A stretch of 42,501 nucleotides of DNA from an uncultured bacterium. GTDB taxonomy: Bacteria; Bipolaricaulota; Bipolaricaulia; UBA7950; UBA9294. The stretch is taken from assembly GCA_913009415.1 (NCBI GenBank), contig CAJVYM010000008.1, positions 1 through 42,501 of the forward strand, in the 5' to 3' direction. The notes beneath the pieces were generated by a model. The model saw only the letters and a list, made by a program, of their open reading frames with translations. It was not told the DNA's origin and ran no database searches. Both the position numbers and the translations under genes were made by a program. Numbering within the stretch: position 1 is the stretch's first letter; every line of letters starts with the position of its first letter. Positions 1-42,501 of the stretch are shown piece after piece.

Positions 1-564
1 GCTGCTCGTTACGTCGTAGAGGAACAGCTGCTGCTTGTCCTGATCACGCTTCCTCCCATTTCGCTTCGCAAACAGATGATCCTCGATCTTCGCCTGGTTC
101 TCTCTTAACCAATCGAGGTTGTTGTACAGATCGTCTTCATTGAACTTAGCCAGGTTCAGCACATCACACGCGGCATGTGACCCCGCTAATCGCACCGCCG
201 ACAACCGTGACCCCTGATCGATCACCCGTGCGATTACCTGCCACAGCGCTAACTTACCAGCACGGCTAGATCCAAGTGCAGCGACGATCCCCAATCGCTT
301 AGCAACAGAGAACACCGCCCACACTGCTCCCACTGACAACCCCTGTTCCAGGCGAAGATCTTCCTTCAGATTGACCAACGCCGCGAGATGGTGCTTGTGA
401 CTCAGCGCCAAGCGAATGGCCTCGATCTCCTCCGGTGTGCAGGAGGAGAGATTAGCGATCGTGCGATGCTTGACTTTACCTTCCTCGCGGTAGGACTCGC
501 GCAACAGGTGACGCGTGTAACTCTTACCGCTCGACGTGTGGACAGTTGAAGTATCAACGTACAT
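1..564 (-). mobile_element. IS1634-family (IS4-like DDE) transposase, N-terminal part, truncated by the window edge
   Basis: Open minus frame of 188 codons from ATG at 564: MYVDTSTVHTSSGKSYTRHLLRESYREEGKVKHRTIANLS...QQLFLYDVTSS. The LYDVTSS DDE motif and the R/K-x-Y-xxHLLxES N-terminus are typical of IS1634 transposases. Confidence 0.85.
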
Positions 565-970
565 AGTGACTACATTATACAACCATGCTAGCCTCATGTC
601 AAGGGTTAGCCATCGCATATTAGTGGCTATAATCTAGCAGAAAACATGAGAAAACCCTGTCCAGAAACCACTTCTTCAGTTTGACAAGGGGGAACATCCG
701 TTCCAGCTCAGGGTTGTTCTTTCGCTTACCCGCTGAGGAGAGAAGCTGTCAGATCTCAGCCTACAGCATCGATCTGGCAGCTTCTCCTCCCCACGTATGA
801 CTGATCACGCTTCTCGTTCCTGCAGCATTTATTGCTCCTCCGTACGTCACGTCTCCAAGAATCGGCATCACATCACCAACGATTGGGACGCTTGCCCGCA
901 AGTGCTTAGGGGATTCTGTGTAGCATCTGTTTAGATGACTTGACAAGCTTTTAGCAAGGATGGTTAGGAG

Positions 971-1180
971 ATGCGGGCATATGTCTATCGGGTATCTATT
1001 GTTGTAGTGATCACCGGCCTTGCACTCATCGGACGGGGAATCGGAATGGGAAATACCACGCTTCTTTGGACGGGAGTTTCGCTCGCGGGAGCGAATATCC
1101 TCCTCCTACTGTTTTTCTACTGCCGCAGTACCTCTAATAGCACGCATGCTAAGACAACATCGACCAATACTGTACACTGA
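971..1180 (+). CDS. small hypothetical membrane protein (two predicted TM segments)
   Basis: 69-aa ORF, hydrophobic segments VVVITGLALIGRGIGM and LLWTGVSLAGANILLLLFFY, preceded by a purine-rich stretch. Confidence 0.45.
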   Translation: MRAYVYRVSIVVVITGLALIGRGIGMGNTTLLWTGVSLAGANILLLLFFYCRSTSNSTHAKTTSTNTVH

Positions 1181-1239
1181 GTATTGAGTTTCCCTGGCAC
1201 AGAGTGTTCGACCACTCTTGCAAAAATCGGACAAGCTGC

Positions 1240-1268
1240 TTGACAGAGTCCGCGCAAATCACTATTAT
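1240..1268 (+). promoter_or_regulatory. sigma70-type promoter of the BMP ABC transporter operon
   Basis: TTGACA (1240-1245), 17-nt spacer, TATTAT (1263-1268), about 65 nt upstream of the first gene. Confidence 0.7.
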
Positions 1269-1332
1269 CCTTGTGAGGGTATCGTAAACGGCTATGTAGA
1301 AAGGAGTAATCCTGAACGCTACTGATAGCAAT

Positions 1333-2865
1333 GTGATCGAGCTTCGTGGAATAGTGAAACGATTTCCGGGCGTTGTGGCGAGTAACGGAGTTAATCTAAC
1401 CGTCCACAAAGGCGAGATCCATTGCTTGCTCGGAGAAAATGGTGCTGGCAAGACAACGCTGATGCGCATTCTATACGGGCTCTACCAACCCGACGAGGGA
1501 GAGATCCTCCTTAACGGTAAACCCATTCGTATCTCCTCTCCACGCGCCGCGCTCTCCTACCATATCGGCATGGTTCACCAGCATTTCCGACTCGTTCCCA
1601 CTTTGAGCGTAGCCGAGAACATGGTGCTGGGGCTAGACGAGGGGACGGGGCCGTTTCTCAACTACAGACAGACGTATAAGAAGATCTCCCAGATAGCTGA
1701 GAAGTATGGGCTGATCGTCGATCCACGGGCGAGGGTGTGGCAGTTGACGGTTGGCCAGCAACAGCGGGTGGAGATCCTGAAGGCGCTCTATCGCGCGGCG
1801 GATGTTCTGATCATGGATGAGCCAACGAGCGTCCTCACCCCACAGGAGGTGGGCCAGCTCTTCTCTACGCTGAGAACCCTCGTTGATGACGGTCTGACAA
1901 TCATCTTTATTACCCACAAGCTGGATGAAGTGATGGAGATAAGCGATCGGGTGACTGTCCTGCGCAAAGGGAAGGCCATCGCCACTGTAAATACGCCTGA
2001 GACGAACAAGGCTCAATTGGCAGAGTTGATGGTCGGACGCGAGGTTGTCTTCCGCATGGAGAAGAATGAAGTCAAGCGTGGTGAAAGAATGCTTGTAGTC
2101 GATAACCTGCATGCGTTGAACGATCGAGGCCTCCCTGCGCTGCGCGGCACTTCGTTTGATCTGTACGAGGGCGAGATCCTGGGTGTGGCCGGGGTGTCGG
2201 GGAACGGTCAGCGGGAGTTGGTCGAGGTCCTAACCGGCCTACGGCACGCGACGAGAGGGCGAGTTACCCTTGAAGGGAAGGAAATGACCAATCGTTCTGC
2301 GCGGGAGATCGTCGACATGGGTGTTGCCCATGTCCCCATGGAACGAAAGACGATGGGTACGGTCCCCAACATGACCATTCGCGAGAACCTGATACTTAAG
2401 AGCTATCGGCAGCGTCCGTTCTCACATGGGATGTTCCTCGACAACAAAGCAGCCGAGGAGAATGCCCGCCGACTGATGAATGAATACCAGATAATGGCGC
2501 CGAGCATCGACACGACAGTGAAGGTTCTCTCCGGTGGAAACATCCAGCGCGTGGTCCTAGCGCGTGAGTTCTCGGGAGATCCGCGCCTGATCATCGCCGC
2601 CCACCCAACGTACGGCCTGGACGTTGGTGCAACGGAACAGGTGCGAGAGATATTGCTTGCTCAGCGAGATCGCGGAGCGGGAGTTCTCCTCATCTCAGAA
2701 GACCTGGAGGAAGTGATGACCATGTCAGACAGGATTATGGTCATATTCAGTGGAGAGGTGATGGGGATTGTCGATGCCGAAGGGGCAAAGATCGAGGAGA
2801 TCGGACTGATGATGGCCGGGGAACGGAAACAAGGGGTGGAGAGTGCAAGCACCGAAGTGGCTTAA
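1333..2865 (+). CDS. nucleoside/simple-sugar type ABC transporter ATP-binding protein (duplicated ATPase domains)
   Basis: 510 aa; Walker A GENGAGKTTLM, signature LTVGQQQRVEI, second domain LSGGNIQRVVLAREF; gene order ATPase-permease-permease-BMP. Confidence 0.93.
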   Translation: MIELRGIVKRFPGVVASNGVNLTVHKGEIHCLLGENGAGKTTLMRILYGLYQPDEGEILLNGKPIRISSPRAALSYHIGMVHQHFRLVPTLSVAENMVLGLDEGTGPFLNYRQTYKKISQIAEKYGLIVDPRARVWQLTVGQQQRVEILKALYRAADVLIMDEPTSVLTPQEVGQLFSTLRTLVDDGLTIIFITHKLDEVMEISDRVTVLRKGKAIATVNTPETNKAQLAELMVGREVVFRMEKNEVKRGERMLVVDNLHALNDRGLPALRGTSFDLYEGEILGVAGVSGNGQRELVEVLTGLRHATRGRVTLEGKEMTNRSAREIVDMGVAHVPMERKTMGTVPNMTIRENLILKSYRQRPFSHGMFLDNKAAEENARRLMNEYQIMAPSIDTTVKVLSGGNIQRVVLAREFSGDPRLIIAAHPTYGLDVGATEQVREILLAQRDRGAGVLLISEDLEEVMTMSDRIMVIFSGEVMGIVDAEGAKIEEIGLMMAGERKQGVESASTEVA

Positions 2866-3919
2866 CATCGAACGGAGGCCGATTCCATCCGGCAGGACGA
2901 TCTTTGCCGTATCTATCCTTGCCATTGTCGCCGCGCTTATCGTCATGGGAATATTCTTTGCTACTTACGGAGTATCGCCGATCCGCGCCTATGGTTCGAT
3001 TATCGGCGGAGCGCTCGGCAACTGGAGCGGGTTCAGCGAGACGTTGCGCCGCATGATTCCACTCCTTCTGTGCGGGGTGGGATTAACGATCGCGTTCCGT
3101 GCTCTGTTTTGGAACATCGGTGCTGACGGGCAGCTCCTGTTGGGCGCGGTTGCCGCCACCGGTATCGCCTTGTTTTCCGGGTTACCTGGCCCGCTTCTTC
3201 TCCCAGCCATGTTCTTCGGCGGGTTCGCCGCTGGGGCGCTGTGGGGGGTGATCCCGGCGGTGCTCAAGGTCAAGCTGGGGATTAACGACGTCATCACCAC
3301 GCTGATGATGAACTACATCGCCTTGTATGTCGTGCTATGGCTGATTCACGGCCCGTGGCGGGGCCCGAGCATGCGAGGGTATGCGTACACCGACATGTTC
3401 CCGCTATCGGCGCGCATCCCGACCATCGGGCAGAGTCACGTACATTGGCCGACACTGGTACTGGGAATCGTGCTTGCGATCATTGCCTACATCTTTGTGA
3501 ATCGGACGCGCAGCGGGTTCGAGACCAGGGTGGTGGGGGAAAACCCGCACGCCGCTCGATTCGCCGGAATAAGCACGCTGAAGACGGTGGTGATTGCGAT
3601 GCTCATCTCCGGAGGATTGGCCGGAATTGCTGGAGTGGGAGAGGTGGCAGGAGTGCACTATCAGCTTCTGGACCCGACGCAAATATCAATGGGATACGGA
3701 TTCACGGCGATCATTGTTGCGTGGCTAGCGCGCAAGAACCCGCTTGCAGTAATTGTTACGTCATTTTTCTTCGGGGTGCTGATGGCCGGTGGAGATGTAA
3801 TCAAGGTTAACCTCGGGTTGCCATACGAGTTAATTAACGTATTCAATGGGGTGATTATGTTCTTCCTCATCGGAAGTGAGGTGTTCATGAATTACAAGAT
3901 CTCGATACGGAGGCACTGA
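2843..3919 (+). CDS. ABC transporter permease (nucleoside/simple sugar, BPD_transp_2 family)
   Basis: 358 aa multi-TM; NIGADGQLLLGAVAATG, LGINDVITTLMMNYIA, GENPHAARFAGIS. Confidence 0.92.
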   Translation: MQAPKWLNIERRPIPSGRTIFAVSILAIVAALIVMGIFFATYGVSPIRAYGSIIGGALGNWSGFSETLRRMIPLLLCGVGLTIAFRALFWNIGADGQLLLGAVAATGIALFSGLPGPLLLPAMFFGGFAAGALWGVIPAVLKVKLGINDVITTLMMNYIALYVVLWLIHGPWRGPSMRGYAYTDMFPLSARIPTIGQSHVHWPTLVLGIVLAIIAYIFVNRTRSGFETRVVGENPHAARFAGISTLKTVVIAMLISGGLAGIAGVGEVAGVHYQLLDPTQISMGYGFTAIIVAWLARKNPLAVIVTSFFFGVLMAGGDVIKVNLGLPYELINVFNGVIMFFLIGSEVFMNYKISIRRH

Positions 3920-4848
3920 TGGGCTGGGAATCGTGGGTTATCTCCACGCTTGCACGAGCACTGGCGTATGGAACTCCGTTGCTCCTCGGTACACTCGGGG
4001 AGATCTATGCCGAGCGGTCGGGGGTGCTCAACCTGGGGATCGAAGGAATGATGATCGTGGGCGCATACGCGGCGTTTGTGGTCACTTACAAAACCGGCCA
4101 ACCGTGGCTCGGAGTGCTTGTCGCTGCCGTGGTTGGTGGCGTATTCTCGCTAATCCATGCGTTTGCCAGCATCACATTGAAGGCAAATCAGGTAGTATCC
4201 GGTCTTGCCCTTACCATGCTTGGACTTGGATTGGCCGGGGTGCTTGGTCGCCCGTGGGTTGGCTTGCCGCTGTTCACTCCGTTTAATAGGATCACCGTCC
4301 CCATATTGTCAGCGATTCCGATCATCGGTCCAGGATTGTTCACCCGGCAATGTATACTCGCGTATATTGCCATGTTGTTGGTTCCGATCATGTGGTACAT
4401 CCTGTTTCATACCCGTATTGGTATAACGATTCGTGCGGTGGGCGACGACCCGGCCACCGCTGACTCCGTCGGGATCAACGTGGCCCGTGTTCGCTACCTG
4501 TGCGTGATTGTAGGGGGGATATTCGCCGGGATCGCCGGTGCGTATCTGTCGATTTTTTATCGGCCAGCGTGGACCGCGGGGATGACCGGAGGAATAGGAT
4601 GGATCGTCATTGCCCTCACTATTTTTGCGTTTTGGAATCCGGTGTACGGGCTGGTTGGCTCGTACTTCTTTGCGGCGCTCTACTTCCTGGCGTATCGAAT
4701 GCAAAATTTGATGGCTCCATCGATATTGAAAGCAATGCCGTATGTGTTTGCAATTCTCATCCTCATTTTGGTGTCACGGGGGACGTTGCAGAAGCGCATG
4801 GGCGCGCCAAGGGCGTTGACGTTGCCCTACACACGCGGTGAGGAATAA
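3919..4848 (+). CDS. ABC transporter permease (nucleoside/simple sugar, BPD_transp_2 family)
   Basis: 309 aa; YAERSGVLNLGIEGMMIVGAYAAF, VGDDPATADSVGINV; overlaps the preceding stop codon. Confidence 0.93.
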   Translation: MGWESWVISTLARALAYGTPLLLGTLGEIYAERSGVLNLGIEGMMIVGAYAAFVVTYKTGQPWLGVLVAAVVGGVFSLIHAFASITLKANQVVSGLALTMLGLGLAGVLGRPWVGLPLFTPFNRITVPILSAIPIIGPGLFTRQCILAYIAMLLVPIMWYILFHTRIGITIRAVGDDPATADSVGINVARVRYLCVIVGGIFAGIAGAYLSIFYRPAWTAGMTGGIGWIVIALTIFAFWNPVYGLVGSYFFAALYFLAYRMQNLMAPSILKAMPYVFAILILILVSRGTLQKRMGAPRALTLPYTRGEE

Positions 4849-4922
4849 CAATAAAGGAGGTGATCGGTGCACTGGTTGAGGTGGATATCCAAAAGAGTAA
4901 ATAATCAAAGAAGGAGGGGAAT

Positions 4923-6101
4923 ATGCAGAGAAGAACCGCGTTAATTGCGGTAATGACCGCAGTACTACTAATGGGGATTGTCGCTGTTGGAATCGCCAAA
5001 GAATACGTTCCAGGCACGCCAATCGTGGCGGGATTTATCTATGTGGGCCCAATAGGTGACTACGGGTGGACACATGCTCAGGATGTGGCTCGACAGATCG
5101 TGGATAAGGAGTTCCCGTGGTTGAGCACAGTGTATGTGGAGAGCGTCGCTGCAGGGGACACCGTTTCAACGATCGATAAGTTGGTGAATGACAGGCATTG
5201 CAATGTCATTTTCACCACCAGCTTTGACTTCATGAACGGCACACTCGCTGCGGCAAAGAAATACCCCGACGTGATCTTCGCGCACTGCTCGGGGTTCAAG
5301 CGTGCGCCAAACCTGGCTACGTACATGGCCGATTTCTATCAGGTTTATTACCTGAACGGGCTGATGGCCGGAGCACTTACAAAAACGAACAAGATTGGGT
5401 ACGTGGGTGCATTTCCGATTCCAGAACTGAAGCGTCACATCAGCGCCTTCGCCATCGGAGTGCGTACGGTTAACCCAAAGGCGGAGGTAGACGTGCGCTG
5501 GACAGAGGCGTGGGAGAACCCAGCTGCCGCCAAAGAAGCGACCGAAGCGTTGGTCGCTGCCGGCTGCGACGTATTCGCGTTCACCCAGGACAGCCCGACC
5601 GTGGTCCAGGTTGCCGCTGAAAATGGGGCGCTCAGTTTCTCCCACTATTCCCCAATGTACCGGTTTGCTCCTAAGAATGTCATCTCCGGTGAGCTCGTCC
5701 ATTGGGATAAGATCTACGCAGACTTCCTGCAGAAGATCTACAAGGGAACCTACACCGCGCACAACCTTCAGAACGTCGACTACTGGTGGCTCCTTGGGCA
5801 GGGAGCGGTAGAGATGGGTGCCAAGCCCGGAATGCCGATCAACCCTGTCTTCATCGACAAGCTAAAGGCAGTCACAGTGGATGACCCAGTGCTGGGGAAG
5901 ATAGACGTCTATGACCTGATCCAAACGCGTTTGGATCAGATGGCAAACCCAGGGATCACCTACAACCCGTTCCAGGGGCCGATCTACGATCGCAAGGGCA
6001 ACCTGGAAGTTCCGAAGGGAATGTGGATGTCCGTCGATTCTCTCACCACCATGCAGTGGGCGGCGGCTGGTATCGTTGGCCCGTGGCCCGGTGAGCCGTA
6101 G
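4923..6101 (+). CDS. BMP (PnrA-like) family substrate-binding protein
   Basis: 392 aa with signal peptide; VAGFIYVGPIGDYGWTHAQD, KIGYVGAFPIPELKRHISAFAIG; SD aaggagg upstream. Confidence 0.93.
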   Translation: MQRRTALIAVMTAVLLMGIVAVGIAKEYVPGTPIVAGFIYVGPIGDYGWTHAQDVARQIVDKEFPWLSTVYVESVAAGDTVSTIDKLVNDRHCNVIFTTSFDFMNGTLAAAKKYPDVIFAHCSGFKRAPNLATYMADFYQVYYLNGLMAGALTKTNKIGYVGAFPIPELKRHISAFAIGVRTVNPKAEVDVRWTEAWENPAAAKEATEALVAAGCDVFAFTQDSPTVVQVAAENGALSFSHYSPMYRFAPKNVISGELVHWDKIYADFLQKIYKGTYTAHNLQNVDYWWLLGQGAVEMGAKPGMPINPVFIDKLKAVTVDDPVLGKIDVYDLIQTRLDQMANPGITYNPFQGPIYDRKGNLEVPKGMWMSVDSLTTMQWAAAGIVGPWPGEP

Positions 6102-6115
6102 GCTATAGAAAGTTC

Positions 6116-6147
6116 AACGGCCCTCAGTTATTGAGGGCCGTTTTTTT
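6116..6147 (+). terminator. Rho-independent terminator of the BMP ABC operon
   Basis: AACGGCCCTCA-GTTAT-TGAGGGCCGTT followed by TTTTTTT. Confidence 0.93.
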
Positions 6148-6239
6148 GCTGGCTATCTGCGGTTCCACGCCGTCTCAGAGTGAGCAGCTAAAGTAATGAA
6201 GTGGAACACGGTGCCTCTCGGGAAGGCGTGAAGCGGTGA

Positions 6240-6301
6240 TATTAAACCGTGCGAAATAGGCTTGACATTGTGATGTCAAGCCTATTTCGCACGGTTTAAT
6301 A
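6240..6301. repeat. 29-bp perfect inverted repeat with 4-nt loop
   Basis: T-ATTAAACCGTGCGAAATAGGCTTGACAT-TGTG-ATGTCAAGCCTATTTCGCACGGTTTAAT-A; arms are exact reverse complements. Confidence 0.95.
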
Positions 6302-6314
6302 ACTGATCTCAAGG

Positions 6315-8174
6315 ATGGTGAACTGTATGCGAAGTGCGGCTGGGCGGGTGCTTAGTTTGGTGTTGGTGGCTGTGGTGTTGATGAGCGCTGTTGGGCTGGC
6401 GGCATCGCAGACGTTTGTCAATAAGACGGGGAAGACGGTTACTGGGATCAGGATTACGTTCTCTAAGCGGGTGATGGTTACCAGACATGACTCTGCCTTT
6501 CCCGATCAGAGCCCGCGCGGACGTAGCGATCAGTTCACGTTCAGCGGCAGGGATCTTCGCAACTTGGGACGGTTCAGCATCACGTGGATGCCGAGTTCAG
6601 CGAAAGTGAAGGATTACGAGTGGATTGAGAAAGCGCAGCCAGCGCAGGCCACACAGGGTACTTCACCCAGCAGCGAACAGGAGTTCACGCTCCCCGATCC
6701 GAACACGCCTCCGATCTTGTACGGAAACGACTACCCCGGCCCGGACGAACCGCTGTACCAGCCCAAACCTGATGAACAGATCTGGCTGACCGATGCAGAT
6801 GGACACGAGGACATCTACGACAACGACTCGATCAAGATCAACTATGCACCAGGGTTTGACAAATCGCAGATTACAAAGATCAATGTGTACCGCAACGGAA
6901 TGGTCATGCGCTTTCTTCCTGATACGTTCGATGTGTTGACCAACGCGCAGATGCAGACGTTCGATGGCAACCCGCTGGAGCATTCACCGGCGAGCAGCCA
7001 CACCGACCACGCGATTATGGGTTACGAGTATGAATTCAAGATCCTCAGTGCTGGCCATGCGTGGATCATGAAGAAGACCGTCAAGAGCGGGTTCAGGTGG
7101 TGGCCGAAAGAAGTGTGGGCTGAGATCAACAGCAATTGGCCAGACTTTCTAGTGAAGCTGTCTTACTGTGACATGGTGGCGTTCTTCAAGGTGCTGAAAC
7201 ACGACGGATTTACTGGTGTCTGTCTAGATATGAGGTACTACATGGATACGCCTTACGATAACAGAGTCTATGTTCTCCCAACGCGTGATCCTTCCGTAAT
7301 GATGTGGAACAATCGCACTGCTAGTGATGAGGAGTTGAAAACGGCGCTGAAAGCGATCAATGAAGCTGGAGTAGAGGCGCAAGTTAGATCCATGATCTAC
7401 ATTAGTCACGAGTATCAGAGCGGGAACAGGATCATCACGGAAAACCATATAAAGCCCAGCAATCCAGCGCTCTTCTTTCAGAATCACGGGGACATGATGC
7501 TCGCGCTGGCAAGAATACTTGAAGAGTACAATGTGAAGGTATTTACGGTATATGAGGACCCAGAACAGCTTGAGGAATATGCTTATCTATTGCAGAAGAA
7601 ATATGACAGAATAACTCGGGTGTTTAGTGGGGAGCTGGGTTTAGACGAAGCTAATAATAATATGCTGAACAACCTATTTGGTGAAGAACCTCCTGATCCG
7701 GAGCGGTTTGGGGAAATCGCGGGCAAGTTTTGGGGTTGGATCGACGCGTACGGAAGACCGATGATCAGAGAGTATAGTTGTTGGGCGATTCCAATGGACA
7801 CAAGCAAAGACCAAAGAGCATCTGTAATGACCGGCAAATTCGTCAAGTTCTGGAAGTATGCAACGGATTACTACCGCAGGGTCTTCTCGCGGAACGAAGA
7901 GATGTTTGGCGAGCAAGGGGTGTATGATGCAGATGGAGTGTGCCTTGGAGGGAACAAGTACTGGAACATGCAAGAAAAGAAGGTATTAGACAACCAGGAG
8001 GCTGCAGATGTTTGGTACGGTTACCTGAAGGGAGATCAGGAACTGGGGATCGACAGGATCAACATTTGGTCGCTTCCTCTCGGGGATTTTTGGTATGGCT
8101 ATGATGTAGGTGATTTTATGATTTGCTTTGACTCTCCAATGTATCGCGTTATCACAAGCATTATTGCGCCGTAG
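6315..8174 (+). CDS. secreted protein with putative glycoside-hydrolase-like TIM barrel (possibly GH113-like)
   Basis: 619 aa, signal peptide (VLSLVLVAVVLMSAVGLAAS); central segment GFTGVCLDMRYYMDTPYDNRVYVLPTRD..TASDEELKTALKAINEAGVEAQVRSMIYIS resembles the start of GH113-type barrels. Confidence 0.55.
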   Translation: MVNCMRSAAGRVLSLVLVAVVLMSAVGLAASQTFVNKTGKTVTGIRITFSKRVMVTRHDSAFPDQSPRGRSDQFTFSGRDLRNLGRFSITWMPSSAKVKDYEWIEKAQPAQATQGTSPSSEQEFTLPDPNTPPILYGNDYPGPDEPLYQPKPDEQIWLTDADGHEDIYDNDSIKINYAPGFDKSQITKINVYRNGMVMRFLPDTFDVLTNAQMQTFDGNPLEHSPASSHTDHAIMGYEYEFKILSAGHAWIMKKTVKSGFRWWPKEVWAEINSNWPDFLVKLSYCDMVAFFKVLKHDGFTGVCLDMRYYMDTPYDNRVYVLPTRDPSVMMWNNRTASDEELKTALKAINEAGVEAQVRSMIYISHEYQSGNRIITENHIKPSNPALFFQNHGDMMLALARILEEYNVKVFTVYEDPEQLEEYAYLLQKKYDRITRVFSGELGLDEANNNMLNNLFGEEPPDPERFGEIAGKFWGWIDAYGRPMIREYSCWAIPMDTSKDQRASVMTGKFVKFWKYATDYYRRVFSRNEEMFGEQGVYDADGVCLGGNKYWNMQEKKVLDNQEAADVWYGYLKGDQELGIDRINIWSLPLGDFWYGYDVGDFMICFDSPMYRVITSIIAP

Positions 8175-8211
8175 GAGTAACAAGGTTGGTTAACCCGACG
8201 ATCGAAGGATG

Positions 8212-8246
8212 CCCGGTGCCGCTCGCAGGAGCGGCACCGGGTTATT
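8212..8246 (+). terminator. Rho-independent terminator-like hairpin
   Basis: CCCGGTGCCGCTC-GCAG-GAGCGGCACCGGG followed by TTATTTCGTT. Confidence 0.8.
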
Positions 8247-8271
8247 TCGTTGAGTTCGGGGGCAATTTCCT

Positions 8272-10164
8272 CTACGCGTGCTGCTGCGCGGTGTAGGCGA
8301 GGAGGCCTCCTGTTTTGATCATGTCGATCTCGCGCTTGGAGAGGTCGTGCTTCACCGAAAAGTGCGTTCCCTTAGTCTTGTTCTGCACGACCAAGTCTCC
8401 TTCGAGGTTGCTGACGTCGATCTCCAGCTCGTCTCCCTGATCGATGATGTCGGTATTGCACAGGAAGGGGATGATCCCCACGTTTATCAGGTTGGCGCGG
8501 TGGATGCGGGCATAGCTCTTGGCAAATACCGCTTTGATCCCCAACTGCCACGGTCCCAGTGCCGCGTGCTCGCGCGATGAGCCCTGGCCGTAGTTGTCTC
8601 CCCCCACGATGAATCCTCCGTTCTTCTCTGCAGCGCGAGTAGCGAAGGTCTTATCCTCGTAGAAAAAGGTGAATTTGGAGATCTCTGGCAGGTTGCTGCG
8701 CAGGTGCTGCGTCAGCGGGCCGGCGGGCATGATCGCGTCGGTGGAGATCCCGTCCCCCACCTTGAGGAGCACCTCACCTGCGAGCGTCGGTGCAAGCGGT
8801 GTCTGCGGCTTGAGCGGTACGATGTTCGGCGCACGGACGATCTCCATCGATTCCCCTACGGGATCGAGGATGAGGTAGTCGTCGATATCGAGGTGATCGA
8901 CGCTCACTTCGACCGGCGGCAGCTTCCGCGGATCGGCGATCACTCCAGCCAGGGCCGATGCTGCTGCGACCTGCGGGCTGCACAGGGCGATCTTGCCGAA
9001 TTTATTTCCACCGCGTCCCTTCCAGTTACGGTTGACCGTGCGCAGAGACAGGTGGCCGTTTCCCGGGACGAAGCCGATCCCGATGCACGCATTGCACCCC
9101 GGCTCGATCATGCGCACCCCGGCCTTGGTGAACGCGAGGAAGCTGCCGTCCTCCATCAACATCTCCCACGCCTGCCGCGATCCGGGGGAGACGATGACGT
9201 CGATGTCGGTGGAGATGTGCTTTCCTTTGAGCATCTGCGCGACGATCCTCAGGTCGTGATAGGAGCCGTTGGTGCACGATCCGATGTACACCTGGTTGAG
9301 CTTCGTCCCTGCGACCTCGTCGATGTCGAACACGTTGTCCGGCATCCCCGGCATCGCTACCAGCGGCTTGACCGATGACAGATCGATCTCCAGTGTGGAG
9401 TCGTAGACCGCATCACCGTCCGGTGTCAGCTCTGACCAGTCACCCTCCCTCTTCTGCATCTTGAGGAAGGATGCGGTGATGTCGTCCGAAGGGAAGATCG
9501 ACGATGTGGCGCCCGTCTCGGTGCACATGTTGGTGATCGTCGCTCGCTCTGGCACCGAAAGGGTCTTCACCCCCGGGCCAGTGAATTCGATGAAGTGACC
9601 AACCCCACCCTTTACCGAGATGCGCCGCAGGATCTCCAGCGCGACGTCCTTTGCCCCCACGCCGTGGGTGAGCTTGCCGGTGAGGATGACGTTCAACATC
9701 TTGGGGACGATGACGTAGAATAGTCCCCCGCCCGCAGCAACGGCGACGTCCATCCCTCCAGCGCCGATCCCGAGCATCCCCAGGCCGCCGGCGGTCGGAG
9801 TGTGGGAATCCGACCCGAGGAGGGTCTTTCCGGGAACGCCAAAGCGTTCGTAGTGAAGCTGATGGCAGACGCCGTTCCCGTTCTTGGAGAACTTCGCCCC
9901 GTAGTGGGAGGCAATCGTCTGCAGGAAGATGTGGTCGTCGGTCGACTCGCCCTTGAAGCCAAGGGACGTGTGATCGCAGTAAGAGACGACCTTCTCTGCT
10001 TGTACTTTCTTAAGGCCGAGCGACTCGAATTCGAGCCAGGCCATCGTTCCGGTAGAGTCCTGCGTGAGACAATGGTCGATACGGATCCCGACCTCCGTCC
10101 CCCGCTCCAGGGTTCCTTCTTGCACGTGGTGCGACAGGATCTTCTCTGTCATCGTCTTGCTCAC
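8272..10164 (-). CDS. aconitate hydratase
   Basis: About 630 aa; HQLHYERFGVPGKTLLGSDSHTPTAGGLGMLGIGAGGMDVA, YIGSCTNGSYHDL, NYGQGSSREHAALGPWQLG. GTG start at 10164 follows GAGGTGG with a 5-nt spacer; the ORF-track start at 10200 overlaps the putative -10 box. Confidence 0.93.
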   Translation of the reverse strand: MSKTMTEKILSHHVQEGTLERGTEVGIRIDHCLTQDSTGTMAWLEFESLGLKKVQAEKVVSYCDHTSLGFKGESTDDHIFLQTIASHYGAKFSKNGNGVCHQLHYERFGVPGKTLLGSDSHTPTAGGLGMLGIGAGGMDVAVAAGGGLFYVIVPKMLNVILTGKLTHGVGAKDVALEILRRISVKGGVGHFIEFTGPGVKTLSVPERATITNMCTETGATSSIFPSDDITASFLKMQKREGDWSELTPDGDAVYDSTLEIDLSSVKPLVAMPGMPDNVFDIDEVAGTKLNQVYIGSCTNGSYHDLRIVAQMLKGKHISTDIDVIVSPGSRQAWEMLMEDGSFLAFTKAGVRMIEPGCNACIGIGFVPGNGHLSLRTVNRNWKGRGGNKFGKIALCSPQVAAASALAGVIADPRKLPPVEVSVDHLDIDDYLILDPVGESMEIVRAPNIVPLKPQTPLAPTLAGEVLLKVGDGISTDAIMPAGPLTQHLRSNLPEISKFTFFYEDKTFATRAAEKNGGFIVGGDNYGQGSSREHAALGPWQLGIKAVFAKSYARIHRANLINVGIIPFLCNTDIIDQGDELEIDVSNLEGDLVVQNKTKGTHFSVKHDLSKREIDMIKTGGLLAYTAQQHA

Positions 10165-10191
10165 GCTGACCACCTCATGGGGCATATTCTC

Positions 10192-10213
10192 ATTATACAA
10201 GAATATGTTCTTG
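10192..10213 (-). promoter_or_regulatory. putative aconitase promoter -10 box with adjacent palindromic operator
   Basis: Minus strand CAAGAACATATTCTTG (perfect palindrome, 10198-10213) directly abuts TATAAT (10192-10197). Confidence 0.55.
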
Positions 10214-10795
10214 TTTTATGAGGCAGGATACCGGGGCAAGGGATAGTTGTCAAGGGATTGGGTGCCTTTGCGTTGCGATTTTGAGAATAGCTCGTTACTA
10301 GAACTGCGAGTAGACGGTAGTCTCTGTACAAAGAGAAAGAGAAATAGGCGTGAACCTGCCGCAAGGCTCTTATAGAGATACAAGGCTATTTTACTATAAG
10401 GTAAGAGGAGTGGTAATGAGCGATCTGTGATGTGGCAGAATTCTCTGGATTGATTCTGTAAGCTGATATCTGAAAGCTGATATTATCTTAGCGGGATTGA
10501 ACGGGTGTTAATGAGCGAGCGAGAACAACATGGAACGCGGAGCTCGGAACGCGGAACGCGGGAGAAGCGAGCAAGAGAAAGCTATTCTAGCATTTGCTGT
10601 TAAGAGCTCGTTATCCGCTCTAAACAGCAAGGAGCGATTATGCTCTACTCGATCAAGTATGAAGTTACGCTCTTAGTGCCTTTTGTGCTATTCATAGCGA
10701 ATTTTCTCTGACGCCCGCTCCGTTCAAACTGGGAGTAGAGGATACCACCCCGTCCAAACGATAAAGAACTGGTTCGGGGTTACCCAACTGAACAG

Positions 10796-12145
10796 TTAGA
10801 TCCCGCTTAGCACGGCGCCTTCCTGCTCGGTTTCGGTGATACCCGCCTCCGTTGCGTTTACGATCGCGTTGAATTCGTTTATCGCGTAGGTCCACGGGGG
10901 CACTTTGCCATCGGAGGTCGGCCCAAAGAGCGTGTTTGTATCGCACATGATCCATGCGCCGATCTGCTGAAGCATTCGGTTGCGGACGCAGTACGCAATG
11001 AACCGTTTCCACCGTTTAGCAAATTCCTTTGGGTCCAGAATATGCATGTCCACGTAGTAACCACGATCTGTAAGCAGCAGCATCTCCCGCAAGATCTCCT
11101 GCTTCAACGCAACGGTGTGAATCAGGTCCCCATCTTCGGCTAACCTCCGCATTCCAACCGCGGCAAGCTGGGAGAAAGTGATCATCCCCAAGCGCTCGAC
11201 AGATGTGATCACGCCCTGCTCCAGACGTGATCGTGACCAGTTTTTCACGTTACATTGTTCCTTACCAATTGTCATAAACGTGCGCTGTCTTCCAGTTGTC
11301 ATAAAATCGTAGGTGATATTAACAGGTAGAATGATCGCGTTGCGCGCCATCTTGACTAGCCGGACTAAACCAGCCTTCGCCTCGTCGAACCTCCCATCCG
11401 TCTCCAGTCCACCCTCCGGAGCGATGTACAGGGGATCGCCGTCGTTTAGCACCGCGGCAAAGCGACCCAGGTCTTCGATCGTCTCCTGCATGTGTTGCCT
11501 GCGCAATTTGTGCCTGATCGTCGGCGTGAACACGGAGAAGTCCCATTCTCGATCGAGCGCCTCATGGTTACGAAAGCGCAGGATGCGTGATATTGGAGTG
11601 TCCGCCGTGGCCCCGGGTATGATTTCCTCGATCGGTCGTGAGAAGACCTCCCCGATAGGCATATCGCCGATTATTTCCAGTGCTGTGCGCAGGTGCGCCT
11701 TCAGTTTACGAGAGTGCAGATACCCAATTGGATAGGCGCGGATCGCCTTGAGGATCGCGCTTAAATTGGCCGGATAAACCAAGCGGCGCAGCCATTGCGG
11801 CCCGTGAAGGATATAATCGGAGATGTAACCAGGGAGAAACATGCGTTCCGCAGCGACAAATGCGATCCGCCTCGCCGCTTTGCCACCGGCTTTGTACATT
11901 GTTGGGCCGAGGAGGATAATGTCAAAATCGGTCTTATGGTTAACCACAATAAGCGTCCCCTTAGAATTGGTGAAATTACCTAGCTCGGTTACCGTAAGAT
12001 CGAACAGGATGTGCTGAGCAATGGGAAACGTCGAAACTAAGAATCTGCGTATCATCCGTCCCCACCACGGCGGATGGGGAGCAGTTACAAGCTTTGTGCC
12101 AAGCGCCATCCCGACCAGGAGAAACGTCAACAATTCATGGCTCAT
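10796..12145 (-). CDS. PlsC-like glycerol-3-phosphate/lysophospholipid acyltransferase family protein
   Basis: 449 aa; VVNHKTDFDIILLGPTMY (HX4D-type) and YIAPEGGLETDGRFDEAKAGLVRLVKMA (PEGG motif). Confidence 0.75.
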   Translation of the reverse strand: MSHELLTFLLVGMALGTKLVTAPHPPWWGRMIRRFLVSTFPIAQHILFDLTVTELGNFTNSKGTLIVVNHKTDFDIILLGPTMYKAGGKAARRIAFVAAERMFLPGYISDYILHGPQWLRRLVYPANLSAILKAIRAYPIGYLHSRKLKAHLRTALEIIGDMPIGEVFSRPIEEIIPGATADTPISRILRFRNHEALDREWDFSVFTPTIRHKLRRQHMQETIEDLGRFAAVLNDGDPLYIAPEGGLETDGRFDEAKAGLVRLVKMARNAIILPVNITYDFMTTGRQRTFMTIGKEQCNVKNWSRSRLEQGVITSVERLGMITFSQLAAVGMRRLAEDGDLIHTVALKQEILREMLLLTDRGYYVDMHILDPKEFAKRWKRFIAYCVRNRMLQQIGAWIMCDTNTLFGPTSDGKVPPWTYAINEFNAIVNATEAGITETEQEGAVLSGI

Positions 12146-12224
12146 CGGTGTTTGTCCTTCCTATAGTTTGTGTCGATCGTCCTCACTCCTCTAAAATACA
12201 CAAATCGCTAGCAAAAGGAAAGGC

Positions 12225-13307
12225 ATGGAAGATAATACTACAAAGAAAGTGTTGTTCGGAACTAGCTCGTGGGGGTTGGGACACGCCACTCGAGATCTGA
12301 ATCTGATCCGCGGTCTCCTCTCACGCGGGTGCAACGTTACTGTTGTCTCTACTGGAGGTGCGCTTCGCGTTCTCAAGGGAGAGCTTGGCGACTCCTGCCG
12401 CTACCTCGACTGGCCGGATATCCCCAGCTCAGTGGCGAGATCAAGCTTCCTGTTCTACATGAAGACGACAGCCAACGTTTCACGGATCATGTGGACCTGG
12501 CACCGCGAGAAGCGCCGCGTTGCAGAGCTATTGCAACGGGAAAGGTTCGATCTCATTGTCACCGATCACCGCAACGGCCTTGTCCGTAGCGACGTTCGCT
12601 CGTGCTTCATCACCCACAGCCCCCGCTATATCGCCCCGTGGCGCGATCCGTTCATGGAGGGAATAATGGAATGGTTCTTGGCACGCTGGTTTGCCCCGGT
12701 GTACAGGATCCTCATTCCCGACGATGAAGAGGGCGGAATGAGCGGAGACATGAGCCATAAGATCAGGTTCACTCCAAGGGAAAAGCTCACCTATCTTGGT
12801 ATACTATCAAGCGTGCACCAACGCGACCTGCCTCAGGACATCGACTATTTTATCACTATCTCTGGCCCGGAACCACAACGCACCATGTTTGCCGATAAGG
12901 TGTTGTCGCAGGTAGAGGAGCTTACGGGGAAGGTCGTTATCGCTCTTGGAACACCAGGCGGAACGGCGCCAAAGCTGGGAAACGGAATCGAGGTTTATCC
13001 TTACCTCAACCGAGATAAACAGGAGGAGATGCTCAATCGCGCTAAGCTCGTCGTCTGCCGCTCGGGGTATACAACGCTGATGGAGCTAGCCGAAATCGGG
13101 AGAAAGGCACTCCTGATCCCCACTCCTGGCCAGTCAGAGCAGGAGTACCTGGCAAAGACACTGTGGGAACGTGGGGCATTCTACAGTGTGAAGCAGAACA
13201 AACTCAATTTGCCGCGCGATACGAAGATCGCCAACACGTATTTGGGGTACACCCCGCAGCACTTGACGGCGGAGTCTGTGGAGCGGTTTCTCTCAACTGT
13301 GCTCTGA
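12225..13307 (+). CDS. MurG-like (GT28-type) glycosyltransferase
   Basis: 360 aa; FGTSSWGLGHATRDLNLIRGLLSRG, C-terminal KLVVCRSGYTTLMELAEIGRKALLIPTPGQSEQEYLAKTL. Confidence 0.8.
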   Translation: MEDNTTKKVLFGTSSWGLGHATRDLNLIRGLLSRGCNVTVVSTGGALRVLKGELGDSCRYLDWPDIPSSVARSSFLFYMKTTANVSRIMWTWHREKRRVAELLQRERFDLIVTDHRNGLVRSDVRSCFITHSPRYIAPWRDPFMEGIMEWFLARWFAPVYRILIPDDEEGGMSGDMSHKIRFTPREKLTYLGILSSVHQRDLPQDIDYFITISGPEPQRTMFADKVLSQVEELTGKVVIALGTPGGTAPKLGNGIEVYPYLNRDKQEEMLNRAKLVVCRSGYTTLMELAEIGRKALLIPTPGQSEQEYLAKTLWERGAFYSVKQNKLNLPRDTKIANTYLGYTPQHLTAESVERFLSTVL

Positions 13308-13423
13308 CATCGGGAAAGCGGGATCACGCTTGATGACTGCGAGCACCATCACGAACATTGATCTTCGCCCGCCCGCCAGGTTAGACAGGGAATATCGACA
13401 TCGGCTCTTCTTGCTGCGACTTC

Positions 13424-14610
13424 TCACTTGCCACAATGCTCGTATGCGCCAAGATCAGGGGCCGATCCGCATAGGCGCAGGTTTCCGCCCAGGTCCAACG
13501 CGGGAAGTTCGATCGGAATGGGCATACTACCAAGGTCGATGCCCGGCGAGCCAGCAAAGAGGTGAAAGTCCCGGCCTCAGGATTGACGAACAGGGGACGT
13601 GCTGAGATGATATCCTCGGCCTCATAAATCGGCGTCCCACCCGAATCGTCAACGAACACGTCGCCAAGGTCACAGCGGTGGACGTACACTTCGGCCACGC
13701 CGGGCTTATACTCGCCGACATAAAGGTCCTGCCCACTCGCCCCGCCAATCGCCGTGTTTCCCCAGACGATTGAGTTGTAGAGGTCAAGCGAGATCTGGAC
13801 GCCATTCCCTCTGTATCCGTAGATGTGAATTCCCCCACCCGGAGAATTACCCTTGCCCTTCAGATTCGACAAGTTCCCAGTTATCGTGGTATTGACGATG
13901 GTCGCGTGCACGATGTTGTTCTCTCCCACTTCCGAGGCCGCAAGATTAATCCCTCCGTCGGTCCAGTTGGCCTGGTTCCCGTTCCCGTAGATGAGGGAAT
14001 TTACGATTAGAATATCAATGGAACTGTTGCCCTTCCAGGCATACGCATCGATTCCTCCACCTCGCCGTTGAGCCTTGTTGTAACGCAGGATGGAGTCCCA
14101 AATCTTGACGCTGAGATGAGCATTCTCAAACGTATCAAGCTCGATGCCGCCGCCCATGTCAGAGGCCACGTTGTTTTGCACAATAACGTGTCTCAGGGTG
14201 AGTTTCAGGGATGCATTGGCAAACGCCACACGGATACCGCCGCCCTGACCGTTGGACACATTTCCGTTCTGCATAGTCAATCCTGAAACGACTACACTCC
14301 CTTTTGTCTGCGAGGCCCAGAGAGTAAGTACGCTGTTCGTATCGGCTCCGTCGAGGATCACGTCTTCCGGATTCGTTCCCTTGGCCCCTTGAAGAGTGAG
14401 AGACTGGGTGTCCTCAGGTGCGAAAGTGAAGTTGCCACTGTAGGTTCCAACTTCGAGAGTAACAACGTCATCCTCTCCATTTATGGCTGCCTGTTTCAGT
14501 GCAGCATGGAGCTCGAAAGCGGTGGAAATCTGAAAGTTGGCCCCAAACACCGCGCTTGCTGAAATCACCGTAAGCATCGATGCCAGTATCACACAAACAA
14601 CGCTCCGCAT
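13424..14610 (-). CDS. secreted right-handed parallel beta-helix / choice-of-anchor-Q-like protein, frameshifted near the C-terminus
   Basis: Signal peptide MRSVVCVILASMLTVISASAVFGA; repeated LxxxxIxxNxA beta-helix strands. In the annotated frame the end is lost (13381 stop). A one-base shift at about 13570-13572 gives FVNPEAGDFHLFAGSPGIDLGSMPIPIELPALDLGGNLRLCGSAPDLGAYEHCGK*. Confidence 0.8.
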
Positions 14611-14788
14611 TCATCTACCTCCTCTTTAACGAGCATCCATTCCAACCTTAGGTCAAATTTCGGGCAACCCTTCTCGTCCTAATGATCATGGAGGCTGCCT
14701 TTATCCCGCGTCTCCTGCCGCCGTTTTTTCATCATACCAGACAAGGGCCACGCGGGAAAAGCATTGACGGAAGGGCGCTCTCTAACGT

Positions 14789-15187
14789 ATGCTAAGCACG
14801 GGTGATGCACAGATGGCAAGACCAGTGAGTAAAGGGCAAGTGGACCGGTTCACATGGGCAATGCTGCTCCTCATCTTTGGCGTATTCCTCCTGATCAATC
14901 GCGAGGCGATCAACTGGATCGGTTTCCTGATCGCTGCTGGTTTCCTTGTTGGGGCAGCCTTATTCAAGCAATCACGCGGCCTGGGAACGGACGTACTCGG
15001 ACTAATCTTCGGCATTGTGCTTGCCGCGCTGGGCGTAGGAAAGCACTACGCGGTCGATATCCCATGGATCGCGATCGCTGCGATCGCTGTTGCCATTATG
15101 CTCCTGTTCGAGGTGTTCAGGAAGGGCAAGACGAAGAAGGGTGAAGATTCCGTGATCACTGTGAGCCCTCCAAATAAAGAAGAGTGA
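14789..15187 (+). CDS. hypothetical membrane protein
   Basis: 132 aa (or from ATG 14813), three to four hydrophobic segments followed by a basic/charged tail. Confidence 0.6.
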   Translation: MLSTGDAQMARPVSKGQVDRFTWAMLLLIFGVFLLINREAINWIGFLIAAGFLVGAALFKQSRGLGTDVLGLIFGIVLAALGVGKHYAVDIPWIAIAAIAVAIMLLFEVFRKGKTKKGEDSVITVSPPNKEE

Positions 15188-15411
15188 CGATTTCGCAGCA
15201 TCGTCGGACAGTGTCTGCCAAACGACAACACCACCTGCTGTGCATGCCACACTACCCGACTCGCCAGGTAGATCATCCCCGTTCTGGCTTGTAGTATATC
15301 GCGCAAGTTGGTGTGCTGCGTAAGGGAGAATACCATCACTCGTGCTCACTGATAGCTCCAAAGCAGGGAAAAACAAGAAATGGAGGATATTCGAGCGATT
15401 ACAAAGACTTA

Positions 15412-15483
15412 AGCCGGCGAGAGGAGTTGAACCCCCGACCCACGGTTTACGAAACCGTTGCTCTACCACTGAGCTACGCCGGC
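15412..15483 (-). tRNA. tRNA-Thr (anticodon CGT)
   Basis: Minus strand GCCGGCGTAGCTCAGTGGTAGAGCAACGGTTTCGTAAACCGTGGGTCGGGGGTTCAACTCCTCTCGCCGGCT folds as a cloverleaf; anticodon loop TTCGTAA. Confidence 0.95.
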
Positions 15484-15535
15484 ATTATAATGCGGATTAT
15501 AGCCGTGCGTTTACAGAGCATCAACCGGAGGGAGA

Positions 15536-17137
15536 ATGGATGGACTGGGAATCGCCGCCGCAATCGGCGAGATGAATGATGTCGTGCAGGGTAGTGTTGT
15601 TCGCTCTGTCTATCAGCCGTCGCCGACGCGGTTCGTGTGGCAGTTGTTCTCCCGCGGCACGGTGCGGCTGTTCATCGCCCCGGCGGAGGCGGCGATCCAC
15701 CTAACAAAGCACGACTTCGCCTACCCGAAACAACCGAGCCCGTTCACGATGCTCCTGCGTAAGCACCTGCGCGGCGGAAGGATCGTCGAGATTTCGCAAG
15801 AGGGATGGGAACGGGTGGTACGGATCACTGTGGAGAAGAGATCACTCGAAGGGTTGCGTCGCGTGCAGGTGATCGTTGAACTCGTCGGCGTGCGCGGAAA
15901 CTTGATCCTCGTTGAGGGCGACAATGTGATCGCCTCGCTCCGCCCCAACCCGCGCGCGATTCCGGGAAAGGCATATGTCTCCCTTCCCCGCCAGGAGAAG
16001 ATGAATCCACGCGAGATCACTCTGAAGTTCATTGAACAGATCCTGGAAAACGATGATCCCCCCCCCGCGCTGATGCGGGCAATCGATGGGATCGGCAAAG
16101 AGACGTCTCGGATCATCTACGAGCGCGCGCAGAGCGACGAGTTTTTATCGCTAGCAGCGGGAGTGAAAAGAGAGCTAGAGATAGTACTCGACTGCGTGGC
16201 CAATCCGGTCGGGGTTTACGATGAAGAGACGCGTTTGGCGGCGTTCTTCCCGATCGATAGGGCAGAGGTGTGCGCATCCTACGCCGACGCGCTCGATCGC
16301 CGACTGGAAGAGCGCGAGGAGGCGGGCGAGGTCGACGATGGGACACGCGATATCCGCGCCACGGTCGGGCGGGGGATCGCAAAGCGGGAGAAGACGATCG
16401 CCAGGTTGCAGAAGTGGCTGGAGAAGGCGAAGTCCGCTGAGCTACTCCAGCACCGCGCTGATCTTCTCATGATTTATCAGCATGAGCTGCCGCGGAAGCT
16501 GCACGAGGTCACGCTCAAGGATCCTGCGACGAACGACGACGTGACCATCCCTCTCGACCCGCGCCGCAGCGGCCTTGAGAACGCACAAGTGCTCTACGAG
16601 CGAGCAAAGAGGCTCCGCCGCGGGCGCCCACTCGTGGAGCGGAAGCTGAAGCGCTTGCAGGGTGAGGGGCAAGCGCTGCAAGAGGGATTAAGCAAGGTGG
16701 AGAACGGCGAGGGGATGCCGGACCGTGCAGCGGCATTGCTTTCATCACTTCCCACAAAGCGCAAGGTGCCTGCGCCGACCGCTTCTCGTATCTACACGGT
16801 AGATGGGTACATAGTTCAAGTTGGGAAGAACGCGCGACAGAACGATGCTATCCTGCGTGCAGCGAGGCCCGATGACCTGTGGCTACATGCACGCGGTGTT
16901 CCGGGATCGCACGTAGTCATCCGGCGGCACGGTCTGAGTGATATTCCACGTGATGTGATAATCGCGGCGGCTCGGCTCGCTGCTCGTCACTCCAAGGCGA
17001 GAAGCGAACAGCGTGTCGAGGTGAGCGTTACCAAAGCTAAGCACGTGCGTAAGCCGAAAGGAGCCCCTCCTGGTTTGGTAATCCTGGCGCAGGAGGATAC
17101 ACTTATCGTCGATCCATCTCTTACGGAGGGAAGATGA
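15536..17137 (+). CDS. rqcH: NFACT-family protein, Rqc2 homolog RqcH
   Basis: 533 aa; NFACT-N (VRSVYQPSPTRFVWQLF...), NFACT-R (VGKNARQNDAILRAARPDDLWLHARGVPGSHVVIR). Confidence 0.9.
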   Translation: MDGLGIAAAIGEMNDVVQGSVVRSVYQPSPTRFVWQLFSRGTVRLFIAPAEAAIHLTKHDFAYPKQPSPFTMLLRKHLRGGRIVEISQEGWERVVRITVEKRSLEGLRRVQVIVELVGVRGNLILVEGDNVIASLRPNPRAIPGKAYVSLPRQEKMNPREITLKFIEQILENDDPPPALMRAIDGIGKETSRIIYERAQSDEFLSLAAGVKRELEIVLDCVANPVGVYDEETRLAAFFPIDRAEVCASYADALDRRLEEREEAGEVDDGTRDIRATVGRGIAKREKTIARLQKWLEKAKSAELLQHRADLLMIYQHELPRKLHEVTLKDPATNDDVTIPLDPRRSGLENAQVLYERAKRLRRGRPLVERKLKRLQGEGQALQEGLSKVENGEGMPDRAAALLSSLPTKRKVPAPTASRIYTVDGYIVQVGKNARQNDAILRAARPDDLWLHARGVPGSHVVIRRHGLSDIPRDVIIAAARLAARHSKARSEQRVEVSVTKAKHVRKPKGAPPGLVILAQEDTLIVDPSLTEGR

Positions 17138-17826
17138 ACGTTACACAGATTCTAGATATCATACTATCGCTCATCGCTATCTTTACGGCGATTGTGCTGC
17201 ACGAGGTGGCGCACGGGTATGTCGCCTATCGCCTCGGTGATCCAACAGCGAAGGCGCACGGTCGGCTGACGCTTAATCCGTTGGCGCACGTCGATCTCAT
17301 CGGGACGATTCTTGTCCCCATCTTCCTTGTAATCGTCCATTCACCGTTTCTGATCGGCTGGGCAAAACCGGTGCCGATCAACCCGGGGTACTTTCGCAAT
17401 CCATTCAAAGGGATGCTCTATGTAGCGCTGGCTGGGCCGGGGATGAATGTGATCCTGGCGCTTGTCACGGTCATTGTGGGGAGAGTCGCTCTTCTGGGTG
17501 TTTCCCCCACTTACATCGCATATGGCACAGGGTTCGGGGCGAACCTCTTGCATGCAATCTTCTTCTTGCTGGGAATGTTTGTTGTGTACAACGTGATTCT
17601 AGCGGTGTTCAACATGATCCCCATCCCCCCGCTCGATGGATCACGCATTCTAACTTACTTCCTTCCCCCTGAGGGACGCAGGATAATGCTCGCCATGGAG
17701 CGGTATGGGTTTATCATCTTGATCGCGATCATCTACCTGGGCGGGTTGCGATTTCTGTTTGGAGCGATTGGCGGAATCTGGAACAGCCTCCTTGGAAGTC
17801 ACTGGCTTCTGGCTCTGATGCGGTAG
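17134..17826 (+). CDS. site-2 protease family (M50) membrane metalloprotease
   Basis: 230 aa; HEVAHGYVAYRLGD (HExxH), NMIPIPPLDGSRIL (NxxPxxPLDG). Confidence 0.9.
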   Translation: MNVTQILDIILSLIAIFTAIVLHEVAHGYVAYRLGDPTAKAHGRLTLNPLAHVDLIGTILVPIFLVIVHSPFLIGWAKPVPINPGYFRNPFKGMLYVALAGPGMNVILALVTVIVGRVALLGVSPTYIAYGTGFGANLLHAIFFLLGMFVVYNVILAVFNMIPIPPLDGSRILTYFLPPEGRRIMLAMERYGFIILIAIIYLGGLRFLFGAIGGIWNSLLGSHWLLALMR

Positions 17827-17930
17827 CTCACAAGGAATACCGCTGCGCCAGGTTGCTCAACCGAGTTGTTCAAGCAGGCTTCTATTCGTATAATCACGCC
17901 ACTACTAAGGAAACCATGGAGTGAATTCTC

Positions 17931-19178
17931 GTGAACAACACACAATATGAGATCAAGGAACGTTCCGCAACTGATGTGACCGTGCAGGTAACGCTGGACG
18001 CGGAGACGGTTAAGAATGCAATCGACGCGGTATACAGGCGCTACAGCAAAGAGACACAGATCCCCGGTTTCCGCAAGGGACGCGTGCCGCGGGCCTACCT
18101 TAACTCGCGCTTCGGAGTTAAGCTGTTCACGGAAGAGGCGGAGAAGGACATGGAGGAGGAGCACCTGCAGAAGGCGCTTGCCGATCTTGACCTACACCCG
18201 GTAACCACTCCTGAGGTTAAGGATGTGTCATTCGATTCGGATGGTCCGTTCGCGTTCACTGCATCATTCTCCGTCCTCCCCGATGTTGAACTCCCCGAGT
18301 ACCGAGGGATAGAGCTTAAGGTGAAACCGCTCGAAGGCGTCACCGAAGAAGAGATGAACGGAACGCTCGAAGAGATACAGCGGCGCTTCGCCACCCTCGC
18401 CCCCAAGGAATCGGACACGATCGAAGATGGAGACATCGCGCACGTCAAGGAAGGGGAAAAGGAATGGGACATGCGTGTCGATTCCGAGAACCAAGTGACG
18501 GGGAAGATGATCGGCCACAAGAAAGGCGAGACCGCCGATCTGGAGATCGCACGCGATGAAGGAGACCCGCTGCATGTGACGCTAGAGGTGGTGGAGATAA
18601 ACCAGGTCGTCCTCCCCGAGATCAATGATGACTTGGCCAAGGACGCAAGCTTCGACTCGCTCGACGCTTTGAAAGCGGATATCGACGAGAAGATTGCTGC
18701 GTCGAAGAGTGAACATCGCATTGAGCGGATCAAGGGCGACCTCCTCGATCACATCGTCTCCCAGCTCGATCTGCCACTGCCAGAAAAGATGGTGGAGGAG
18801 ATGGCGGCGGAGGATCTTGAGCACTTCAAGAAGAACCTCGAACACCCGGAAGCGCCGATGCCCTTCGAGGAGTACTTAAGTGAGCGGGAGAAGAGCGAGG
18901 ATGAGCTACTGGCCGAGTTCCGCGAGGGCGTGACGCAGCGTCTGCAGCGAGAGCTCGTTATGGCAAAGCTCATCGAGGCTGAGAGCATCTCGATCTCCGA
19001 TGAGGAGCTTGAGAAGATCGCCACCGAGGAAGCGCAGGAAAACGGCGAGGACCCGATCCGGTTCATCGCACGCCTAAAGGCGAACGAACAGTGGGACGCG
19101 TATCACACCGAGAAGACAAACGCGCGTATCTTCGATCTTCTCTACGAGAACGCCAAACTGATCGAGGAGAGCGAATGA
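17931..19178 (+). CDS. tig: trigger factor
   Basis: 415 aa; [19 protein letters not shown] and overall trigger-factor architecture, adjacent to clpP. Confidence 0.93.
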
Positions 19179-19762
19179 GCCCGCAGATTCCATACGTAAT
19201 CGATAGCCGTGGGCAGGCGGAGCGGACGTACGACATCTACTCGCGTCTGTTGGAGGATCGCATCGTCTTCCTGCGTGATCCGATCGACGACGAGGTGGCC
19301 AACGTAGTCATCGCGCAGATCCTCTTCCTCGCGGCCAAGGACCCGAGCAAGGACATTAAACTGTACATCAACTCCCCCGGTGGATCGATCACCGCCGGGT
19401 TCGCCATCTACGACACGATCCAGTACGTGCGCTGTGACGTGAGCACAATCTGCATCGGTCAGGCGGCGAGCATGGCCGCGGTTCTCCTTGCTTCCGGGAC
19501 GAAGGGGAAACGGCAGGCACTCCCCAACGCGCGCATCCTCATTCATCAGGTATTCGGTGGATCGCAGGGTGTTGCGGTCGACGTCAAGATCCAGACCGAG
19601 GAACTCCTGAGGATGCGCGATCAGATCAACCTCATCCTCTCCAGGCACACGGGAAAGACGCCAAAACGCATCACCAAAGACACCGATCGCGACTACTTCA
19701 TGTCCGCAAGTGAGGCAGTGGAATACGGGCTGATCGATCGAATCATTGCCCCCAGCAAGTAG
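19175..19762 (+). CDS. clpP: ATP-dependent Clp protease proteolytic subunit
   Basis: ATG at 19175 overlaps the tig stop (ATGA). [45 protein letters not shown]. The ORF-track start at 19091 lies inside tig. Confidence 0.95.
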
Positions 19763-19768
19763 ATTCGC

Positions 19769-20247
19769 GTGAACAGCATTCGTAACTCCGCCAAGGCAAT
19801 TATCATCGAAGATAATCGGATTATCCTGACGCGCAACCAAAACGAGTTGGGAGTCTTCTTCCTTCTTCCCGGTGGCGGGCAGCGCCACGGTGAGTCGCTC
19901 AGAGAAGCACTGGTGCGTGAATGCATGGAGGAGATTGGCGTGCGCGTGTCAGCAGGCGATCTGCTGCTCGTGCGCGACTACATCTCCGACCATCACGCAT
20001 TTGCCGCCGAAGATGCTCGCATCTACGATGGCGGTCTTCACCAGGTTGAGTTCATGTTCCGCTGCCAGATAGCTGAGGGGGATGTCCACGTTGGAAAGAC
20101 GCCGGACGACTGGCAAACCGGCGTGGAGTGGGTGCCAGTGAGCGACTGGATGCCGTGTCCCTTTACCCGGCGGCGATCGTGGAGTCGCTGCAACGCATAG
20201 CGCGCGGCGAGAGTCCGGAAGCCTGCTACCTTGGCGACGTCAACTGA
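19769..20247 (+). pseudogene. NUDIX hydrolase, interrupted by an apparent 1-bp deletion
   Basis: Nudix box GGGQRHGESLREALVRECMEEIGV. After VPVSD (about 20145) the conserved end continues in another frame: (L)DAVSLYPAAIVESLQRIARGESPEACYLGDVN*. Confidence 0.8.
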
Positions 20248-20641
20248 GAATTGAGCCGTTGATCGATTGGTAGATTGAGTGACTTAGCTCTCAATCATTC
20301 CAAGATCCAAGAACAGCACTCTTACGCAAAGATTGGTTCTTTCAAGAACGTCGCAGACAAGCTGCGACGCTACGAAATACGCTTGCAGTGTTTTGGTGTA
20401 GCGTTGGGCCCTGTGCCCGACGTTGCCTCCTTGCAGCAATGACGGGTGACGAGAAAAGCAACGCCATTCTCGCGCAGAGCCGCAGGGAACGCCAATGGAA
20501 CGTCAAGATACGGGAAACGATAAGAGGCGCATCTTTCCGCGGTCTCAGGGTCTTGAGCGAGCATGCCGAGTGGGCGAGAGAGAACACGTTGCCATTTGGA
20601 TTCTCCACTACGCACTGCGCCTGCACTGTTCTGCGAAAGGG

Positions 20642-21790
20642 CTATCGTAGACGGAAGTCGCGCGTTCCTCCAGCCAGGTTGTCTCCACCATAATCAATTG
20701 TCACGAGTGCACGGTAGATTCCTGCGGGCAGCGGTGATTTGGAATCGTCCGTTACTGAGAGAATCCGATCTTTGCCCGGGAGAAGCGGGAATTCATCTAT
20801 CGGTAGTGACCGTACGGTATCACCGTTTTGGCTGATAACGTCGATTGTTCCAGTTGGCCGCAGTTGGACATTGCCGGTGTTTGCAAAAGTAACATTAAAT
20901 GCCAATGGATCGTTTGCTACCTTGCGTACACTCTTCACTTCACCAGATAACACCTCCGATCCGGGGATCGTCTCGTAGACCTTAACCCCGAAGCGTTCGA
21001 TGGCAAGAACAGTCGCTCCCTGGCGCTGCTGCGGGCGGGGAGAACCCTGGACGAAGATCATCGCCCAGTACATGCCGGACACGCCACTATTGGGGACAGC
21101 GACGCGAAAGTTGACGGGCTGCGTCGCGCCCGGGGCGATCCTGAACGTCTGTGGGGAAGCGGTGATCCAATCGCCGCAGGAGCGGGAGACGGTGCTGAAC
21201 TCTCCCCCTGCGCCATCGACCGACTCGATGTCAACATGCGAGGAGAACGTCTCATCTATGCGCAGACCGCTGAAGTCCTGCAATGCGTGCACGCGCAGAT
21301 TTACGGTGACCATTCCATCCGCCTCGGAAGAGATGACAGTGCGAGTGATGGACACCGGTCCATTGGTCGATTCGGTCGGAGGCTCGGTGCCAGCAGAGAG
21401 GAGCTTTGCCGCGCCAGCAATTTGACCCCGCGACGACGGGCTTCCGCTAGCGTAGGTGCCGTCGACTGTGATGCTATCGTTTGGAATGATGACGCGGTAC
21501 TTAATGTCTAGCGCGTCCCCTTTCTTGAACGCACGCGCAAACAGCCAGCGAGCGCTGTTGAGCGTCAGGAAGTCGTTGTCACCGCTCTGTGTCCGCGTCC
21601 AGTCGCCCATGTATACCGTCACATCCTGCGGGTCGGACTCGTTGTTTAACACCTGAAACGTGTACATATCGCTTGCGTCAGGTGCCAGGTGCAGATCGAA
21701 CTCGATCTGTGTGATTTGTAGTGCAAAGGACGGCATACCGACGAGCATGACACCCAGAACAGCAGCCAACAGAATCGATAGTTTTTTCAT
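20642..21790 (-). CDS. secreted chaperone/DUF916-like protein with tandem Ig-like domains
   Basis: 382 aa; signal peptide; APDASDMYTFQVLNNESDPQDVTVYMGDWTRTQSGDNDFL and SCGDWITASPQTFRIAPGATQPVNFRVAVPNSGVSGMYWAMIFVQG resemble WxL-associated DUF916 or PapD-like domains. Confidence 0.55.
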   Translation of the reverse strand: MKKLSILLAAVLGVMLVGMPSFALQITQIEFDLHLAPDASDMYTFQVLNNESDPQDVTVYMGDWTRTQSGDNDFLTLNSARWLFARAFKKGDALDIKYRVIIPNDSITVDGTYASGSPSSRGQIAGAAKLLSAGTEPPTESTNGPVSITRTVISSEADGMVTVNLRVHALQDFSGLRIDETFSSHVDIESVDGAGGEFSTVSRSCGDWITASPQTFRIAPGATQPVNFRVAVPNSGVSGMYWAMIFVQGSPRPQQRQGATVLAIERFGVKVYETIPGSEVLSGEVKSVRKVANDPLAFNVTFANTGNVQLRPTGTIDVISQNGDTVRSLPIDEFPLLPGKDRILSVTDDSKSPLPAGIYRALVTIDYGGDNLAGGTRDFRLR

Positions 21791-21843
21791 CCCTTACCTC
21801 CACACGCTATTCTCGTTGATTCAGGGAGGAATGCAACTGCGGG

Positions 21844-22785
21844 TTAGTGTGCGACGACCGTGTACATGAACTGGACGGCGTAATCACCCGCGACATCCGC
21901 CGTTGTCGGCGTGTAACGGTAGTCGATCGTGTGCGTTGCGCTCCCCGCAGTCTGTCTCGTGGCGATAACCACCGGCGCACTATCAAGGTTTGTGCATACG
22001 CGAAAGCCGGACGAGTCGATCTGCCAGGACATGTTTGCCAACAGATCTCCAGTGTACCTGGGCGGAATGGTAATTGCGGAGACGCCAAGCTGCATATCCC
22101 AGCCTGATGGCGAATTACTGATGACAAATACGCCGTTTCCCTGGCTCTCCAGGCTGGAGAACCCGTGATCAATATCGTAGAGAGACCCGTCGATCGTCCC
22201 CAGATTGATAGAATCGTGTACGGACAGCACCATCCAAGTATCGGCCTTAAAACTCACCACTACGTCCTGGTCGACATTGTAGAGGATTCCCCACCACCAG
22301 GACACATTCACGCGGTACTGGAGCGTCACCTGATACTCTCCCGGTCGATCACCGCTATTCGGCAGGTAGCGGTAGTCGATCGGGGCAGTGTAGTTCACTG
22401 TGCCTCCCCTTCCGGAAGAGACCGTCATCCATTGGTTCACTGCTGGAAACGTGGCATAGGTATGTTGATCGCCCCCACACCAAGAGAACTTCGTCAGGTC
22501 GACGAGCGGTGAGGCCGACTCGACTCTCACCTCCAAGGCCCACTGGAAGTTCCACCCGTTGCGTACCACAGTAATTTCATTACTGAGGGAAGAGAGCGCC
22601 TGGAACGATCCGCCACCCTGGGGTGTCGCTCCCTGGTAGATCGAGGAGTTGATCACCCCCAGATCGATGTTTGGGTGGACCGTAAGGCACGTCTCATCCC
22701 CCCACAAGCTGTTGCAGCTCGTGCCGGCAAGGACAGGTTGTGTAACGACAAGGACCAGGAAGAGCGATAATAAGAACCTCTTTAT
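21844..22785 (-). CDS. secreted two-domain surface/filament subunit-like protein, apparent AUA start
   Basis: The ORF track starts at internal TTG 22707. Upstream in-frame codons encode (I)KRFLLSLFLVLVVTQPVLAGTSCNSL, a clear signal peptide, preceded by GGAGG-CCTAAT-ATA. Two homologous halves, both ending in YRYxPxxxDxxGxYxVxxxYxV. Confidence 0.65.
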   Translation of the reverse strand: MKRFLLSLFLVLVVTQPVLAGTSCNSLWGDETCLTVHPNIDLGVINSSIYQGATPQGGGSFQALSSLSNEITVVRNGWNFQWALEVRVESASPLVDLTKFSWCGGDQHTYATFPAVNQWMTVSSGRGGTVNYTAPIDYRYLPNSGDRPGEYQVTLQYRVNVSWWWGILYNVDQDVVVSFKADTWMVLSVHDSINLGTIDGSLYDIDHGFSSLESQGNGVFVISNSPSGWDMQLGVSAITIPPRYTGDLLANMSWQIDSSGFRVCTNLDSAPVVIATRQTAGSATHTIDYRYTPTTADVAGDYAVQFMYTVVAH

Positions 22786-22802
22786 ATTAGGCCTCCTTCA
22801 CA

Positions 22803-22842
22803 TTATTAAAAGGGGAAATGCCTTCTTCCGACATTCCCCCTT
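22803..22842 (-). terminator. intercistronic terminator/attenuator-like hairpin
   Basis: Minus strand AAGGGGGAATG-TCGGAAGAAGG-CATTTCCCCTT then TTAAT, between the 180-aa subunit gene and the 22785 gene. Confidence 0.65.
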
Positions 22843-22852
22843 GGTTTCCAAA

Positions 22853-23395
22853 CTAGTTGGTTGTGACTGTATAGGTGACCGTCACCGCATAGTCGCCTGC
22901 GGCATCGGTCTCGTTTACTAGATACTGATATTGGATGTCGCTGATATGATCGATCGCTGCAGCACTGGTAGTCTTCAAGGTCTGGGTCGTGTTCAGGCTG
23001 GTCCAACTTAGATCTCCGCCCTCGATCTGGAAGCGAGCCAGGTCACCTAGCATGCCGGTGGGGACGACGGCACTGACGGTCAGGGTATAGCCATCGGGAG
23101 CGTTGGTGATCACATAGGCATTATGGTTAGCGCCGTCAGTGACAGGATCCCAAACATCGGTGTCCGGATCATAGTAACTTCCACCGACATCCGTCCCCAG
23201 ATTAACGCTCAAATCAGCAACAGGTATGTATAGGATGATCCAATTTACTACACTCCAACTTGCGTCTACATCGTTTATTGTTGCTGTCGCTGAGGGTGGC
23301 GTGTTAACTACAGTCTCAGCCAGTGTAACTACTCCTACTCCAATAACCAACGCTCCAACCAACATTAATACAAAAAGCCTCTTCATGTTAAGCAC
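22853..23395 (-). CDS. secreted single-domain surface/filament subunit-like protein
   Basis: 180 aa; signal peptide MKRLFVLMLVGALVIGVGVVTLA; C-terminus YQYLVNETDAAGDYAVTVTYTVTTN; SD AGGAGG. Confidence 0.8.
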   Translation of the reverse strand: MLNMKRLFVLMLVGALVIGVGVVTLAETVVNTPPSATATINDVDASWSVVNWIILYIPVADLSVNLGTDVGGSYYDPDTDVWDPVTDGANHNAYVITNAPDGYTLTVSAVVPTGMLGDLARFQIEGGDLSWTSLNTTQTLKTTSAAAIDHISDIQYQYLVNETDAAGDYAVTVTYTVTTN

Positions 23396-23453
23396 CTCCT
23401 AATGGTCTTGTTTCATGAGCATCTTGCAGCTCTGCCACCATTAGGTACACCAC

Positions 23454-23588
23454 GGCAGCCTGACAATCTTCCCGCAGTTTCAACGTCCATTGCGGTTCAA
23501 CTCGATAAACCCTAAGAACCCAACGAACTCTATAAACTCGAAAGACTCATGGCTTTGCGCCCCGGGATCGCTCCCGGTTTGCCCTTTC
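23454..23588 (-). promoter_or_regulatory. GEMM / cyclic-di-GMP-I riboswitch-like aptamer, proximal copy (leader R1)
   Basis: Minus strand GAAAGGGCAAACCGGGAGCGATCCCGGGGCGCAAAGCCATGAGTC; GCGA tetraloop hairpin. 3' P3 half less canonical (GTCAGGCTGCC). Confidence 0.75.
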
Positions 23589-23650
23589 GATCATACCTGT
23601 ATAGGCCGTAGCTTTGCGCCCCGCCCTTTCAAGCGGTTTGCCCTTTAATG
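23589..23650 (-). promoter_or_regulatory. GEMM-like module, distal copy (leader R1)
   Basis: Minus strand TTAAAGGGCAAACCGCTTGAAAGGGCGGGGCGCAAAGCTACGGCCTATACAGGTATGATCG; GAAA tetraloop. Confidence 0.75.
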
Positions 23651-23744
23651 CTTGTGAGAGGCAACAAATTTCGTTCTCTAGTTTACCCAACCTTCAGTTC
23701 GCCTACCACCTCCCTTCTCATTACTAACCACTGCTAACAACTAT

Positions 23745-23773
23745 ATTATACATGCAATATGCGGCGATGTCAA
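23745..23773 (-). promoter_or_regulatory. consensus sigma70 promoter of leader R1
   Basis: Minus strand TTGACA-N17-TATAAT (-35 at 23768-23773, -10 at 23745-23750). Confidence 0.85.
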
Positions 23774-23825
23774 GCTGCGGGGGGGGATATCTGGGGGGGT
23801 GTGAACCGAGAATGTAGGCCGCTGA

Positions 23826-23851
23826 GGGGCTGGTGGTTGTTTTCCAGCCCC
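23826..23851 (-). terminator. stem-loop downstream of the 142-aa subunit gene, terminator-like
   Basis: GGGGCTGG-N10-CCAGCCCC; no clear U tract. Confidence 0.4.
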
Positions 23852-23869
23852 CCAAGCATGGTTTGGACT

Positions 23870-24298
23870 TTATTTGGCAGCTACGGTGTACGTGACCGTT
23901 GCGGTATAATTACCTGGATTCATCGAACGAAGGTTGCTCAGGCTGTAGCCAACGCCTATCTTGGCATTTCCCTTGCCTTTCTTCGCGGAAAGGGAGACAC
24001 CCAGGTGATCGCTGCCCCCTCCTTTCACGGAGAAGGAAAGCGTCCAAGCGGTGTTGCTGAACACATGAAGAGTGTTCGCATTGTCCTTGCTCACGGAGTC
24101 TACACCAGCAGCGATTGTACCGAAGTCGAACGCACTGGCATCTATCGTCAGTTCAACGAACTTTTGGATCGTCCAGTTAACCTTGTTAGCCGCATTGGCT
24201 GACGGTTGTCCTGCAAGACCGATCAGCCCTACGATGCCCACTGTCAAGCCCAACACCAACAGACCTACAAGAAGCTTGTTAATCCTCATCGAAAGCAC
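23870..24298 (-). CDS. small secreted surface/filament subunit-like protein
   Basis: 142 aa; signal peptide (KLLVGLLVLGLTVGIVGLIGLAGQPSANA); NWTIQKFVELTIDASAFDFGTIAAG..YTATVTYTVAAK; close paralog of the 25349 gene. Confidence 0.8.
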   Translation of the reverse strand: MLSMRINKLLVGLLVLGLTVGIVGLIGLAGQPSANAANKVNWTIQKFVELTIDASAFDFGTIAAGVDSVSKDNANTLHVFSNTAWTLSFSVKGGGSDHLGVSLSAKKGKGNAKIGVGYSLSNLRSMNPGNYTATVTYTVAAK

Positions 24299-24351
24299 CT
24301 CCTAATGGTTTTGTCTGAGCACATCTAGTGGCTCGGCCACCATCAGGCCGC

Positions 24352-24491
24352 GGCAGCCCGGCTGCCTTTTCAAGTCCCTTTGTTCTTTGAGTTCTGGGTT
24401 CTTTGGGTTCAACCCAATGAACCCAAGCAACTCTATGAACCCGAAAGGTCCGTGGCTTTGCGTCCCGGGATCGCTCCCGGTTTGCCCTTCA
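24352..24491 (-). promoter_or_regulatory. GEMM / cyclic-di-GMP-I riboswitch, proximal copy (leader R2)
   Basis: Minus strand GAAGGGCAAACCGGGAGCGATCCCGGGACGCAAAGCCACGGACC...GGCAGCCGGGCTGCC; P3 carries an inserted hairpin. Confidence 0.85.
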
Positions 24492-24567
24492 CACTGCTCA
24501 AATATGAGCTTTGCCTAGAAGGTCCGTAGCTTTGCGTCCCGTTCTTTCAAACGGTTTGCCTTTTGTA
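24492..24567 (-). promoter_or_regulatory. GEMM-like module, distal copy (leader R2)
   Basis: Minus strand ACAAAAGGCAAACCGTTTGAAAGAACGGGACGCAAAGCTACGGACC; GAAA tetraloop; no canonical P3 3' half before the next copy. Confidence 0.75.
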
Positions 24568-24716
24568 GATGCCTCGTTGAGGATCTTGTTGTTGCAGCGG
24601 CCAATCCGCTGCAATCTTTCTATCTTTCTCTTGCCAGAGAAGTAGTGCACACGCACTCTTCTTGGCGTTTCGGGCATTCCTTTTTCTCGGTTCACTTGTC
24701 AATGATCTGCGCCTAT

Positions 24717-24746
24717 AGTATGCCTAAAAGGCACACTTCTTAGACA
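24717..24746 (-). promoter_or_regulatory. putative promoter of leader R2
   Basis: Minus strand TGTCTAA-N17-CATACTAT, matching the motif before leaders R3 and R4. Confidence 0.5.
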
Positions 24747-24846
24747 GAAACGGATGGAAACACCTATACAGTGTATCGAACGGAACTTACGCAGCTATTT
24801 GGAGTGTGTAAAGAGCGTGATGTAAACCTTGCAAACCGAGAAGATC

Positions 24847-24882
24847 GTGCTTCGGGAACCGATTGCTCAGCCCCCGAAGCAC
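24847..24882 (-). terminator. stem-loop downstream of the 151-aa subunit gene
   Basis: GTGCTTCGGG-N16-CCCGAAGCAC, 10-bp perfect stem; weak U tract. Confidence 0.4.
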
Positions 24883-24893
24883 TTGTTAAATCC

Positions 24894-25349
24894 TTACTTG
24901 GTAGTGACAGTATAGGTGACCGTAGCGGTATAGCTGCCAGGATTCATCGTACGCAGGTTGTTCAGGCTGTAGCCGACACCTACCTTGGCATTCCCCTTGC
25001 CTTTCTTGGCGGAAAGGGAGATACCCAAGTGGTCGCTACCGGCTCCTTTCACGGAGAAGGAAAGCGTCCAAGCGGTGTTGCTGAATACTGAAAGAGTGTT
25101 TGCGTTGTCCTTGCTCACGGAGTCAATACCAGCGGCGATCTTGCCAAAGTCGAACGCGCTGTCGTGGATGGTCAATTCAACGAAGCTCTGAACGGTCCAC
25201 GAGACCTTGTTGGTTGCGACTTTGGATGAAGCCGATCCAGCAAATCCAGCCAATCCCAACGTCGTCACTGCCAAACCCAACACCAACAGACCTACCATAA
25301 ACTTGTTAATCCTCATTGAAAGCACCTCCCAATGGTTGTTTGAGTGCAT
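24894..25349 (-). CDS. small secreted surface/filament subunit-like protein (paralog of the 24298 gene)
   Basis: 151 aa (start may be the internal ATG MRINKFMVGLL); VSWTVQSFVELTIHDSAFDFGKIAAGIDSVSKDNANTLSVFSNTAWTLSFSVKG...YTATVTYTVTTK. Confidence 0.8.
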   Translation of the reverse strand: MHSNNHWEVLSMRINKFMVGLLVLGLAVTTLGLAGFAGSASSKVATNKVSWTVQSFVELTIHDSAFDFGKIAAGIDSVSKDNANTLSVFSNTAWTLSFSVKGAGSDHLGISLSAKKGKGNAKVGVGYSLNNLRTMNPGSYTATVTYTVTTK

Positions 25350-25380
25350 CTAGCGACTCGGCCACCATTAGACTGCTTGC

Positions 25381-25511
25381 GGCAACCCGGCGGCCTTTTC
25401 AAGTTCCTTTGTTCTTTGAGTTCTAGGTTCTTTAAGTTCAACCCAATGAACTCTATGAACTTAAAAGGTCCGTGGCTTTGCGTCCCGGGATCGCTCCCGG
25501 TTTGCCCTTTG
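25381..25511 (-). promoter_or_regulatory. GEMM / cyclic-di-GMP-I riboswitch, proximal copy (leader R3)
   Basis: Minus strand AAAGGGCAAACCGGGAGCGATCCCGGGACGCAAAGCCACGGACCTTTT...AAAAGGCCGCCGGGTTGCC. Confidence 0.87.
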
Positions 25512-25587
25512 CACAATGCTCTTACGAGCGTTGTCTAGAAGGTCCGTAGCTTTGCGTCCCGTTCTTTCAAACGGTTTGCTTTTAGTA
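25512..25587 (-). promoter_or_regulatory. GEMM-like module, distal copy (leader R3), G20A-type
   Basis: Minus strand CTAAAAGCAAACCGTTTGAAAGAACGGGACGCAAAGCTACGGACC. Confidence 0.7.
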
Positions 25588-25740
25588 GATGCTTCTCGTG
25601 AGGATATGTAATGCTTGCAGCGGCCATCCGCTGCAATCTTTAGATCTTCTTTACTCCAGAGGAGGGACAAATGATTTGCTCGGCCTCTCCAGCGGAGTTT
25701 TTCTTGCTTCTCGGTTCACTTGTCAATGACCTACACTCAT

Positions 25741-25770
25741 AATATACCTAGAAACGGATGCTCTTAGACA
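25741..25770 (-). promoter_or_regulatory. putative promoter of leader R3
   Basis: Minus strand TGTCTAAGAGCATCCGTTTCTAGGTATATTAT. Confidence 0.6.
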
Positions 25771-25874
25771 TAACACATCCATTAGTACTTGCAGTGCTCT
25801 CCTAATGCCAGGTAGAAATGTCCTTGGACTGTGGTAAGATTGCGCCTAGAATGACTTACCAAGGGGGTTCGCAT

Positions 25875-26327
25875 ATGCAGAAAACACGCGGCATTCTCGT
25901 TGCGATTAGTGTTCTAATCAGTGTTCTGGGTTTGAGCGGCTGTTTCGGCATTAGTTTTATCAATGTCGCTGGGACATGGAGCGGTCTTATCACCTGGACA
26001 AGCGGACCGGCTCCGGGAATCAAGACACCCATCACCCTCACTTTAGTTCAACAGAAGAAGGATACGCAGATCAGCGGCGAGATCGGACTGATGGGACCGG
26101 GATCGAAGCCGTTCTCCATCCCGATCACCGAAGGGATAGCGGGGAACGGATCGTTCACCATCCACGCTTTCGGAGTGATGGATGTCATCACCCCGCACGC
26201 TAATGTGCAGATTGATCTAACAGGAAAGCGTGACGGCAACGTGATAAGTGGCACGGGAACGCAGACTAACGATGGTGTTCCCTACACATTTAGCCGGAGC
26301 GCAACTCTGCAAGCCTCGACCGAATAG
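25875..26327 (+). CDS. small lipoprotein, hypothetical
   Basis: ATG 25875 inside the ORF-track ORF; MQKTRGILVAISVLISVLGLSGC lipobox. Confidence 0.75.
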   Translation: MQKTRGILVAISVLISVLGLSGCFGISFINVAGTWSGLITWTSGPAPGIKTPITLTLVQQKKDTQISGEIGLMGPGSKPFSIPITEGIAGNGSFTIHAFGVMDVITPHANVQIDLTGKRDGNVISGTGTQTNDGVPYTFSRSATLQASTE

Positions 26328-26336
26328 GCAGAAAAA

Positions 26337-27248
26337 GTGAGCCTACAAAAAGAGGCGGGCACGGTCCTCGATATCAAGCGTTACGCGATCCACGACGGGC
26401 CCGGAATCCGCACCACGGTCTTTCTCAAGGGCTGCCCTCTTGCCTGTGAATGGTGTCACAACCCGGAGAGCCAGCGCGAGCGGCCAGAGATCCTTTACTA
26501 CCAAGAGCGCTGCACCCTGTGCGGTGCTTGCGTCTTGGCCTGCGAGAACGCGGCGATCAGCATTGCTGGTGGCCATCTGGCCCTCGATCAATCTCTCTGC
26601 GTTGGATGCGGCGACTGCGTCACTGCCTGCCCGAATGGGGCGCGTGAGCTCGCCGGACGGCAGATGAGCGTCGAACAGGTCGTCTCGGAGGTAGTGAAGG
26701 ATACACTCTTCTACGAGGAATCGGGCGGAGGGGTGACCTTCTCCGGCGGCGAACCGCTGCTGCAAGCGGGCTTCGTTCGCGCTGTCGCTGCCCGCTGCGC
26801 AGAGTTGGACATTCACACCGCGCTCGACACGAGTGGATTCGCCCCGGAGAGGGAACTGATCAAGGTCGCCGATGTCATTGATCTCTTCCTCTACGATGTC
26901 AAGACGGTCGATGATGCGGCACATCTGGCGTACACCGGGGTATCTAATCGCAGCATCCTGTGCAATCTGCAAATTCTCGATGAGATGGGAAAGCGGATCT
27001 GGATCAGGTTTCCTCTCGTGCCAGGCGTGAACGACGGCGAGCGCTCGCTGTCTGACATGATCGATCTGATCGGGCCCCTAAAATCGGTGGAAGGGGTCCA
27101 GGTTCTGCCGTATCATCGCGCGGGTGCGGGCAAGTATGTCCACCTGGGGCGAGAGCACTTGTTTGCTCGGACGCAGGAGCCATCCGGAGAAGAAGCTGCT
27201 ACGTATCTTGCCAAGGGTACCGGCCTTCCGGTGCAGATAGGAGGATAG
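26337..27248 (+). CDS. glycyl-radical enzyme activating protein (radical SAM, with ferredoxin-like insert)
   Basis: 303 aa; IHDGPGIRTTVFLKGCPLACEWCHNPES (CxxxCxxC), CTLCGACVLAC, CVGCGDCVTACPNGA, GGGVTFSGGEPL. Confidence 0.95.
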   Translation: MSLQKEAGTVLDIKRYAIHDGPGIRTTVFLKGCPLACEWCHNPESQRERPEILYYQERCTLCGACVLACENAAISIAGGHLALDQSLCVGCGDCVTACPNGARELAGRQMSVEQVVSEVVKDTLFYEESGGGVTFSGGEPLLQAGFVRAVAARCAELDIHTALDTSGFAPERELIKVADVIDLFLYDVKTVDDAAHLAYTGVSNRSILCNLQILDEMGKRIWIRFPLVPGVNDGERSLSDMIDLIGPLKSVEGVQVLPYHRAGAGKYVHLGREHLFARTQEPSGEEAATYLAKGTGLPVQIGG

Positions 27249-27251
27249 GAA

Positions 27252-29612
27252 ATGAACAAACGTATTGAGCGGTTGCTGCAGGAGAGCCGGGATGCTATCC
27301 CGCGGGTGAGCGCTGAGCGGGCTCGCTTGCTGACGGAGTTCTATTCTAGCTCCAAGGCGTTGGGGCATTCTGTTCCCGTGACGCGAGCGCTGGCATTCTC
27401 CTATCTGCTAGCAAACAAGTCGATCTTCATCGGTGATGGTGAACTGATCGTCGGTGAGCGCGGCCCCGCACCCAAATCGACGCCGACCTACCCTGAACTG
27501 TGCAGCCACTCCGCGGACGATCTGCGTTTGCTCGACACGCGCCTGCGCACGCCGTTTGCCGTGAGTGAGGATGCGTTCACCACGCTGACCGAGGAAGTGA
27601 TCCCGTTCTGGCGGGGTCGCTCGATGCGTGAGAAGGTGTTCGCCGCGATGACATCGGAGTGGCAGCAGGCGTTCGACGCCGGTGTATTCACCGAGTTTAT
27701 GGAGCAACGATCCCCCGGGCACGCCGTCCTCGATGACAAGATTTACCACCACGGCCTGCTCGACTTCATCAAACGGATCGAGGACGTACGCGCACGGATC
27801 GACTGGAAGAGCGATCCCCGTGCCTACGATGAGGATGAAGAGCTGTACGCGATGAAAATCTCCGCCGAAGCGATGATCAATCTTGCCGAGAGGTACGCCG
27901 ATCTGGCAAGGGAGATGGCAGAAAGGGAACAGGATCCCCGCAGGCGCGATGAGCTAGCAAGCATAACAGAAGTATGTGAGTGGGTACCCGCGCACGCTCC
28001 ACGGAGCTTCTGGGAGGCGATCCAGATGTACTGGTTCGTCCATCTGGGGGTGGTGATCGAGCTGAACAGTTGGGACTCGTTCAACCCCGGGCGTCTCGAT
28101 CAACACTTAAGTCCGTTCTACGAGCGCGAGCTCGCTTCCGGGACGCTCACCCGCGATCAGGCAAAGGAACTCCTCGAGTGTCTGTGGATCAAGTTCTCCA
28201 ACCAGCCGGCTCCGCCAAAGGTGGGGATCACCGTGGAACAGAGCGCCACGTACAACGACTTCGTCCTCGTCAACACCGGCGGGCTGACCGAGAACGGGGA
28301 GGATGCGGTGGACGAGGTCTCCTACCTCATCCTGGATGTGATCGGGGAGATGCGCCTTCCGTTCAGCGGCTCCTGCATCCAACTGAGCAAGAAGAACCCC
28401 AATCGCTTCCTCAAGGCAGCGCTGCGCGTGGTGCGCAAGGGGTTTGGTCAGCCCTCGATCTTCAACACCGATGCCATCGTGCAGGAGTTCCTGCGCGCGG
28501 GGAAGAGCATCGAGGATGCGCGAAACGGCGGGCCGAGCGGGTGCGTGACGATCAGCGCATTCGGCAGGGAGAGCTGCGTCCTCACCGGATACATGAACTG
28601 GCCAAAGATCCTGGAGATCGCGCTGCACAACGGGATTGATCCGCGCAGCGGAGAGATGGTGGGAATCGAGACCGGCGATGTGCGCGAGTTTAAGAGCTTC
28701 GATCAGCTGTTCTCCGCCTACCGCAAGCAGCTTGAGTACTTCATCGATCTGAAGATAGCCGGTAACAGCACGATCGAGCGGCTGTACTCACGAGAGATGC
28801 CCGCCCCGTTCCTCTCGCTCCTTGTCGATGATTGCATTACGCGTGGGCGTGATTACAACGACGGCGGACCGCGCTACCCGACGACCTACATCCAAGGGGT
28901 CGGCTTGGGGACGACGACTGATGCACTGTCGGCGATCAAAGAGCGCGTGTTCGAAAAAGCTGATCTCTTGCTTGCCGACCTGGTACGCGCGCTCGATAAC
29001 AACTTTGATGGCGCAGAGGGACTGCGTAAGCGCCTTGCCGCATCGCCGGCGTTTGGAAACGACGACGATCGCGCAGATGACATTGCACGGGCAATCTTCG
29101 ATGCCTACTTCGAAGCGATCGATGGTCGCGCGAACACAAACGGCGGCTCCTACCGGATCAACCTTCTCCCGACGACCGTACACATCTACTTTGGGAGGAT
29201 GGTCGGGGCGACGGCGAACGGTCGCGCCGCCGGCACGCCACTCTCCGATGGGATCTCACCCAGCCAGGGGGCGGACACGCGCGGTCCGACCGCGGTCGTG
29301 CGCTCGATGGGAAAGATCGACCATGTCCGTACCGGCGGCACGCTCCTAAACCAGAAGTTCCTCCCCTCAGTCCTTGCCGATGACAGCGGGATCGACAAGC
29401 TGGCGGCCCTCGTGCGCACGTACTTTCGCTACGACGGGCACCACATCCAATTTAACGTTGTCGGCGTCGACACCCTGCACGATGCCAAGCTCCATCCGGA
29501 GGCGCACCGCGACCTCATCGTTCGCGTCGCTGGATACAGCGACTACTTCAACAACCTCGGCCCGGGCTTGCAGGATGAGATCATCGCCCGCACGGCTCAC
29601 GAGGAACTCTAG
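27252..29612 (+). CDS. glycyl radical enzyme, PFL-like family
   Basis: 786 aa; C-terminal RVAGYSDYF glycyl-radical motif; putative active-site Cys in GGPSGCVTISAFGRESC; adjacent activase. Confidence 0.92.
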   Translation: MNKRIERLLQESRDAIPRVSAERARLLTEFYSSSKALGHSVPVTRALAFSYLLANKSIFIGDGELIVGERGPAPKSTPTYPELCSHSADDLRLLDTRLRTPFAVSEDAFTTLTEEVIPFWRGRSMREKVFAAMTSEWQQAFDAGVFTEFMEQRSPGHAVLDDKIYHHGLLDFIKRIEDVRARIDWKSDPRAYDEDEELYAMKISAEAMINLAERYADLAREMAEREQDPRRRDELASITEVCEWVPAHAPRSFWEAIQMYWFVHLGVVIELNSWDSFNPGRLDQHLSPFYERELASGTLTRDQAKELLECLWIKFSNQPAPPKVGITVEQSATYNDFVLVNTGGLTENGEDAVDEVSYLILDVIGEMRLPFSGSCIQLSKKNPNRFLKAALRVVRKGFGQPSIFNTDAIVQEFLRAGKSIEDARNGGPSGCVTISAFGRESCVLTGYMNWPKILEIALHNGIDPRSGEMVGIETGDVREFKSFDQLFSAYRKQLEYFIDLKIAGNSTIERLYSREMPAPFLSLLVDDCITRGRDYNDGGPRYPTTYIQGVGLGTTTDALSAIKERVFEKADLLLADLVRALDNNFDGAEGLRKRLAASPAFGNDDDRADDIARAIFDAYFEAIDGRANTNGGSYRINLLPTTVHIYFGRMVGATANGRAAGTPLSDGISPSQGADTRGPTAVVRSMGKIDHVRTGGTLLNQKFLPSVLADDSGIDKLAALVRTYFRYDGHHIQFNVVGVDTLHDAKLHPEAHRDLIVRVAGYSDYFNNLGPGLQDEIIARTAHEEL

Positions 29613-29732
29613 AATTGAGTGGTTAAATGATTGAGAGATCGGGGAAACCGCCGCTGCCAGCGATTTTGCTAGAAAAAGGCTCACGTGATGTAGTAAACTC
29701 CCGGCTCAATTACAGATACAAAGGGAGTAGCG

Positions 29733-31010
29733 ATGGTCAAGGTTAGATTTGCCCCCAGCCCTACGGGGTATCTGCACGTCGGCGGTGCGCGCACGGCGCT
29801 GTTTAACTGGTTGTATGCACGCAATCAAGGCGGCACCTTCGTCCTGCGGATCGAGGATACCGACCAGGAGCGCTCCACGCAGGAATCGATCGATCAGATC
29901 GTGGAGGCGATGACCTGGCTAGGTCTCGATTGGGACGAGTACTACCGGCAGACGGATCGCACGGATGTGCACCTTGAAGCGGCGAAGAGCCTTCTTGAAA
30001 ACGGGAGCGCCTACGAGCAGGACGGGGCGTGGTGGTTCAAGGTCCCAGCGGGGGAGACGGTGGTGCACGATCTCCTCGCCGGCGATGTCACGTTTAATCA
30101 CGATCAGATCAAGGATTTCGTGATCCGGCGCTCCGATGGGACGTTCGTCTACAACTTCGTCGTTGTGATCGATGATGCCGACATGGAGATCACGCATGTC
30201 ATCCGCGGGGACGACCATCTGACGAACACTCCAAAGCAGATCATGCTCTACCGCGCGCTCGGTCGGAAGCCGCCAAAGTTCGCCCACCTGCCGATGATCC
30301 TCGGTCCGGACCGCACACGCCTCTCCAAACGGCACGGGGTGACTTCCGTGTTGGAGTACAGGAGGCGGGGATTCCTCCCGGAGGCGATGGTCAACTTCTT
30401 CGCTCGCCTCGGTTGGTCGCACGGCGATCAGGAAGTCTTTACCCGCGACGAGCTGGTAAAGCTGTTCAGCCTCAAGCGCACCGGCAGCTCCGCTGCTATC
30501 TTCGATGAGGAGAAACTGCGCTGGCTTAATCAGCAGCACATGAAGCTCGCTGACCCGTCTCGATTGGTTGACCTCGTGCGCCCGTTCGTCATTGAGTCGG
30601 GGCAAGTGACAGAGGAGATGTGGAACGCTGCGGGCGATGAACGCCTGACGCTGAGTGCTGAGCTCCTGCGCCACCGATGCCACACGCTCATCGATTTAGC
30701 GAGTATGATGTTAGTTCTGTTTCCGGTGGAGATAGAGGTGGAAGATGAAATAGCGCTTGACGATCGGCAGAAGGAGATCATCGCTTCGATATGCGATGGT
30801 TTCTCGCAGGCCTTGTCGTTCTCGCACAGTGACGTGGAGAGGCTGCTGCACGCGATGCTCGCCGAGCAAGGTGCCAAGTTGAAGGACGTAGCGCATGCGA
30901 TACGCGTCACTACAACCGGCCGCGCGGTCGGTCCTGGATTGTACAATATACTCTCGGTCATCGGAAGTGAAATCGTTGTCGCGCGGCTGCGCGACCTTAT
31001 TCGGAGGTAA
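29733..31010 (+). CDS. gltX: glutamate-tRNA ligase (short form)
   Basis: 425 aa; RFAPSPTGYLHVGGARTALFNWLYAR, LRIEDTDQERST, RLSKRHGVTSV. Confidence 0.92.
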   Translation: MVKVRFAPSPTGYLHVGGARTALFNWLYARNQGGTFVLRIEDTDQERSTQESIDQIVEAMTWLGLDWDEYYRQTDRTDVHLEAAKSLLENGSAYEQDGAWWFKVPAGETVVHDLLAGDVTFNHDQIKDFVIRRSDGTFVYNFVVVIDDADMEITHVIRGDDHLTNTPKQIMLYRALGRKPPKFAHLPMILGPDRTRLSKRHGVTSVLEYRRRGFLPEAMVNFFARLGWSHGDQEVFTRDELVKLFSLKRTGSSAAIFDEEKLRWLNQQHMKLADPSRLVDLVRPFVIESGQVTEEMWNAAGDERLTLSAELLRHRCHTLIDLASMMLVLFPVEIEVEDEIALDDRQKEIIASICDGFSQALSFSHSDVERLLHAMLAEQGAKLKDVAHAIRVTTTGRAVGPGLYNILSVIGSEIVVARLRDLIRR

Positions 31011-31013
31011 TAA

Positions 31014-32162
31014 ATGTTTCGTATTTCTACTGTTTTAGCTACAGCAATCGTCACGATGTTCTCCGTCGTACTCATCGCTTCCACAGGGGACCTTGTGTAC
31101 GTTGATTCGATCCTCGATCTGACCACAGGCTACTATCCACAAGCAGCACAGCTCTCATCCAAACCGCTCACTGGGTTGACCGAACCGTCCTACTCTGGCA
31201 CGCCGATGTACGCCACGCTCACGCTCGCCGGTACAAGCTATGCGATCGTCATCGATCAGGATGGAAGCAAGGGAAAGCTCTACGTAGACGTTAATGGGAG
31301 CAAGACGCTAAAGCCCATTGACTGGACGCAGCAGCTTCGGGACGGAGGATACCTGACGAGCGTGTCATTTGATATCCCGACCGATCACAGCACACGCCCG
31401 TATCGCCTCTTCCTCATGTGGAATCCATCAACGCCGACCGCGATCATCTACTTCCGCGATAACTACATGGCTGGTCAGATCGAGCTCGGTGGCGTTACCT
31501 ACAAGATGGCGATCATCGATGAGAATAGCGATGGCCTGTTTGATGACCTCGATCACGATCAGCTTTTAATCGACATCGACCAGGATGGAAAGCTTCTGGC
31601 AAGCCGTGATTCCCACGAGCGGTACCGACTCGATGCTCCGTTCAACATCGACGGCACGGTCTACGAAGCGACGAGCGTCTCTCCAGATGGCTCGCAAATT
31701 GTGATCGATAAGTCGGATAAGTGGGTCGATGAGAAGCTCCCGCTTGCAGTCGGCTTCGCGGCCCCGGACTTCTCGGTCAAAGACTCAAATGGGAAGGATC
31801 TTTCTATCTCCTCACTCAAGGGGAAGATCATCGTTCTCGATTTCTGGGCGAGCTGGTGCGCTCCCTGTCGTGCTACGCTTCCGAACGTGGAGCAAATTTC
31901 CAAGGACTTCGCCGATCGTGGCGTGGTTGTGATCGGGATCGACCTCGATCGCAACGAGGATGCGTTCAAGGGCACCGTTTCTTACTTCGGTCTCACCTAT
32001 CGGCAGGCATTCGATGGTTCCGAGGGGAAGGTATCGTCACTCTACCGCATTTCCGGGATACCGATGACTTATGTCATAGGTCGCGATGGGATCATTCGCG
32101 GCAAGGATCTACGTGGTGACGCCCTCAAGGCGGAGATAGAGAAGCTCATCAACGGTAAGTAA
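31014..32162 (+). CDS. secreted TlpA-like thioredoxin/redoxin domain protein
   Basis: 382 aa; IIVLDFWASWCAPCRATLPNVEQISKDF; N-terminal signal. Confidence 0.87.
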   Translation: MFRISTVLATAIVTMFSVVLIASTGDLVYVDSILDLTTGYYPQAAQLSSKPLTGLTEPSYSGTPMYATLTLAGTSYAIVIDQDGSKGKLYVDVNGSKTLKPIDWTQQLRDGGYLTSVSFDIPTDHSTRPYRLFLMWNPSTPTAIIYFRDNYMAGQIELGGVTYKMAIIDENSDGLFDDLDHDQLLIDIDQDGKLLASRDSHERYRLDAPFNIDGTVYEATSVSPDGSQIVIDKSDKWVDEKLPLAVGFAAPDFSVKDSNGKDLSISSLKGKIIVLDFWASWCAPCRATLPNVEQISKDFADRGVVVIGIDLDRNEDAFKGTVSYFGLTYRQAFDGSEGKVSSLYRISGIPMTYVIGRDGIIRGKDLRGDALKAEIEKLINGK

Positions 32163-32178
32163 ACAACAAGGGGAATCG

Positions 32179-33183
32179 ATGATCCGCAGCCAGACGAGCG
32201 TATTGTTGCTGATAACGATACTCGGGATCATTCTCTTCGCTTGCGTGGCCGTTGGGCAGGAGCCGATCCTATCGTTCACGGTCCTCCCGACAAAGGTGGA
32301 GATAGCTCCCGGGGAGACGGCGCCCTTGGTGCTATCAATCGACAACAAATCGCTGCATCCGGGGGATGACATCGCGGTGAGCCTGACCGGTGCGGATGGG
32401 TTCTCACTCGATCCGGCACCGGCGGATATCAAGGTAATTAAACCGTTCGGCAAGGCCGCGCTCAACATAAACCTTGTTGCCTCCCCCGATGTGGCTATCG
32501 GAACGCACGATCTCAAGTTACAGGTGATCTACACGTACTGCATCGATGTGAGCTGTTTTCAGATCGTCGATGAAGTGAATGTTCCCGTGTTGGTGACCAC
32601 AATCTTGCTCGGTCCGGCCACGATGAAGAAGGCAAGGCGTATCCCCCCCTGGGTGATCCCCATGATTGGGGTAATTCTCCTACTCGGGGCGATCCTGCTA
32701 TGGCAGTACGCCGGCATGCGCGTTCCCATGTACGTCGCCCTGTCTTTGTTCATCGTCGGTGGCCTCGCCTATGGCGTGATGCTCGGCCAGCACGAACAGG
32801 CACAGGGGATCGCCGCCGTGCTGTGCACATCGTGTATAGGGATAGAAGAGTCTCAACACGAGGAACCTGTCTTATCCCAGGATGCTCTGTCTGTTCTCGG
32901 AGGGCTCGATACGGATCTGAAACTGATCGTATTCTACGCTCCCTGGTGCCACTCCTGCCCCTATGCGGAGAAGATGGTGAAGGACATGGCGAAGGTAAAT
33001 TCGCACATCACCTACAAGTTTGTCAACGTAGATACGAACAGGGACCTGGCCGCCTCCAACGGGGTGATCCGCAACCAGCGGACCATAGTTCCAGCGATAG
33101 TGCGTGTCGATACCGGCAAGATCATCTTCGGTATCGACCATCTGGAGGAGCGCCTGCTCGATCTATTAGGGGTAGGCTCGTGA
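32179..33183 (+). CDS. membrane protein with C-terminal thioredoxin-like domain
   Basis: 334 aa; signal, two TM segments (IPMIGVILLLGAILLWQYAG; MYVALSLFIVGGLAYGVML), then LIVFYAPWCHSCPYAEKMVKDMAKVN. Confidence 0.8.
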   Translation: MIRSQTSVLLLITILGIILFACVAVGQEPILSFTVLPTKVEIAPGETAPLVLSIDNKSLHPGDDIAVSLTGADGFSLDPAPADIKVIKPFGKAALNINLVASPDVAIGTHDLKLQVIYTYCIDVSCFQIVDEVNVPVLVTTILLGPATMKKARRIPPWVIPMIGVILLLGAILLWQYAGMRVPMYVALSLFIVGGLAYGVMLGQHEQAQGIAAVLCTSCIGIEESQHEEPVLSQDALSVLGGLDTDLKLIVFYAPWCHSCPYAEKMVKDMAKVNSHITYKFVNVDTNRDLAASNGVIRNQRTIVPAIVRVDTGKIIFGIDHLEERLLDLLGVGS

Positions 33184-33995
33184 GGCTAGCGTTGATGCGG
33201 CGGATCAGCCAGGGATTCGGGATCCTCCTCGGCTTGTTCGGGTTCACGGGAATCGGGATGACGCACATCATATTCCCGGGGCTGCACTGCTATGCCTGCC
33301 CCCTCTCGGTGACGATTTGTCCGATCGGCCTGATGCAGAATCTCGTGATCTATGGCACTGTCCCGTACTTTTGGGTAGGGACTATCGTCGCTTACGGCCT
33401 CGTCCTTGGACGCGGATTCTGCGGCTGGTTCTGCCCGTTCGGCACGTTAAACGACCTCCTTTCGTTCAATAAAGTGCGCATCGTCAGGGGCTTTTCCTAC
33501 ACCAAGTATGCGGTGCTCATTGGGACGATCGTCGCTGCGTGGGCATTTGCCGATACGATGTTCTGCAAGCTGTGTCCGGCGGGGGGGCTCGAAGCGTCGA
33601 TCCCATACCTGTTCCTCGGGATTGCCTCAGTGAACCGCCCGTTCATTATCCACATGATCACACTGGGCTTTGTGCTCATCGGGATGGTATTGATTTCCCG
33701 ATTCTGGTGCCGCTACTTATGCCCGATGGGGGCGCTCCTATCGCTGTTCAACCGGGTGAGCTTCTTGCACCTGAAGCTCGATAGCAATCGCTGCTCGCGC
33801 TGCACTGTGTGCACTGATGCTTGCCCGATGGGATTGAAGCCATACGAAGACTACGATGACCACAACTGCACAAAGTGTGGCGAGTGCACGAGCGTCTGTT
33901 CGCTCGACGCGCTGACGCTCACCTTTTCTCCACAGATGCCACGCTTACACAGGGATGAGAACTATGTCCCCGAGCGTATCAAGATCGATACATAA
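33180..33995 (+). CDS. NapH/CcoG-like 4Fe-4S membrane ferredoxin
   Basis: GTG at 33180 overlapping the preceding stop (the ORF-track start at 32700 is inside the upstream gene); CYACPLSVTICPIG, GFCGWFCPFG, RFWCRYLCPMG, CSRCTVCTDACPMG, CTKCGECTSVC. Confidence 0.85.
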   Translation: MRLALMRRISQGFGILLGLFGFTGIGMTHIIFPGLHCYACPLSVTICPIGLMQNLVIYGTVPYFWVGTIVAYGLVLGRGFCGWFCPFGTLNDLLSFNKVRIVRGFSYTKYAVLIGTIVAAWAFADTMFCKLCPAGGLEASIPYLFLGIASVNRPFIIHMITLGFVLIGMVLISRFWCRYLCPMGALLSLFNRVSFLHLKLDSNRCSRCTVCTDACPMGLKPYEDYDDHNCTKCGECTSVCSLDALTLTFSPQMPRLHRDENYVPERIKIDT

Positions 33996-35176
33996 ATTAT
34001 CCCAGCGATAAATATCGCCAGGGTAAGGGCGATGGCGATCCCAGATGCCGCTTGTGTCTTCGATGAACCGATCGTGTAGGCGGCGATTTCATAGCCGCGC
34101 GGTGTTCCCGGACTTGCCGGGTCCTCCGCCCATACCTCCCACGTCCATGTCCCCGCGTCCTCCCCGGCAGTGGTCGATTTGTTCAACACGAGCGTTCCGT
34201 TCGAGAATGAGCGCGGCGATGGGTAGAAGCTGTGCTTCTCCTGCGTGTAGTGGAGATTGGTATCCGGTTGTGATCTGTAGTAGGCATAGCTCGCGTTACC
34301 GTGCGGATCGATGACGCGAACGTAGAGCAGAACAGGCGTGTTGGGCTCCACCCCGGTTATCTTAAGCGAACGCACCTGCGTAACGCCGGATTTGACCGTG
34401 CCGCTTGGGGAGAACGAGAGGGAAAGGTGCAGGTTACTAAGCCGTAAAGAAGGGACGATCCCCGCGACGACAACGTAGCGATCGATCGTGTAGGACCCAA
34501 ATGTACCATGATCGAGGGTCGTTCTCACACCGGATGGATCGGTTTTATCGCGGTTGTACGGATCGATGATCGTGTACGTAGCCCCTCTCTTTCCCGTGAT
34601 CACCACCCAGTGGCAGTCCTCAGTCTGCGTCGTCGAGCCGTGGCAGTGGCTTCCCCAGTGTACGCCGCTGATGACCGGATACCCCTGGGCAAGAGAACGA
34701 TCGATCGTCCACTCCGCCGTGCTATCGAGACCGTGCTTGCTGTGGTTGACGTACTGAGTTATCGAGATCTGAGGTGGAAGATGCGTCCACTCCAGGCAAC
34801 AGGAACCGGTGTCGCTCCCGCACTTTCCGTACCCCCCGTGCGTCTTTAGCCAATCGTTTAGTATCCCTGGGTCCATCCCCGTGCGTGTCGTGTCGGTGCA
34901 CGACGATTCGCGCGGTATAGAGAAGCTGACGTTGTAGTAGTCGAGGACCATGGCAAAGGCCGTGATCAGACAACCGTCGCTGTCAATGCTGTCCTGGCAC
35001 CCGCCAGTCCCCATCCCGCAGTCGCCCCAGTAACCGTTCGGTCCACGATACGCTTGGTTAAACGCGGGAACCTTGGCGGGAAGAGCGATGTCTCCTTGGG
35101 CAAAAACGGGCGAGAGGAGGAGAAAAGTGAGAGTTACTGCTACCAGAAGAACCGCTAATCCGTTATTGGGCTTCAC
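33962..35176 (-). CDS. secreted C39-like cysteine peptidase family protein with C-terminal TM anchor
   Basis: GTG start at 35176 (VKPNNGLAVLLVAVTLTFLLLSPVFAQ); DSDGCLITAFAMVLDYYNV, CHWVVITGKRGATYTIIDPYNRD, C-terminal hydrophobic segment. Confidence 0.7.
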   Translation of the reverse strand: MKPNNGLAVLLVAVTLTFLLLSPVFAQGDIALPAKVPAFNQAYRGPNGYWGDCGMGTGGCQDSIDSDGCLITAFAMVLDYYNVSFSIPRESSCTDTTRTGMDPGILNDWLKTHGGYGKCGSDTGSCCLEWTHLPPQISITQYVNHSKHGLDSTAEWTIDRSLAQGYPVISGVHWGSHCHGSTTQTEDCHWVVITGKRGATYTIIDPYNRDKTDPSGVRTTLDHGTFGSYTIDRYVVVAGIVPSLRLSNLHLSLSFSPSGTVKSGVTQVRSLKITGVEPNTPVLLYVRVIDPHGNASYAYYRSQPDTNLHYTQEKHSFYPSPRSFSNGTLVLNKSTTAGEDAGTWTWEVWAEDPASPGTPRGYEIAAYTIGSSKTQAASGIAIALTLAIFIAGIIYVSILIRSGT

Positions 35177-36537
35177 TCCTTCTCTGCCTTCTCCTTTGTG
35201 ACACCGCCCTGCGTTGCCACCTGCTTGATGTTGCGCGCGGCGAGCAGCCCGCTCACTGCGGAGTAGACGATCCCTCGGCAATGTCCTGATGCATCGCCAG
35301 CGACGTAGAATCCGGGGATAGCGGTCTCCATCGCTGGGCTCACCGGATAGCGAGTGTCGTAGAATTTGATCTCCGGTGCGTAGATGAACGTGTTATCCGC
35401 GGTGAGTCCGGGAATGATGTTGTTGAGCTGTTCCAACCCCTCAATCAGGTTCACCACAACGCGGTCGGGAAGAGCCATCGAGATGTCCCCCGGGGTGACG
35501 TCGGTAAGCGTAGGGGAGATCGTCGCCCGGCGAAGGCGATCGGCGGTCGAGCGATGACCGTTCTTCAGGTCCTTCAACCGCTGGATGATCGGGCGACCGC
35601 CGCCGATCGTCGTCGCCAGTTTCGCGATCGCTCGGCCGTACTCAGTGGTGTCCTCCACCGGATCGGTCAGCTCGATGTGGGAGAGCAGAGCGAAGTTCGT
35701 ATTCTCCGTCTTGTCGTCATTCTCCGCGTGTCCGTTCACCAGCGTGAAATCGTCGTAGCTCTCCTTGACGACAAACCCGCGCGGATTGGTACAGAATGTA
35801 CGCACCATGTCATCGTAGGTAGCAGTCCGCACGCGCAGCTTGGCGTCGTACATCACCTGTTCTATCTGTGTGTAGATCTCAGCGGGAAACTCCACGCGCA
35901 CGCCGACGTCGATCGGTCCGTATTCCGTGAGGATGCCCAGTTTGCTTGCCTCCTCACGCAACCAATACGCACCGGCGCGGCCGGGCGCGGCGAGGACGTA
36001 GCGCGCCTCGATCTGTTCACTCCCCGAGAGGATGAAAAGATCGCCCCTGCGAGAGATGTGCTCGATGCGGTTCTCAAGCGATGTTAGAACTCCGTGATCC
36101 AGGAGGTGATGATAGAAGCGGTCGATGATCTGGCGAACGTGTGATGTCCCCATGTGACGCTGACGGCCACTGATGAACTCGATTCCATAGCGGCTGGCGT
36201 CCTGCTTGAGCGCGGCGAGCGCCTGCTGGTCCTCCCCCGAGTACTTGTCCGGTGCGCCAAAGGCAGTGAACGTGTCGTCCACCCGATCGATGTAGGATTG
36301 AATTACGGCCTCGTCCTGGCCGATGCTCGCCGGATCGCCACCGATCTTCGAGGTCAGATTTAGCTTGCCATCGGAGAACGCCCCCGCCCCGCCGACGCCA
36401 AAGCAGATGTGCTTTCGAACGCTGGGCTCCATGCCGCGATCGATGAGGAGAACATCGAGGCCGCTATCAATTAGCTCTTTGGCGGCGAACAGCCCAGCCG
36501 GCCCGGCTCCGATTATTGCTACGTCCACTCGTTTCAT
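35173..36537 (-). CDS. NAD(P)/FAD-dependent oxidoreductase (COG2509-like)
   Basis: 454 aa; VAIIGAGPAGLFAAKELIDSG, GVGGAGAFSDGKLNLTSKIGG, GFYVAGDASGHCRGIVYSAVSGLLAARNI. Confidence 0.9.
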   Translation of the reverse strand: MKRVDVAIIGAGPAGLFAAKELIDSGLDVLLIDRGMEPSVRKHICFGVGGAGAFSDGKLNLTSKIGGDPASIGQDEAVIQSYIDRVDDTFTAFGAPDKYSGEDQQALAALKQDASRYGIEFISGRQRHMGTSHVRQIIDRFYHHLLDHGVLTSLENRIEHISRRGDLFILSGSEQIEARYVLAAPGRAGAYWLREEASKLGILTEYGPIDVGVRVEFPAEIYTQIEQVMYDAKLRVRTATYDDMVRTFCTNPRGFVVKESYDDFTLVNGHAENDDKTENTNFALLSHIELTDPVEDTTEYGRAIAKLATTIGGGRPIIQRLKDLKNGHRSTADRLRRATISPTLTDVTPGDISMALPDRVVVNLIEGLEQLNNIIPGLTADNTFIYAPEIKFYDTRYPVSPAMETAIPGFYVAGDASGHCRGIVYSAVSGLLAARNIKQVATQGGVTKEKAEKE

Positions 36538-37259
36538 AGAAGAATCCCCCGAAGTTCTGTAACATCGGTGATAATATCATCTGCAATTCTCTCCTGCGGC
36601 TCCTCTTCACCATCCGGATTGACCCACACAGAGAACATACCCGCATCGTTTGCCCCGATTATATCCATTTCATAAGAATTGCCCACGTAGAGCGCCTTAT
36701 CAGCAGGAGCGTTTACCACCTGCAACAGCCTGGCAAAGAGGCGCGGGTCCGGTTTGTGAATTCCCACGTCTCCCGAGACGATGATCGTATCGAAGTATCC
36801 TTCGAGGCCCAGTAGCTTGATCTTCTCCCACTGCATGTCGCTCGGGCCATTGGTCAATAGGCCAAGGGTGTACTTCTCGCGCAGGTCTTTGAGGAGAGGC
36901 ACTACCCCGTCAATGAGGACGAGCGATTCCGTACGCAGCGCGATGTACACGTCCGAGAGCCTGTGCGCAAGCTCATTGTCATCGATGCCGTGCTCGGAAA
37001 GCAGGCTGATCCAGATTCGTTCGCGCAGCGAAGTCGTGCTGTCACGATCTTCCTGCAGCTCGTACCACAGGTCGGCGTAGCGATCCGCGGCAAGCGATAA
37101 ATCTCCGATTAAACTTACTGAAGCCCCGCCATGCTGCAGCGCGTCAGCCATCGCGCGTTCGATGTTTATGGCATAATGGCAGAGGGTCCCGTCGAGATCG
37201 AAGACGACGGCGGACAAGGCCCGATCCTGCAGTGGTTGAATGACTCTATCGATGAGCAT
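36534..37259 (-). CDS. HAD-family hydrolase
   Basis: Likely ATG 37259 (MLIDRVIQPLQDRALSAVVFDLDGTLCHY); LLTNGPSDMQWEKI, KPDPRLFARLL, YVGNSYEMDIIGANDAGM. Confidence 0.88.
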   Translation of the reverse strand: MLIDRVIQPLQDRALSAVVFDLDGTLCHYAINIERAMADALQHGGASVSLIGDLSLAADRYADLWYELQEDRDSTTSLRERIWISLLSEHGIDDNELAHRLSDVYIALRTESLVLIDGVVPLLKDLREKYTLGLLTNGPSDMQWEKIKLLGLEGYFDTIIVSGDVGIHKPDPRLFARLLQVVNAPADKALYVGNSYEMDIIGANDAGMFSVWVNPDGEEEPQERIADDIITDVTELRGILL

Positions 37260-37337
37260 ATCCTCTATAAAGGTAACGTGGTTTGACAACTGCCAGATCT
37301 TAGGCAGTGCTGGGGGCAAAATCAAGGGAGATCGAAA

Positions 37338-37928
37338 GTGCGGATTATCAGTGGGAGCAGGCGGGGACATCGACTCGTGGAGTGGGAGGAGAGCGGGATC
37401 AGGCCGATGCGCGATTTCGTCCGCTCGGCGCTGTTTAACATCCTCGCCGATCTAGTGATCGACGCCCGCTTCCTCGACCTGTTCTGCGGAACAGGGAGCG
37501 TCGGACTGGAAGCCCTGTCGCGCGGAGCGTGGGAGGCGACGTTCGTCGATCGATCCCGCAAGGCGTGCAGTATCGTCCGACGCAACCTCGATTCGCTCGG
37601 CTTTCTCGACCAGGGCAGCGTCCTGCAACGCGACTACGCGGCAGGGATCGACCATTTGGAGCGGCGGGGAAAACGCTACGACCTGATCTTCGTCGGCCCA
37701 CCGTACGATAAGGGCCTGGCTGAGGCCGCACTGCAATCGATTGTTGAGCACGCGATCCTGGCCAAGAATGGTCTCATAATAACCGAGGTGAGGAACAAGA
37801 CTCACCTTGACGATAGATATGGGCCGCTGGAGCGCTTTGACAAGCGGATTTATGGGGATAATGTCCTTGATTTCTATGCGTCTAGCGAGCCTACGGCAAA
37901 CGTGCGAGAAGAACAAGGAAGGCAGTAA
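37338..37928 (+). CDS. rsmD: 16S rRNA (guanine(966)-N(2))-methyltransferase RsmD
   Basis: 196 aa; MRIISGSRRGHRL, RPMRDFVRSALFNIL, FLDLFCGTGSVGLEALSRGA, FVGPPYDKGL. Confidence 0.9.
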   Translation: MRIISGSRRGHRLVEWEESGIRPMRDFVRSALFNILADLVIDARFLDLFCGTGSVGLEALSRGAWEATFVDRSRKACSIVRRNLDSLGFLDQGSVLQRDYAAGIDHLERRGKRYDLIFVGPPYDKGLAEAALQSIVEHAILAKNGLIITEVRNKTHLDDRYGPLERFDKRIYGDNVLDFYASSEPTANVREEQGRQ

Positions 37929-37937
37929 GGAGGAAGA

Positions 37938-38747
37938 GTGAGTCAGACGGCAAAGAAGAAGACGATACTTGTAACAAACGATGATGGGGTAAACGCGCGT
38001 GGAATCATGGCCCTTAAAGAGGAGCTCGACCGGATCGCGTTCGTCGAGGTGTACGCACCGGATCGGAACTGGTCTGCGGCGAGCCGTACAATGACTTTTC
38101 ACAAGCCGCTACGTGTTGATCAGGTACGCCTGCTCAATGGCAGCGTGGGACATATGACGAGCGGCACGCCGTCCGATTGCGTCTCTCTGGCCGTCCTCGG
38201 CCTGCTGAAGGAGAAGCCCGATCTCGTCGTCTCGGGGATTAACGCCGGTCTCAATATGGGTGAGGACATCACCTATTCCGGGACAGTTGCCGCGGCGATG
38301 CAGGGGGCGCGGACAGGGATCCCGTCGGTCGCGGTATCCTTCGATACCGAGGCAGATGAGTTGGAGATACCTGACTACTCCAAGGCGGCTCGGTTTGCTG
38401 CTCGTCTCGCGGCGTTGATCCTGGAAGAGAGTTCACTTCCGCCCGGAGTCCTGCTCAACGTCAATGTTCCCCGGATGCATCACGATAGACCTATAGAGGT
38501 GAAAGTGACGCGACTGGGAGGATTGGTGTACAAAAACTACCTGGTGCAGGGGAAAGATCCGCATGGACGAAACTTTTACTGGATCACCGGAGAGCCGCGA
38601 ACGCACGTTCCGCCAGAAGAGGAAGGGACGGACATCTGGGCGGTCACCAACGGCTACATCTCGATCACTCCGATCCACCTCGACATGACCTATCAACCGC
38701 TTGTCGAGGGCCTGCGCGGTTGGGAGGACAAGACTTGGTTTACCTGA
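37938..38747 (+). CDS. surE: 5'/3'-nucleotidase SurE
   Basis: 269 aa; ILVTNDDGVNARGIMAL, VYAPDRNWSAASRTMT, SGTPSDCVSLAV, VVSGINAGLNMGEDITYSGTVAAAMQG. Confidence 0.95.
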   Translation: MSQTAKKKTILVTNDDGVNARGIMALKEELDRIAFVEVYAPDRNWSAASRTMTFHKPLRVDQVRLLNGSVGHMTSGTPSDCVSLAVLGLLKEKPDLVVSGINAGLNMGEDITYSGTVAAAMQGARTGIPSVAVSFDTEADELEIPDYSKAARFAARLAALILEESSLPPGVLLNVNVPRMHHDRPIEVKVTRLGGLVYKNYLVQGKDPHGRNFYWITGEPRTHVPPEEEGTDIWAVTNGYISITPIHLDMTYQPLVEGLRGWEDKTWFT

Positions 38748-38753
38748 TCGAGG

Positions 38754-39029
38754 CTACGCCTTCCAGATCGTCCACACTCCGATCAGTATGAACAACGCTC
38801 CCGCGCCGTAGTGCACAAAGCGAATAGTATGCGCTGGTAAAAAACGACCGACCACGGTCCCGAGCACGACGGCAATAGCGCTCGACAGGAGGAGGGCGCT
38901 CCCTGCGCCGATGAAGATCGCCCATGGGGAGTACGATTGAGAAGCGAGGGTGAACACGGTGATCTGGGTCTTATCGCCCAGTTCTGCCATGAACACGAGA
39001 GCAAACGTTGACAGGATTGTCTGTAGCAT
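38754..39029 (-). CDS. TMEM165/GDT1 (UPF0016) family protein, single-repeat form
   Basis: 91 aa; FALVFMAELGDKTQITVFTLAS (E-x-G-D-K/R-T/S motif). Confidence 0.9.
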   Translation of the reverse strand: MLQTILSTFALVFMAELGDKTQITVFTLASQSYSPWAIFIGAGSALLLSSAIAVVLGTVVGRFLPAHTIRFVHYGAGALFILIGVWTIWKA

Positions 39030-39140
39030 ATGAGCCTCCGCCAGGTGTATAGGGCCACATTGTAGTGAACGAGCGCAGAATGGACAATCGCAGCCTTGTC
39101 GGGCTTGCTTATCATGTGGCTCTGGACATACACTTGACGT

Positions 39141-39656
39141 ATGTTAGGGAAGAAATATTACCAGTTCTATGCCAATGTCAACTACCGTGCCTGTCCGGAG
39201 TGCTTAGCTCTGCACGGACGCATCGCCTCCAAGGAGGATGCCTTCCCTCCCTGTTCTGAAGGGGGTCAGTACATGATCGTCCCCTTCTCGCACAAGGAAC
39301 TGCCCTATCACAAGGAGCAACAGCGGGAGATGCGCATTGCTGCTCAGAATGAATTGAAACGGCGAGAGTTATTTAACCATGGGATAGCACTTCTTGGCAA
39401 GGACAATGAAGAGGCGATAGCCAAGCTATCCGAGTCGGCGCGCTACGATCTGTACATCCCCGAGGTGGAGCGTCTCGTCGAGGAGAAGGGAGATATCTTG
39501 CGAAACGATAAGTCTCTACGGGAAAGGCTGTTGAAACAGTTCGTGCAGGCATACTCGGACAAGTTTGGCTGGCGGCGCTACGAGCGACTCCGTGAGTTAA
39601 TGCGCATCGCGCGGGAGGAGGAAGGGATCAGGCGCCTGCGGGAGCTCCTGGGATGA
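39141..39656 (+). CDS. hypothetical protein with MuF-like cysteine motif
   Basis: 171 aa; [35 protein letters not shown] followed by a charged helical region. Confidence 0.65.
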
Positions 39657-40030
39657 AAGCGCGTTTTTCGCTGGCGCAAGAACGCGGGCTGATCATACTG
39701 GTTGCTATTGGAATTATCATGAGCGGTCTGGCCCTGTTCCTGCCGTCATTTGCTCATCGATCTGTGATCAAGGTTGCTCCGATCGAGTTGTCCGGGGTGA
39801 CGGTCTTGCGCCCGACGTTCCTCGACTCACCGCCAAAGATCGACCTGAATTCAGCGGGAATCGAAGACCTGAAAAAACTTCCTGGCATCGGAGATGTACT
39901 TGCTCAGCGGATAGTGGACTATCGAAACGAATACGGTCCGTTCGAATCACTCGATGACCTTAAGAATGTAAGCGGAATCGGGAAGAGCCTGATACAGAAG
40001 ATCTCTGAGTTAGTCAAGCTTGGAGAGTGA
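39653..40030 (+). CDS. ComEA-like helix-hairpin-helix DNA-binding protein
   Basis: 125 aa; N-terminal [58 protein letters not shown]. Confidence 0.87.
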
Positions 40031-40034
40031 AGGA

Positions 40035-40559
40035 TTACTTGCCGGTGATCGTGTACACGAGGGTGAGGCCGTAGTCACCGTCTTTGTATGTGCCTTCGTT
40101 GACCTTCACTTTGTAATCGACACTTAGTAGGTACGCCCCGCGGGTGCCGCTTGCGAGAACCTGATCGGAAGTGGAAATGGAGAAGAAGCTCCCACCATTG
40201 ACGCGCACCATGAAATCGCTTAAAGGCTTGATGTAGCTGCCGTTGTAGCTTGTTCCCATATCGGATTCAATCGAGTGCACCTTAACCGCCCAAGGGATAT
40301 TGCTTGCAGCGTTGAGCACGAGAACGCCGTCGTCTTCGATGAACCCTGCGGCGAAATCACTTGCATCCGGCTTACGCACGTCATAGCGGTTAGTGATCGA
40401 CGTATTCGTGCCTGCTACCGAACCATCAATCGTGAGGGACTGGAACGGGAGAACCGTCCAACTGACGTGCACCACGGCGCTGGAACTAGGGCCCGCAGCC
40501 AGCGCGGATACTGGAACCAAGAGAATAGCAAGAATAAGCGTCACTAGGCATCGTTTCAT
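40035..40559 (-). CDS. secreted surface/filament subunit-like protein
   Basis: 174 aa; signal MKRCLVTLILAILLVPVSALA; HVSWTVLPFQSLTIDG...YGLTLVYTITGK; same leader class as the 24298 and 25349 genes. Confidence 0.75.
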   Translation of the reverse strand: MKRCLVTLILAILLVPVSALAAGPSSSAVVHVSWTVLPFQSLTIDGSVAGTNTSITNRYDVRKPDASDFAAGFIEDDGVLVLNAASNIPWAVKVHSIESDMGTSYNGSYIKPLSDFMVRVNGGSFFSISTSDQVLASGTRGAYLLSVDYKVKVNEGTYKDGDYGLTLVYTITGK

Positions 40560-40569
40560 CTCGTTTTCG

Positions 40570-40641
40570 GAAACCCGGCTACCATTTCAGGCCCGTGGCT
40601 TTGCGTCCCTCACTTGTTATTCGTGAGGTTTGCCGTTTCGA
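40570..40641 (-). promoter_or_regulatory. GEMM / cyclic-di-GMP-I riboswitch, single copy (leader R4)
   Basis: Minus strand GAAACGGCAAACCTCACGAATAACAAGTGAGGGACGCAAAGCCACGGGCCTGAAATGGTAGCCGGGTTTCC, including the canonical P3 half GGTAGCCGGGTT. Confidence 0.88.
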
Positions 40642-40682
40642 TTCCGAATCTTCACCCCCTACTTAGTATTTTCCACAATCAT

Positions 40683-40712
40683 ATTATACCTAGAAACGAT
40701 GGCCCTTAGACA
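40683..40712 (-). promoter_or_regulatory. putative promoter of leader R4
   Basis: Minus strand TGTCTAAGGGCCATCGTTTCTAGGTATAATATG. Confidence 0.65.
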
Positions 40713-40747
40713 TGCTCTAGCGATACGCTCTCCTCGAAGTTTGCCAA

Positions 40748-41707
40748 TCAGTAGTAAACACTGCGTGTGCGATGGCGTGAAATAGCCTTGTAGTCAGGGT
40801 TCTGACCCCTATTCCACAGTGCGTTATCAAGCTGCTGTGAGGTGATCTTCTTCCCACTGGCGGAGGTCTCTGTCACGATCAGCTCAACCGCGTGCACAGC
40901 GCAGGCGCGGATTTCGATCTCCTCCTCCGAACCAGCGGGGATCAGCTCTTCACGTTCGATGCGTACCAGGAGATCCTCGTCGTAGGAGAGAATTCCATCT
41001 ACCCGCAGTACGTGCGGGACCATGTTATCGGCGAAGATGGTCAGTCGATCTAGGTCGTGAAACTCGCCCGGCCCCTTCCCGTTGAAGGCAAGAGCAAGGT
41101 CAGAAGTGGTTATCTGTGCCCGCTTGTAGAATGGGACATTCATTCCTCTGTATTGCTCCTCGTCGGAGAAGAGCGGCATCACGCGCAGTATGTCGACCAA
41201 GCGGGCAGCGGAGTGGTTCGCCTCCTCGACAAGCTCGATGACGCTTCCGTGAGAGCGATAGATGAGGTAGGAGCCAAGGTCGCTCAGCGCGCGGGAGAAG
41301 AGTTTCATCAGTTCCGCGATCACCGGGTCTCTCAAGTCCTGAGAGAAGATCTCGGCGCAATCGCGTGGCGTAATTTCTTGTAGGTCACGTGCCGAAAGCG
41401 GGCCATTAGCAGTGAAGAAATCGGTGAGCGAGGAGGCGATGGTGAAGTACCCACTCATCCCCGGGCGCTTGCACAGATGCGGGAAGTACCCCGAGCCGAA
41501 GTTGATCGCGTCCAGAGTGAGGATAAACGCCACCGTGTCATCGCCGTGGCCCACGTAGTGGCTAACCGGATCGAGCGTTGGCCTCTCCGCCAGGGAAGTG
41601 AGCAACGATGCGGCATAAGCCGGGATAAGATCATGATTGATGCGCACATGTACAGCACTCTCCGCGACAGCCTTACACCCGCTTCGTACACGTTCTAGTG
41701 AATTCAT
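40748..41707 (-). CDS. queuosine salvage (Qng1/DUF2419-like) family protein
   Basis: 319 aa; FILTLDAINFGSGYFPHL, YRGMNVPFYKRAQITTSDLALAF, LTIFADNMVPHVLRVDGILSYDEDLLVRIE, EEIEIRACAVHAVELI. Confidence 0.85.
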   Translation of the reverse strand: MNSLERVRSGCKAVAESAVHVRINHDLIPAYAASLLTSLAERPTLDPVSHYVGHGDDTVAFILTLDAINFGSGYFPHLCKRPGMSGYFTIASSLTDFFTANGPLSARDLQEITPRDCAEIFSQDLRDPVIAELMKLFSRALSDLGSYLIYRSHGSVIELVEEANHSAARLVDILRVMPLFSDEEQYRGMNVPFYKRAQITTSDLALAFNGKGPGEFHDLDRLTIFADNMVPHVLRVDGILSYDEDLLVRIEREELIPAGSEEEIEIRACAVHAVELIVTETSASGKKITSQQLDNALWNRGQNPDYKAISRHRTRSVYY

Positions 41708-41817
41708 CTCTTTCCTCCCCGACTTATTGGCGCAAGAATAGCCACTTTCTCGCTATCCAGCAAGGAATTGCCACTGTGACGAATCTTTCTTACAGTAGGG
41801 ACCAGGAGGTGAGTTCC

Positions 41818-42240
41818 ATGAGAGAGATGACATTGATCGTGGCCCTCGGATTCATGCTTGTTGTGGCAGTTGGGATGACAGCCATTGCGGACGTTGTACG
41901 CTACGCGATCGCCGATACGGAAGATCTTCTGAGCTTCCCGCGGGTTGCTTCACATGATGAACAGCAGGCCGAGCAACTGTTTGCGGTCCTCCTTTCGGGG
42001 ACTGATCGCGTGTTGATCATGCGGCCGATCACGCAAAGCGAGTACGGATCGTTTCAGGTGCAGGCGAGCGGCTATCAAATAATTGAGCAGGAGATGCTCG
42101 CTGCAGCGATCGTGATGCCGATCGTTACGCCCGCCGATGTTGCTGCGTTCTCATCCGATCTAGTGACGTTCCTGCGGCAACAGGTAAACAAGATCAGTGG
42201 GTTCGACGTCTTCAGCGTGATTTCGCGCGATGCTCCGTAG
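41818..42240 (+). CDS. hypothetical secreted/membrane-anchored protein
   Basis: ATG 41818 after AGGAGGTGAGTTCC; MREMTLIVALGFMLVVAVGMTAIADVVRYAIADTEDLL. Confidence 0.65.
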   Translation: MREMTLIVALGFMLVVAVGMTAIADVVRYAIADTEDLLSFPRVASHDEQQAEQLFAVLLSGTDRVLIMRPITQSEYGSFQVQASGYQIIEQEMLAAAIVMPIVTPADVAAFSSDLVTFLRQQVNKISGFDVFSVISRDAP

Positions 42241-42383
42241 AGCAACAATAGGAGAAACGAAATCCACCAGTAGAGTAGAGGAGCAGGTGACAGGGTTTAG
42301 GCTTCGGCATACTTCAGTTACAGGGTTTCCCCGTTGTGGCTCATTAGTCGCATGCCTTGCTCTGTGCCCTACTCCCCCCTCGT

Positions 42384-42501
42384 CGAACCGGACGTGCGGT
42401 TTTCCCGCATCCGGCTCTCCTGGAAACTCTCGCCGCAGACACTCACAGTCGTTGCACGGTTAGACCCCTCATAGATACACCAGCCCCATTCGGTTCAGAT
42501 G
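42384..42501 (-). mobile_element. group II intron 3' portion: domain V and upstream sequence, truncated by the window edge
   Basis: Minus strand GAGCCGGATGCGGGAAAACCGCACGTCCGGTTCG (42384-42417) is a canonical 34-nt domain V with AGC triad. Possible maturase C-terminus HLNRMGLVYL* at 42469-42501. Domain VI and the 3' splice site (coordinates below 42384) not resolved. Confidence 0.85.

Follow-up and report, generated by a model that had tools for sequence, protein, structure and literature searches.

Organization of the R1-R3 leaders

The window, that is the whole 42,501-nucleotide stretch of DNA that was analysed, carries on its minus strand three leaders with GEMM-I aptamers, R1, R2 and R3, each of which precedes a gene for a small predicted secreted protein (Table 1). 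No confident Pfam family was found for the three gene products; a protein encoded downstream in the cluster gave a weak, sub-threshold match to the WxL-interacting-protein domain, and a surface or matrix role for the R1-R3 products may be envisaged. A strong hairpin, TTGCAGCGG...CCGCTGCAA, lies about 10-20 nt upstream of the R3 and R2 elements (25615-25636 and 24592-24614, minus strand) and also occurs in relatives (e.g. L135), perhaps as a 5' stabiliser or an upstream terminator. The inner aptamers of R3 and R2 contain a 60-80 nt repeat-like P3 insertion, GGGTTCATTGGGTT... (25398-25466 and 24369-24446, minus strand), which is absent from the orthologues in two other genomes of the genus (G001 and G002), similar in a third (G003) and has a related counterpart in G051.

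Elsewhere in the window, a compact, ordinary GEMM-I aptamer (40566-40644, minus strand, 62.5 bits) precedes a 174-amino-acid ORF without a Pfam match, the two adjoining a queuosine salvage gene (40748-41707), and at the contig end there is an Rfam match to a group II catalytic intron family (42270-42419, minus strand, 48.4 bits). Judged by sequence only, an ORF on the plus strand (26337-27248) resembles a glycyl-radical-enzyme activase; a 786-amino-acid ORF comes after it (27252-29612, plus strand).

Table 1. Positions of the features of the R3, R2 and R1 leaders in the window
Feature	Position	Strand	Basis or remark
R3 5' flank and first part of outer P1, ATCCTCACGAGAAGCATC	25588-25605	-	predicted OFF pairing, by complementarity to RBS and start codon
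R3 outer P1, 5' strand GCATCTA	25586-25592	-	pairs with 25346-25352
R3 outer core and P2 hairpin, GAAA loop, A47 equivalent; 25580 is position 20 (A)	25550-25580	-	Rfam alignment; A1 columns 21-49
R3 outer P3, 5' strand with extension, CTACGGACCTTCTAGAC	25533-25549	-	pairs with 25353-25373
R3 linker hairpin, outer 5' half to inner aptamer	25512-25530	-	local stem GCTC/GAGC; predicted folds
R3 inner (proximal) complete GEMM-I, G20, long insertion in its own P3	25379-25507	-	RF03167/RF01051 match
R3 outer 3' half: P3 3' strand GTCTAATGGTGGCCGAGTC, then G and C92 equivalent (25353)	25353-25373	-	C92 invariant, 32/32
R3 outer P1, 3' strand TAGATGC	25346-25352	-	pairing with 25586-25592
R3 expression platform: pre-SD ACCATTGG, SD GGAGG (25325-25329), ATG (25314-25316)	25309-25336	-	sequence
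R3 regulated gene, 140-aa predicted secreted protein	24894-25316	-	translation; paralogue of R2 gene product
R2 leader, nested element, outer G20	24282-24572	-	Rfam, A1
R2 outer P1	24566-24572/24321-24327	-	
R2 outer core	24530-24560	-	
R2 inner aptamer	24350-24487	-	
R2 outer 3' half	24328-24349	-	
R2 RBS	24282-24309	-	
R1 leader, nested element, outer G20	23377-23665	-	Rfam, A1
R1 outer core	23612-23642	-	
R1 inner aptamer	23453-23584	-	
R1 outer 3' half and P1	23419-23445	-	
R1 RBS	23377-23406	-	

Arrangement of the two aptamers of R3

The distal R3 module (25590-25534, minus strand) scored 35.0 bits against RF01051 in Infernal, which is exactly the gathering score, and Rfam fitted only a false 3' half beside it. 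Both observations would suit a decaying half-aptamer left by a duplication, with the proximal riboswitch working alone. However, beyond the proximal aptamer (RF03167/RF01051 match at 25515-25377, 59.8 bits) there is another GEMM 3' half, AUGGUGGCCGAGUCGC. The UAGAUGC that comes after it is complementary to GCAUCUA, located immediately before the distal 5' half, and the proximal aptamer would therefore lie inside P3 of the distal one. Sequence comparison thus identifies the distal module as the 5' half of an outer GEMM-I aptamer that holds a complete G20 aptamer within its P3: the outer 3' half (P3 strand, C92 and P1 strand) is located past the inner aptamer and the first aptamer is not complete before the second begins. 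The preliminary description had taken the two modules as neighbours and had placed the distal one at 25512-25587; these positions cover the 5' half only of the element, the 3' half follows some 140 nt later (25346-25373), and the neighbouring arrangement is replaced by a nested one. Roughly 85-240 nt, with a second complete aptamer among them, separate the halves of the outer aptamer, and for this reason Rfam sees its 5' half only. The 'GGC' label that RF03167 attaches to the R3 inner aptamer was set aside and the aptamer taken as ordinary GEMM-I, because its A47 is normal.

Removal of the inner aptamer and joining of the outer halves in 32 distinct outer elements gave an alignment (A1) in which 91.7% of the pair cells are standard, compared with 31-39% when the partners are slid by 1-3 columns. 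Both sides are changed in 55 cells (19.4 +/- 3.6 when shuffled, with 0/500 shuffles reaching 55) and in 12 pairs (7.0 shuffled), and covariation is 0.263 against 0.173 +/- 0.007; none of the 500 shuffles reaches the alignment on any measure, although the loci are related and such permutation counts overstate their independence. With the inner aptamer removed, covariation supports P1, P2 and P3 of the outer three-way junction. P1 is paired in 97.9% of cells with U-A/C-G covariation (column 12-103 is U-A in 18 elements and C-G in 12), and the P3 extension is less regular, at 76% of cells. The equivalents of A47 and C92 (A1 columns 49 and 99) are invariant in 32/32, and in 18/32 elements A49 lacks a standard partner. 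As regards the GNRA tetraloop of P2 and its putative receptor in P3, the outer aptamers almost all have a GAAA loop, L129 having GUGA, and they contain receptor-like CCU...AUGG sequences. Furthermore, a covariance model built from the joined outer halves alone found 32 ordinary GEMM-I matches in 24 other loci, mostly at full length and with E-values down to 5.8e-17. The suggestion that the distal copy is simply decaying, also made in the preliminary description, is rejected here: P1, P2, P3, A47 and C92 are all intact in R3, in all loci the 3' half stands downstream of the inner aptamer with compensatory changes (32/32 intact), and the pocket residues are invariant except at position 20, where the A is itself kept between species. 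A decaying half-aptamer is consequently highly improbable.

The presence of identical ACGGACCTT strands in R2 and R3 raises a different possibility, namely a single 3' half for which two 5' halves compete. In R1, L147 and L045, the P3 strands of the outer and inner aptamers are dissimilar enough for each 5' half to be seen to fit its own 3' half, and on account of these separate, matched 3' halves the shared arrangement was rejected. Exchange of the outer and inner 3' halves lowered the pairing in 25/33 loci, clearly so in the same three; the exchange is a crude measure, since the inner 3' half was placed automatically, and only roughly in several of the other loci.

The nested set comprises 32 distinct loci from 21 genomes in three families (f1, f4 and f8), all of them from metagenome assemblies; beyond these, L045 belongs to a fourth family (f6) and L181 is a further likely case. 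When 85,462 GTDB species genomes were scanned for the nested spacing, 46 stretches were returned; every one with a GEMM hairpin upstream comes from Bipolaricaulota/Acetothermia, if L168 and L188 are included on the strength of their match to G023 and G052, members of that GTDB phylum. With this strict pattern no nested arrangement was found outside Bipolaricaulota among the GTDB representatives, the remaining stretches looking like chance.

Conservation of adenosine at position 20 of the outer aptamer

Infernal alignment of the distal R3 core, UACUAAAAGCAAACC, against ugaaAAaGGCAAAcc of RF01051 places an A at 25580 (minus strand) opposite a consensus G that equals G20 of Vc2, as had been proposed. 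The accompanying claim that the remaining copies have G20 also holds, for every other GEMM-I copy in the window: the cores read AAAGGGC in R1 distal and R3 proximal, AAAAGGC in R2 distal, GAAGGGC in R2 proximal and GAAACGGC in the copy at 40.6 kb. Few cores have A20: a search of 100 genomes of the phylum with exact core patterns gave 14 with it and about 325 without, and 7/14 A20 cores belong to four genomes of the window's genus. At the orthologous outer site A20 is present in five loci, covering 4/4 genus genomes examined (L120 in the window, L121 and L122 in G001, L124 in G003 and L126 in G002), and a sequencing error is therefore excluded; the R2-type paralogues (L119, L123 and L125) have G20. 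A sixth A20 outer aptamer, L146, comes from genome G052 of another family. Between the species of the genus the identity of the R3 protein falls to 63-79% with A20 kept throughout, and P2 of the A20 outer aptamer has compensatory changes on both sides, so that decay of the site is excluded. Free-standing GEMM-I cores with A20 were also seen elsewhere in the phylum (L056 on G003:C102, L057 on G002:C293, L044, L047, L048, L053 and L054); some are complete aptamers (L056, 70.7 bits) and are candidates for mixed or cGAMP binding.

Ligand of the outer aptamer

The base at position 20 contacts the ligand base, and the G20A form of Vc2 binds cGAMP (PMC6274999, PMC7288161). In a natural A20 aptamer, from Desulfobacca cluster 3, cGAMP binding is improved and is mixed rather than exclusive, and binding of c-di-GMP was weakened by A20 alone perhaps slightly, if at all (PMC9481103). 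On this last observation A20 in R3 might be neutral drift, the pocket binding c-di-GMP equally well. This is rather unlikely, given that the A is kept in five copies from four species while other unpaired and stem positions vary, and that the R2 paralogues keep G.

A second possibility is a two-input gate, in which an outer A20 aptamer of GEMM-Ib type would be read by 3',3'-cGAMP (or by both dinucleotides), the inner G20 aptamer, sensing c-di-GMP, would be needed for assembly, and R3 would need both for its one start codon to be opened. The binding behaviour of Vc2 G20A and of the Desulfobacca aptamer is consistent with such a gate, as are the conservation of A20 in the genus, its recurrence in G052 and the presence of SMODS matches in G002 and G003. 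Nevertheless, the gate is improbable. First, the cGAMP-selective Geobacter pocket (PDB 4YAZ) has a C15-G40 pair (PMC6274999); the R3 outer aptamer shares the A20 of GEMM-Ib and lacks a pair of the C21-G46 type, position 21 being G in every A20 outer copy and the G21-C46 equivalents (A1 columns 22-48) being invariant GC. Second, no Hypr serine or GHxxGS signature was found in the canonical GGDEF domains read in the genus, all of which have Asp (PF00990 search of ten genomes; 3/3 domains with Asp at the Hypr position in this genome), and a Hypr cGAMP synthase was set aside. Third, the CD-NTase (SMODS) search gave no match in this genome (G000) or in G001, both about 91% complete, the matches in G002 and G003 being sporadic among genus genomes that are 71-92% complete. 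The two SMODS-type nucleotidyltransferase genes are L204 (G002:C48), beside a patatin-like ORF in a CBASS-like arrangement, and L205 (G003:C140).

The preliminary description had placed a cGAMP-type copy beside a c-di-GMP-type one and had pointed to Hypr GGDEF or DncV-like enzymes in the genome; the A20 copy next to a G20 one, with two different pockets in one leader, stands, whereas the window's genome gave neither a Hypr serine nor a CD-NTase match. A cGAMP reading of the R3 outer aptamer is thus possible, if weakly supported. Taken together, G21, the Asp-type GGDEF domains and the absence of SMODS matches from this genome and G001 point rather to a c-di-GMP device, its outer pocket being tuned or mixed.

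Expression platform and proposed mechanism

A duplex of -16 to -36 kcal/mol is possible in 32/32 leaders between the region from the SD to the start codon and the 5' flank with the 5' strand of outer P1. In R3 this joins ATCCTC..AAGCATC to GGTGCTT..ATGAGGAT, the ATCCTCACGAGAAGCATC region forming a duplex of -21.6 kcal/mol with GGAGGTGCTTTCAATGAGGAT; in R1 it joins GCCTCT to AGAGGC, and in L147 the duplex is near-perfect. Over the 32 loci the mean energy of this anti-RBS pairing is -24.8, compared with -21.2 for permuted partners (0/20000) and -12.8 for a shuffled partner. Likewise, ACCATTAG/ACCATTGG, which directly precedes the SD, is a possible partner for CTAATGGT of the outer P3 3' strand, ACCATTGG being the one in R3; permutation of partners over the 32 loci gave 1/20000 for this pre-SD helix and 0/20000 for P1. 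As read from these complementarities, the 5' flank together with the 5' strand of outer P1 has two predicted partners, the outer P1 3' strand or the SD/start-codon region, and so has the outer P3 3' strand, within P3 or in the pre-SD sequence. Given that the anti-RBS and pre-SD helices reuse bases of outer P1 and P3, ligand binding and a blocked start codon would be mutually exclusive, and a translational ON switch is therefore the simplest reading.

It is conceivable that the nested element acts in the opposite sense, the ligand-formed outer P1 holding the 5' CCTC near SD/GAGG so that translation is blocked, and the TCCTC...GAGGA start-codon pairing can indeed persist in a fold of R3 with the outer aptamer enforced. 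This is unlikely, since GCATC is common to outer P1 and the anti-RBS helix, and CTAATGGT to the pre-SD helix and the outer P3 3' strand; the ligand must therefore break the blocking helices, and the P1, anti-RBS and pre-SD helices all covary. The closed RBS seen when R2 and R3 are folded without constraint suits the ON reading. Against it, the closed state is favoured over the enforced outer aptamer by about 13.5 kcal/mol on secondary-structure energy alone, and the SD of R3 is only partly open when the outer aptamer is imposed. The ligand, tertiary contacts and co-transcriptional order must consequently do the work, and ON polarity and cooperation are both putative.

It is suggested that, without ligand, the alternative pairings would shut the RBS and keep the leader OFF. 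The whole inner aptamer is transcribed ahead of the outer 3' half; it may fold first and draw the two outer halves to each other, after which ligand bound in the outer pocket would lock P1 and P3 and free the RBS for translation, and two linked sites could give a steeper response. Co-transcriptional order probably matters in the switch. The A20 of the outer pocket may adjust how tightly or how selectively ligand is bound; c-di-GMP most likely remains the ligand, with binding that is weaker or mixed. Small secreted, probably surface, proteins would be the output. In summary, the R3 leader as a whole is likely to be a nested GEMM-I pair that acts as a translational ON switch with an A20-tuned outer pocket.

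Relation to known riboswitches

Both aptamers have the P1/P2/P3 layout, GAAA loop, A47 and C92 of GEMM-I (RF01051), from which the outer one differs in its interruption by roughly 85-240 nt and, in the R3 type, in the A at position 20. Tandem GEMM-I aptamers are already known and common, with 347 c-di-GMP-I doublets (PMC9481103) and the Bc3-5 triple tandem (PMC4759541). In these too one gene stands under two aptamers of the same class; however, the aptamers are consecutive and complete there, whereas the present pair has one aptamer within P3 of its partner and a single translational platform for both. With GEMM-Ib (Geobacter 4YAZ; Desulfobacca cluster 3) the R3 outer aptamer shares the A that contacts the ligand base, but at position 21 it has the G of Vc2 G20A (4YB1) rather than the C of 4YAZ, and no Hypr cyclase was found in the R3 genus. 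A published nested natural riboswitch, and with it a nested natural pair of the same class, was not found in the literature searched (many subscription papers lie outside it), where only engineered or unrelated uses came up, and the word 'nested' is absent from the reviews consulted.

The elements described here are nested natural aptamers of the same class that have been kept across a phylum, Bipolaricaulota, and they are missed by standard scans because each annotation ends at a half. Given that the inner aptamer forms part of the structure of the outer, they would offer a clean natural test of aptamer cooperation, and also a test of co-transcriptional assembly order. Furthermore, R2 and R3, with G20 and A20 in otherwise matching outer aptamers of one genome, provide a ready comparison of the role of a single pocket base.
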